Below are positions 1 through 64,000 of a DNA stretch of 64,000 nucleotides, piece by piece. A program made the position numbers and the translations under genes. Each line of letters begins with the position of its first letter. Position 1 is the stretch's first letter. Location: assembly GCA_026770025.1 (NCBI GenBank), contig JAMXDE010000007.1, positions 124,001 through 188,000 on the forward strand, written 5' to 3'. Origin of the DNA: Craspedostauros australis (taxonomy: Eukaryota; Bacillariophyta; Bacillariophyceae; Mastogloiales; Achnanthaceae). The notes under the pieces were generated by a model. It had not been told where the DNA came from, did no database searches, and worked only from the letters and a program-made list of their open reading frames with translations.

Positions 1-1
1 G

Positions 2-400
2 CAAAAGGAGGTGAGCCTGCGACGAATCGAGGATGATGTCCGCGGGAGGGAGCAGAGGATGTCGTCGGAGACGAAGCAAATCAAGCACGCGCAAAGTAGA
101 ATCCGCAAGCTGGCGCAGCAGCTTCGAGAGAAGGAGACGAAGGCGCGGCAGAACGAGCAGCGTCTCGAAGAAGAGCTGCAGAGATGTCAGGAAGCGCAGT
201 CCCGAGTCCAGGAAATGGCCCAGCGATTGCAGCAGAAGGATGCGAGCTTCGAAATGGAGAAGAAGAAGTTGGAGAAGCGCATGCTGCAGTGCGACGCGCT
301 GGAACGGCAATTGCAGCAGTGGCAGCATGAGCTCGAGGACGGCATCACAGCAGTCTCCTCCATCCACGCTGATGGCGACACTGGGACGACAGGATATTGA
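2..400 (+). CDS. C-terminal part of a coiled-coil protein (5' end outside window)
   Basis: The frame is open from the left edge to a TGA at 398-400, so this is the 3' end of a gene that begins outside the window. The visible 132 residues are rich in Gln, Glu, Lys and Arg, with heptad-like spacing of Leu, Met and Ile, and read as one long coiled coil. The last 20 residues are uncharged, low in helix formers and probably a free tail. No domain beyond the coiled coil is visible, so no function is assigned. The first in-frame ATG is at 59, but the open frame continues upstream of it and that ATG is unlikely to be the true start. Confidence 0.5.
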   Translation, partial: QKEVSLRRIEDDVRGREQRMSSETKQIKHAQSRIRKLAQQLREKETKARQNEQRLEEELQRCQEAQSRVQEMAQRLQQKDASFEMEKKKLEKRMLQCDALERQLQQWQHELEDGITAVSSIHADGDTGTTGY

Positions 401-679
401 ATACCGAGATCATGCGAAGCGAAAGCGCTGAGCTCGTTTGTCGTGTCGTTGTTGTGAATCAGTTTACAAATTGCTAGAGGATTATATGGCTATCTTGAGA
501 GTGTCATCGTGTCCGAGCATGCCGCTTACAGTACTCATACTCTACAGACATTCACATTGCGTGTGATGTTGGCGTCAATGGTTGTTTCAATACTCCAGAA
601 TACTTTGTCTCCAGAGAGAGAGAGAGAAGATCTGCCGCAAGCGATAACGTCAACATGTGTGTGGCCACGTCTTCATCTA

Positions 680-1309
680 TCAACGGCGCTTCTTTTTCTT
701 GAGACCCGCCTTCAAAGGTCCAATAACCTTGACTCCTTTCTTCAACAGCTTCTTGCCCTTGGCTTTGGGCTTGTCGTACAGTGTGTCTTTGATCTTTGCC
801 GTTTTGTGTTCAAGCACCTCAACTGTTTCCTTCGTCTTCTTGATAGTGCCTTTGGTCACGCCCTCCACCTTTTCTACCAAGGCATTCGCGTTATCCTTGT
901 GAAAGATGGTGTCCTTGATGACTTCCTTGGCATTATCCTTCTGCAGCACAGTCTCCCCAATGACTTCCTTTGCACCTTCCTTATGCAGGATGGTGGCTTT
1001 GGCGATTTCCCCCGTCCGATCCAAGGTCGTATCAACAGTCTTCTTGACGGTCTTGTCGAAGACGACCTTGGAGGCGAAGCCAACAGCTGCGGCCGCAATC
1101 AAGGTACTCAAGCCAAAGGATAGTTTGGATGCAATCGCTCTGAGAAGCCTCGCTCGCAGACCGCCCTGGCTACCTTCGTCTGCGTCGATATCAGCATCTC
1201 CCTCGTTTGCGCCTGTAACTTGCGCGTTGATGTCAGCGGAGACGGAAACCAGTGTTGCGAGCAGCATCACCAACGCGACGTTGATCGCCAAGCCGTGAAG
1301 GATCTTCAT
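680..1309 (-). CDS. Small secreted Lys-rich protein with three 14-residue repeats
   Basis: The 209-residue protein starts with a classical signal peptide: a Lys at position 2, a long hydrophobic stretch to about residue 24, and small residues before the likely cut at VSA/DIN. An acidic stretch follows (about 33-48), then a second hydrophobic segment at about residues 65-80 (LSTLIAAAAVGFAS). After that come three tandem 14-residue units of the pattern T-[IV]-[LF]-x-K-[DE]-x-A-x-x-[LV]-[IV]-x-[EDK]. The C-terminus is very basic, ending KKKKRR. The mix suggests a secretory-pathway or membrane-anchored protein with a cationic tail. Diatom cell-wall proteins are often Lys-rich, but no silaffin motif is recognised. 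Single exon; next gene (Rpn13) is divergent. Confidence 0.55.
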   Translation of the reverse strand: MKILHGLAINVALVMLLATLVSVSADINAQVTGANEGDADIDADEGSQGGLRARLLRAIASKLSFGLSTLIAAAAVGFASKVVFDKTVKKTVDTTLDRTGEIAKATILHKEGAKEVIGETVLQKDNAKEVIKDTIFHKDNANALVEKVEGVTKGTIKKTKETVEVLEHKTAKIKDTLYDKPKAKGKKLLKKGVKVIGPLKAGLKKKKRR

Positions 1310-1805
1310 CTCTGTGTCGCCTTCAATGAGATGGCAATGCTGATGACTGCGCTTGTCATTTTGTGCTGCTGCCTCAATGTTGTGTCTGCAGCGCAGCGCA
1401 GCACATGTGCGATTTGCTCTTCCCCATCGTGGTCACCTCGGATGCATGAGATTTATGGTGATGTCCCTCCATCTTCTCTTCCCGCTTTCTTGTGGGAGTG
1501 ACGAAACGTGGCGCGAACATGTGCAAGTTGCGTTTCATTCCGCTCACGAACATCATTGATGTCTTCGGAAGATTCATGACTCACAGAGATCCTTTCCCGT
1601 CAAATCCTTCGCTTCAAAGTTCGCAACAACGAGAGGAGTTGAAGGCCTCTCTGGCACAACATTCGCCACACGCAACCTGGATGGAGACCTCATGAACACA
1701 AATCTCACCTGAAGGAGTGCCATCTCTGTCTCACGCACAACTCCAATACAAGAGAGTGTATCAACACACGCAAAACACAAATACAAACAAACCATACACG
1801 CAAGG
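1310..1805. other. Divergent intergenic region
   Basis: This 496-bp stretch lies between the start codons of the secreted protein (minus) and Rpn13 (plus), so it should hold both promoters. No TATA box, RNA gene or repeat could be recognised with confidence. Confidence 0.4.
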
Positions 1806-3179
1806 ATGTACTCGGAACTGTTTGACGCGTTGGGCGGTGGAGGGGCCGCTGCCATGGGAGGCCCAAGAGGAGCCAGACAGGAGCCCCAGCCTCTGATCTC
1901 TTTCAAGGCAGGCAAGATGGAGATGACGCAGCAGGAGAACGGAAAATACTGGTGCGTTCCGGATACGCGCCGTGCCAAGGTGCAGCTGCGGTACAACAGC
2001 GAGGATGCGCTGCTGTGGGAGTGGTACGATCGACGCGAGAAGGCTGTGTCCGACACCATCCGCATCACGTCGCCTGTCGCCCTCAAGAAGGTGACCAACG
2101 TTGCATCGCTGCAGGAACCAGAGGCGGACCCGATGGATGCTGCAGACGTAGATGTAGACACAGATGCAGTCCCAATGGCGAATGATAGGACCAACACCCG
2201 CACCATTGAAGATGACGACAACCCATGCCGCGAGGTGTACTACTGGAAATTGGACAACGAATGGAAGATGTTGTGGCTGCAAGACCAGGAGATCGAAGAG
2301 GGGCTTGTGGGGAAGATCAACGACATCCTCAAGCACCCAACGAAGCCTGCCGAGTCGGAATCGGCTGAGCAGGAAGTTGCAACTCGCAGCAGTAGCAGTA
2401 ACGCAGGTGCGACTGCCACTGCGAATGCAAGTACAAGTGCAGGTGCTGATGCAGACACCGCCACAACAGGCAATGATCCTTCCGCTACCAGTGCGAGTCC
2501 AGCACCATCAGCGGCGTCGGCATCGGCAACTGCGACCACGCAGCAGGTGGATGCACTTTCCAGCATCCTTGAGAACCTGGGAATGCCTCAGGGAGGAGAG
2601 ACTGAGGGTTCAGCAGCGGGTACTGCAACAGCAGCAGCAACAACAACGACGACAACAACCGCAACAGCCGTGGCTGTGCCAGCATCAGCTCCAAGCGGTG
2701 CTGGCGTGCTGACCCTCGCCGATCTCCAGGGAGCCATGGCCGGTCTGCAACAACAAGCCGCACAGCACCAGCAGCAACGAAGACCAGTCGGGCTGCAGGA
2801 AGTTGTGACACCGCAGGCCATCACTGACCTGCTGGCGCAGGACAGTGTGCGAAATCGCTTGATGGAACAGCTTCCAGAAGGCCAACGCTCGGCGACACAT
2901 TTGGAGGAGAACCTGCGAAGTCCCCAAATGCAATCGACTCTGCGTTCATTGACGGCGGCGCTCATGCCCGATGACAACGGCAGTCTGGATGGATACCATT
3001 CGGTCCTCGCCAACTTCCAACTCGACGCATCGGCTGGCCAGCGCGTGCTTGTGGAGAGCAACAATCCCATCGAAGCGTTCCTTGCGGCGGTCTTGGCTTC
3101 AGTGCAGGAGGAGAAGGCAGCGGAAGGGAGCGAAGAAAGAAAGGCTGGCGATGGTGATGGTGATGAGATGAAGGATTAA
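1806..3179 (+). CDS. RPN13: Proteasomal ubiquitin receptor Rpn13/ADRM1
   Basis: Single-exon gene of 457 residues. Residues about 28-180 form the Pru (Pleckstrin-like receptor for ubiquitin) domain. They open with the family hallmark LISFKAGKM and continue through a beta-rich core (VQLRYNSEDALLWEWYDR) to YYWKLDNEWKMLWLQD and a C-terminal helix ending in ILKHP. A long Ala/Thr/Ser/Gln-rich linker follows (about 185-310). Residues about 335-435 form the helical DEUBAD domain (VVTPQAITDLLAQDSVRNRL ... LRSPQMQSTLRSLTAAL), which in known Rpn13 proteins binds and activates the deubiquitinase UCH37. The protein docks on Rpn2 in the 19S proteasome lid/base. An acidic insert in the Pru domain (about 100-138) is longer than in human ADRM1. 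The ATG at 1806 fits, since the Pru domain starts soon after it. Confidence 0.9.
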   Translation: MYSELFDALGGGGAAAMGGPRGARQEPQPLISFKAGKMEMTQQENGKYWCVPDTRRAKVQLRYNSEDALLWEWYDRREKAVSDTIRITSPVALKKVTNVASLQEPEADPMDAADVDVDTDAVPMANDRTNTRTIEDDDNPCREVYYWKLDNEWKMLWLQDQEIEEGLVGKINDILKHPTKPAESESAEQEVATRSSSSNAGATATANASTSAGADADTATTGNDPSATSASPAPSAASASATATTQQVDALSSILENLGMPQGGETEGSAAGTATAAATTTTTTTATAVAVPASAPSGAGVLTLADLQGAMAGLQQQAAQHQQQRRPVGLQEVVTPQAITDLLAQDSVRNRLMEQLPEGQRSATHLEENLRSPQMQSTLRSLTAALMPDDNGSLDGYHSVLANFQLDASAGQRVLVESNNPIEAFLAAVLASVQEEKAAEGSEERKAGDGDGDEMKD

Positions 3180-3878
3180 GAGCTGAAGATACAAATGGGA
3201 TGCAGACGTTGAAGATGTTGCTTCCTTGTCGCCATTTCGCGTCAGAGAAGCGTGTGGATCTCTGTCTCTGCTTGTGAAGAGTTGCTAGACTATGAACTAC
3301 GTCGGACAATACCCGTTTAGACATCTCTGACGGACAGCCTGTCACAATGTCAAGAGTGTCCGTTGCACCACCACCGAAATCGTCCGCTTTCTATTTACTA
3401 CACTGGCGGCGGACAGACCGAGCACACATCCCAACACCAACACGATGTCGCTGCCCATCATCGTTGTGGTTGGTGTTTGGGTTTGTGGTGTTGTTGCCGT
3501 TTCCGTTCATTGTCGTGTTGATTCTTCGCGCGCCGTTCGGATCGCAGTGGCAACCAGAGCGACACGCACGATCATCATCCAAAAGAGGATTGGGGTTGGG
3601 CAGACCAGATTGTTGATCGGAGCCACAAGGGGGCACCGCACGATTCATCACGTGTATGCAGCATAGTATTACACATCTTCCACCACAAGCAAGTCACTAC
3701 ATCCAGGACGTTGGCAGTCCAGACCAAGTGGAGCAACAGTACAGCACAGCGCACTACCCTCTTCCACAACATAATATAATATAATATAATATATCATAGA
3801 TCGCAGGAAGCAAAAGATCGCCACACTCCAGGATCGCAAGACAATCATTGGATCATTCGAGCATTCGACCATTCGACC
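3180..3878. other. Intergenic region upstream of RPB2
   Basis: 699 bp between two plus-strand genes. The only distinct structure is an (ATAAT)n microsatellite at about 3772-3794, some 85 bp before the RPB2 ATG. No convincing coding sequence in any frame. Confidence 0.4.
3772..3796. repeat. (ATAAT)n microsatellite upstream of RPB2
   Basis: Five to six tandem copies of the 5-mer ATAAT in otherwise mixed-composition DNA, about 85 bp before the RPB2 start codon. It may simply be a slippage product, or an AT-rich promoter element. Confidence 0.7.
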
Positions 3879-6800
3879 ATGGCGGATTACTACACAGAGG
3901 AGGACCCGGCGGCCGGTGGTGAGATGGAGGGCAACGGCGAGGGCATGATGATGGCGGAGGGCCAAGGAGGAGGAGAGGGCGAGGAAGGCATGATGGAGAT
4001 CGACGAGGAGGACATGCCGGTGACGCAGGAGGACTCGTGGGCGGTGATCTCCGCCTACTTCGAGGAGAAGGGTCTCGTGCGGCAGCAGCTGGACAGCTTC
4101 GACGAGTTCATCCAGAACACCATGCAGGAGCTCATCGACGACAGCGGCGACATCCGCGTCTCGCCGGAGCTGCAGCACACCGTGGGCTTCGACGAGGAGG
4201 CCTTCGACAACCAGCAGGCGTCGGAGACCAAGCCCGTGTTCGAGATCCACTTCGGCCAGGTCTACCTCAGCAAGCCGACGACGGTGGAGAAGGACGGAAC
4301 GGTCACCAACATGTTCCCCCACGAGGCGCGCCTGCGAAACCTCACCTACAGCGCGCCGCTCTACGTCGACATATCCATGAACATGTACCACGTGCTCAAG
4401 GACGTCAACATCACGGACCCCAACGAGGACATGGGCGAGGCCACCTCCACGGAGCACGCCAAGAAGGAGTTCCTGGGGTACGTGCCGATCATGCTCCGGA
4501 GCTTGTTCTGCGTGCTCAGCGACAAGGACGACAGAGACCTCAGCGACTTGGGCGAGTGCATCTACGACCAGGGCGGCTACTTCGTCATCAACGGCTCCGA
4601 GAAGGTCATCATCGCGCAGGAGCGCCTCAGCAACAACCACGTCTACGCCTTCCGCAAGAAGCAGCCGTCCAAGTTCTCCTGGGTCATCGAGACCCGCTCG
4701 CAGGTGGAGAACTCCACGCGCCCCGTCTCCACGCTCTACCTGCAGATGTACCAAAAGGGGGGTCGCGGCGCGATCGAGGGCAATCAGATTCGCTCCACGC
4801 TGCCGTACATCCGCACCGACGTGCCCGTCGTCGTCATCTTCCGCGCCCTTGGCTACGTCGCCGATCGCGACATCATCGAGCACGTCGTGTACGACCTCAC
4901 GGACGGCGAGATGATGGATCTGTTCCGTCCATCCCTCGAGGAGGCCTTCGTCATCCAGCGGCAGGATGTGGCGCTCGATTTCATCGGACGTCGTGGCAGC
5001 GCCCGCGATGTCACCAAGGACGATCGTATCCGCTACGCATCCGCCATCCTGCAGAAGGAGGTGCTGCCGCACGTCGGCATCGAAGAGCACTGCGAGACGA
5101 AGAAGGGATTCTTCTTTGGATACGCCGTGCACAAGCTCCTCATGTGCAAACTGGGACGCGCCAACGAGGATGATCGTGATCATTTCGGCAAGAAGCGACT
5201 CGATCTCGCGGGTCCCCTTCTCGGTGGTCTTTTCCGTCTCCTCTTCCGCAAGCTCACGCTGGATGTGCGCAAGCACTTGCAGCGATGCCTTGACGAAGGC
5301 AAGGTCTTCAATATCGGCGCGGCCATCAAGAGCAACCACATCACGGATGGTCTCAAGTACAGTCTGGCGACAGGAAATTGTAAGTTGATTCTGTGTCCGC
5401 TGCCTTGCTTTCCATTGCTGGAGGTTGCTCGTGTCGGGATTGTTGCACGCGAAATCGCCTTGTCGTGCCGAAGTGTCGAAAAAAATTGTCACGTAATTTC
5501 TCACACAGGCTGCTTCTCTGGTCCGCTCCAATACAATCCGCACCATGCTTCCGCGCATGCCATTGCAAATGATAGGGGGAGATAAGGGAAATGCAGGAAA
5601 GGCAGGTGTGTCGCAGGTGCTGAATCGATTGACGTACGCATCGTCGCTGTCACATTTACGTCGGTGCAACACTCCGCTGGCCAGAACCGGAAAGCAGGCA
5701 AAGCCGCGTCAGTTGCACAACACTCATTGGGGGATGGTTTGTGTGGCGCCGGACACCACGGTCCTTCTCGCTGACAACACCCTCGCGCAGATCGGCGACC
5801 TCGTCAAGGCGAATGCGCCATCATCAGCCCATGTCGCCGTCGTCAATCCGCAGAATCGATCCAAGGTGCTGTCCGGCGTCGTGGCGTATCAGCAGTTCGA
5901 GGCGAAGAACTTCGGCAAACGAATTCTGAAAATCAAAACGACCACAGGACGTGCCATCGTGGCGACGGAGGATCACGCCTTCGCCGTCGAGTCCGGCAAT
6001 GCATTTGGGGGCAAGTTCGACCTTGCTGGCGATTTGTCGGTCGGCAGATCGGTGCTTCTGCATCCGACACCGATCATCGCCGGTGCATGTGCCACTGGGG
6101 ACGATAGCAGCTACAACAGCAACGTCCATTCGGATATATCTGCGACGACCATCTTGGATGGCACAGCATTCGTGCACTTCCTTCGTGACATCGGCCAGGA
6201 TGATAAAACCGCTATCTCCGATCTGCAACGCCTGGAGAGATCGGGACTGCTTCCGCTCACTTCCAATAGCAAGCACCTCGGCATGTTTGCAAAGATGATT
6301 GGGTACTTTACCATGGGCAATATCATGGACAGAGGCTCGGCATCCGTCGCAATGCACGTTGCATCTCAAGCCGATTGCGATGAGATCGAGGCTGCATTGC
6401 AAACGATCGGATACGACGGTGATTCGTCGCTGTTGGAACAGTCCATCTCTCGCGAACGCTTCAACGCTCCAGCAGGCGCGTCGTCTTGTTGGAAACTCAA
6501 TATGGACGGTCCTGTCGCTCGTCTCTTGCTGGCACTTCAGTCCCTCTCGGGCGACAGTGCTGATCAAACCCCGCAGGTGCCTTCGTTTATCCTTCAAGGA
6601 TCATCGAACGTTCAGGCCGCGTACCTGTCGGGCGTCTTTGGCGCTGTTGCTTCCGCACCAACTTTCACAGCAATCGAAGGGTCCGTCCAAAGTCGTCTCG
6701 ATCCACCTACTCTGTCACTGACCACACATCGTGCGCTGCACTTTGGTCGCGACCTTGAACAGATGCTTGGATCCTTGGGTATCGCGACAATCGAAAGACA

Positions 6801-9524
6801 GACGGCAAATGCTCCCGTTAGTCTCGACAGCACCCACGAGAACATGATCAGGTTTTTGAACCATGTCGGCTTTGCGTTCAACAAAAGCAAGACCAACCAG
6901 GCACGAATCTGCGGAGAATACAGCCGCTCCTGCTTGCATGCTGCTGCTGCTGCTTGTGAAGATGCTGTAGATCACGAAGATATGACGTGGGGAGCATTCC
7001 TCGAGGCGTCGAAGGCAGACCTGGCAACAGGCACGATGTACGCCACCATCGAATCCATCGAGGAGGTGCGGCACGATGAGTGCCCCATCGTGATGGACCT
7101 GACCACCGTCAGCGACATTCACACGTTCGTCTCCAATGGATTCGTCACCCACAACTGCCCTGCCGAAACGCCAGAAGGACAGGCCGTCGGTCTCGTGAAG
7201 AACCTTGCCCTCATGGCGTACATCACAACGGGAACCGCGCAGGTGCCAGTGATGGAGTTTTTGGAGGAATTCAGCACGGAAAACCTCACCGACATCTTGC
7301 CATCCGTCATCGCCGAGCCCAACACGTGCAAGATCTTCGTGAACGGAAACTGGGTGGGAATCCATCGTGATCCCAAGGCACTCGTCGACACATTCCGATC
7401 TCTGCGAAGAATGGTGGACATCGATGCGGAAGTGTCCATCGTCCGAGACATCGCGGAGAAGGAGGTTCGCATCTACACGGATGCTGGGCGTATCTGCCGA
7501 CCGCTGTTCGTCGTCCAAGATCAGCAGCTGGTGATCAAGAAGGAGCACATCATGCAGTTGCAGGGCATCAACCCGGACCAAAAGCGTCTGTCGTGGACCG
7601 ATCTGTTGATGGAAGGTATCGTGGAATACATCGACACGGAGGAAGAGGAAACGACCATGGTAGCCATGGAACCGAAAGATCTTGACTCTGAGGATTCATA
7701 TTCCTCCACTTACACGCACTGCGAGATTCACCCTTCCATGATCTTGGGAGTCTGCGCCTCCATCATCCCATTCCCCGATCACAACCAGTCCCCACGTAAC
7801 ACATACCAAAGGTGAGTCGCGTTCAGGAAGTGGTATCTGCCGCTGGGCTTTGGGTCGGTGTGCAAGTGTGCGAGTGTGCGAATCAATTTGCATACGCTCG
7901 GGCTTCCGTTTGCTCTCTGCACACCATCCGGTGATGGGTGGCCTCTTTGACTGACCGATTGACTGGCTGACTGATCCATTGATCGATTGATTAACTGATC
8001 ATTGCATTGACTCACTCATCACTTCCTCAATCACGTGCTCATTCATTCTGTCGACGCACCCGATATCACTTTGCATGACAACATGTCCGTGTTTCGATTC
8101 TCGCCAAACACCAACAACATGCCTTCACACAATTGCGCAGTGCCATGGGCAAGCAAGCGATGGGAATCTACGCATCGAATTACCAGGTCCGCATGGACAC
8201 GATGGCACACGTGCTTCATTACCCACAAAAGCCCCTGTGCACAACCCGTGCCATGGAGTTCCTGCATTTCCGCGAGCTTCCAAGCGGTGTGAACGTCGTC
8301 GTAGGCATCATGGTCTACACCGGATACAACCAAGAAGATTCCCTGATCATGAATCAGTCCGCCATCGACCGTGGTCTCTTCCGCAGCTCTTACTACCGTT
8401 GTTACATCGACCAGGAGAAGTCCAGCACCATCGGCACGATAAATTCCATGACCTCGGAACTGTTTGAGAAACCGTCTCAGGATAGCACGCGTGGAATGAA
8501 GCACGGAGATTACAGCAAGATGGACGAAGACGGCCTCGTGGCGCCAGGAACACGAGTGTCTGGTGACGATGTGCTGATTGGAAAGACCGCCCCGATCGAC
8601 TCCACCGCCAACATGCCCTCTCGGTACACCAAGCGCGATTGCAGCACATCCATGAAGGCAAACGAGAACGGCATCGTCGACAACGTGCTCATCAGTACCA
8701 CAAAGGAGGGATACCGGTTCACAAAGGTCCGCATCCGCAACGTCCGCATCCCGCAGGTCGGAGACAAGTTCGCCTCGCGCCACGGGCAGAAGGGAACGAT
8801 CGGTATGACTTACCGTCAGGAAGACATGCCATTCACCATCGAGGGGCTTGTGCCTGATATTATCGTGAATCCGCACGCTATTCCATCGCGTATGACCATC
8901 GCCCAGCTCATCGAGTGCCTTCTTGGGAAGGTCGTCGTCTTCCAGGGATGCGAGGGTGATGCCACGCCGTTCACCGACGTGACTGTCGAGGACATCAGCA
9001 CGCGACTCCATGCCATGGGGTACCAGAAGCACGGCAACGAGCATCTGTTCCAAGGACACACCGGCCGTCCCATGTGCGCTCGCGTCTTCATCGGCCCGAC
9101 CTTCTACCAGCGCTTGAAGCATCTTGTCGACGACAAGGTTCACTCTCGTGCCCGTGGACCAGTCGCGATGCTCACCAGACAGCCGCTGGAGGGTCGTTCC
9201 CGAGATGGCGGATTGCGCATGGGAGAGATGGAACGCGATTGCTTGATCACTCACGGTTGCGCTAACTTCATCCGCGATCGCTTCTTCTGCAACTCCGATC
9301 AGTACCGTATCCACATCTGCGAACGTTGTGGTCTGACGGCACAGGCTAACCTCAAGAAGATGACGTACGAATGCCGCACGCCGATGTGCGTCGGCCGTCC
9401 CACGAAGATCTGCCAAATTGAGATTCCGTACGCGTGCAAACTGCTGCTGCAGGAGATGATGTCCATGTCCATCACCACCAGGATCTACACCGAGGTTCGC
9501 CAAACTCGGGATAGCTCATACTAA
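3879..9524 (+). CDS. RPB2: DNA-directed RNA polymerase II subunit RPB2, with intein
   Basis: Second-largest catalytic subunit of nuclear RNA polymerase II. Exons by motif continuity and GT-AG sites: 3879-5379, 5576-7811, 8141-9524. Intron 1 (5380-5575, 196 bp) splits the Trp codon of LATGN-W-GDKGN; intron 2 (7812-8140, 329 bp) splits the Ser codon of [13 protein letters not shown]. Exon 2 contains an in-frame intein (5740-7155). Without the intein the protein is 1234 residues, close to yeast Rpb2 (1224). Visible hallmarks are an acidic N-terminus, the protrusion/lobe and fork regions, [20 protein letters not shown], the hybrid-binding [32 protein letters not shown], and a C-terminal zinc clamp (CERC ... 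CRTPMC). The start ATG (ACCATGG context) precedes the acidic leader. Rpn13 lies upstream on the same strand. Confidence 0.95.
5740..7155 (+). other. Intein in RPB2 (472 residues, degenerate homing endonuclease)
   Basis: The insertion separates WGMV from CPAETPEG, a stretch that is continuous in RPB2 of other eukaryotes. It is in frame, has no intron signals and no stop. Splicing blocks are intact. Block A begins with Cys1 ([12 protein letters not shown]). Block B has TEDH (Thr76, His79). Block F is [14 protein letters not shown]. Block G ends VTHN with His471 and Asn472, followed by extein Cys+1. These are the residues of a class 1 self-splicing intein. The central part, about 120-400, has the layout of a LAGLIDADG (DOD) endonuclease. 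However, the two motif positions read IGYFTMGN (187-194) and [10 protein letters not shown] (296-305), with no Asp at either catalytic site. Splicing is therefore expected to work and homing to be lost. Boundaries are exact by motif; activity is inference. Confidence 0.93.
7945..8030 (+). repeat. Degenerate TGAC/TGAT tetranucleotide tract in RPB2 intron 2
   Basis: Inside intron 2 the sequence consists largely of TGAC, TGAT and GATT words in tandem. It is non-coding and probably a decayed microsatellite. Confidence 0.5.
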
Positions 9525-11224
9525 AATACAAACAGAGATCTCTGCAGTTATGCCAATCGCAATGCAACTTGCAATCGACTTGCGGGAAGGACCGCGAGTG
9601 CTGTTGGCGATTCGAGCATTCTTCACCGTCGGCAATGGCTACTGAGATTAAGAGATTTAGAGGGCTTCATTCTAGTTGACTTTTTCATACACATGGTAGT
9701 GTGTTGCTGTCCTCGCATCTGATCATTGTCACAGTTCCCATGCTGCAATGTTCTACGAGTATGTGGAGTGCACATTATTACATGATATATAGCAGTAAAG
9801 TCCAAGATGCTCGCTCACACCCTTGTCATTGTCCAACGTGATATTCGAAGTCGTGTTGTTGTTCGCCAGGATGGGGCATCGAGGTCCACGCCACAGATGA
9901 GCTCTATCCATGAACTACTCAGGGAACGTTGCCAGGCGATTTGATTCCAACGAGCCACATCTGGTATGTTTGTGCTTGAATTTTTTGGGGATGTGGAGAT
10001 GGTGCGTGAGAACATCGACAAGGCCTTGCCGTCGCCATGGTGGCATGACGCTGGGGATGCAAGTGTCTGGCAGAGAAGGGACCGAAACAAGAGAGGATGA
10101 GTTGTCAGTTTGTGGAGGTTGGATTCGCTTCCTGACCAAAGCCGTCGCCGCTGGTGTCTCAAATCAGATAGTGTGTATATGGGAAACAGTATGTTGTCTA
10201 CATCGGGGCCTTTTGCCGCTCGTAGTGAGCTGGGTAGTTTATCATCATTTTTGGGGATGGCATTGAAGACGGAGTCAGCAGGAAGGCCGCTGTCTGGACT
10301 GCTCGCGGCTTCCATGTGGCGTCGCCATCGTCTGCTTACCTTTGGGATGTGGTGGCAATCCTCTCTTGGCACAAGTTTAGGCGTTGGTGTTTCACAACGC
10401 CACCATTCTGACAACTGCATGTGGGAATGGCGGAGCGTGGAGTAGCGGAGGTGAACAAACAACAGACAATCAATCATAGCAAAGGGCGATGCTGTTGGGT
10501 GAGCTGGAGATCGAACAGGCCTGGTTGATTTTCATCTTTTTCTCTTGTTGGCTTTCCCATTCCCTTGCCGCGCTGTCCATCATTGCAAATTAAAGCGATC
10601 AGGTTGAATAATTTACTTGAATGTTTCTCTTTCACTTTAAAATCAGCCTGGGGCGGCATCCATCCAAGATGGGTAATCATTTCGCTGTGCAATGATGGCG
10701 ATGGCGACAGGTGGCGGAGGCAGCACTGTGTGATACTGACGACGGTGAGAGCAAGCAGTGGTGCACTCGCATGGTATGCAGCCACAAATATCTGCTCAAG
10801 CTTGTCGGAGCTATTGCACAGAAGCTGGACGTACTTGAATGGTCCATTGTTACTCAGTCATGGTGGGTGGATCTCGTTGGTGCGTTGCGGTGGCGCCATG
10901 TTCAAGTCATTGTCGTGTGTCGCTCCGTTTGTTGGATTTGTGTGGGTTGGGCACGTCTTTGTGTTGTGGGTGTGGGTATGGTTGTTGATGTCGTTGTGGT
11001 TGCCTGCGCTGCTCTCTTCGTTGTTGTTGATGGGGCGCAACCATCCACACACGCACAAACAAAACAGAAACAACAAGTATCTTTCGCCATCAATTTTTGC
11101 GTGGTTGTGTCGTATCCTGTCTATCCGTCTGTTTGTCTGTACGTCATGTCGTATCTTGTCTTTTGACTTGTCCGACCGAGTGGACAACTGCGACGTAATG
11201 TAGCTCGTTTCCCTAAAACCCAGA
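9525..11224. other. Gene-poor region between RPB2 and the transposon nest
   Basis: About 1.7 kb in which no ORF resembles a protein. The longest frames (9815-10477 minus, 10565-11203 plus) have erratic composition, no domain and no matching overlap with splice signals. Stretches around 10920-11030 are GT-rich. No tRNA or other RNA gene was recognised by eye. Confidence 0.4.
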
Positions 11225-11526
11225 CGTGGATCCCGTGTTGTACTCATCAACCTAGGAACGACACACACAGGAATCAGACATGGCGACAATGCAACAGTCA
11301 CGACAGGAGCTGCCATTGGCCATCGGGACTGAGGCACACTTGTGAATGCTACCCAGCCTTGGAACGCTGGAACGGTTTGACTGCCACAAGGGCAGCTACA
11401 TGCAGAGTGACAGCTACTGTACTATTTGTGGCAGAACCAGAAAAGGCAGAAGCACCAACAAGCAAACAAATTGTGAACGGAGCAAGGATCACAAAAAGAG
11501 ACATCCCATGTGGCAACAACAGTGCA
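11225..11526 (+). repeat. Fragment of a dispersed repeat or decayed gene (copy 1), cut by an LTR
   Basis: This segment is recognisably related to 30645-30945 in reverse orientation. Both read, with one stop in this copy, as GTTHT..RHGD ... GTLVNA[TS]QPW[ND]A, and both share an identical 15-mer at the end that touches the LTR here. The match stops abruptly at 11526/11527, where a copia LTR begins. It looks like the 5' part of a decayed protein-coding unit, or of an unclassified repeat family. Strand is given by the frame with most conservation and is uncertain. Confidence 0.4.
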
Positions 11527-11888
11527 TGTCGAGATGTACATGTGAGTATATGTCGAGGTGTACAAGTATATGTGCATCGTTCAACTGTTATTCTCTCATA
11601 CGCACTTGGACGGTATAACTACATTCGTTTCGATAGTATGCTGTGATTCGTCAGAATTACAGTGGAAATGGAACACACGAAAATGAGCAAGATTTCTGGA
11701 GGAAATTTGCAAATGACGATTTCTGAGAGAATTAGAACATCGTCCGTCCATCCATCAATGGTACCAAGAGAATCTCGAGGTACTTCCCAACTAAACCTCA
11801 GATGACGATATCATCTGACAGACTCATGCATCACCAATGGAACGTGACATCTGGAGAGCAGAAGGACGCCTACTGATGTTGACAGGAT
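11527..11888 (+). mobile_element. Truncated copia LTR (forward, first ~360 bp)
   Basis: Begins TGTCGAGATGTACATGTGAG like the two LTRs of the complete element and follows them for about 360 bp. It stops at CAGGA, where the end of a reverse-oriented LTR (TGTTGGCAAG) begins. The second half of this LTR is not found elsewhere in the window. It carries private substitutions (for example GTTTCGATAGTATGC), so it is a separate, older insertion. Confidence 0.85.
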
Positions 11889-12675
11889 GTTGGCAAGTTC
11901 CGCTCACGGTAACCTACGATTGTGGAAGGTGGTGTTGGTTGATAGTCGTTCGTTTGCTATTTCATTAGTTGGCTACTCCGATCCTCTCGGTGTACGCCCG
12001 TTCTCTTGCCTGATGCTCTCGGTGCTTCAATCTGTTTCATAGATTCGGTCTCCGACTATGAGTCGGTACGCGCGATGCTCTCTCGCTCTTCTCTCTCTCT
12101 CTCTTTACTCTCTCTCTCTCAACATCATGTACTTGCGCTACATGATACTCCGTGTTCGATGCGTACTCCGCATTCGACACTCCGTTCATTCAGTACTGGT
12201 TCCTACTCCATGAGTACTTACCATTTGAAGTTCACCTTCAGTATCCATGGGTCATAGGATCTTCGCCTCCTGCTCTGACTTGGAGACAGATGTCGACGTG
12301 GTGACACCATGACATCCTGTCGACATCAGTAGGCGTCCTTCTGCTCTCCAGATGTCACGTTCCATTGGTGATGCAGTGGTCTGTCAGATGATATCGTCAT
12401 CTGAGGTTTAGTTGGGAAGTACCTTGAGATTCCCTTGGTACCATTGATGGATGGACGGACGATGTTCTAATTCTCTCAGAAATCGTCGATTGCAAATTTC
12501 CTCCAGAAATCTTGCCCCTTTTCGTGTGTTCCATTTCCACTGTAATTCTGACGAATCACAGCATACTACCGACACGAATGTAGTTATACCGTCCAAGTGC
12601 GTATGAGAGAATAACGGGTGAACGATGCACATATACACGTACACCTCGACATATACTCACATGTACATCTCGACA
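11889..12675 (-). repeat. LTR of the reverse copia element
   Basis: 787 bp, starting TGTCGAGATG and ending CTTGCCAACA on the minus strand, i.e. TG...CA ends. Its first ~550 bp carry the same diagnostic bases as the right LTR of the forward element (CCGTTATTC, GTCGGTAGTATGC, GCAATCGACG, GGGAATCTCAAGG); its last ~230 bp are more diverged, with a different GA tract. Confidence 0.9.
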
Positions 12676-12691
12676 CTCTGTGTGCATTCGG

Positions 12692-15686
12692 TCATTCGAA
12701 TGTTCTTGATGTGTCAAGGTACGACTTCTCGTGTTCGCGTTGTAAGTCGGCCTTGATGTTCTTGGTGAATCCGTCGCTTGTGTTCTGCTCGGATTTGACG
12801 AAAATGATTTCGATGGTTTTGTTGATTACCATGTTCCTCACGTAGTGATGGCGCACGTCGATGTGCCACGATCGTTGGGATGTCGATGGGTTCTTGGCGA
12901 TGAAGATCGCTCCGATGTTGTCCACACGGACCTTGATCGGTGTCTTCACTGGGATGCCCACACTCTCGAGTAGCTGCATGACGAAGAAGATTTCCTTTGC
13001 CGCTTCGGAAAGGGCAACGTATTCTGCTTCGGATGAGCTGAGTGTGACGGCCTTCTGTGCCTTGGATCGCCAAAGGGTTGGCACCTTGCACAGGTATAGA
13101 ATGAACCCTCCTACGCTGATTCTCGTGTTCTTGTCTCCTGCATATTCGCTATCGCAGAAGAGCTCCATGTCCCAGCCGTCATTGTCTGGACGCGATGGGT
13201 GGATCTTCAATCCATAGTCCTTCGTATCGATCACATACTTGATGATCCGATACATCTCCTTCATTGCGGCCTTAGTGGGCCCGATCAATACCTTGGAGAG
13301 TTCCCTCACAGGGTTCGCGATATCTGGTCGCGAGTGCTTGATGAGGAAGAGTAGCATACCGACGCCTCAGCGGTATTCGGCATGTTCTTCCGGTCCGACC
13401 TTCTGTAGTCCGTTATCTTCGGATGGTCATACGATGATTTGACCCGGGGTTCCCAGTGTCGCGTAGCGTTGCATCTTCTCAACCTTGGTTCCGAACTCTT
13501 CGATGAGGTGTCGGATGAGGTGTGGTTGACGCAATGTCGCTCTGGTCTTGTCATGGTTCAGTTCGATGTTGCAGCTGAGGTAGTCTCCAAGTCCGCGCTC
13601 GGTTGTTACCTTGAATTTGCTGCCTTGGATGTCCTTCAGGAATGTCTCCAGTGCCTTGGAGTCTCTGCAGCAGAAGCAATCGTCCACGTAGATGGCCACG
13701 ATCATGCTTCCTTCGTTCGTTCTTCGATAGAACAGGCACGGGTCCGCTGTGCTCTGTTCGAAGTTGATATTCTTGAGGGTCGACACCAACATCTTGAACC
13801 ACTGCCTGGCGCTCTGCACAAGTCCGTAGATTGGCTTGTGTAGGGTCAGGGCTTCGTCTGGTTGATGATCCATCCCGTTGGGACAGTTCATGTAGATCTC
13901 CTCGTCGAGGTCTCCATGTAGGAATGCCGTTACGACATCGACGAGTGCGCAGTCCATCTTCTTGATCAGCATGATCACCATCATGACCCGATAGGTCACG
14001 TCATGGATGACAGGTGAGTAATGCTCTTGAAAGTCTACTCCTGTGACTTGTGAATAGCCACATGCAACGAGTCGTGCTCGATGTGTGCCGTCGCGTTTCA
14101 GCTTGAAGACCCATTTGCACTTGCAGCATCTGCGGCCGCGTGGGATGGCGTCTCGTTTGATCTTGCTGTACACTTTGCGTGTATCCATGGAGTCGAACTC
14201 TTTCTTGATGGCCGCTCGATATCCCTTTTGGTGGATGGGATCTGGATGATTGAAGGCTCCATCGAATGTCGTTGGTTCGATGTGCTTCTCTGGTTCCTTG
14301 TTCTTGTCCTGCATCGACAGTCCGATGTCAATCGCTGGTGCCTCGGTGATGATTGCGTTCATCCTGTATAGTCCTGTTGTGCTATGATGAGTGATCTCGA
14401 TCTCTTCATCTTCGTCTATGATTTCTTCGTCATCTGCAGTTTCGTTGTTAGATTCATCAGTTATCTCGTCGTTGAGTTCGTCACTATCTTCATTGGATGA
14501 TGATTCGCTCTCATAGCCTTCTTCCTTTCGACCTCGTTCATTGAAGTCTGCGAGCTCACGCAGAGCTCTGGGAATACTCTTCCCTGTAGTTGGTTTGGGA
14601 TTGGCTTCTCCCTTCCTGCCTTGTGCTTCGTGACGTCGGATCCTCTCCTTTCTAGCTATGTCACGCTTGCTTGGTTTGCTTGGTGGAGGTCTCGATGGTG
14701 TGTCATGTGTAGACCTTGCTGGTGTGTTTCGAGGAGTGATGCCTGTGTCATCGTTGGCTTCATCGCCGGATGGTAGGATCTTGTCATCCTCATGATTGGA
14801 TTCGTTCCGATCTTCGTCGTTGTTGTGGGTTAATTCCGTTACTATTCCATCGACCTCGTCATCCTCATCATCACTGTCTGATAGGATGTGGTATTTGTTC
14901 GTGTTGGCGAAAGATACTCTCTTTGCTTCTGATGTTCGACGCGTTGCCGTCCTTGGCATTGCTCCCTTCCGTCCGATGGTTGTGAAGCCGTCTGCGTCCA
15001 TCGTTCCTGCTTCGCTGGATATGTTCGGTGCTGGTGCCCAGCCACGGAACTGTCCGTATGATTGATTGAGCCATTTGATGTCGCGAGAACAGACCAGTGA
15101 TTTGGTGGATGGTCTGTACATGTTGTATACTCGTGATGCATGTTGGTGTGCATATCCGATGAACACCATCTCTTCTCCTCTATTCTTGAGTTTGGCGGTG
15201 ATCCCGCCGTAGGCAGTCTTCACAACACCCACCTCTCCAAACGTGCGGAGTGCTTCCGCATATGGTGGATCGTTGCCAAAGAATTGGCGATGTGGTGACT
15301 CCTTCTGGTTCTTCGCTACAGTGATGTTGGCGATAGCGGTGGCAGTGCTCGCAGCTGCTGCCCACAGGCCATGCCTATACTCTTCGTTGAGCTGTGCTCT
15401 GTTGAGCATGGAGCGGATCTTGGTGCAGAGGTACGCGAACTTGCGTTCTACCCTACCGTTCTGTTGCGGCGTGTTCGATGCCGTGAATTCGAATTTCACG
15501 TTGAGTCCTGCATCGATGAGAATATCCTGCGTGGATTTGTTCTCTCCGCTGTTGTCACCTCGGAAGATGATCTGTTGGTCACCAGTCTGTGACTTGATCG
15601 TCTGGACGAATCGTTTGATGTATCCTGGTTGATCACTTTTGTTCTTGAGAAAGAAACTCCAGCAGTGATCCGTGCAGTCGTCCACG
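12692..15686 (-). pseudogene. copia pol fragment: integrase C-half, RT, RNase H
   Basis: The minus-strand frame runs from the truncated integrase core (15685) through DNSGENKS and NGRVERKF, an acidic Ser/Glu-rich linker and reverse transcriptase with YVDD, to a TGA at 13427-13429. After 23 codons in the same frame, with a second TGA at 13367-13369, it continues as RNase H (13357-12692; SSSEAEYVALSEA). Without the N-terminal half it cannot be functional. The two TGA codons are at exactly the same sites as in the forward copy. Confidence 0.85.
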
Positions 15687-16470
15687 TGTCGAGATGTACA
15701 TGTGAGTATATGTCGAGGTGTACGTGTATATGTGCATCGTTCACCCGCTATTCTCTCATACGCACTTGGACGGTATAACTACATTCGTGTCAATAGTATA
15801 CTGTGATTCGTCAGAATTACAGGGGAAATGGAACACACGAAAAGGGGCAAGATTTCTGGAGGAAATTTGCAAATGACGATTTCTGAGAGAATTGGAAGAT
15901 CGTCCGTCCATCCATCAATGGTACCAAGAGAATCTCGAGGTACTTCCCAACTAAACCTCAGATGACGATATCATCTGACAGACTACTGCATCACCAATGG
16001 AACGTGACATCTGGAGAGCAGAAGGACGCCTACTGACGTCGACAGGATGTCATCATGTCACCACGTCGACATCTGTCTCCAAGTCAGAGCAGGAGGCGAA
16101 GATCCGATGACCCATGGATACTGAAGGTGAACTTCAAATGGTAAGTACTCATGGAGTAGGAACCAGTACTGAACGAACGGAGTGTCGAATGCGGAGTACG
16201 CATCGAACACGGAGTATCGTGTGGCACGAGCACACGATGTTGAGAGAGAGAGAGAGAGAATACAGAGAGGAGCGAGAGAGCATCTCGCGCACCGACTCAT
16301 AGTCGGAGACTGAATCTATGAAACAGATTGAAGCGCCGAGAGCATCGGGCAAGAGAACGGGCGTACACCAAGAGGATCGGAGTAGCCAACTAATGAAATA
16401 GCAAACGAACGACTATCAACCAACACCATCTTCCACGATCGTAGGTTACCGTGAGCGGAACTTGCCAACA
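15687..16470 (+). repeat. 5' LTR of the forward copia element
   Basis: 784 bp, TG...CA ends (TGTCGAGATG ... CTTGCCAACA). It contains a GA microsatellite at about 16238-16260. It differs from the 3' LTR at several places (CCGCTATTC, GTCAATAGTATAC, GCAAATGACG, AGAATCTCGAGG, GATCCGATGA). Confidence 0.92.
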
Positions 16471-16552
16471 CGTTTATAAACGATAGATCAGGGCGAGCCC
16501 GCGGATCGGATCGTGCGAGGAAGACGAACATCATTCAAGAGCAGCAGGCTGA

Positions 16553-19500
16553 ATGAGCGAGGAAGAGGAATTGAAAGACATCCCTCTGTCCCAACTGGCT
16601 ATCAAGCAAGAAGAAGGTGCGAGTGAGACTCCACCACGAGAAGAGAAGGAAGTAGCCGCGGCTACTGTCCTATCAGGCGCAGACGCAAGCGCGATCGACG
16701 AGACCGAAGAGGAACGGTCTGCAAGACTACACCGCGAGGAGAAGAGGATTCTCAAGGCGGTCAAACAAGAGGAGACTGGTGTGACGGAGAGCATTCGCAC
16801 AGCCAAACGAAGTGGTAAAAGTGAGACACCACCAGGAGGAGAATTTGTGACGAAAACAATCTCCGCACAACAACAGGCGAAAACCGAAAAAGTGACAACA
16901 CAGAAACAGACGGAAATCAAGGGCGCGAGCGCACCAACAACGAAACAACGAATCAACATGGCGACATCAGCCAACGTGAACAAGCGACGCATCAAGGCAC
17001 CGATGTTCAGCGGTGAACAGGAAGACTACAGCGCATGGGAGTCCCAAGCGAAGTCATACGCTCGTGCACAGAAGACGAGAGACGTGATGTTGGGCAAGAC
17101 CAAGGTGCCAACAGTGAGCGAGATCGCGGCAGCCGACGGTGAAGCCAAGGAAGCGATGGAAGAGATCTACGAGCTGGGATGTGACTGCTTCAGTGATCTG
17201 ATCCTCATGATGGATGCAGAGAAAGGAAAAGGCAAGCAGGCCATCCAGTACATCAACCAATGCGTCTCCGACGATTACCCCGAAGGAGATCCACACGCAG
17301 CGTGGAACGTTCTCGCGGAGAAGTTCCGACCATCCGATGCGGCGACGAAGATCAAACTCAAGCGTCAATTCAACAACGAAAAGATGAAGAGAGACACAGA
17401 CCCCAATGTCTACATCACGCGACTCGAGGGTCTACGATCGCGTCTCCACGATGTCAAGTACGAGATCACGGACGAGGAGATGATCATGCAAATCCTCAGC
17501 ACGGTGAGCAACGAGTACAGAACCCACATCGTGAACTTCCAACACCAACTCACGTTCAATCCGGAACTGGTTACCATCAACGCAATCAGAGGAGTACTCT
17601 ACACTGCATATGCCACGCATCAAGGCGGAAAGGCATTCATCTACGACTTCCAAGACAGCAACACGAAGAGCAACGACACCGGCTTCACGAGCACCGGTAA
17701 CTTCAAGGGTACTTGTCACAACTGTGGCGTGTATGGCCATAGATCCGCCGATTGCCCAGAACGTAAGAAATCGAACAACAAGAAAAACAACAACAACAAC
17801 AACAACAACAACAAGATGAACGGAAAGCATAACAACAACCGCAACAAGGGAAGCGGCTTCAACGGGAAGTGCAACTACTGCGACATCTTCGGACATCGCG
17901 AGGCGGAGTGCCGAAAGAAGAAGGCCGACGAACAGGTCAACACAGCAACGGAAGGACACGACAAGAGCGGGCACGAGATGGTACTCTCTGCGAAGGACAT
18001 GCCGCTCTGCATGTTGGTGTCCGACGACTACATCGAAGACTCCTTCTTCGATAACTTCGAGTACGTCGGGAGTGACGACGAAGTGCAGGACGATGAGATC
18101 GTCCCAGAGTGGCTCAGTGAGGAGCCAATCATCCACGAGGTGGATCCAAGACGCGAAGTGAGCTACGAATGCTGCTTCAACGCGCACGACCTGATCGGTT
18201 CATACGGCGACGAAGCTGAGATGGGCAACGAGGCCAACGATAGCGACATCGAAGAGGCCATGAGCGATGACGACGACGACGCCGACGAGGACGGCGCAGA
18301 CGAAGACAACGAAACAAACCGCGGCGCGGCGCCGCCTCCTCCAGCGGCGGGGAACAACAGATCGGGCATCTTCGACGAAGATGACAGCGACGAGACCGAA
18401 GATCATCCAGACGACAGCTTCAATCCGAACGAGCGCGTCGTCTATCCAAGAGACATCGACTTCCCACCGATTGGGAATCCCAACGACTCCAACTACCTTC
18501 ATCGCCATGACACTATTCCATACGGAACAGCAACAGCATTGATAATCCAGAAGCAACTCATCTTCGACGCAGTGATGGAAGCAGGAACGAACCTCTTCCC
18601 AGGAACCGTACAAGGAGTGCTCAGACCGATATGGGTGAACATGATGGGATCCATCCTATCCGAGAACTTCAGATCAATCGAAGAGATTCTCGCCAATTCG
18701 GTCGTCATCAACCGCATATTGGAAGCAGCGGACACAGAGACAATCCCAGAGACAGATCTGCACTACATCCTTGGAGGGTGCATGCGTGTGCTCTTGCGCG
18801 AGCGATCACACGTCAACCCATACGATCCAGCCACAGGATCACATCGAAGCAACACGATTCCATCGAACTACGCGCAACTACCAGATAACATGGATGACGA
18901 GGAACATCACAATCCATACAACGAAGATGGAGTTCACAAAGACGACGATGACGGCAGCTTCAACGACGAGATAGCTGCGGCAGCCGTGGAGCAGCTCCAC
19001 GAGCTGAGCACCAGATACAAGGACAAGGTCAACAAAGACACCTGGCTCGTCGACAGTGGAGCTTCGTGTCACATCGTCAATTCGGACGCCGCTCTCTTCA
19101 ACGTGCGGCACATCAAGTCCTTCGTCCAAGTGGGAGACAGCACGAAACTGGACTCTCTCAAAATGGGATCCATTCGCTTGAAGGTCAAGCAACGAGACAA
19201 CACTGGCCACATCATCCGGCTCGATGATGTGAAGTACACACCAAAGATGGCAGTGAACCTTTTCTCCACGAACAAGGCTCTGTACAACGGTTACCAGCTT
19301 GGTAACAACGGCATTCTGATGGACATCATCAACGGATCCGTAACGAAGATCGTGTTTGATCGAGTCTTCCCCACATCCAACGGATTCATCACAGGAGTGC
19401 AGATGCATCCCGTCATGCCAACAGACGACGACAAGGCTTGCACAGCCATCGTCAAGAATCCATCCAAGGAGATCAGCGCGGTGAACCTGCATCGAATGCT

Positions 19501-22500
19501 CGGCCACGCGCCACTTGAAGCCATGAAGCGGACAGCCGCCCAATACGGATGGAAGATTATCGGCGAGATGCCGGTATGTCGCGACTGCGCGGTCGCGAAC
19601 GCAAGAGTGAAGAACATTCCGAAGGCAACCATTCCGAGAGCAACTCGCCGCAGCGAACGGCTCTTCATTGACATTAGTTACACTAAACACATAAGCTTCG
19701 GAGATAAACGCTACTGGACCCTGATCGTGGACGACTGCACGGATCACTGCTGGAGTTTCTTCCTCAAGAACAAAAGTGATCAATCAGGGTACATCAAACG
19801 ATTCATCCAAACGATCAAGTCACAGACTGGTGACCAACAGATCATCTTCCGAGGTGACAACAGCGGAGAGAACAAATCCACGCAGGATATTCTCATCGAT
19901 GCAGGACTCAACGTGAAATTCGAATTCACGGCATCGAACACGCCGCAACAGAACGGTAGAGTAGAACGCAAGTTCGCGTACCTCTGCACCAAGATCCGCT
20001 CCATGCTCAACAGAGCACAGCTCAACGAAGAGTATAGGCATGGCCTGTGGGCAGCAGCTGCGAGCACTGCCACCGCTATCGCCAACATCACTGTAGCGAA
20101 GAACCAGAAGGAGTCACCATACCGCCAATTCTTCGGAAGCGATCCACCATACGCGGATGCACTCCGCACTTTCGGAGAGGTGGGTGTCGTGAAGACTACC
20201 TACGGCGGGATCACCGCCAAACTCAAGAATAGAGGAGAAGAGATGGTGTTCATCGGATATGCACACCAACACGCATCAGGGGTCTACAACATGTACAGAC
20301 CATCCACCAAATCACTGATCTGCTCTCGCGACATCAAGTGGCTTAACCAATCATACGGACAGTTCCGTGGCTGGGCACCAGCACCGAACATATCCAACGA
20401 AACAGGAACAACGGACGCAGACGGCTTCACAACCATCGGACGGAAGGGAGCAATGCCAAGGACGGCAACGCGTCAAGTATCAGAAGCAAAGAGAGTATCT
20501 TTTGCTGACAGCAACATGTACTATATCCTATCGGACAGCGACGATGAGGATAATGAGGATGATGGAGTAGTAACTCAACTGGTCCATAACGACGACGAAG
20601 ATCGGAACGAATCCAATCATGAGGATGACAAGATCCTACCATCCGGCGATGAAGCCGACGATGACACAGGCATCACTCCTCGAAACACACCAGCAAGGTC
20701 TACACATGACACACCATCGAGACCTCCACCAAGCAAACCAAGCAAGCGTGACATAGCTAGAAAGGAGAGGATCCGACGTCACGAAGCACAAGGCAGGAAG
20801 GGAGAAGCCAATCCCAAACCAACTACAGGGAAGAGTATTCCCAGAGCTCTGCGTGAGCTCGCAGACTTCAATGAACGAGGTCGAAAGGAAGAAGGCTATG
20901 AGAGCGAATCATCATCCAATGAAGATAGTGACGAACTCAACGACGAGATAACTGATGAATCTAACAACGAAACTGCAGATGACGAAGAAATCATAGACGA
21001 AGATGAAGAGATCGAGATCACTCATCATAGCACAACAGGACTATACAGGATGAACGCAATCATCACCGAGGCACCAGCGATTGACATCGGACTGTCGATG
21101 CAGGACAAGAACAAGGAACCAGAGAAGCACATCGAACCAACGACATTCGATGGAGCCTTCAATCATCCAGATCCCATCCACCAAAAGGGATATCGAGCGG
21201 CCATCAAGAAAGAGTTCGACTCCATGGATACACGCAAAGTGTACAGCAAGATCAAACGAGACGCCATCCCACGCGGCCGCAGATGCTGCAAGTGCAAATG
21301 GGTCTTCAAGCTGAAACGCGACGGCACACATCGAGCACGACTCGTTGCATGTGGCTATTCACAAGTCACAGGAGTAGACTTTCAAGAGCATTACTCACCT
21401 GTCATCCATGACGTGACCTATCGGGTCATGATGGTGATCATGCTGATCAAGAAGATGGACTGCGCACTCGTCGATGTCGTAACGGCATTCCTACATGGAG
21501 ACCTCGACGAGGAGATCTACATGAACTGTCCCAACGGGATGGATCATCAACCAGACGAAGCCCTGACCCTACACAAGCCAATCTACGGACTTGTGCAGAG
21601 CGCCAGGCAGTGGTTCAAGATGTTGGTGTCGACCCTCAAGAATATCAACTTCGAACAGAGCACAGCGGACCCGTGCCTGTTCTATCGAAGAACGAACGAA
21701 GGAAGCATGATCGTGGCCATCTACGTGGACGATTGCTTCTGCTGCAGAGACTCCAAGGCACTGGAGACATTCCTGAAGGACATCCAAGGCAGCAAATTCA
21801 AGGTAACAACCGAGCGCGGACTTGGAGACTACCTCAGCTGCAACATCGAACTGAACCATGACAAGACCAGAGCGACATTGCGTCAACCACACCTCATCCG
21901 ACACCTCATCGAAGAGTTCGGAACCAAGGTTGAGAAGATGCAACGCTACGCGACACTGGGAACCCCGGGTCAAATCATCGTATGACCATCCGAAGATAAC
22001 GGACTACAGAAGGTCGGACCGGAAGAACATGCCGAATACCGCTGAGGCGTCGGTATGCTACTCTTCCTCATCAAGCACTCGCGACCAGATATCGCGAACC
22101 CTGTGAGGGAACTCTCCAAGGTATTGATCGGGCCCACTAAGGCCGCAATGAAGGAGATGTATCGGATCATCAAGTATGTGATCGATACGAAGGACTATGG
22201 ATTGAAGATCCACCCATCGCGTCCAGACAATGACGGCTGGGACATGGAGCTCTTCTGCGATAGCGAATATGCAGGAGACAAGAACACGAGAATCAGCGTA
22301 GGAGGGTTCATTCTATACCTGTGCAAGGTGCCAACCCTTTGGCGATCCAAGGCACAGAAGGCCGTCACACTCAGCTCATCCGAAGCAGAATACGTTGCCC
22401 TTTCCGAAGCGGCAAAGGAAATCTTCTTCGTCATGCAGCTACTCGAGAGTGTGGGCATCCCAGTGAAGACACCGATCAAGGTCCGTGTGGACAACATCGG

Positions 22501-22720
22501 AGCGATCTTCATCGCCAAGAACCCATCGACATCCCAACGATCGTGGCACATCGACGTGCGCCATCACTACGTGAGGAACATGGTAATCAACAAAACCATC
22601 GAAATCATTTTCGTCAAATCCGAGCAGAACACAAGCGACGGATTCACCAAGAACATCAAGGCCGACTTACAACGCGAACACGAGAAGTCGTACCTTGACA
22701 CATCAAGAACATTCGAATGA
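16553..22720 (+). CDS. copia Gag-Pol polyprotein, interrupted by two in-frame TGA codons
   Basis: First block 16553-21985 (1810 residues). It holds Gag with two CCHC zinc knuckles (Cys388, Cys440) split by an Asn-rich run, then an acidic region. Protease follows with DSG at 834 (WLVDSGASCHIV). Next come the pre-integrase zinc segment (LHRMLGHA ... CRDC) and integrase with a DD35E triad (Asp1040, Asp1102, Glu1138). An Asp/Glu/Ser linker leads to reverse transcriptase with YVDD at 1724-1727. TGA at 21983-21985 and again at 22043-22045 interrupt the frame in the RT-RNase H connection. The same frame reopens and codes RNase H (22055-22720; ELFCDSEYAGD, SSSEAEYVALSEA) to its stop. As it stands, RT without RNase H would be made unless TGA is read through. 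Confidence 0.9.
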
Positions 22721-22736
22721 CCGAATGCACACAGAG

Positions 22737-23526
22737 TGTCGAGATGTACATGTGAGTATATGTCGAGGTGTACGTGTATATGTGCATCGTTCACCCGTTA
22801 TTCTCTCATACGCACTTGGACGGTATAACTACATTCGTGTCGGTAGTATGCTGTGATTCGTCAGAATTACAGGGGAAATGGAACACACGAAAAGGGGCAA
22901 GATTTCTGGAGGAAATTTGCAATCGACGATTTCTGAGAGAATTAGAACATCGTCCGTCCATCCATCAATGGTACCAAGGGAATCTCAAGGTACTTCCCAA
23001 CTAAACCTCAGATGACGATATCATCTGACAGACCACTGCATCACCAATGGAACGTGACATCTGGAGAGCAGAAGGACGCCTACTGATGTCGACAGGATGT
23101 CATGGTGTCACCACGTCGACATCTGTCTCCAAGTCAGAGCAGGAGGCGAAGATCCTATGACCCATGGATACTGAAGGTGAACTTCAAATGGTAAGTACTC
23201 ATGGAGTAGGAACCAGTACTGAATGAACGGAGTGTCGAATGCGGAGTACGCATCGAACACGGAGTATCATGTAGCGCAAGTACATGATGCTGAGACAGAG
23301 AGAGAGAGAGAGAGAATACAGAGAGGAGCGAGAGAGCATCTCGTGTACCGACTCATAGTCGGAGACTGAATCTATGAAACAGATTGAAGCGCCGAGAGCA
23401 TCGGGCAAGAGAATGGGCGTACACCGAGAGGATCGGAGTAGCCAACTATTGAAATAGCAAACGAACGACTATCAACCAACACCATCTTCCACGATCGTAG
23501 GTTACCGTGAGCGGAACTTGCCAACA
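22737..23526 (+). repeat. 3' LTR of the forward copia element
   Basis: 790 bp, TG...CA ends. Its first two thirds are nearly identical to the LTR of the reverse copy (11889-12675); one clear mismatch is AGGGGAAATGG here versus AGTGGAAATGG there. It interrupts the piggyBac-like gene on its right. Confidence 0.92.
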
Positions 23527-25215
23527 GGCTTTTGGGAAACTGCCATGGTTGTTCTTGACGACGCCAATGAAATCAGAATCTGCTTGAGTGGTCAAGGCAT
23601 GACTTGTCCGATAGGAACTGAACCAGGCATCGCCAAGGAAGATGCTCTTTGGAAGGTGTGGTGGATGGTAGTGAAGGTTCTGCTCTCCCATTCTGCTGGT
23701 GGCCATTGCCATGCGAAGGGTGCAGGCAACATGTGCTCGCTTCACAGTATCAAGATACTTTGCGTTCTCCATTCCCTTCTTGCCTCTCTGTATCTCCAGA
23801 TGCAGCATGATGCCAGTTGCACCATCAGCCACCAACTTGAACTCAGTACCTAAGGGCTCTGGCTTGCAACTGACGAATGTCAGGTGCGGAAGGTTCCCAT
23901 TTTTCTTTGCTTGAGGCTGAAAAGCACTCATCGATTCATCAAGTACTTTGATGTGACTTGGTATGACAACTTCGGAGCGGCGGCGGTTGAATGCCTTGAC
24001 GCCTGCCTGAATTTGCCACCATGGATCCTTGCCCCTCCTTGATTCATCCGCAAATATCATCGGCATCAGAATTTTGCGGAGTTGGCGGAAGCGTCCTTTG
24101 GACATGTAGTTTGAGATGTTCATAGTCTGCAGGAGCCCTTCCTGTTGCCCCTGGCCCCAAAGGTTGCAGGTGTTGTGTAGCTTTCCCAGAAGCATGATGC
24201 CAAAGAACACCCAGAACTCGCTATCGGAGACGGTGCGGGAGATTCCGATCGAGTTTCCTGCTGAATTTGCATCGGTGATCCGCTGGTTGAAGCAGTCCAC
24301 CTGCGCTTTCCAGTCACGTGGCCAGATGTGTTGGATGAGGTGCAACAAGTTGGCACGGCCCCTTTGGCTGTTGCTTGACTTTCGCGATGTGTCGCGGAAG
24401 TTAAACCCCGTCACTGCTACAGTATTGTATGGCAAAGGGCTGTGAGCCTGGATGTGGTCGTCAGGAACCACAGTCCAGGTCTGAGTATCAAGACCCTTGC
24501 CCACAACAACATTCGTCCCCATAAGGGCAAGCTTGGCTGCCCTGTGCGGCACTGCGTCGGCCAGTCGGTCGCCTCGAAAGGAGTAGTTGAGATGCGGTCC
24601 ATCATGGACTGACAAGATGCTGGCGTCGTCGCCCATTGGCACCTCGCCACCGCCATCAGCGCCATCAGCTCCATCAGAAGCATCGCGGCAGCTGCTGTGA
24701 CCGTCAGTGCGAAGCTCGTCGCCATTGGAGATTGCTCCTTCGATGGGTTGAGAGCAAGGGACAGAGTCTGATCCAGCTGGAGGAACACTTGGCATCGGTT
24801 CAAGATGGCCATGATGGGAGTGATTAGAACTGTTTGAAATCGATGCGTGGGCGATGGAGACGCCAGCCATCACGTTCCTGACTGCTGGGCCAATCTGGAG
24901 CGCTGCATGGGGCGCAGCAATGAATGCGTGTTTCCTCTGGATGCGTCGCAGTGCCAACATACCCTTCCCAATGTAGCGGGTGCGGATGAGGTCTGCAATT
25001 TCCTCAGGAGGGTCATGATGGATGGGTTCATTGATCAGCTTCAACGTCGCAGCTTGGTGGTCACACACTACGTCGAGCGAGGTCCAGTGGATCGCCCAGA
25101 CGCGATCAGCGAGGGACTTCAGCACGACGCCGCGGAGAGGGACCTTCTCACCATGAGATCCATGGGAGGGATGATTGAACTTGGAGAAGACGTGAGAACC
25201 CACTTTGAGAGGCAT
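23446..25215 (-). pseudogene. piggyBac-like transposase, C-terminus replaced by LTR
   Basis: DDE_Tnp_1_7 (piggyBac) family transposase. The likely start is the Met at 25215, just before the conserved-looking N-terminus MPLKVGSHVFSKFNHP; an upstream in-frame Met exists at 25404. Native sequence runs to 23527. Residues about 30-110 form a small N-terminal domain and 115-270 a low-complexity linker. The catalytic core follows, with NLLHLIQHIWPRDW-type helices, LDESMSAFQP (first Asp) and FLGDAWFSS (second Asp). After KNNHGSFPKA the frame enters the copia LTR and ends at 23446 with about 26 LTR-encoded residues. The third catalytic Asp and the Cys-rich tail are missing, so the enzyme should be inactive. 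Confidence 0.82.
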
Positions 25216-26056
25216 GGCGAAGAGGAATGTTGGTGGTGGGCAAGTTGGTTGTGATACTTGGAGGAGTACTGAAGTGGAGGAAAGTTGGTGTATCTTTGGA
25301 GGAAGCGAAATTCGAAGACCAAGGCGAGATGGGGAGGTGCAAGAGAGGCTACTGCGTTGATTGAAAGAAACGGCACGATGATCCGACATCAGCGCGAGGC
25401 ACAACCTTGCATCAAGTAGAGAGACTCAGGTGAGCAGCACAGTACGAATCTACAACACGTAAAAACGCACGATAATTTTTGGCGCGAGCTTTTGTGCGTT
25501 CACGGATCGATGATCATGGCTGTCACGAGCATTAGTGACTGACTTCATACACCCACAGCAGCACACAAACGCATTCCGGACCACTGACCAACACACCACC
25601 CAAAGCAGAATGAAGTTGTGGATTCAGCTATGCCATCCACTTGAGTAATAGACGAAACAGAATTGGATGCGGGTCTTTGGAAGACGGTTGGTCGAGATTG
25701 GACGAAGAAGCAACAAATTATTGTACCAGAACGTCGTAGACTCTACGCGGTTACCAATGGTTACCAACGACGAAATTCCGAAATCACATCCGTACGTCGT
25801 CCGTATGAAAAAGGGCGATAAAGGGTAAAAAGAGGCATCGAGATGAACAGGAAGCGGAGACCGTTTGCCTACAATGAACACATCAATAGAGAGCTCTCAC
25901 TCTCCTCTTTCTAATGATGTGAAGATGCCAGGCAACGGCCATCAACTCATCGAATGGCAGCTTGTGCCGTCGGTGATATGCCAATGGTTACCAATAATTA
26001 CCAAAAAGTGCCAAAAAACCGGAAATTAGCCAATAGCCACTAGGTGAACTTCAACT
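25216..26056. other. Intergenic region right of the piggyBac remnant
   Basis: 841 bp with no recognisable gene. Several near-repeats of the words GGTTACCAA/ATTACCAA occur around 25745-26015. Terminal inverted repeats of the piggyBac element were looked for but not identified. Confidence 0.35.
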
Positions 26057-26368
26057 TTAATTTTGTTTTGTTGTTGTTATCAGTTTTTGTTCTGGATGGC
26101 AAACCGAGATTTCCATCTCGTCGCACAAATTCCCTTCTTCATTTTTGTATTCACACTTTGCATTCATTGTCCCACTCGCACAATTCTCTTCACCTGGTGT
26201 GCCACTGACATGTTGCTGTTCTTCACCTGGTGTGCCACTGATATGTTGCTGATCTGCATGTGGTGTGCCACTGACACGATGCTGATCTTCATGTGGTGTG
26301 CCACTGACATGCTGCCAATCTTCATGTGGCGTGCCACTGGCATGCTGCTGTTCTTCACACGGTTTCAT
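26057..26368 (-). CDS. Short ORF of tandem 11-residue repeats with Cys-rich tail
   Basis: 103-residue frame made of about five tandem 11-residue units of the form SGTP[HG]E[DE]QQHV, encoded by a 33-bp minisatellite. A non-repeated tail follows with CEYKNEEGNLCD and CHPEQK, a possible zinc-binding or disulfide set. There is no signal peptide and no recognised family. The frame is free of stops through every repeat, which favours a coding past, but it sits between a transposon remnant and a secreted-protein gene and could be part of a decayed element. Confidence 0.35.
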   Translation of the reverse strand: MKPCEEQQHASGTPHEDWQHVSGTPHEDQHRVSGTPHADQQHISGTPGEEQQHVSGTPGEENCASGTMNAKCEYKNEEGNLCDEMEISVCHPEQKLITTTKQN

Positions 26369-26641
26369 CGTACCTGTGATTCCTGACAGATGTCGCCAGT
26401 TGTGAAGGTTCGAGTTTGTGAAGGCCCCAGCTGCAGAGGAGCTATGGCCTCCTAGACATCATGCCATTCCTGTACCATGTTGCCTCATGCACAACATCGA
26501 ACACGCAAACAAAATGGTCCGAACAACCAACAAATCAAACTCTTCATCTCATAAATCCATCCCAGTTGTCAACCAATCACACCAAACAAACAACGATCAA
26601 CCCTGAACCATCAATCACCAACCAACAAGTATCGAACAACC

Positions 26642-29587
26642 ATGATCTACACCAAGGCATCTTTCGTCGTCTTTCTCGCTCTCGCCGACATGGCAACGGT
26701 CGACGCCGTGCTCCGCGGCAACAGGACTCCCGTGGATCCAACCGAGCAACTCCATACGACGATGAAGAAGACCCGCATCCTCAGGGACGCCGACGGCGAC
26801 ACGAAGACCAACAAGGGCAACAAGAACAAACAAGTGCCACCCACTGAAAACCCGGCTGCTGCAGAAACGACCGCGCCAACCGCATTGCCTACTGGACCGC
26901 CGACCGACTTGCGTTCCGAATCGCCCTCGATGACACCTGTCACCCAGCCAACTGCCTTGCCGACCTCTCAACCGACTCTCCTACCAACTGTCAAACCATC
27001 AGCTCCCCCAGCCGTCTTCGACTCCGCCATCGAAGTTTCTTGCAAGCCAGACGGCACCACCGTCCTCTTGCCACAAGAGACAAGCGCCAAGACCATCATC
27101 TGCGATGCCACCAAGCCATCCTGCCGCAAGGCAGTGACCGCCGTCAAGGAATCCGAGCAATTGCAGAACTTCTTTGGATGCGCAGGAGACCTCGGTGAAG
27201 GAGCCGCTCGCAAGCTCTTCAACAAGTATACATCCAGCGATATCCTTGCTGGCCAATTGACCCTAGTCGCTGCCACTAACGCGATTCTCGTCACCGAACG
27301 ACCAGACGCAATGAAGGCAGTATGTGCGACCATCGGAATGACCCAGTCGCTGCCTGCTGCGGATCTGTGCTGCCAAGGATCCTCGGGATGCACTTCAGTC
27401 ACCGGTTCCGCCTCCAACTCTCCTCCATTCATGACCATCGCCATTACAGCATGCACCGGCGACAGCGCATGCAAAGATATGGGCCCCAATCCCCTCATCC
27501 TCGATTCCTCCTGCACTGGAGACAGTGCATGCGAGTTGATGAATGAGAACGAGATCAACCCGTCCATCACGGGAGTCACCTTCGTTGGTGAGATGGCATG
27601 CACCACCCCTCGATCTTGTGAGGGAGTGGGACGCCGTGCTCATGGCGATGTCACCATCCAGACTGGAGCATGCATTGGGTCAGAGGCATGCAACTCCGCT
27701 GGCCGTCGTGTGGAGCAATCAGCACCATCTTTTCGCTTCCGCAGCCACATCGATATTGGTTCGAACGCGTGCGTCGGCAGCAATGCCTGCAAGGATGCCC
27801 ATTCCGCTGTCAATCATGGGACTGGTGGCAAGTATGCAGGCAGCCTGACCATTGGTGCTGGCGGTTGCGCCGCCGATGGGTCATGCGAGAAAATGGGCTT
27901 CAGTGACAGGATGAGAACCGACCTCGTCGTCCCTCCTGGTGGATGCGGCAGTGTCAAAGGCTGCAGGGGATGCATGACGAAGACGGAGTGCGCCTCCGAC
28001 AAAGTCTACATCATCAGCGATGTCGATGGGGCCTGTCCAAAGGGAGGCAATGACAGCAACATGAATCCCACGGGTGACAAAGTGGAGGAGTACTGCATTG
28101 CCCAAGACACCTTGCCCACAGACTGTCCAACTTTCTCTCCAACTCCTTTCCCAACACCTGCCACGTCACCTCCCACATCAGCCCCCACTGCTCCAACTTC
28201 AGCACCGACATCAGCCCCCACATCGGCTCCTACATCGGCTCCCACATCGGCTCCTACATCGACTCCGACGTCAGCCCCCACATTGGCTCCAACATCAGCC
28301 CCCACATCGGCTCCTACATCAGCTCCGACGTCAGCTCCCACATCGGCTCCTACATCGACTCCGACGTCAGCCCCCACATCAGCTCCTACATCGACTCCGA
28401 CGTCAGCTCCCACATTGGCTCCTACATCGGCTCCAACGTCAGCTCCCACATCAGCTCCTACATCGGCTCCGACAGCGGCTCTGACAGCGGTCCCCACTGC
28501 TCCTACATCGGCTCCCACATCGATCCCAACTCTCAGCCCAGCATCCTTCACCGTAGGATGTCTCTCAACAGCGGGTAACTACACATTACCGTTCAATCCC
28601 ATCGATGGTGACATATTGTGCGATGGTGCTACAGGCACATGCGCGGCTTTCGTTGCTGCGGTCGACGGCCTCGGTGACAAGGGGAAGATGATCAAGAGCA
28701 TCTTTGGATGCGATGATTCAGACCCTCCACAGCCTGTGACATTGCAGGAGGCGCAGGAACGCTTTGACAACATCAAGAACAACGAAAGTGTGACCAGCGC
28801 ACTGGTGACGATCGTGAACGAGGGCAAAAAGCTCTTCACTGGTAGTGTGAATGTGCTGGATCGTGACTGTGATGGCTCATGCTGCATTGATGATGGTCCT
28901 CTTGCTGGTGTTTTTGATGTTTGCGTCACTGAAGGCCAAGTCAGTGTCATGACGGTGAGTTCAGGGTCATGTGTTGGGGGATCATCATGCTTCGGAGTGC
29001 GGCCTAACACAATCATACTTGACAGTTGCAAGGATGATTCTGCCTGCTTAAACATGGGCAGCTTCTCTCCAAGTCAGCCAGCTGCTGGTGTCAAAGTCGG
29101 GTCAGTGGTGATCGGGCCAGGGGCTTGTCTTGGACAAGCCAGTTGCGCTTCTATGGGAGCAAACATCTTTGGCGATATACGAATAGAAGAAGGAGCATGC
29201 GATTCATACGCTTCATGCGTAAGACTTGCTGAGCGCAACAACCAAGGGTCTGCAACCATGACACCCATCGTGGCAAGTGTCTTCATCGGAAAGAAGTCAT
29301 GCAGAGGGTGTTTCGCTTGCGGCAGCTTGCACGCTGGGAGCAGATTTGCAGGAAACGTGATCATCGAAGACACTGCCTGCTCGGGCGAGAACACGTGCGA
29401 TCAGCTTGGCTACGGTGACAGTTCAACCAATGACATCATCATCAAACAAGGAGTCTGTACGGCAGACGCCAAGTGCACCAATTGCGCCCAAGGACAATTG
29501 TGCATGTCGGCCAAAGAGACGTACGTAATCGACGACGCAGGCGAGGACTGCCCTGCACCATCCTCACTTGCCTGCGAAGTACTCTAA
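26642..29587 (+). CDS. Secreted Cys-rich protein with PTSA-repeat linker and duplicated domains
   Basis: 981 residues, single exon. A signal peptide occupies residues 1 to about 22 (hydrophobic FVVFLALADMATV, cut near VDA). After a Thr/Pro-rich stretch (80-120), residues about 130-480 form a Cys-rich domain. Residues about 490-635 are a mucin-like linker of PTSAPTSA units, and residues about 637-980 are a second Cys-rich domain. The two domains match in order: each starts with a helical part ending FGCAGD or FGCDDS, then several units of the pattern V-x-I-G-x-x-A-C-x-G-x-x-A-C about 25-40 residues apart. Such spacing of short beta-strand and paired Cys suggests a disulfide-laddered solenoid. 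PTSAP linkers are common in diatom cell-surface proteins. No catalytic motif is seen. Confidence 0.85.
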   Translation: MIYTKASFVVFLALADMATVDAVLRGNRTPVDPTEQLHTTMKKTRILRDADGDTKTNKGNKNKQVPPTENPAAAETTAPTALPTGPPTDLRSESPSMTPVTQPTALPTSQPTLLPTVKPSAPPAVFDSAIEVSCKPDGTTVLLPQETSAKTIICDATKPSCRKAVTAVKESEQLQNFFGCAGDLGEGAARKLFNKYTSSDILAGQLTLVAATNAILVTERPDAMKAVCATIGMTQSLPAADLCCQGSSGCTSVTGSASNSPPFMTIAITACTGDSACKDMGPNPLILDSSCTGDSACELMNENEINPSITGVTFVGEMACTTPRSCEGVGRRAHGDVTIQTGACIGSEACNSAGRRVEQSAPSFRFRSHIDIGSNACVGSNACKDAHSAVNHGTGGKYAGSLTIGAGGCAADGSCEKMGFSDRMRTDLVVPPGGCGSVKGCRGCMTKTECASDKVYIISDVDGACPKGGNDSNMNPTGDKVEEYCIAQDTLPTDCPTFSPTPFPTPATSPPTSAPTAPTSAPTSAPTSAPTSAPTSAPTSTPTSAPTLAPTSAPTSAPTSAPTSAPTSAPTSTPTSAPTSAPTSTPTSAPTLAPTSAPTSAPTSAPTSAPTAALTAVPTAPTSAPTSIPTLSPASFTVGCLSTAGNYTLPFNPIDGDILCDGATGTCAAFVAAVDGLGDKGKMIKSIFGCDDSDPPQPVTLQEAQERFDNIKNNESVTSALVTIVNEGKKLFTGSVNVLDRDCDGSCCIDDGPLAGVFDVCVTEGQVSVMTVSSGSCVGGSSCFGVRPNTIILDSCKDDSACLNMGSFSPSQPAAGVKVGSVVIGPGACLGQASCASMGANIFGDIRIEEGACDSYASCVRLAERNNQGSATMTPIVASVFIGKKSCRGCFACGSLHAGSRFAGNVIIEDTACSGENTCDQLGYGDSSTNDIIIKQGVCTADAKCTNCAQGQLCMSAKETYVIDDAGEDCPAPSSLACEVL
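28129..28530 (+). repeat. 12-bp coding minisatellite (PTSA units)
   Basis: Tandem units coding Pro-Thr-Ser-Ala with variants (PTST, PTLA), arranged in higher-order blocks that share the same variants (for example ACTCCGACGTCAGC). This points to recent unequal exchange. It lies in the linker of the secreted Cys-rich protein. Confidence 0.9.
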
Positions 29588-29713
29588 TCATCACATACAC
29601 AGCCACGCATACTAGCATGCTGTAGTTCGCAATCGATCATCATTTTCCTCTTATGTGCTGACAAAGCAGAGCACTCTGTGACGAGTATGCAACTCTAGCT
29701 TCACTTGTGTGTT

Positions 29714-30640
29714 CTAGATCATCTCAAACACTAATTGAGTTGAGGATACTGGCTTGATGCCAAATGTTTTTTTGTCGTTGCTGTTGCTGCTGTTGCTTGT
29801 CGCTTCAGTGAGGACATGCATCACATTGTCGATGCGCTTGATTCCTTCTTGCGGGATTGCAATGACTGCAACGATGGCCTCAAGCTCTTGTTCCACCTCC
29901 ACAGGCCCCAGCCCAAAGTCAGCAGCGTTGCCTCTCCCAGCATGACCAGGATGTGTCATGGCATCCACCTTCATCTGGGGGCGCATATTTGCAATGGGTA
30001 TGGCCATTCCTGCGATGGAAGGATCCTCTGGCTGGATCCGCTTCAGGAACGGAGTCCTCTGGTACGACACAGGCTCAGAAGCCTGTTCCACTTGTTCATT
30101 GTTGGTGTTCCCTTTCTTGATGGACTCAACAACTTGAACCCAAAGCTCGAACAGATGCTTGTGCTCAAGGATGTCACAGATAGAATTGGGGACTTCGATG
30201 GCACTCTGCAACAGAGCCACAAACGCTCCGCCCCGCCGCACCCTGAGCCTTTCTCAATGGGGCGACAGATGAAGAGACCGTCCACCCCAGTATCAACCTT
30301 TGCCTTGCCATGGCTGGCCATGCCCCAGTGATTGAGACCTCCAGAAACCACGTTTGTAAAGAATGCCTTGCCAATTTCTCATTGAGACCACCACAGAAAT
30401 CCACTCCACCAGCCATCCTCACTTCGAAGAGAGAGAGAAGCTCCAGCTCCGACAAACCGACTGGATCAACCAGCATCGCGCTGCACGACTCGCCACCCAA
30501 ACTGCCCCCTTGAACCCAACCCCCTCTGCCAAGCAACACGGAGCCAGCACCATCGAAGCTGAGATGAGCTGCGGCCTCAGTGAGGTCAGAACAAGACGAC
30601 ATGATGAAGAAAAGAACGGAGAGAGGATCCAAACATCTCC
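29714..30640 (-). pseudogene. Frameshifted remnant of an unknown gene
   Basis: Three minus-strand frames join end to end. Frame a (30632 to about 30385) contains LSELELLSLFEVRMAGGVDF. Frame b (about 30375-30250) contains GGLNHWGMASHGKAKVDTGV. Frame c (about 30245-29714) contains AIEVPNSICDILEHKHLF and FLKRIQPEDPSIAGMAIPIA and runs to its stop. Each piece has protein-like composition and the pieces abut without GT-AG borders in the right phase. The simplest reading is one coding sequence broken by two frameshifts. No family is recognised. Confidence 0.45.
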
Positions 30641-30644
30641 CACA

Positions 30645-30945
30645 CCAACTTGCACTGTTGTTGCCTCATGAGATGTCTGTATGTGTGATCCTGCTCCATG
30701 TTCTGTTGTTGTTGGTCCTGGTGCGGCTTCTGTTGTTACGGGGTTGTGGTCTTCATCACTCAGCAGCGACGGGCCTACATCGGTAGGTCTTTCTAGCATC
30801 CCAAGGCTGGGAGGCGTTCACGAGCGTGCCCCTGAGTCCTGACTGGCGATGGTTTCCTGATGCTGTGTTGGTCACGTCGTCACCGTGTCTGTTTCTTGTG
30901 TGTGTGGTTCCTGGGTTAATTGATACAACCTGGGACAACACACCA
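30645..30945 (-). repeat. Dispersed repeat or decayed gene segment (copy 2)
   Basis: Related to 11225-11526 in the opposite orientation, including an identical 15-mer (TGCACTGTTGTTGCC) at one end. On the minus strand it reads NPGTTHTRNRHGDDV ... GTLVNASQPWDA without a stop (30995-30756), followed by a Thr-rich stretch. It lies immediately upstream of the frameshifted remnant, so both may belong to one decayed gene. Confidence 0.4.
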
Positions 30946-31554
30946 CCATCATGATGCAGCAAAGTCTCTGTTTGTGATGTTTCCAACCACAGCAAGGCTA
31001 CTATGTACGACTACATACTTGTACGTACATCCACAGAACGTGGATGTTGCAGACTGCGGAGGTGAAGTGCGCAATTCAGACATAGATGCATTCGACCCGC
31101 TGGAGGATGGAGAGAAGGCCAGACCGTGGAGAACCATTCGAACACAACAATTTTTCTTCAACTTTCCGCATTTTCTCCACAAGTTTGCTGGGTAGAACAA
31201 AATAAACGCAAATGGTGCGCAAAAAGATGAAAATCTAACACTAATTTTCTGAAGCGTCGGCACAGAATCCACAAAAGCATCAACGTCAACAAACGTCAAC
31301 AAACGTCAAGCAACGTCAACAAACGACACCAACAACCATCCTCGCCACACCATCCAGAACAGCATCCAAATCTTGCGAAAGCGCTGGAGGGCATCTACCC
31401 CGCATAATCCTTTTGCTTGATCTTCTTGCTCTTCTTGCTCATCATTCCGAGAGGACAGCATTTGACAAGCAACAGCCCACAGGCACCGCGCGAACGACCG
31501 CATTCATACTCATTCATCACAAGTTATTTCAGGAGACAAGAAATCGCGTGCACG
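30946..31554. other. Intergenic region upstream of the BASS transporter
   Basis: 609 bp. It contains a short tandem repeat of AACGTCAAC/AAACGTCA at about 31281-31326. No gene recognised; the 3' part is presumably promoter and 5' UTR of the plus-strand gene at 31555. Confidence 0.4.
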
Positions 31555-32904
31555 ATGACGGCCACAGCATGCCTCAGGATCACGTTCGCGATCGTCGCCA
31601 CCTTGTTCGCATCACAGTCGATGGCGTTTCAAACGAGAACGCGGCCGCATGCGGAGAAGAGAATGACGCATCACGACGTTGTGGGGAATAACTGTGGCGC
31701 TTCGTCCGTTCTGCGATATTCCGAAGATCGGGAACATCAGCACAGGTTCAAGCCGCAAGCAGTCGTAATTTCGTCATCGAGCTATCACGCAAAAGTCGGG
31801 ACATCGACGAGGCTTCGCCAATCCATGCTGTCCGATGGCAACGTCAATGGCGTGCCGCGTCCGGCTCGATTGGATCAGATCCTATCCACCTGCACTTCGG
31901 CGTTCCCTTTCTTCGTGCTGGGTTCCGCGCTGCTGGGCCTCTTCCGTCCCTCCACCTTGCTGTGGACCAACAAGGGGTCGTTGATCACCTTCATGCTGGC
32001 CAGCGTCATGTGCGCCACGGGCCTCACGTTGGAGAAGAAGGATTTCACGACCGTCCTGGAGCGCGATTGGGCGGCCGTGCCCACGGGAGTGCTGTGCCAA
32101 TTCCTCATCATGCCATTCACCTCGATGATCCTGGGGCGGTTGCTGCTGTTGAACGCCGGCGATGCGCAGCTGGGTCCTGCCATGTTCCTGGGATTGTGCT
32201 TGGTCGGCTGTTCGCCAGGCGGCACGGCGTCCAACTTGGTGTCGCTCATCGCCAACGCCGACGTGGCCCTGTCGGTGCTGCTGACATCGTGCTCGACCTT
32301 GCTGGCGGCCTTCGCGACGCCGTTGCTCGTCAAGCTGCTGGTCGGCAGCACGGTGCGCGTGTCGGGGTTGGCGTTGTGCAGCGCCACGGCCAAGGTGGTC
32401 CTGCTGCCCGTGCTGTTCGGCATGTTCGTCAATGCCAAGGCGCCGGGTTTGTCCAAGCGCGTGTCGCGGTTCACGCCGTTCGCGTCGGTGCTTTTGGTCA
32501 GCATGATCTGCGGCGGCGTCGTGGCGCAGAATTCCGGTCTCCTGCTACAGTCGTCGTCGCTGCTGCCGCGTATGGTCGCCGCGGTGCTGGGATTGCATTG
32601 CGTGGGATTTTTGGTGGGATACACGGTGCCCAAATTAGGAATGAAGTTCTCGGAGACGACGAGCCGCACCATTTCCATTGAGACGGGCATGCAGAACTCG
32701 GCGCTTGCCGTTGTTCTGGCGCGGTCGATCGGTGCCGATGCCGTGGCCAGTCTGCCCGGAGCATTGTCGGCCACCGCGCATTCCTGCTTGGGGAGTCTGC
32801 TGGCCGCCTACTGGAGGGGACGCAACTTTCGCCTGGACCAAGTGCAGGAGAAGCTAGATGTCAAGGCGGAATCGCCGGATGATTACCCAGAGCTGCTCAT
32901 ATGA
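31555..32904 (+). CDS. Plastid-targeted bile acid:sodium symporter (BASS) family transporter
   Basis: 449 residues from the ATG at 31555, chosen because it opens a signal peptide (residues 1-22). A plastid-import motif of the heterokont type, SMA/FQT with Phe at +1, follows, then a Ser/Arg-rich transit-like stretch to about residue 105. The remainder has 9-10 hydrophobic helices with BASS signatures: TGLTLEKKDF, GCSPGGTASNLVSLIANADV with VALSVLLTSCSTLLAAFATP, and ETGMQNSALAVVLA. Plant plastid BASS proteins carry pyruvate or other 2-oxo acids with Na+; the substrate cannot be read here. It probably sits in the inner plastid envelope. It stops with TGA and is tail-to-tail with SF3B2, 149 bp away. 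Confidence 0.88.
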   Translation: MTATACLRITFAIVATLFASQSMAFQTRTRPHAEKRMTHHDVVGNNCGASSVLRYSEDREHQHRFKPQAVVISSSSYHAKVGTSTRLRQSMLSDGNVNGVPRPARLDQILSTCTSAFPFFVLGSALLGLFRPSTLLWTNKGSLITFMLASVMCATGLTLEKKDFTTVLERDWAAVPTGVLCQFLIMPFTSMILGRLLLLNAGDAQLGPAMFLGLCLVGCSPGGTASNLVSLIANADVALSVLLTSCSTLLAAFATPLLVKLLVGSTVRVSGLALCSATAKVVLLPVLFGMFVNAKAPGLSKRVSRFTPFASVLLVSMICGGVVAQNSGLLLQSSSLLPRMVAAVLGLHCVGFLVGYTVPKLGMKFSETTSRTISIETGMQNSALAVVLARSIGADAVASLPGALSATAHSCLGSLLAAYWRGRNFRLDQVQEKLDVKAESPDDYPELLI

Positions 32905-33053
32905 GGCAAGGCTGCCCATGCTACCGTTCCTACTCGTACTATTTGCACGTATGCACAAGTGAATGCATCCACACGAGAGGCGAGGAACATTAAAGAATGC
33001 CAGTGCATCTACAATCAGTGTCCTAATGTACCAATGTATGAGTATACTTGAAC

Positions 33054-34920
33054 TTAAAACTTGAAGTCCTTGCCAAGATCGCCGTATTCGTCGGAGTCCT
33101 TCTTGCTCTTTTTCTTCTTCTTGCCTTCGGTTGCCTTGACGAGAACGCTCTCGGCACCAGCGGCTGCTGCAGCGCCGTCGCCCTTCTCCTCTTGACCGGG
33201 CAGCACGTACTCGACAGATGATTTGAAGACGGCGGTGTCGGGTCCGTCGGCGGTCGGATTGCGTTCGGACAGCACGGTGTACAGTTGTTTCTGCGGTTTG
33301 GCAGGCGTCTCATCGCCTCCGACGTCCTTGCGCAGGTTGATTGCGGCGGCCACCGTGGGAGCCTCCTCCTCTTCCTCCGAGCCTTCCGTGTTGACGGATT
33401 CGTCCATGCCGTCATCGCTGTCCGATTCTGATTCGGATTCCGACTCGCTTTCCTCGTCATCATCGTCACCGTCGTCGTTGTCGCCGAGTGGCATACCGCC
33501 CCAGTAATCTCTCAGCAGAGTGCTGCCGCTCGATGTGACCAGGGAACCCTTCTCCTGCTCGCTCGTCTTGCTGCCGGGTGGGTCGAAGGGGTTGCCACCG
33601 TACGTGGGGTTGCCGTAGGCATCCGTCGGTGGTTTTCCTTCGCGATGTACGGGGAGTTTGGTACGGTGTAGAATGTAGTAACGTAAAATGAGAAATCAAT
33701 AAATGGGTGAGACGATGATGGACAACGGGCACATTCATGAATGCGACAATGAACGAAATGCCCTGATTCCTCTCGCACCAATGTCAATGTCAATGGCAAT
33801 CGCGATGGGGATAGACAAGGCCACACCAATTACAGTATTGCCAACACAACAGCCGCGACAAAATCATCCATCCACCATGGCACTTACCCCATCCACCAGG
33901 GTGGAAACCGTACTGGCACTTATCGCTTGGTAGAGGGGCGTTGAGTCCAGGAATCTTGAGAGTCCCGTAGCTCGGTGGTGGACCGTACCGCTGCATGTTC
34001 ATGAGGTAGGGCGGAGGTGAAGTCTCGTTGATCATTCCAAGCGCCTCGCGCAGATCCTTGCTGAGCACACCGCCCGGCAGAATATCCTTGGAGGTTTCCA
34101 ATTCCTTGCCCTCGTAGTACAGATCGCCGAAGCCGGTGAGGTTGGCGGGCTTCGTCTGATGCTTGAAGAAGGCCTCGTGCAGCACGCCGTAATCCACATC
34201 CATCGCGCCCATCTTGGGTGCCATGCGGCTGCGGTTCTTTTGCTTCGCGGACTGATCGGCCTCATCATCGGCCAGCGTGTCGCGGATCTGCGCGATGCCC
34301 GTCTTGAGGATGAAATCCGGCAGCTGGAACGGCGCCTTCTCGTAGCCGCGTTTGCCCTGCAGGTACTTGCGCTTGCGTCCCCAATGGCGCGGCACCGGCA
34401 CCGTTCCGTCGACGGATTTGAGCTCGATGAGGAAGTCCGGATTGTCGGCCGTGATGTCATGCGCGTCGACGAGGTCGGGACGTTGCACGCGTCGCTTCAG
34501 TTCGGAGACGCTGGGTCGCGTCATCTCCCTCCATTTGCGTTTGCTGACGCGGTTGGCATCGTCCTCGTCGTCATCGTCATCCTCGTCGCTGTCGCCGTCC
34601 GCCTTGGCCGCGCGCTTAGCATCGTTCTCGTCGTCCGTGATGACCGACGAGATGTTGGCGCGTTCCTGGTATCGCTTGAAGACGGCCTCGAGGTCGTTGA
34701 GGTCCTCCTCCTTCGGCGGCAGGCCGTCGTTCGTGGCCGCTGGCTTGCCGCTCAGCGTGGTCTCCGTCACGTACTCGATCTCGACATCGACATCCTCCGC
34801 AGCGTCTTCCTGCTTCGTATCTGCCTTCTGCGCTGCCTCCTCCTGCTTCAGCTGTTCCGCGCGTTGCTTCTTCTTGCGCTCGCGCTTGCGGCGGTTGCGC
34901 TCGGCCGTGGAGAGTCCCAT
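33054..34920 (-). CDS. SF3B2: Splicing factor 3B subunit 2 (SAP145/Cus1)
   Basis: U2 snRNP SF3b component that contacts the branch-site region of pre-mRNA. Exons on the minus strand: 34920-33888 and 33637-33054; intron 33638-33887 (250 bp, GTAAGT...AAG) splits a Gly codon in GGW-G-KPPTDAYGNPTYG. 538 residues. The N-terminus is basic and coiled (RNRRKRERKKKQRAEQ), followed by an acidic linker. The DUF382 core starts at KWREMTRPSVSELKRRVQRP and runs through DFLIELKSVDGTVPVPRHWG. The PSP domain follows: TGFGDLYYEGKELE, PPPYLMNMQRYGPPPSY, LKIPGLNAPLP. The C-terminus has a Glu/Ser/Asp tract and a Lys-rich end. Shorter than human SF3B2 (895), closer to yeast Cus1 (436). Confidence 0.93.
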
Positions 34921-35493
34921 CTTGCTTGTTTGGGTTGTTGGGTATCCTCGCAGAGGGTGGATGCAACTCTGCTTCTGTTTCTATTTCTGTTTGTTGTGTC
35001 GTGTTGGGTTGGGTTGAGCGCTTCTCCTTGTGATCGCGACAGTCGGCGCGAAACGCAAAAAACGGCGGCAGTCCACGATGATGGGTGGTGAGAGTGTGCT
35101 GGAGCCGGCCAGACGATGCTGAGACGATTCCATCAATGTGAGGTGTTGCGTCGAAATAGTATTTTATTGTAATTGTGAATCTGTATTGTTCATAACACTT
35201 ACTAGCATGTACAGCACATAGTAAATACAGATTATTTATAATTGCACATAACTTTCATATCGTAACGAATTGTTGGTCTCCAAGTCGGCATTTCTTCACG
35301 CAATCGCAGTCTTGCACAGTCACCTGCAACATCATTGGCGCCGAAAGTCTTTGACACAATTGGTACGTACGAGTGCACACATTCGGGTGAGAACAAGATC
35401 CAACGCACCGCCCAACACCCGCACTCGCGCAGCAGGCAAGAGCGTTGCCGCCCGTGGCAGATCCAGCAAAGGAAAGGATTAGACATCTCCACG
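34921..35493. other. Divergent promoter region of SF3B2 and the DExH helicase
   Basis: 573 bp between two start codons on opposite strands. TTGGG words occur near the SF3B2 side (34927-34945, 35006-35016) and the middle is AT-rich (35155-35245). No RNA gene seen. An in-frame ATG at 35335 extends the helicase frame but lacks protein-like sequence. Confidence 0.45.
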
Positions 35494-38400
35494 ATGGGAA
35501 AGTCCAAGAAGAAGGAAAGCGGGGCCAAGAAAAGCCAACCCGCATGTGCGTGCGATCATCCGTACAAATGTGTATGCGGCAACCGACCCGAACGTCCATC
35601 GAAAGGACACAAGTGGGATCCGGAGACGCAGCAATGGGGCGGCAAGGGACACAAGCAGAAGGGGGCGTCGGGCCAGACATCCTCGGCCTCGCAGGCCGCC
35701 ACGACGACGACCGTCGGCAAGACGAAGGTGGCGCAATGGCAGAGGCTGCCATCGCAGCTGCTGGGGGAGTTCTGCAAGAAGGACCGCAGGAGGCCGCCCA
35801 AGCTCAAGGACGTTGGCAGCCGCGGCAAGCACAAGCACCGCTGCATCGTGCCGGATGCCAAGGATCCCAACAAGGACCTCTTCTTCGTGCCCAGCGAACC
35901 CGTGCAAAACGAGGAGCAGAGCAAGGAGGAAGCGTGCTTGCTGGCCTTGCTGGCACTCACGCCCTCCCTGCCGCACGAACGCAAGCTGCCCGAACCGTAC
36001 AAGACGACCTGGTTGCATGCCATCGAAGCCGTGAAGAAGAACAATTCCGCCAACAAGAAAGGTCCGAAAGCGAAGAAGACTGCGTCGCCAGATGCAAGTG
36101 CCACAAACCAGCCTCCCAAACATGGTGGCAACAGCATGGCCAAACCTTCGTCAGGTGGTGGCGGCGGCGGCCGTGGTGGAGGCGCGAAAGCCTCCACATC
36201 CCTAACGTCGTCGAGCTCCTACACATCCGCAGCGGATCGCAGACGTCAGATGGATGCAAAGCGTCGCGAACGTAATGCGCGTGTCCGCAAACACGAAGCC
36301 ATCCGCATGGCCAATCAGCGTCATCCGGTCTTTCTGTCCGCCTCCTTGCGCCAGACCATCGAGCAGATCCTGCGTGGCGATACCAACATTAACCTCAACG
36401 ACGATGACGATGACGATGAATATGATGAAGACGGCGAGGCGAAGGACAACGAGAACGACGACAGATCTGACGTGCAGACGTACGTGGAGGAACGGTTGCA
36501 CACGGAGGGTTTCACGAGGAAACACGTTGCGAAGGCATTCAAGCAGCTTCCATCATCAGTGCATCAATGCGACGACGAGGAGTGGGACAAGATCTACGAA
36601 GAGTGCCTGCAGTGGCTGCTTGTTCATCTTGACGAGGCGCAACTGCCCGAGGGACTTGATCCCAGAGGCCGAGGCCTGGATGTTCTCGTCTCTGCGAACC
36701 CATCATCCAGTGCCAACGGTGGCGGTCAGAGCACCGCTGGCGAGAACGGCAAAGACGATTCGGAATCGGTGCTGTCGAAGGACGTCATCCACTTCGCGAA
36801 GCAGTTCGGACTGTCACCATCGGAAGCCATCAGTCTTTGCGGCAAGACGAAGAACGCAGATAAAGAGAGCGAACTTTGGCAAACACTTAAAGACATGTCC
36901 GACTACAAGGCGGTGCAGACCACCGCACCTGAGGCTGACAAGCCAACAGAGCAATGGCAAGAAGAACTGGAGGCGCTCAGCGCCATTTACGGTGAGGACT
37001 TCAAGATCATGGAATCAAAAGGCTTATCCACGGTAGTGCTGCCACTCGAAGATGACCTCACGATATGCATCTCCATCCGGACAAAGGCCTATCCCAACTG
37101 CTTCCCAGAGCGCATCCTCGTTCGGTGCGCCAACAAGCAGTCCTGGCCGTCCAACCAAGGCATCGCGCTTCACATTGACATGCTCAACGATGCAGCGACT
37201 TTGTCCACGGGCGACCCCATGATCTTCGAACTCCATGGAATGGCCCAATCGTCGCTGTTCAAGCTTACGGATGGATCTCTCACTCCACTGTCCTTGCCCG
37301 GCACCGCGCGAGAACAGCCATCGTCTGGGCAGCAGAAACAGCAACCGCACAAGCCCAGCGGAAAAGATAATCCTTCGGCGAAAGCCACGAAGCAACAAAG
37401 CGGCCGCCAATCCAAGCGTCCGAACAAGCGGTATCTCCGACCCAGAGACCGAGCACCATTCTGGTCCCTCTCACCGCAGAAAACACCTCCCGCCACCGCA
37501 TTTCCGAGCATACCAGGTAGCATGAAGAGAATCCGACAATCCCTCCCGGCCACGAAGGCACGCCAAGAGTTCTTGGACACGCTCAAGAAGTCAGAAAAGA
37601 CTGGCCGTGTGGTGCTGGTGCAAGGCGAAACCGGTTGCGGTAAGTCGACGCAGCTGCCGCAGATAATTTTGGAAGAGTTCCCAGCCTCGGCCAAGATCGT
37701 CGTCGCCCAACCTCGTCGCCTTGCTGCCACCGGCGTGGGCGCTCGCGTCGCCGAGGAACGCGGTGAAACCCAACCAGGCAAGGCGAGCGTGGGATACGTG
37801 GTGCGTGGTGACACCGCCATGTGCAAGCACACTCGATTGGTGTTCTGCACAACCGGAGTGTTGCTGCGACAATTTCAGAACGATGGTGCGTTGGATGCCA
37901 TCACCCACGTCGTGGTGGACGAAGTCCATGAGCGTCATCTTGATACGGACGTGTTGCTGGGGTTGCTGAAGGTAGCGCTGCACAAGTATTCTCATCTCAA
38001 AGTCATTCTCATGAGCGCTACGCTGGACGCGGACCGATTTGCTGCGTACTGGGGACCGAAAACGCCCAAAATGTTCATTCCAGGACGCACGTTCCCAGTG
38101 AAGAGCTACTTTTTGGAGGACGTGCTGTCGCTGACTGGCTACATGCCTCCGAAGAAGCGGAAAGGCAAGCGGCGTTACAACACCCAGCGCCCACGCCGAT
38201 CCTCGCCGTGGGATGATTCCGAGATGTCCGATGAAGAATCTGTCGACGAAGGCGACAACGCCGATGCCGACGAAGATGCTGACGGTGAGTACTCGAACGA
38301 TCCCGCGAACACCACACCAAAACACTACTTCAACATGGAAGAGATGGCGAAGCGTGTGGACGAAGCCAACGTGGATTACGACATGCTGGGGAGCTTGGTT

Positions 38401-39996
38401 TCGACTCTGCTTCGAACGAAGGCCACCATGGGAGGTTCTATTCTGGTGTTTTTGTCCGGTGCACCCGAAATCAATCAGGCCATCGAAGCACTGCGGTATC
38501 ACACCAAAGGTCAGAAGGTGGTGTTGCTTCCGTTGCATGGTGGATTGCAGCCCAGGGACCAGAACGTTGTCTTCCGTCCACCTCCGTCCGGATGCACCAA
38601 GGTCATCTGCTCGACTAACGTCGCGGAAACATCTGTCACGATTCCTGATTGCACCGTCGTGATCGACGCCGCACGAGAGAAACAGTCCTCATACGACCCG
38701 AGCAACCGCATGCCGTTGTTGCTCGAGCAATTTGCCTGCAAGGCAAGTCTGAAGCAGCGCCAGGGCCGAGCAGGGCGCGTTCGCGAAGGTGTATGCTACA
38801 AACTGATTTCGAAGGCAACGTATTCGTCCCTTGATGCACATGGTACGCCGGAAATCCGCCGCTGCGCCTTGGATCAAACTCTCCTGTCGCTGCTGCATCT
38901 CGGCGTCGAAAGCGGAGCCGGGACATTCATGAACACCCTCCTCGACCCACCAAGCCACCAATCACTGGCCGCCGCTACCCACAGCCTGGAGGCAATCGGT
39001 GCGGTTCGTCGCGCTGATGGTGATGGGAACGGGCTTGATCTCACGCCATTGGGCGTGCACTTGGCTGTCATTCCCGCACCGCCGACGGTTGGCAAATTGC
39101 TGGTTATGGGATCGATCTTGGGTTGCAGGACCGCAGCACTGGCCATGGCAGCAGGGATGAGCTCGGGGCGAAGTCCGTTTCTGAGGATCGACAGACCTCG
39201 AAATAGGCATGGGGCAGACTTGTCCATGGAAGATATGAAGAAAGAGCGCGTGCTAGATGAGCGGAAGGAGCTCTTCAAGACAGTCGGGAACAGCGATCAT
39301 GCCTTGCTCGCTGCCGTGTTCACTTTGTGGAAGAACACTGGAATGGGAGGCGGGCACCGAAAGAAGTTATGTGATCAATACGGTCTCAGTTTCACGGGCA
39401 TGAGGGATATGAATCAGATGGTGAAGCAGCTCGACGGATCCTTGTCTTCCGCCGGGTACGTCGATTCACGCGAGTCAGACGCGCACCAGGAATCTTGGAG
39501 GATCATTCGCTGCTGTGCAGTGTCCGCAATGTCACCGAGCCAACTTGTGAAGGTTCGACGACCCGCGACCAAGTACCAAGAAACACAAGGTGGAGCGCAG
39601 GAGAAGGGTGGCGAGGCCCGAACGCTCAAATTCTTCATCCGAAACAATGCTACTACCCCCAGCGCTGATAACTCGAGCAATCGAAATGGACCGGGGAGAT
39701 TTGACAACGAAGAGCGGGTGTTCATCCATCCATCATCGTTCAACTTCGAAACAGGCAACTACAGCTGTCCATGGCTGGTCTACAATGCTTTGGTTCGCAC
39801 ATCCAAACCGTTCCTCCGTGATGCTACGGAATGCAGCGCGTATTCGCTGCTATTATTCGGTGGGCAGCTCGATGTTCAGGCATCAAAGGACGTAGTCTCC
39901 ATCGCGGGTTGGGCCGAGCTTGGTGCCAACGCTCGTATCGGCGCCTTGATCGGCGGGCTGCGCAAAAAGTGGACGGCCTGCTGGAACAGAAAGTGA
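35494..39996 (+). CDS. DExH-box RNA helicase with RWD domain (DHX57/DHX29-like)
   Basis: 1500 residues, no intron. The start at 35494 gives MGKSKKKESG, as in related helicases; the 53 codons upstream look like 5' UTR. A small Cys cluster (CACDHPYKCVCGNRPE, about 17-32) is followed by basic low-complexity sequence. An acidic helical region lies at about 300-480, then an RWD domain at about 488-600 (WQEELEALSAIYGEDF). The helicase core follows: motif I GETGCGKST (about 711), Ia PRRLAATGVGARVA, II DEVH (about 808), III SATLDADRF, an acidic insert (about 885-940), V STNVAETSVTIPD and VI QRQGRAGR (about 1088). HA2 and OB-fold regions end the protein. RWD plus DEVH resembles DHX57, whereas DHX29 acts in translation initiation; the exact orthologue is uncertain. 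TGA is the stop. Confidence 0.88.
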   Translation: MGKSKKKESGAKKSQPACACDHPYKCVCGNRPERPSKGHKWDPETQQWGGKGHKQKGASGQTSSASQAATTTTVGKTKVAQWQRLPSQLLGEFCKKDRRRPPKLKDVGSRGKHKHRCIVPDAKDPNKDLFFVPSEPVQNEEQSKEEACLLALLALTPSLPHERKLPEPYKTTWLHAIEAVKKNNSANKKGPKAKKTASPDASATNQPPKHGGNSMAKPSSGGGGGGRGGGAKASTSLTSSSSYTSAADRRRQMDAKRRERNARVRKHEAIRMANQRHPVFLSASLRQTIEQILRGDTNINLNDDDDDDEYDEDGEAKDNENDDRSDVQTYVEERLHTEGFTRKHVAKAFKQLPSSVHQCDDEEWDKIYEECLQWLLVHLDEAQLPEGLDPRGRGLDVLVSANPSSSANGGGQSTAGENGKDDSESVLSKDVIHFAKQFGLSPSEAISLCGKTKNADKESELWQTLKDMSDYKAVQTTAPEADKPTEQWQEELEALSAIYGEDFKIMESKGLSTVVLPLEDDLTICISIRTKAYPNCFPERILVRCANKQSWPSNQGIALHIDMLNDAATLSTGDPMIFELHGMAQSSLFKLTDGSLTPLSLPGTAREQPSSGQQKQQPHKPSGKDNPSAKATKQQSGRQSKRPNKRYLRPRDRAPFWSLSPQKTPPATAFPSIPGSMKRIRQSLPATKARQEFLDTLKKSEKTGRVVLVQGETGCGKSTQLPQIILEEFPASAKIVVAQPRRLAATGVGARVAEERGETQPGKASVGYVVRGDTAMCKHTRLVFCTTGVLLRQFQNDGALDAITHVVVDEVHERHLDTDVLLGLLKVALHKYSHLKVILMSATLDADRFAAYWGPKTPKMFIPGRTFPVKSYFLEDVLSLTGYMPPKKRKGKRRYNTQRPRRSSPWDDSEMSDEESVDEGDNADADEDADGEYSNDPANTTPKHYFNMEEMAKRVDEANVDYDMLGSLVSTLLRTKATMGGSILVFLSGAPEINQAIEALRYHTKGQKVVLLPLHGGLQPRDQNVVFRPPPSGCTKVICSTNVAETSVTIPDCTVVIDAAREKQSSYDPSNRMPLLLEQFACKASLKQRQGRAGRVREGVCYKLISKATYSSLDAHGTPEIRRCALDQTLLSLLHLGVESGAGTFMNTLLDPPSHQSLAAATHSLEAIGAVRRADGDGNGLDLTPLGVHLAVIPAPPTVGKLLVMGSILGCRTAALAMAAGMSSGRSPFLRIDRPRNRHGADLSMEDMKKERVLDERKELFKTVGNSDHALLAAVFTLWKNTGMGGGHRKKLCDQYGLSFTGMRDMNQMVKQLDGSLSSAGYVDSRESDAHQESWRIIRCCAVSAMSPSQLVKVRRPATKYQETQGGAQEKGGEARTLKFFIRNNATTPSADNSSNRNGPGRFDNEERVFIHPSSFNFETGNYSCPWLVYNALVRTSKPFLRDATECSAYSLLLFGGQLDVQASKDVVSIAGWAELGANARIGALIGGLRKKWTACWNRK

Positions 39997-40565
39997 ACGA
40001 CCCCAAAATGGACTTGGCGAGCAGTACTGTGATGCGTCTCATCACGAAACTCGTTCGCACCGATGGTTTGGGATCTTGAGAACGGTATTCCATGTGATAC
40101 AACGATGAATCATGTCGAGAGGGTCGCGAAGCATAAACACCGACTTGTGGCAAGCGGCATCGTCATGAATAGCGACAGTAGACCCAAGATCCATGCCGGT
40201 CAGATCCGCCTGTGGATACATCACATCGGCATACGAGCATTCTATTCGTACCATGGCACCCGCATCATGCTACTGCTATCAGTACAAGTTCAGTAGGCAT
40301 TCATTATGAAATTAGCTTAGTCCCGAACGTTGCGGACATTGCCATGACGACTCCATCAAATTGGAGGTTATCAAGGTGCCTTGTCTCTACTTCTTGTTTG
40401 CGTCACCAATGTATTATTGATTCGCGTTCCTTCTGAGGACAGTCTCTTCCTGTATCATGGCACGACAAAGGGCATCGGTGGGGGATGACGTTGTTCCGTG
40501 GTTGAGCCATCTTCGTAGCTGCTGCTACCATTGAATCCTTGGCCGTTTCCAGGATGGTTGGATGC
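39997..40565. other. Intergenic region
   Basis: 569 bp between the helicase stop and the decayed metalloprotease tail. No gene or repeat recognised. Confidence 0.4.
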
Positions 40566-41568
40566 TTAATGTTCCGTGTCCGTCGCAGTGACTCCGCGCA
40601 GGCTCCTTCGGACATCGCACTGCCCAAAACTGACGGTTTCGTTGTTACCGAAGTCGGTGCCATTGCTTGCCTCCGCACCATCTGCGACGACCTTGTACCA
40701 GCCTTGACCGTGAGAACAACAAATGCCATCGCTTCCGACATCATCGATCGCGAATTCCAAGCAGGCTGATCGCGAAGCACAAGTTTGGTTGACGACAAGC
40801 TGCGGCATGGAGTTGGGACAACGCCCGCCTTGCAAGATGATATCGTCTGTGTGCTTCACATACCATGTGATGTCGGATCCATGGTCGTCTGTCTGTTGTT
40901 TCCCAGCAGTGGACTCGCCTGGTTTGGACGAGGACACTGCCTGGCTCGCTGGTGACAACTAATAGTAACTTGGGAATGCATTGTAACTGTGAAACTAGAT
41001 TGTGAGTATGATTATGTATGGATGTTGCTTCGTTGCTTTGCTTGACGTTCGCTTTGCTATTTGAAGTCTCTCCTCTTTTGGTTTGAATGTATCATGTATA
41101 CGTGTTTACGATGTCATTGATTGGCAGGACAGCTTTGATCAATAATTCATTTTCTCCAGGATCCGATTTGAAGCCGAATGTTGTCCAGGGCGGTAGTTCT
41201 GGACTTCAGGACTTTTTGAGTCTCCCACACCGTCATGATCTGAATTTGGATTGCGATCTCATCTGCACCACGGCCTTGGGACGGTTTGTGGGTGCCAGGG
41301 ACGAGACTGGGACAAGAGCAGGATGGGGGGTTGGAGATGAAGATTGGTTCGTCATTGGCATCGCAGATGATGTGATTCCCGGAGTTGTCATGGACGACGC
41401 ACCAGTTGAGCTGCAGGATGTCGGCGGTGGAGTTTGTTCTGTCGTTTGGTGCTCATTCGGCATTGTTGTTGGGCTGTTGCTTGGATATTGGAGTTCAGTC
41501 GAGACTGCGGTTGTCAAGTTCATTGCGTGCATGTTCTGCGACATGGTTGAAAGTGAAATTGCTGTGTT
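40566..41568 (-). pseudogene. Decayed C-terminal extension of the M6 metalloprotease
   Basis: Directly after the TAG of the M6 gene (41569-41571) the same frame stays open to 41233 and codes a Ser/Thr/Pro-rich linker (TTPGITSSAMPMTNQSSSPT). A shifted frame then reads IAIQIQIMT-VWETQ, like the start of the M6 tail domain. At 40958-40566 a further frame codes a fuller copy: DDHGSDITWYV ... CLEFAIDDVGSDGICCSHG ... VVADG ... FGNNETVSFG. Its relation to the M6 tail (DDYGSETTWSI ... MEFVILDLFADGICCSYGEG) is plain. The best reading is a formerly longer protein with repeated tail domains, now cut by a stop and at least one frameshift. A small separate gene is the alternative. Confidence 0.55.
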
Positions 41569-44149
41569 CTAGGATGGGCAACTGCCAACGCTGGCCGTGT
41601 CCCAAAACCAAAAATCTCCACCTGACGCAACTGTGACACCGTCCAATAAGATTGTGTAGGACCCTTCGCCATAGGAACAGCAGATGCCATCAGCGAATAG
41701 ATCAAGGATCACAAATTCCATACAAACGGAGGAACCGACGCAGATTCTGCTGACGAATAGCTGTGGAGCGCCATCTGGATACGGACCACCTTGAATGACG
41801 AAGCTGGTGCCATCTGTGATTGACCAGGTTGTTTCTGAGCCATAGTCGTCAGTCATGATACGGACTTCTACCATGGTCTCATCCACAGCGCATTGCGGCG
41901 CACTAGAGCACCCGCTCCCCTCACAATGGAATGTCATGAGATGCCCTGATGCGCTGATATCCGTGATCTTGAGCCCTGTTGTCTGGATGGTTCCATGTTG
42001 GTAACTGTCGGTGTTCGGGTAGATACTGCTTCCAAGTGCGGGATCATTCGATGGCAACAACCTATCGACGCCATTTCCATGAAAAACATCGCCCGAATCA
42101 CCCCAATTGGCATTCCGTTCGAGATTGTACAATCCGTCAGCTTGCAGCAACGCAACCTGGTAATGCTTGTTGCTCTTTGGCCATCCTGGCAGTCCTGGCT
42201 GTCCTGGGTAGCCTTGGTCGTACCGCTGTGTGGCTTTCTCCGTATCGATGTGCCAGATGCAGAGACCTCCTTGAGGCATGTCCTGGTCGGATTGAAGCGG
42301 TTGGCGGTTCTCGATGAGCAAGTATCTACAAAGAGAGGCGAAGCATTGAGCGATGAGATAGACAGCGAACGAGATGAAGTGAGACGCGAGAGGGCTGAAT
42401 AGGAAGGATTAAGGCTCAGACAAGCGAGGGAGGCGCATCGCGAGAATGTGACGCCCGGTGCCACACAATCCAGTACATATTCTTGCATCGACAAAACATC
42501 CATCCACCACCATCCACCCGCACACGAAGAGTCAACGTCGCCAGCATACGAACTCACTCTCCGACTGGATATCCGCCTTCCCCATCCCCGATTTTGTAAA
42601 CATCCTTGTTGGTCTGGACTGCTGCGATTTGGTTGACGCCGTTGGCAGGTCGCTTTGGAGTTATCCAATTGAGCGCTATTTTGCTCCAAGCACAAGGGTG
42701 GGGAGGATGATACTGATCGCCGCTGAATCCCCAGCTGTTTGCCATAAGACCGAAATAACCGATACCACGACCATCGCCATCTCTATCGTACAGGTCAGGT
42801 AGGCCGAGGAAGTGACCAAGCTCGTGTGTTATCACGCCAACGCGCGTGATGTTCGTACCGGAGATGCTCCACATACCAGGGTTCATGTGATAGTCTTGAA
42901 TCGCGATGCCGTCCCAGGTTGTAAAGTTGCTGAGCAGTGCCCCTCTGTGAGACCAGATGCGATTACTCTGGCTAGTGCCATACGCGTCTGGGTCCACTGA
43001 AGCTTCTGCCCCATACCCAGAATGGATGATCGTGAAACCGTCAATCCAACCGTCGTTGTCGGTGTCGAACTGGGTGAAGTCGGTCTGTGCATCGTCAAGA
43101 ATCGTCAACGCTTCGAGAATGCATGAATGAAGAGTTATAGATCTCCCAGAAAGGCCATTGGCGCATGCTGCCTCAGTCGAAGGAATAGTGATCCACTCGG
43201 TAACTGTTGACTCGACGTCCAGCTGATCGTACGAGAACTCAGCGTACATATGCTTCACGGATCCGGTTGGGGCGGAGGGTGGCATTTCGTTCTTCCCAGC
43301 ATTCATGAGGTCCACATACTGTTGACGAGTTGGGAGGGGACGATTTGCGTGGTCGTGGAAACGCAGAAGGATGACCAAGTTCTCAAGCGTGCCTGTTGTA
43401 GCGGCAAGCCGGCGCTGGCGATGCTCCCGCAGCTCCCGATAGTCCGGATGGTCCTCCATCAAATGGCGACCGGAGATGTCATCGATGGAGGGCTCTGGCT
43501 TAGGGTTAATGAGATGCTTTGGCCATCCAGCAGCCTTCGGGTTGAAAGTTCCTCCAACTTTGTGTTCGGAAGGCACGAGGCTGGTGCCATCCGGGTTCAT
43601 CTTGGCGTAGACGAAGTCACCTGTATCGTTCTGGATGATAGTGTAGTCTGGGAGTCCAGAGAAACCGGCACACAGCAATGAAATACAAAAGCAGCGACGC
43701 AATGTCGAATGAGAAAACAAGAATGTACGAAGTATCATCTGTGCTCTCTGATAGACTGCGACTACAGTACACCCTTGCTATACCTCGCCCTTGCGCCATC
43801 CGAGTATGTCGATGAAGCTTGACAGTGCCGCAATGGCGAGGGCGATCGCAAGTCCCCGAAAACAAGTCGACGTCTTGCGTTTGTGTCGCTTTGCTGGAAG
43901 TATGATGATGGCACCAGCAAAAGTAGAATATCATACTCTTGAGACAGACTTACCCTCCATATCGGTGATGTCGTGGTGAAGCTCGTTGCCATGCATGCAA
44001 ACCACGATCTTCGTGCCGTCCGGTTGATGACTTTCGATCGGATTGGGATTCGCCATCATGGCGACGCATGGAGCCAGTAACCACGACGACATGAATGCAA
44101 TGGCTGCCGCTAAGGCGATTCCGCCTTTCTTCATATCTTCAATCTTCAT
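41569..44149 (-). CDS. Secreted M6-family (immune inhibitor A-like) metalloprotease
   Basis: Exons on the minus strand: 44149-43954, 43647-42558, 42325-41569. Both introns (43648-43953 and 42326-42557) have GT-AG borders and matching phases (1 and 2). 680 residues. The start at 44149 opens a signal peptide (KKGGIALAAAIAFMSSWLL, to about 30). A pro-region with the M6 pattern follows (NPNPIESHQPDGTKIVV ... YTIIQNDTGDFVYAKMNPDG). The zinc-binding helix HELGHFLGLPDLYD lies at about residue 335, with a downstream NSWGFSGDQ. The C-terminal ~100 residues are a beta-rich domain (DDYGSETTW ... DGICCSYGEGSYTI) found in other stramenopile secreted proteins. It likely cleaves extracellular or cell-surface protein. 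Confidence 0.87.
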
Positions 44150-44387
44150 CGTCGTTATCGTTTCTCGAGTGCTGTTGGATATCGGGGTTGTTGTCACTGG
44201 TGTGGGCATCGACGTTTCGAAGAAATTATGAGTGGAACATCTGCTTCGATAGAATTGATCTTGTGAGCACATGTACAAGTACGAGGATCTCTGCGGGCAC
44301 ACATAATGTTCCTGCAGTGTTTCTTGCTTTTCTGATGGTGTAGTAAATCAGCTGTGGCTGCTGTGGCTGCTGTGGCCGTTGTGTGCT

Positions 44388-44412
44388 GGGTTGGGTTGGG
44401 TTGGGTTGGGTT
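44388..44412 (+). repeat. (GGGTT)5 microsatellite
   Basis: Five tandem GGGTT units, ending in a CGGTT variant. It is a 5-mer in the interior of the window with genes on both sides, so it is not a telomere. Shorter TTGGG runs also occur 5' of SF3B2. Confidence 0.8.
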
Positions 44413-44489
44413 CGGTTGCGATCATGAAATCGAATGCGATCATGTGGCTGCGATCATGCGGCTGCGGTCATGTTGGCTTCATTTATGAG

Positions 44490-44565
44490 GCTGCATTCAT
44501 GAAGGTGCATCCATGAAGGTGCATCCATGAAGGTGCGTCCATGAAGGTGTATCCATGAAGATGCG
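44490..44565 (+). repeat. 14-bp tandem repeat (GCATCCATGAAGGT)
   Basis: About five imperfect tandem copies, with single-base variants (GCGTCC, GTATCC, AAGAT). Non-coding. Confidence 0.8.
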
Positions 44566-45040
44566 ATCTTGGGGCTGCAATCGCGCGGTTGAGAAATTAT
44601 GGACACCGTCCACCAAGGTCGCATGCCACATGAGCTTTGGGAACACAATTCACAAGATCGGCATCGCAGACACAAGAACACAAGGCGGCTGGTTGCTCTC
44701 TCGGTCAAGTGCCATACATGTAGCTCCTTCCGCTGTATCGCGCCTATGTTCTTTGGCGTGTTTGGAGGTGCCACTCCGATGCGCGTCTTTTTCCAAATGT
44801 GTCAAGAAACGCGATTGCTGTTGCAGCGAAAGTGGCCCTCGAATCGGATGCTGGAGACGGTCTGAGAGGTAGCCCCATGGCCACCTTTCTGTTGTGGGTT
44901 TTCCGTTCGTCTTGGGCTAGTGACATCCGGGTTCTGGATACGATTTTGCTCCAATAAATGCCAGAATGCGAGGAACAACATACCGACGCCGGACACACGA
45001 TTGGTAGAACAAATAATAAGCCTCCATCTAGCCGAACAGA

Positions 45041-45094
45041 GGAGAATAGAGGATTCTGGGGAACAGAGGAGAATAGAGGATTCTGGGGAACAGA
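45041..45094 (+). repeat. 27-bp perfect tandem duplication
   Basis: Two identical head-to-tail copies of a 27-bp unit beginning GGAGAATAGAGG and ending GGAACAGA; non-coding context. Confidence 0.85.
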
Positions 45095-45794
45095 GCGAGG
45101 ACAAGGGATAGTCATGCGCAGCCTCCCGGTTTGAAAAGAAGTCAGTTGGCCAGTCGGACTTCGGAGTGTCTTCTTCAAGATGGTCTTTGGAGACTGGAAC
45201 GGCTTCGACGAACCTAAGCCACCTGTTTGGTTGAGGGCAACGCTCTATCAAGTCGCATCTGCACTTCGACGGAACAATCTGTGCTGAGCATGAAGTAGGT
45301 AAGAGCGCATGGACAACTCTCCTCAACAGTGCATTGTCAGCATGAGCTCTCATAGCACACTCTTCTGAAGCCCAGCAACATTGCCACATGTGCTGGTACG
45401 ACGTTGAAAGCGATGTTCATCTACTTGTGTAATGTTGATGCCTTTGTCTATTGATTCACTGATGACTGTCGCTATCACAATGGTGCCGTGTGGGCATGAA
45501 CTGCGATGACTTGCAAACGGAATCGAGTGCTCTGTGCAGGTGTCCGAAGTGTTCGCGTGGTGGCAACACCATGCGATTCTGGTCTCACTTGTGATCATGC
45601 TATGCGTTTAAATCGCTGTTGTTTCGTCTCAGATTCTCCGGTGCAAGTATGTGTGGTATGGTTGACTCTAAATGGTCGGAGACCGCACTGGAATGGGCTG
45701 TATCGACAGCCTTTTGTGCTGCTCTCTCTCTCTCTCTCTCTAGACGGGGTTGCCTTCAATCATGTTGGTGGAAGGCGGAGACGACAAGGTTGCA

Positions 45795-46448
45795 TCATAA
45801 TCGTCGTACGGAATCGTTGGCGTTCATATCTTCATTCTTATCCACCCCTACGAACGTTGCAGGTGCGTTGGCTTGGCCGAAAGCTGGCTGAGATGATGTG
45901 ACAGCATCAGGTTCGCAGCTCTTCTCAATTCCAGCGGCGCACATGTTTTGAGGTGAAACGATTGATGATGGGGCACTAAGGGTGCGTTCCATGGTCGGCA
46001 CCATGTTGGAATCCTGCATTGTTGATGAGGCGATGTTGGTGGGCATGAAAAGATATCGATGGTAAGGTCCCAGAAAGTATTCCTGGATCCATTGGCTGGT
46101 ACAGATCATGATCTTGGTGTCGCCGCTGATGGTGGGGCCATCAACGAAAGTGTTGGAGGCATGGTCTGGAATGCGCTGTCTCGTGTCATCGATCAGCACG
46201 ATGCCGCGCGCCAATTGCAACTGGATGGAGACGTGTTGGAATGCCAATCGATATATCAAATCATGGTAGACCCGCGGTAGTCGTCCCACGTTGTGATAAT
46301 CGAACAATGCCAGCGGCACATTCGTGAACTGCATAGGGGTGCAGAACAGGCAACATTTGAGGTAGTACGATAATCTGGCCACGTCGTTCTGCGGAATGAC
46401 TGCTGGGCCACCAAAAGGTATTCTCATTGAGCTACGTTGTCTGTTCAT
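45795..46448 (-). CDS. Hypothetical protein
   Basis: Intact 217-residue frame. The N-terminal two thirds look globular (YYLKCCLFCTPMQF, RVYHDLIYRLAFQHVSIQL, GDTKIMICTSQWIQEYFLGP) and the last third is Ser/Pro/Asn-rich and disordered. No signal peptide, membrane segment or known family is recognised. The ATG at 46448 sits in ACATGA, just after a Ser-rich frame in another phase that is probably the 5' UTR. It could be the last exon of a larger gene. Support is composition and length only. Confidence 0.35.
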   Translation of the reverse strand: MNRQRSSMRIPFGGPAVIPQNDVARLSYYLKCCLFCTPMQFTNVPLALFDYHNVGRLPRVYHDLIYRLAFQHVSIQLQLARGIVLIDDTRQRIPDHASNTFVDGPTISGDTKIMICTSQWIQEYFLGPYHRYLFMPTNIASSTMQDSNMVPTMERTLSAPSSIVSPQNMCAAGIEKSCEPDAVTSSQPAFGQANAPATFVGVDKNEDMNANDSVRRL

Positions 46449-48200
46449 GTTGTCTGTTCTGCGCTTGTCGCAACTGTCTTGTTGGCTTGGAATGATGGGG
46501 TGGTTTTGCTCTTGCTACTGCTGCTACTGCTGCTGTTGCTGTTTGTTGATGTCCCGAGGCTGTTTGCTTTTGGTTTTGGTTTTGTTGGTTGCGATTTTAT
46601 GATGTGACGTTTGTCGTACTGATACAATCCACGAATGTCGCTTGGGCAAGAGGAAGGAGTCAGAGTATGTGGTGTCGACGAGGCCTGCGGTTTGCGATAG
46701 AGCTGTGCGATGCTGTTGATTGAGTTTGTGACCAGTTGGGTTGGTCTGGGACGCGTAGGATGTATTGAATGTATTGGATGTGCTGGGTGTCTGGATGGAT
46801 CGATTCGCGGATGTCGCTCGTCGTTACCTCTTCTCACGATCACAGTTTCGCGACTCCTCCCAGCCCCGCTCTTGTTGTGGCGGTCGTAGTTTTGCATTTG
46901 GTGGTTGTTCTTTTTCTCATTTGGACATACATACCCGCGGCGAATTGATAAATGTCATCACACGAACTGATGCCTCTTTGTGGCACGAATGGAGTGGAAC
47001 GCAATAAACACCCTGTGGATATACATACAATTTGGGCGACAAAGAACAAGTCGCCTGTTGTTCTTGTTTAGTTCTCCACACAAGTGGAATAGTCCCCAAT
47101 TGGTGTTGATATCCGGATTTACTTCCGATTCTCCACCAACCAATATTTACTTGCTTGTGTTCCTCACGACGAGCATTATTCTCCTGTGGCGAAATGTGAA
47201 CGCAATTCACACAGAATTTCTTTGCCGAAGGGCACTCGTGATTCGACGATATATATGGCATGAGACAAATTGTGACATAGTGGACGAAATTATGATAAGA
47301 TTAGAAGATCACTGCAACACCGCTCGTTTGCTCCGATGATTTGTCCATACTGCAAAATGTCTCTCTTGACCAACACCATCTTCTTTTTCTCACACTTGAT
47401 GTTTCGCACTGTTTCCATTGTTGATCGAGAGAAACGATCGGAGAAATTCGAAGAAGTCTCCAGTGACTCACAACAACAAGAACGAAGCGGAGATGTTTGT
47501 GCCCCGTTTTCTGTCTCAACCAAACTGAGAACACACAGAGGTCAAAACCTCCATCTCATCGACAGCCTCACCGGTCGCAAACGCCGTGCACAAACAACAT
47601 GGCTTTGTCATCCCTTCGAATGCAAATATCCACCATCGCCAACAACAACAAAAGTCGCGGAGTACTCTCTGCAGTCGTAACATCTTGATGGACGTGACCT
47701 GTGCCGTCGGCATGAAAACTTGGTTGCCTCATGTGATGGATGTCGCTGGACGCAACGTCCACAACATCTTACTGTTCACTTCCAGCCATCATCAAATCTT
47801 CGCCGAGACCGAGGACACAAGCGCTTCCAGAAGGAGATGAACTGACACTATCTCAATACTTGGGCTGTGTGCATCACCGCTGCTCTGTGCAAACATTGGA
47901 GCTGCTCGCTTCTGCTGCTGACACTGCTTGTCGTCGCTTCTTCCGTCGACCGTGGCGGAACAACTGACAGAAGAGAAACGAGGATGCAAAACACGGAGTC
48001 CCAACATCTTCCCCTACCCCATCGCGCACGCATCATTCATCGTCTATGGCAATCACCATTCACGGCATTGGGAGGGGAGGCTTGCATGTTCCAAGGGCCC
48101 AACATTCCACTCTCCCTGTCAAAGTAAATAATGCTCTACAAATATTATAGAAACATGTATGACAGATGAGAGTGGATGGCGTCACGGCACTCTCGGCGAC
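46449..48200. other. Intergenic region without a recognised gene
   Basis: 1.75 kb. Several short frames occur, none longer than about 150 codons or protein-like. CTG/TGC-type trinucleotide runs appear at about 46500-46545. The right end is the 3' flank of the K+ channel gene. Confidence 0.4.
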
Positions 48201-50024
48201 TTACTCCTTCGCTTTGCCGGCGGCGATGTCGGCTTTGTTGATGAAGCCAGTCTTGCTGATATCAAACGAGCGGAACAAGGCCTTCAGCTCGTCAATGTCC
48301 TCCTTGTCGACCTTCTGCAAAGCGACCAGCATGTGCGAGAGGAATTCGCCTTCGCTCACTTTGCCATCATGGTCGGTGTCCATCCGGTGCAAGTCGACCA
48401 GCGTCATGGATCGACCCAGGAAACGATCTTCGAAGGCATCCGCCTTGGTCTCGAAGAATATTCCCGCGATGCGTCCAAGGAACTCTCCCATCACGGCAAC
48501 CGCCAGCGGTATGTACAGGATGCAAAGGACCCTGGTGAGTTCATTGCCAGGGCTCAGGTCACCGAACCCGATGGTGGTTCCGGTGATCGTGCACCAGTAG
48601 ATGCTGCACGAGGACACGGCACATCAAACGACGGAAGAAATTGGAAAACAAAAAGGAGAAACAAAGCATGGTGTGGATGCCAAGTGCATTCTTCATGTCA
48701 GGGTTGATCTCATCAAGTCCTGGATTGCCTGCATTTACGCGTGCAGCATTTGCTTCCACGCTTGGAGAGGTCAATTTCATGATTGAGAAATGGCGCCAGT
48801 GCACTGTATGGTACACGTATCCTTTGGTTGGGCGACATCGAGCAACGACAGATTGGTTGGGGAGAGAGCGCACTGCGGCTTACCTTTCGACGAACGACCA
48901 AGGCTCGTTGAGGCAGATGGGAATGGCCAGCAAGATCAAGACCAGAATGACTGGAAGCTCGAGCGCGATGATCGAGCAAACCTTGCCGATTGTCGTCGTC
49001 CTCTGCGTGGACTGAAGCTTGTTGCCGCTCGCAGTATTGGTGCTGGGTTTCGTATCAATAATCACTGTGCCCTCTTCTGTAACTTCTTGCACCGCGTTGA
49101 GCACGACCTTCCGCGCATCCGCCATGCGTTCTTCGATCATATTCTCGTGCTGTTCGAAGATGAGCGTGCCGAAGATGCCAAGGAAGATACCGAGGATGAT
49201 GATGCCAAGCAATGACAAAAAGACGACGAACAGCATGCTGGCATCGCTCGTTGGTGAAAAGTCGCCATACCCTACGACATCCCCATCGTTTGCGGGGGGT
49301 GTTTGAGAGTATCGGGTGGATGTCACATATCCGTACGTTTGTTGCAGTGCCGTTCATCCGTTTCCGATGCGTTGATTTGTTGTTGGTAGTGTTGTTGTGA
49401 TGGAGCATATGTACCACACGCATGGATGCGCCAGCATTCGTACGCTCCCATTTGCACGCAGAGAGAACGCACGAATGAGCAGTGTGACAGATTGGTGATG
49501 CGATGTGAGACAGCCAAATGGAAAAGTGCATATTGATTGGATGTGCCACCACCATCGCCGCCACCACCAATTATACTGCACAACACCAGCGTGGGCATCA
49601 CAATTCCTTGCCTCCACAAGCGATACGTACCAACGGTGGTAAAGATCACGGTCGCAAAGTACATGGAGTCGATGATCGTCCACTTTTCAAAGACGAAGGA
49701 GAAACCGAGGATAGCAACTGCGAAGTACGCGGCGAGGTAGCAGATCGCGCTGCGCCAGGCTCTTGCCGAGTGGTGATAATCCGTCCATCGGTCCGTCAAG
49801 CCCTTCCTCGGTGATGGCGTTTCGATGGAGGAGTAATCCGCATTGGTCTGTCCACCGAGGATGGCCCGTGCTGGGCTGTAGGCGTTGCTTGCGTCCTCAG
49901 TTGCTGACGCTGATGCCGTCGCCGCTGATTGAACGTCCGTGCCGTCTCGACAGCATGAGGACGATGGCGGAAGCGACCCACCGGCTTTCCGCACAAGATC
50001 CACGAAGAAGTTGATGATGAACAT
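48201..50024 (-). CDS. Two-pore-domain K+ channel (TPK) with EF-hand tail
   Basis: Exons on the minus strand: 50024-49631, 49271-48884, 48603-48201; introns 49272-49630 and 48604-48883, GT-AG, phases match. 394 residues. Layout: N-terminal Ser-rich region, TM1 (about 85-110), pore 1 with TTVGYGD, TM2 (FVVFLSLLGIIILGIFLG), a cytosolic coil, TM3 (LELPVILVLILLAIPI), pore 2 with TTIGFGD, TM4 (ILYIPLAVAVMGEFLG). The tail has a canonical EF loop DTDHDGKVSEGE and a second, degenerate one (DISKTGFINKAD). Plant-type TPK channels are gated by Ca2+ through such EF hands, often at the vacuole. Intron 1 splits the first Gly codon of the first GYG. The frame extends upstream to 50450, but that part reads like 5' UTR. 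Confidence 0.88.
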
Positions 50025-50611
50025 GCCACCACTGCTGCTTCTGCTGCTACTTCTGCTGATACGACTGATGCTTCTTGATATGTCGATTCTGTACGCCTGC
50101 TGAAAGGCGGACGCTTCCTCTGATTCGATGGGTGGCCTCTTTGGTGCTGTTGCGATTGCTGTGTTGGTCAGAAGTGTGCTGTTTCTCTCTTCTCTCTCGG
50201 ATCTGGCTTTGTGGGCGAGTCGTTGTGGGGGAAAAGAACCCCTTCGAAGATACGTTTGGGAGTCAAGGGTAAATGGATTGCGAAGCGTATTTACAAATTT
50301 GACATCAACTGGACCGTTAGTGACACGGACACGTCTGCAAGTCTGTCCGGACAGGTATTGTTTGGACCGCATCTGTCTACTCACAAAGCAAGACACAAAC
50401 CTGAAGGCGACGTCTTCGTGAAGCACCGAGCTCTGCCATTCTTCAAACACAGGAGCACGTGGATATGGTACGTGTACTAACTGAAGTGTGCGAGTATTGA
50501 TATGGTCATCATCCTCGCCTAGTAGTAGTACAAATACAGTACCCTTTCTAGAGTCAAGTCGCTAATCAATAAATAAAGAAATAAATCAGCACCGGATCGC
50601 CTGTCGACGCC
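50025..50611. other. Intergenic region upstream of the K+ channel
   Basis: 587 bp between the channel start and the 3' end of the plastid-protein gene (both minus strand). The channel reading frame stays open to 50450, so part may be coding or 5' UTR. Nothing else seen. Confidence 0.35.
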
Positions 50612-52499
50612 TTAGCTTCCTCCGATCTGCATCTTTCCGTCCAAGTCGAAGCCTGGAAGGATGGCATTGTCGTCCTCATCCGGGTTGGTCCAAGGGGCAT
50701 TCTCCCCTCTGGCCTCGGCCTCCAGCTCCATCTTCTCCAAATCGAAAATCGACGTCGTCTCGTCTTCCCACATGCGGTCCTGCTGCTCGCGCAGGCTCAT
50801 GCCCTGGCCGTAAATTCTCGTGGCGACGACCTCGGCTTCCGACGCAATCTGCTTGATCCGCGATGCCAAATCGCCACGGTCGTCGTCGTACGACAGGTTT
50901 CCGAAATTCAACATGACGGCCTTGCAGGCGTTGATGAAGTCCGGTGGTGGGACGTCTGGCATTGCCTTGTCTTGCTCCGGCTGCTCTCCGTCGATGGCCT
51001 TCATTGCGTTCTCCGGAGTTCCGGCGACCTGGTAAGTTTGGAATGAAGTTGAGTCGAGACATTAAGATAGACAGATAGATAGATAGATAGAGAGAGAGAG
51101 ACAATCATGGATAGATGTATGCCATGTTGACACGCGTCCAACAAAAGAGTTTCACAAATGATGAGAAATGTACGTCGCCGCATGCACAAACCACAAACAA
51201 TAAATGACGCACAAACTTCGTAGTACAGTTGGCATGCGGATGATGTGACAGGCAACCCGAAGATATTGTCCCGACTCGAATTCGTACACAACACCACCAA
51301 GTACTCCACGAGTCGATACTCACCAACAGATTCTCCTTGGGAGTAAAGGCATCCTCGAGGATGGCCTCGCGCTCTTGCGAATTCTCCGCACGCAGCAGCT
51401 TGCGGATGAGACGAATTTCTTTGCTGGAGACCTGCTTGTCCTTTTCCTCCGCGGCGCGTTCGCGCAATCGCTTCATGAGATTGGCGGGACCGGCCGCACC
51501 GGCATCGCGCGCCTGCGTCTCGTTGGCCTCGAGGAGAAGCAGGACGGATTCGTCAATGTCGCCTTCGCGCGCCATCTTGACGATGGCACCCTCCATGCGC
51601 ATGGGGTCACCCAGCGACAGGATCTTCTGCAATGTCTCCGTCGCTGCCGCGATGCGCTTTTGCTGTTCCTGCGCCAAGGCCTGCAGCAGTGCGACGGCGC
51701 CTTCGTCGCCGCCGTTGGCACGCTCGGTGAGGACCTTGGCGAATTGGGCGTCGAATCGGTCGTAGTTGTTGGCCACGACCTTCTCGGGCGTTTCGCCAGA
51801 CTTGTAGGGTGGCAGGAACTTGGCGAGCTGGTCTTCGTAGCTCATGCGGATCTCCGGCGTGAGCTCCTGCTCAAAGAATGTCTTTTTCGGCGCCATGTCC
51901 GCCTCGGCCTGATCGTTGGCCGCAGAATCGATGGCAACGGCCTTCTTGAGGATGTCGGCGTTGGACAGCTTGCGACCTGCCGCGGCCTCCGCCTCGGCAT
52001 CGGCCACACGTCCGGCCTCCTGCTGTTCGGCTTCGGCGGCGGCGCGCGCCTCCGCTATTTTGGACAGCTCCGATGTCCTCTTGACCTCCTTGATCATGTC
52101 GTTGAGGTCCTTGAGAGCGTTGCGCTCATCTGGATCGGTGGAATTCTCCACCTTGTTGTCGAGCCAGGTGAGGAACTCCTCGTTCGTGGCCTCCTCGTAA
52201 CGGTTGATGATGTCCATGCGCGGGTCGTTGGTGGAAAAGACGAGATCGGCGAGGAACATTTCGAACTGGTCATTCATCTTGATGTCGGACTCGTTGGTGG
52301 AGCCCATGAGGTTGTAGTCGTCGCCGTTGATTTCATCGAGCAGTCCCTTCAACGCGGTGCCTGCAGACGCATGGCCCACGAAAGGCCTCGATGCGGAATT
52401 GCTGATCCTGCTGTTGCTGTTGGAGGCGACGAATGCCGGAGAGAATGCCGAGACGCATTCGGTCAAGAGAATTGCTGACAATGCGGTGGAGAGCTTCAT
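50612..52499 (-). CDS. Conserved plastid-targeted protein of unknown function
   Basis: Exons on the minus strand: 52499-51324 and 51028-50612; intron 51029-51323 is phase 0 (GTGAGT...CAG) and contains a GATA/GA microsatellite. 530 residues. The start at 52499 opens a signal peptide (MKLSTALSAILLTECVSA) followed at once by FSPAF, the heterokont plastid-import motif; the 98 codons upstream are Ser/His-rich and read as 5' UTR. The mature part is almost wholly helical and acidic, with Ala/Glu-rich coiled coil at about 200-250 and a conserved-looking segment VKMAREGDIDESVLLLLEAN. RLIRKLLRAENSQEREAILE follows. No catalytic motif is visible; a scaffold or assembly role is possible but unproven. Confidence 0.78.
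51068..51102 (+). repeat. (GATA)n/(GA)n microsatellite in an intron
   Basis: Tandem GATA units followed by GA units, inside the intron of the plastid-protein gene. Confidence 0.85.
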
Positions 52500-53330
52500 G
52501 GTTTTTAATAATCTGGATGGGTGCTGTTGATGATGGTGATGATGATGCTGATGATGATGTGTGGGTATAGTGGAGTATACGAGTACAGAGTTGGAGTATT
52601 GGTAGGTATGGGTGAAAGGGATGTTGGTGGAAGGAAGTTGATCTACTAAAGCAACTTGTTTCAATGAGTTCCGATTGATGACCGACAAGTGCGAGAGTGA
52701 TTGCGAGTGGAGCAGATCGTCTGACTTTGTGCATGTTGATGGTGGGCAACATCCATCCGTCCATCCATCCAGAAACGACACAGCCCAGCTCAACGCAACG
52801 CAACAAACTGCTCCCCATCAACCACATCTCCGTTGCAACGAAGAGAACGACGATTCGTTCACACCTCTCAGTCTTTGGTGGTTTGTCGTTCGTCGATTGT
52901 CATTCGTCGCAGGCACAATTCTTGTTGGTGACAACGAAGAACAAGAACGTCACACATCAGAAATGGGTGGAGGAAAACTGGCCGCAATCGGTTGAGTCAA
53001 AAGATACCTTCTGGTGTGCGTCTTTTTGAACCTTCGGAGTGCGGCTGGACGGAACATGTGATGATATGAATTGACAAGCACGACTAAGACTTCGAAAAAG
53101 GTCTGACACAGAAGCATCCAAAACACCCAGACATCGAATCAAGTCTGCCGCCAAACTCCCACACAAACATCCTTCTCTCTCTCTCTCCCTCACTACCTCT
53201 GCGCATCTGGACGAGTCGTCATAGTATCGCCAACATTACAAACATAGTCGTAACAAACATCACAAGCATCAACACCACAGCAACACCACGGCAACACAAA
53301 GAGGCAACAGAGAGAAAGTGCCATGTCAAG
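52500..53330. other. Divergent intergenic region
   Basis: 831 bp between the plastid-protein gene (minus) and the glycosyltransferase gene (plus). Short ATG/TGG-rich tract at 52525-52560 and a CT run at about 53173-53190. No gene recognised. Confidence 0.4.
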
Positions 53331-56300
53331 ATGATGCGACGCCAGAACGTTCATGCCTCAGCACGGCGCAGGCCGCACATCGTGGCGTACCGATTCCCGC
53401 CGTTCGTGGCTTGGACGTGCTCGCTCATCGCCGTCGTGCTGGGCCCCTTCCTTTGGTTCCACCTCTTCGCGTCTTCCGGCGAGACGTACAAGAAGGTGGC
53501 GGTGCAGCAGAGCCTGCAGCGGTTCTCCTCGCGGTTGGGCGCGAAGGGCAGCCAGCGAATTGCCATCATCATCCCCTTCATCTCGGCGTCCACCGCGGGC
53601 ATGCCAACGTACCTCGAGCTGTTCTGCACGGCGGCGGCCGGATCGGCGCCGCTGGTGGACTTCCTCATCTTCCACAACGGCGCGCTGGACGGACTCGAAC
53701 CAACGGTGTGTCCCTTCAACGTCAAGCTCATCTCGCTCGAGACGACGGAGAAGTTCGTCGATCTGGCGCTGCGCGTGCTGGACCGCAAGGAAGACGCGCA
53801 GCTCGCCATCGACCGCAACAAGCTCAGTCTCATCCTGACGCGCCACATGCTCAGGTATCCCTACGTTTTAGTGGAACTCAAGCCTGCGCTGGGACACATC
53901 TTTGCGGACTACATCGCAGAGTACACGCACTGGGGGTACTCCGATCTCGACATCATCTTCGGCGACCTGCCGCGATGGATCACGCGCGATGAGATCACCG
54001 ACTTCGACATCGTCACGTACGGGTTCGGCGATCAGCACAGACTCTATCTGCGCGGCCAGTTCACATTCCACAAGAACACCGAAGAGATCAACCAGCTGTG
54101 GAGAGGCTGCGATTACCTGTCCCACATGGACGAGCGATTCTACCGCGTGCTCAAGGACACCGAGAAGTTCCGATTCGAATCTGCCGAAGGTTGCTATTCC
54201 TCCGTCATCCTGCAGCAAACCAACATCAAGGTCAAGTACGCTGTCAAGGCATTCACGGACGTCAAGTCGCACGACACAGCCAGCACGCACGGTGTGCACA
54301 TCGCGCTGGGCACCAATCGAGATCGCACGGTCCTCTACAAGGCCGGATCACCGCAGACGGGTGTCCAGCTGGCGCGGCTGTCGTCGACGTGGTTCGAGGC
54401 ACCGCAAAGTCCGTACTCCCTCTTGTCCAAATCGCTGCAATCGGAAATCGGCAGTCGGGAGTCGCTGGCCCTTGTGGCGACGGACGAGAAGTGCATGTAC
54501 TGGGCACGCAAGGAGTATCAGCGCTTTTTGTGCAACGATGAGCTCGAAGCGTCCGACACGGTCTTTTGGATCAACGGGTGAGTTACAATTGAGTATTCTA
54601 TGTTTGTGCACAAGATGCATGCAGCGAACTCTTGTGTACCACACACAGCTACGGAAGGTGCATGCGGTCCCAACTTTCTACACCCTCACCTGCTCACACA
54701 TTTGTGCGCTCATTTCCTCGCCCATTCGAATATTCGACACTCTACGAACAGACAACTGTTCAAGCAAAAATACGAGACCATGGAATTCCCAAACAACATC
54801 GCAAGCGCCCCATTCTTCCACTTTCAGGAATGGAAACGATATTACCGACGATCGCCTCTCGTCGCGATGGATCGATCTGGTATTCCAAAACTCTTCGAGA
54901 TGGGAAAGGACGGCATCATCCCGATCTACGACAATGACTCGCCGAGACGGAAAAAGAGGGCCGTGCCATCTCCCCTTGGTGTTGCCCCATCACGGTGGAA
55001 GTCGGTCAAAAGAAACTATCGCGAACAGCTGCCAACGCACCTGTACTGCCTTCGATCTGGTCCGCGCGAGTTCCCACCCACCCCGCCAGCCCCGCAGTGC
55101 CAGCTCATGATGTCGTGGCGCGACAACGAAAACGTCCAGATCCTGTCGGGAGCGCCGGGCTGGACCCAGATCGACCCTGCCGTCGATGTCACGATGGCGC
55201 TGACCCTGCAGATCAATGCAGAGCAAGCCAACGACGGAAACGCCGTGCGATCCCTCTTGACCCTGATTGCGAATTATCTGGACAGCTGGCAGGGACAACC
55301 GTCGGTGCTGGTCGTGCACGTCGCCGGTGGGACGGATGAAATCAAAACGACACTGGAAAATCGTCTTGGGCCAACATCAAACCTCTCCTTCGGCCTGGAA
55401 TCTTGCCTCGTTGCGTTGATCCTCAGTGAAAATGGACAGACCGTGAGCCGCAAGGCGCTGATGAACATGGCCACAGACGCCTCACCCACACGATGGGTCG
55501 TGAGCGGATTCGAGCTGGAGCGGGGCCTTGTGATGTCCAGAGACATGGCTTTCTTCACGCACCGGGCATCCAGGATTCACATGGAACTGCCCGGCAGCGT
55601 CTTCATCCTCCCGCAATTCGGTTTCACGGAGGGCGGCGAAGAGCTGACGCTTTCGTCGGTGTTTGCTGCCAGAGCCCAGGAGGAGCTCAGATTCCTCACC
55701 GAGTTCGATGAAGACGACTGCCAGAGCAAGATTGATCGCAGCCATGCTCACGGTGCAATGTCAGGCAACGCTCTGTCTCTGTGGTGGGAGCTGAGCAGCA
55801 AGTACGTCCATGGACAAGACGACGGGGAGGAAGGAGATGCGTTGACGGAGGAAGCCGTGGCGAAGCGAGTGAAGGCTCTGGAGGATATGCAAGTGGGGCT
55901 TATGGAACTCCTTAGCAATGACAAACACTTCAATCTGTTCGCCATGGACGTGTCACCGATCCTGATGGTCGATCACATGGGCCCGCGCGAGGGAATGAAG
56001 ACATCGTTGCTGGCACGCGAAGTGGAAGAATTCGCCGGCATGCAATGCTACAACGGGCTGCGCCTCGCCCAGCTCGCAATGTTCGGCTACCACGTCAACG
56101 TTCTGCCTGGTGCCTTCGCCGCGTCCACACCGACTACGCGGAAGTTGGCATCAAGAGATGCTTCGAATGCGTCCAACGAACTGGGCATCTCGCGGTGTGA
56201 TGGGTGCTTCCTCTTCGACGAGCAGCACGAAGACATCTTGGAGGGCATCGCGAAGGACGAGCGCCATCGACCGGCCAAGGCCGCTGTTCTTTGGTATCAC

Positions 56301-56336
56301 ACAAGGACTGATGAACATCTAGAAGGGCATACGTAA
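53331..56336 (+). CDS. Type II membrane protein with two glycosyltransferase-like domains
   Basis: Exons 53331-54577 and 54752-56336; the 174-bp intron (GTGAGT...CAG) splits a Gly codon. 943 residues. A short basic cytosolic tail and one membrane helix (about 26-47) predict Golgi type II topology. Domain 1 (about 75-330) has the DUF6625 pattern HWGYSDLDIIFGDLPRWI ... GQFTFHKNT, where DLD is the likely metal-binding site. Domain 2 (about 560-910) resembles the GT49 domain of LARGE: NMATDASPTRWVVSGFELE in the place of the donor-site strand, FGFTEGG, and a late FAGMQCYNGLRLAQLAMFGY then HVNVLPGAFA. The usual DxD of domain 2 reads ELE, so its activity is doubtful. It probably builds cell-surface or wall glycans. 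Domain 2 is a weaker call than domain 1. Confidence 0.72.
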
Positions 56337-56619
56337 ACATTCTCGTGGAGGAGCAATTGCACACATGACAGGCTGCAGCACATCATGGCAGAGTCTCATC
56401 CGTCCGTCCATCTTTGGGTTTGCAAAAAATCGCAGACATATCGGCATACTGCTACTGGTGAGGTACCCTAATTCGAGTAAGCTGGAAGTGAATTTACGTG
56501 CACTATCACCCATCGTTAATACGCACCATCCAAGTCCAAATGGACAAGCCCAAACCGCATGTGCTCATATTGGCATAGAGTTCATGCTCGTGTCGTCCTG
56601 TGTCATCGCGGCGCACGAA

Positions 56620-59090
56620 TTAGGCGCGTTCAATCTTGGCGCAGGATTCCTCGAGCCACTTCATCGCGGGACTGCCGACCTCGAGGTGCGGGCTGACCTT
56701 GCCAAACACTTCCGCGTGGTACGCATCCAACCAGTCCAGCTCCTGCAGGGTCATGAGATTGACCTTGATGAGATTCTTCTGAATTGGAATCATGGTGAGC
56801 TTGTTGAATTTGAGGAACTTCTTGTCGCCGCTGGTGGCGGATTTGTCTTCCTCCTTCGCCTCCGCATCGCTCTCTGCGGCCTCGTTCAAGGCATCATCCA
56901 CAAATCGAATCTCCAGCAAGTTCTCGATACGAATTCCAAACTTGCCGTCGACGTAATATCCAGGTTCGTTGCTGATGACCATTCCCTTCTTCAATCCTTC
57001 CTGGTTGCCAAATCGAGGACTGATGGACATCGGTCCTTCGTGCACGTTGAGCGCGGCGCCGACGCCATGACCCGTACCGTGACCGTAGTCCATTCCTGCT
57101 TCCCACAACGCCTTGCGCGCGAAGACATCCAGCACGAATCCTGGACTGTTCTCGGGGAAGATCATGGAATCGACGCCGATGTTGCCCTTGAGCACGCGTG
57201 TGTAGGCATCCTTGAACTCGTCCGTGGCCTCGCCAAAGTGCCACGTGCGCGTGACATCCGTCGTGCCGTAGGTGTACTGACCGCCGGAATCGATGAGGAT
57301 GGGAGTCTTGTCGTCGAGGTGCTTCAGAATTTCATTTTCTTCCGCGCGGTAATGGATGATGGCTGCGTTGGGTCCGACACCGGCGATCGTTGGGAAGCTG
57401 CATTCCAGGAACCCTGGCTGCTTGGCACGGTACCCCGTGAGCACCTCATCGATCTCCACCTCGCTGATGGTCTGTCCCTGGTTGTTGATCCTTTCGACCA
57501 TGTCCGCCATGAAATGCGCCATGGCGACGCCGTCCACGATGTGCGCCTGTCGCATGCCCTCCAGCTCCGCCTTATTCTTGGCCGCCTTCATGGGAGTGAC
57601 GGCGTTCTGGCTGTCGATCAATTGGGTCTCTGGAATGACGTTGGCCAGCGCGTAGTTGGCCCGCGACGTGTCCAGCCACACCTTGTGCGCGGAATCCGAC
57701 GTGCAGTGTGCGGCGACATCGTCGACAATGTCGTCATAGGGCTTGATCGTCACGCCGGACAGATGCGTCTGGACATCATCCGATTCCACCTTTCTGGAAT
57801 CGCAGTACAAGGTGACGTCTTCTAGCGTCACGGTCGCGTAGGCGATGCCGACAGGACACGTGTCGACGTCACCTTGCGCGCGCACATTGAGCAAGTACGC
57901 GACATCGTCCAACGTGCAAAAGATGGCCATCGTGGACTTGTTGTCCTTCATCTGAGCGCGGATCTTTTCGAATTTCGTGTCGATGGACCAGCCGGCATAT
58001 TCCACTGGATGCACGCGGAATGGATTGTACGGCACCTCCGGTCGTTCCTCGCCCCAGATCGGATCGATGAGATTGTCAGGCACGGTCTGCACGCCTCCGA
58101 TGACTTTGCTTTCGTCGTCGAGCTCCTTCTTGGCCGCCTCTTTGAATGCTTCCTCCAGGTCCTTGACGAAGGAGGCAGGGTGGACGTACCCATCCAAGCC
58201 AACCTGCAGCTTTTCGGACGAGTCTGTGAATCGCTTCGTGGCAAGCTCCGCCAAGAATTTTGGGATGGTGGGAGTGCTGGGCTGGCCTGCCTTTTGGAGC
58301 TGCCAGCAGCTGGAGTCCAACTGCATGGAGGCCTCGTTCCAGTACCGCGAGTCCGTCCACAGGTAAGCGGCATCGTGCGTGACGACGGCGGTGCCTGCCG
58401 ATCCGCCGAATCCGCTCAGGAATCGCCGGCGCATGTAGGCGTCTGGCACGTATTCTGTGGAATGTTCAGACCAGACAATAGGAGAGCGCATGAGTGTGGG
58501 TGTGCGTGAGTAAGGTGTGGAAGAAGGAGCAAAAGGCCGCGTTGCGAATGAAAGACAAGCTGAATTCTAACAAGCACACTTGATGAATAGCTCGCACGTG
58601 ATGGAAGATGGAGACAGGCAGAGAAAGGACACCATGAAGTCGCGCAACCTCAATCGCAACCTCAATCGCAATGTCAAGCGCAATCGCAATCAGACGTACC
58701 GCTCAAGTGGGGATCATCGCTGGGCACCAGGTACACGTCCAAGTTCTGCTCCTTCATCTTGGAACGCAGCGCGTCCAACTTGGCTTGCGACGTCATTGCC
58801 TCCATTTCTGCGATTGCTTCTGTTGTAGTTGCAACATGACGGGATGTTGTTGCTGTTGTTGTTGTTGTTGCACCATTGTTGCTCTGCTGATGTCTGTGGA
58901 AGAGGGATGCGAATCCACCTCCTCCGCGCAAGATCTTAGCCGCCTGACTCGACTGACTCACGAATGGAACCGCTGTCGAAAATCCTTCCACGGCCACAAC
59001 GCAGAACTGCTGTGTCGATGAGGGTGGTGCCGACGAAGTCATGGCCAGCAATGCCGTCGCTGCGGCGCGCCTGCTCATGCGGGATACCAT
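56620..59090 (-). CDS. Xaa-Pro aminopeptidase (aminopeptidase P, M24B)
   Basis: Exons on the minus strand: 59090-58700 and 58454-56620; the intron 58455-58699 splits the Glu codon of DDPHLS-E-YVPDAYMRRR. 741 residues. Domain I (about 110-290) has SGFGGSAGTAVVT and LWTDSRYW, domain II follows, and the C-terminal pita-bread domain carries the metal ligands: Asp in ILIDSGGQY, Asp in GTTDVTRTWHFG, His in GHGTGHGVG, Glu in ISNEPGYY and Glu in IRIENLLEI. It removes an N-terminal residue that precedes proline and uses two Mn2+/Zn2+ ions. The three-domain length matches eukaryotic XPNPEP1/2. The N-terminal ~100 residues are Ser/Ala/Arg-rich with a possible targeting peptide (VEGFSTAVPF), so an organellar form is possible. 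Confidence 0.92.
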
Positions 59091-60456
59091 TGTCGATTTG
59101 CTTGTCTTGTCGCTATTGCTGCTTTTGGTGTTTTTGTTTATGTTTATGTTTATGTTGTGTGATGTTGTGTTGGCGTCGTTCCGCGAGAGAGTCGTACGTA
59201 TCTTCAGCGCTTTTCTTTGTGATGCGATGTTGTGTGCACTTGAGAAATCGTGGATTGTGTTGACGAAGCCTCGTGGTGAAACGACGCGTTGATGTGCGAA
59301 ACCACGCAAATTGGCAGAATTGTGAGAGAAGCACATTTCTCATGAGCGGATGACGTATCAACTCATGACTCATCGATGTTGTCGACTCAGTGGACCAAAA
59401 CTACGTCATGTTGTTCTAGAGAGAGGGAGCAAGGTTCCTTCTCGTTGCGCGCAGTTCATGCAGTCCTTTCATCGAAGTCGTTCCTCTCTGGAGAGACAGA
59501 GAAGATGATTAGGTCATATACCCTACATCTTCTGGAGAGAGCTTCCCACATGCCATTGCTGCGCTGATTCTCACGCCAAAGAAAGTGACGGAACCAGGTA
59601 TGAGATCGCTCCACCTTTCGTAAATGGCTGTCGTTGGCACACTACTCGCATTGTGCATGCATTGCGGTGGCCCATCCTTCTTCGTTCTTAGAGGCAGTGC
59701 ATTGCACTCGTAACAGGGTTGCTGAATCATTCGCTTCGTGTCGATGCGTGGTGGTTGGGAAGCAAAGAAGAAGAAGCAGTTTTCCACATTCCGGTAGACC
59801 TTGTTCGGTTCTCTTTCTCTCCCTCTCTCTTCGATTGCTTTGCCCCAGTCCACTCGTAAACCTGCAGAGACCCGTACGAGCTGCGGATGTGAAGTATTTT
59901 ATGCTTTCTCCCGACCGCCTGTCTCTACGCGCAGAACAGCTCCATGGATCCGCTCCCTCACATGTTGTCTCACGCCATGACCTCATGGTGCTGCTGTGCC
60001 ACTACAACCATTCTTGGGCACCTCTCTGATTTGCACTGCGCGACGACAGAAAAGAAACGATCCGCCCCACCACCGAGGGCAATCCGAACAGGCGCCTTTT
60101 CTGGAACATTCGCAGTTGGTGCCCCCACATTCGGAACAGTTGTGAATACCCCTCTGGACGTTCTTTTGTTCTCCCACTATACGCCACCAAACTCCATTGC
60201 CGGCTCTCGAAACCTAACTTTCAAAGACGAGATGATTCTCTGCACGTTATCACCACCAATGTCCACAGACAAGAACAGCAATCAGCAAGTACCCACCACA
60301 ACAGTCTCATAAAATCAGTACGATCTCACAAACCACAAAGCAAACATAAACACAAACACAAGCACACCGCCAACCTTACCACCTAACCCATCTGCAGAAG
60401 CACCATAAACACCAAACACCGCCAGCATCCATCACAGTTCATCACCGTTGATCACC
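59091..60456. other. Divergent intergenic region
   Basis: 1.37 kb between aminopeptidase P (minus) and the ABCG gene (plus). The aminopeptidase frame stays open to 59336 but is Asn/Lys-rich there. No other protein-like frame and no RNA gene recognised. Confidence 0.4.
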
Positions 60457-62540
60457 ATGTCTGCCACCAAGAACAACGTCGAAGATATCGAAAATGCTGT
60501 GCCCAAAGTCCCCATGAAGGGTCGATCAAACATCCATGGAGATCCATTCGCTGAGCGCGCAGGCAAGACCCTGACATGGACCAACGTCGACATGGTCCTC
60601 AAGGGGCAGGAAGGAGAGGAGGATCGCAAGCTCCTCGACAACGTGTGGGGAGAGGTTCCTGCAAAGCAGACCACTGCCATCATGGGACCAAGGTACGCAC
60701 GCGCAAACGTTGGCAACCCCGTTGCTGGATATCCGGTTTGCGACCGATGCAACCAACACAGCAACATTTGATCGGCATTCCCTTGGGTGCATCCGTTATC
60801 CACTACGATTTCATATCACGGAACCAACTCATCAATCGATCGCTCTTCGCCACTCCCCATCTCGCAACACAAACCAACAACGACCGACGACCCAACAGTG
60901 GCGCCGGAAAGACATCCCTCCTCAACATCCTGGCTGGACGTGCCGCTTCCCGTGGTCGCATCACCATCACCTTCGACGTCCGGCTTAACAACTACAGGGT
61001 CGATCCAACCGATGTCAAGGTGCGCCAGCAGATCGCCTTCGTCGCCCAGGATGACTCCCTCCAGGTCACATCCACGCCACGGGAGGCGATCCGCTTCTCT
61101 GCTCGCCTTCGTCTGCCTCGATCCACCACTGACGAGGAGATCGAGCTCCTCACCAACCGCATGCTGACCGAGCTCGGATTGGAGGACTGCGCCGATACCA
61201 TCGTTGGAGGTGCATTGATCAAGGGAATCAGCGGCGGGCAGCGCAAGCGTGCATCCGTCGGAGTGGAGCTGGTGACCAAGCCGGCCCTCGTGTTCCTGGA
61301 CGAACCCACATCTGGATTGGACAGCTTCTCCGCGGTTCAGCTTTGCCGCGTCCTGAGGAAGGTCGCGAATGCCGGATCTAGCGTCCTCTTCACCATCCAC
61401 CAACCCAGCTCCGAGATCTTCAACTCCTTCGACCATCTCATCCTCTTGAACAAGGGCCGTGTGATGTACCAAGGTGCGGTCGCAGCCGTTCCAGAGTATT
61501 TTGCTGGGCGCGGACAGGCGGTGCCGCAATACTACAACAGCGCCGATCACATCATGAACGTGGCACAGTCCGTCGACATGGCCGATCTTGACCAGGCTGG
61601 GTTCTTCCCGGCTGACGAGCGTGATCTGCCAGATCCATTCGACGGCGAGGAGACCAGCAAACATGATGCGTTGGGAGTCACAGCCCGCTCCAATAGCGGT
61701 GAGGACGACTTCGATCCACGCCCCGTCGGTCTCTTCACTCAACTCTATCTGTTGTTCACCCGCGAGCTGATCAACTTGCGCCGCGATGCGGCCACGCTTG
61801 GCACCAAGTTCGGTCTGACCACCTTCTTGTCCATGCTCATCGGCATCATCTTCAATGATGTTGGATCATCTGACCCGTCCGATATCATCAACACCCAGAG
61901 CAGATTCGGCGCTCTCATCATCTGCTTGATGATGGGGATGTTCGGTACGGCCCAGCACGCATTGCTGCAGTTCCCATCAGAGCGTCCTGTCTTCCTCCGC
62001 GAGTACTCGACCAATCACTACTCTGTCATTTCCTACTTCCTCTCCCGGCTCACTATGGAGGCGATCGTGACGCTTGCCCAGAACATGTTCCTGACGACCA
62101 TCACCTACTTCCTCATCGACTTTCAGATGGATTATGGTCAGTACTTGATCATCACCTACGCTCTGTCCATGGTATCCACGGCACTTGCCGTCACTCTCGG
62201 TAGCACAGTCGAAGATCCCAAGACCGCAACCGAGATGCTCCCAATCCTCTTCGTCCCGCAGATGCTGTTCGCAGGCTTCTTCGTTGCCACAGACCTCATC
62301 CCGTCCTGGTTGCGATGGGCGCAGTACCTTTGCTCCTTGACGTACGTCCTTCGGCTGTTGGTGATCGAAGAGTTCGAGGGCTGCGAGGATGAGTTTGAGA
62401 ACTGCAAGGACACCCTCGACCAGCTTGAGGCCGACGACGATGAAACCTACTGGTACTGGCTGGTGCTCATCACGCTTTTCGTGGTGTTCCGTCTGCTGTC
62501 ACTCACGATCCTGACGAGCAAGGCGAACAAGTTCTACTAA
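60457..62540 (+). CDS. ABCG-type half-size ABC transporter
   Basis: Exons 60457-60692 and 60899-62540. The 206-bp intron (GTACGC...CAG) splits the Ser codon inside Walker A (GP-S-GAGKTS). 625 residues. The start ATG has a CACCATG context. The nucleotide-binding domain comes first: Walker A at about 77-84, VAQDDSLQVTSTPREAI, signature ISGGQRKRASVGVEL, Walker B ALVFLDEPTSGLD, H-loop FTIHQPSSE. About six membrane helices follow from residue ~370 (FGLTTFLSMLIGIIF, LIICLMMGMFG, ISYFLSRLTMEAIVTLAQ, ALSMVSTALAVTLGS, LPILFVPQMLFAGFF, WLVLITLFVVFRLLSL), with the ABCG motif MLFAGFF. NBD-TMD order is that of the White/ABCG family, which dimerises to export lipids or small hydrophobic compounds; the substrate is unknown. 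Confidence 0.93.
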
Positions 62541-62835
62541 GACCTGATGGTGGCGCTTGTCTTCTTGATAGAGCTCTGTCCTGATGGTATCTGGCTCGGC
62601 CAAAGGACAAACCTGCAATGCACGAGAAAGCGCGCAACGAATGTAGTGTTCCACCGAATCCGCAAACACGCTGGCACAGCTACACCTACACCAACATAAA
62701 TCTAGAATAGTAGCATTAGACATTATGGCACGTTTTAGAGTAGCGACGCATTTCGTCTTTGCTGGTTCAGCTTTGAGCTGTTTGTGTGATTTCTGCAATC
62801 ATTGGAGAGATTTGGCCAGTGCGATTGCCGCATGG

Positions 62836-64000
62836 TTATTGAGATGAATTCGTCTTGGCTTGCTTGCAACTTGAGGGATACTCCTCGTGCTGGTTTTTGC
62901 GCTTGCGACGCGAACATCCGCCGTGCGCTTCAGTGTCATGTGGATGCGGGTTGTTTGCAACACTGTGATCCCGGACCACCGAGTGGGAAAGTTCAATAGA
63001 CTCCACAGGAGGCCCATCAATCGTATCCGGCACAGATCCACCTGGGGCTCTGTGCACAGTTGGAGCTCTCTCATCGTCGCTCATAGCATCCTCTGTCTCC
63101 TCCAATGTGTTTGATCCCGAATCGTGCGAAGATGCAGGTTCATGGTGCGTCGGCTGGATCATTGGTTCTTTCTGGATTGGGTATCCGAAACGTCCGGAAC
63201 GGACTGCGTGTACGGATTCGAAATCACTTTCATGGTCACGGCTCGCCGCGTTCACTTGCGGGCAGAAGTATGGAGAAGTGAAGGGTGGTTGACGCATGCC
63301 CTGTCGAGGGGGTTCGGCCGATGCAGTGGGTGCTGACGGTGACGAAAACGGGTGATAACGACCATACAAGTGCGGTTGAGAGAATCCCGGCTGACGCACG
63401 GGCCACATGCTTCCTCCTGTACCATCGTTGGAATATTCAAGGGGATTGCTCGCATCGAATGCATGTCGGAACCTAGGTTGGATTGCACCGTGCAACGAGA
63501 CAATTGGTCGCTCCATTTGTTGTGAATCGACCATCGCGGCCGTGCCGTTTGATGCTGGAATACAATCCATTCCGCACGGTCGCGACACCTGGGCTTGGTA
63601 CGCAGTTCTGTCCAACTTGTTTCCCATGAAACCACTCCCATCGGTCTCGTGGTGACGGAGTTCGGTTGTGCCCATTTTATCCGTCCAAGTGTTGGTCAAC
63701 GACGTCAATCGAGCGTCCATGGAGTGGAGCTGTTGCATCAAAGCAGATACGTCTGTGTCTGTTGCACCATCGAACCCATTCCGCTGTGGCGCATTTGAAA
63801 AGACGGATCGGTAGATGCCGTGGAGATATAGAATTGCGACAAGCGACGCCATCAAGTTGGCGAAGAGTTGGAGCACTGGAATTCCTCCCACCTGCATTGC
63901 TGTGTGCGTTTCTAAAATGCGGTTGAAGACGGTGTGAATGACACCCAAAATGATGAGACGTTGACGCGTTGCTCGGTGCGACAGAGGCGCCGTGGCGATG
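62836..64000 (-). CDS. Partial membrane-anchored protein of unknown function (5' end outside window)
   Basis: The minus-strand frame is open from the right edge (64000) to the stop at 62836, 387 visible codons, with no upstream ATG; the start lies outside the window. Near the visible N-terminus there are two hydrophobic segments (LIILGVIHTVF and VLQLFANLMASLVAILYLHG). The rest is hydrophilic, rich in Ser, Pro, His and Gln, and ends in a basic patch (CSRRKRKNQHEE). It looks like a membrane-anchored protein with a long disordered tail. No family is recognised. It is tail-to-tail with ABCG, 295 bp away. Confidence 0.5.
   Translation of the reverse strand, partial: IATAPLSHRATRQRLIILGVIHTVFNRILETHTAMQVGGIPVLQLFANLMASLVAILYLHGIYRSVFSNAPQRNGFDGATDTDVSALMQQLHSMDARLTSLTNTWTDKMGTTELRHHETDGSGFMGNKLDRTAYQAQVSRPCGMDCIPASNGTAAMVDSQQMERPIVSLHGAIQPRFRHAFDASNPLEYSNDGTGGSMWPVRQPGFSQPHLYGRYHPFSSPSAPTASAEPPRQGMRQPPFTSPYFCPQVNAASRDHESDFESVHAVRSGRFGYPIQKEPMIQPTHHEPASSHDSGSNTLEETEDAMSDDERAPTVHRAPGGSVPDTIDGPPVESIELSHSVVRDHSVANNPHPHDTEAHGGCSRRKRKNQHEEYPSSCKQAKTNSSQ

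Follow-up and report, generated by a model that had tools for sequence, protein, structure and literature searches.

Among the systems with which the locus described here can be compared is CroV, a giant virus that infects a stramenopile flagellate. Its RPB2 intein is classed as RPB2-c, with no homing endonuclease, in the relevant table of the source paper (PMC3423634, Table 3), and the RNA polymerase inteins of Bodo saltans virus are said, in the pertinent passage of PMC5871332, to be devoid of active endonuclease and hence fixed. The RPB2 intein of Chlamydomonas was reported in 2006 by Goodwin (PMC1635734), whose Table 1 gives a size of 488 aa for the RPB2-c intein of Batrachochytrium dendrobatidis (Bde), matching protein P0024 of our collection. 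Nuclear inteins are listed in the relevant part of a 2018 survey (PMC5784728) for fungi, amoebozoans, choanoflagellates, an apusozoan and one green alga, along with chloroplast DnaB inteins of heterokonts; the survey does not cover everything, green algae being missing from its row for nuclear RNA polymerases.

No report of a diatom nuclear intein was found in the titles and abstract openings of the open-licence PMC papers listed. What we describe here, in Craspedostauros australis, is a genuine intein; its site is known, and its host belongs to a group for which the corresponding part of the 2018 survey (PMC5784728) has no nuclear intein.

The RPB2 gene of Craspedostauros australis and its insert

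The C. australis assembly amounts to 74.8 Mb in 90 contigs, and its RPB2 gene lies on a 3.06-Mb contig, of which a stretch of 64,000 nucleotides (the window) was analysed. The coordinates of the gene and of its insert are collected in Table 1.

Table 1. Features of the C. australis RPB2 gene, in positions of the window
Feature	Coordinates	Strand	Remarks
RPB2 exon 1 (N-extein)	3879..5379	+	stop-free joined CDS; Pfam RNA_pol_Rpb2_1, Rpb2_2
Spliceosomal intron 1, 196 nt, GT-AG	5380..5575	+	join restores TGNWGDKG as in P0032, P0039
RPB2 exon 2, end of N-extein, ...HNTHWGMV	5576..5739	+	
RPB2-c intein, 472 aa	5740..7155	+	TIGR01445, TIGR01443 above cut-offs
Intein N-terminal splicing region, aa 1-113	5740..6078	+	Cys1 5740-5742; T76-E-D-H79 5965-5976
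LAGLIDADG-like homing endonuclease region, degenerate, aa 114-417	6079..6990	+	predicted fold
LAGLIDADG motif 1, MIGYFTMGN; M in place of TDG acid	6295..6321	+	
LAGLIDADG motif 2, VFGAVAS; V in place of GGDGS acid	6634..6654	+	
Intein C-terminal splicing region, aa 418-472; D453, H461, H471-N472	6991..7155	+	
RPB2 exon 2, C-extein from Cys+1 of CPAETPEG	7156..7811	+	Pfam Rpb2_3, 4, 5
Spliceosomal intron 2, 329 nt, GT-AG	7812..8140	+	
RPB2 exon 3 (C-extein) and stop codon	8141..9524	+	Pfam Rpb2_6, Rpb2_7

The insert is 1416 nt long, that is 472 codons without a single in-frame stop, whereas a composition-matched first-order Markov model predicts a mean of 11.9 stops (probability of no stop about 7e-6); the other five frames contain 4 to 18 stops. 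Its first codon is TGT (Cys), its last two are CAC AAC (His-Asn), and the codon that follows is TGC (Cys+1). Joining the three exons without the insert gives an RPB2 of 1234 aa with no internal stops, in which Pfam Rpb2 domains 1 to 7 are spread across the exons and which is at most 92% identical to intein-free diatom-like RPB2 (the best being P0032); with the insert, the precursor has 1706 aa. The preliminary description of this DNA had claimed a 472-residue in-frame insertion between WGMV and CPAETPEG, and its boundaries proved exact.

The intein profiles TIGR01445 (38.9 bits, cut-off 24.5) and TIGR01443 (16.3 bits, cut-off 15.6) match the insert, as does PF14890, with an E-value of 4.4e-7 and 30.3 bits, under its curated cut-off of 35.8 bits. 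The insert has the HINT fold of a class 1 intein, and the splicing residues that had been claimed for it (C1, T76/H79, H471-N472 and C+1) are all there. Searched by sequence, neither the PDB nor PHROGs gave a match to the insert at E 1, and a protein database search with the intein alone returned 7995 candidates, all of similar length, none at E 0.01. Relatives were obtained through a region search with the longer read-through protein, for which 7987 candidates were scored and 1655 passed 0.001; the best 120 of these 1655 were used.

The intein is nuclear-encoded, as proposed at the outset: the gene lies on the 3.06-Mb contig, GT-AG introns flank the insert on either side, as had also been noticed, and plastid-type genes are found on a separate contig, C90. 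The latter is AT-rich, 133 kb long, and contains Pfam matches to an RpoC-type polymerase, ribosomal proteins S2 and L1, ATP synthase, DnaB and cytochrome b6, and is taken as the plastid; Photo_RC was not found in the assembly, in which, of five 10-kb pieces of C90, two are wholly and one is partly masked as N. The plastid-type DnaB ORF of C90 (463 aa, L035 3358-4746) has no match to the intein N-terminal model.

The preliminary description had raised the case of an intein-free RPB2 copy elsewhere in the genome, and no second RPB2 was found when the assembly was searched. The nuclear gene is apparently single copy: the three further matches are only 42, 39 and 34% identical, and a degenerate pattern for the empty RPB2-c site gives a single match, with 2 mismatches, in a paralogue on contig C10. 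In the assembly, which is masked in places, the intein N-terminal model has one match. A search with P0007 uncovered no virus-like RPB2 in the host genome and returned only RPB2, its paralogues and C90.

Could the insert be an unusual intron, cut from the pre-mRNA and never translated? This is very improbable. The gene does have two other introns, and the gene model of P0022, from the chytrid Homolaphlyctis, seems to handle part of a similar insert as an intron, but just three cuts spare the extein, and since their ends are TG-AC, GT-CT and TG-TG, removal by canonical intron splicing is impossible; besides, the frame of the insert is open, and its protein sequence is conserved in P0003 and virus-like genes. 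Nor is it credible, except at very long odds, that an assembly artefact or a contamination has fused a diatom gene with an intein from a virus or another source. At 63.8, the GC3 of the insert is lower than in the exons (71.6 to 87.6); against this reading, the in-frame codon usage correlates with that of the flanking exons (r 0.78, where the remaining two frames give 0.57 and 0.30), the frame is exact at both edges, and a separate assembly, that of P0003, shows the same arrangement. Two other ORFs of the window are closer to the host in codon usage (r 0.82 and 0.91) than the insert is.

Intron 2 falls at NTYQ/SAMGKQ, a position that serves as a further RPB2 intein site in P0017, P0083 and P0084 (YQ/C...HN/SAMGKQ). 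Elsewhere in the window, two Copia-like retrotransposon stretches, so labelled from a reading of their ORFs, lie at 12108-15686 and 19726-23304 in inverted orientation, with arms of 3579 nt that are 98% complementary and 4039 nt apart; more inverted arms occur around 11527-16470 and 23320-23526. The 652-aa ORF at 23446-25404 on the minus strand is one that we take to resemble a piggyBac-type transposase.

Insertion site, relatives and state of the endonuclease

The insertion lies between WG[LM]V and CPAETPEG, the position that defines RPB2-c, and the intein of B. dendrobatidis (P0024, 488 aa) is at the identical junction. Beyond what the preliminary description had recognized, the site is thus, as read from the sequence, that of a known allele, and both catalytic acids of the endonuclease are lost. 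The insert is absent from most homologues: among 52 other diatom-like RPB2 rows (at least 80% identity), 51 are uninterrupted at RPB2-c, 49 of them with the exact motif WGx[VIL]CPxETPEG, and the only exception is P0003.

An intein-like end N/CPxETPEG is found in 36 of the 202 proteins collected (two of which were made from the window), C. australis included. Counted by hand, 19 of these ends carry the HTF signature, as in C. australis, 8 carry HSFFANS, whose carriers are chytrids, Coemansia and allies, and 9 carry another. The chytrid Homolaphlyctis (P0022) has the same C-terminal signature as C. australis; its protein model retains only the last 84 residues of the insert.

Several observations concern these relatives. 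Homolaphlyctis P0022 and Batrachochytrium P0024 are close by RPB2 and have different intein kinds at RPB2-c, judging by the C-terminal signature. A second site, ETPEG-x-[AG]/C (followed by CGLL), lies 10 residues past RPB2-c and holds a related intein in the virus-like RPB2s P0004, P0015, P0125 and P0132; P0004 and P0125 have inteins at both sites simultaneously. The N-terminal intein sequences of P0115 and P0087 are near-identical for lengths of 142 and 485 aa, which looks like a recent loss of the endonuclease region.

In the C. australis intein, TDG is replaced by TMG and GGDGS by GAVAS, so that neither of the two catalytic acids of an active LAGLIDADG endonuclease is left. P0005 and P0007, which are virus-like RPB2 genes, keep both, with intact TDG and GGDG. 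A pattern in which the endonuclease is dead in hosts and live in viruses is, as far as these motifs tell, not absolute, since the chytrid P0036 also retains TDG and GGDG and the P0003 intein has lost the first acid and kept the second.

Identity between the C. australis and P0003 inteins is 54% (60/111) in the N-terminal splicing region and 71% (39/55) in the C-terminal one, and drops to 26% (76/288) in the endonuclease region; the corresponding values for P0005 and P0007 are 56, 65 and 41%. The conservation of the splicing regions and the divergence of the endonuclease fit a continued need for splicing and none for homing.

The C. australis insert is very probably a splicing class 1 intein with a dead endonuclease. 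From the insert, its site and motifs, the lost acids, the failure to find a second RPB2 and both trees (see below), all of which are sequence-based, we infer that it is transcribed and translated inside the 1706-aa precursor of a gene that would be essential. The HINT domain would then excise itself by an N–S acyl shift at Cys1, transfer to Cys+1 and cyclisation of Asn472, and WGMV would be ligated to CPAETPEG to give the 1234-aa RPB2. Because both catalytic acids are lost, the intein should no longer cut or home; its persistence would follow from the strong conservation of the site, where nothing short of an exact loss yields a working gene.

Host and intein trees and the origin of the intein

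RPB2 extein trees were computed with FastTree, L020, L023 and L025 being excluded as short or scattered matches. The RPB2 of C. australis is inside the diatoms (support 1.0), which makes more precise the plastid-bearing stramenopile host announced earlier. It is grouped with P0032, P0003 and P0039 of Thalassionema nitzschioides (0.992, and 0.946 with another sampling, where the pair formed by C. australis and P0032 reaches only 0.404); P0003 is sister to P0039 (0.98), which has no insert.

A clade (1.0) placed outside eukaryotic RPB2 (0.999) unites P0004, P0005, P0007, P0011, P0012 and P0015 with 16 relatives. The RNA polymerases of nucleocytoviruses lie outside eukaryotic clades according to the relevant part of a 2025 paper (PMC12198294), and we infer that this RPB2 group is viral. 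P0008, P0010 and P0014 are located amid IMG/VR virus contigs, their nearest neighbors, L011 and L019, being supported at only 0.603-0.707. P0006 is with P0080 within the eukaryotes, and its host looks like a cellular eukaryote.

The search of IMG/VR with alignment A1 gave 20 RPB2 loci (L027 had no query match), none of which has an intein end at RPB2-c and 12 of which read straight through the site. No relative of the P0007 group was found in IMG/VR, no virus name appears among the 120 P0007 homologues listed, and scans of viral contigs with P0001, P0007, P0008 and alignment A2 gave no relative. A viral-contig match from a peptide scan was dropped, as it covers 20 residues only and the first 1500 bases look unlike RPB2. 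A capsid profile matched none of 17 records, and no control either. Among 16 IMG/VR records, 7 matched the intein N-terminal profile at E 0.01, and 5 of these exceeded the cut-off.

The intein tree was built from the splicing regions only (32 rows, 151 columns), Homolaphlyctis being left out because only the end of its intein is available. C. australis and P0003 form a pair (97.6/99) inside a clade (98.8/100) with P0004-P0008, P0010-P0012, P0014, P0016, P0125, P0149, P0164 and four inteins of the ETPEG-x-[AG]/C site; its 19 rows comprise 15 inteins from virus-like RPB2s, the 2 of the diatoms and those of P0006 and P0016. The RPB2-c inteins tested from chytrids and Coemansia lie outside it, as do Anaeramoeba and P0019/P0020. 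The order within the clade is weak (diatoms, P0006 and the P0008 group are joined at 26.2/68). The tree of whole inteins puts C. australis, P0003 and P0006 together (99.7/98), adjoining P0005 and P0007 (86.3/81), a grouping that may be inflated by the fast decay of the endonuclease. There is not one lineage per site: at least two intein kinds occur at RPB2-c and the clade of the diatoms spans the neighboring site, so that "allele" designates here a site and not descent.

The conflict between the intein tree and the host tree points to horizontal transfer, and the C. australis intein was probably acquired in this way. It would come from an RPB2-c lineage that is mostly found in virus-like RPB2 genes and whose horizontal arrival in the diatoms most likely had a DNA virus as its source or its vehicle, although for a viral donor as such we see about even chances. 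The virus-to-host transfer suggested by the preliminary description is consistent with the intein tree, but the order inside the clade is weak and the viral labels are indirect. The cellular appearance of P0006 and the shared C-terminal signature of Homolaphlyctis make non-viral donors possible.

The other history to consider is ancient vertical descent of a splicing intein, present at RPB2-c in early eukaryotes, mostly lost since, and taken from hosts by the virus-like genes. The diatom pair is indeed monophyletic, and P0006, Homolaphlyctis and Anaeramoeba have RPB2-c inteins in distant eukaryotes; we nevertheless consider this history unlikely, as it sits poorly with the lack of intein in nearly all other diatom-like RPB2s, among them P0032 and Thalassionema P0039, both close relatives, and with intein kinds that do not follow the host tree, as in the two chytrids that are close by RPB2. 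As for why a homing-dead intein is kept, it may be that an occupied RPB2-c hides the host RPB2 from the endonucleases of related viral inteins, an idea based on the intact TDG and GGDG of the virus-like P0005 and P0007 at the same protein site. We regard such a shield as improbable; if it existed, losing the intein would expose the essential gene again. Slightly more doubtful still is retention for a benefit to the host, such as a switch on RPB2 maturation: conserved splicing regions next to a diverged endonuclease region without its acids would agree with it, but the identical pattern results if a single-copy gene simply requires its product to be spliced exactly.

Comparison with known inteins

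A nuclear RPB2-c intein in a diatom adds a major algal group to the range of nuclear inteins, and goes beyond an extension of this range because a viral link is possible. The RPB2-c site is also listed for a giant virus, and relatives of the intein are found in virus-like RPB2s, so virus and host may share both the site and the intein kind. Homing-dead and apparently homing-competent relatives meet at one site, which opens both the homing cycle and virus-to-nucleus transfer to testing.

The RPB2-a intein of Chlamydomonas is, like that of C. australis, a nuclear intein in the RPB2 of an alga, but it differs by its site, RPB2-a, in the anchor domain, and by its Gly-Asn end, as given in the relevant part of Goodwin 2006 (PMC1635734). 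The RPB2 intein of CroV is at the same named site as that of C. australis and is reported without endonuclease, a comparison made by description only, from the pertinent part of PMC3423634. The Bde RPB2-c intein is similar in insertion point, Cys1, His-Asn end and Cys+1, and its LAGLIDADG acids are lost too (SAG, GGNG); however, identity along the alignable part of the two inteins is a mere 21% (90/422), the C-terminal signatures differ (HSFFANSIVSHN versus another) and it falls outside the clade of the diatom intein. The mini-inteins of the P0008 group of RPB2s (P0008, P0009, P0010, P0013 and P0014) have the site and the C-terminal signature of C. australis and, unlike its intein, are 216-219 aa long with no endonuclease. 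P0003, a diatom-like RPB2 on a 7.8-kb ENA contig, has an allelic intein at the same site, also deprived of the first catalytic acid, which measures 491 aa against 472 in C. australis and is 39% identical to it over the whole intein (175/454).
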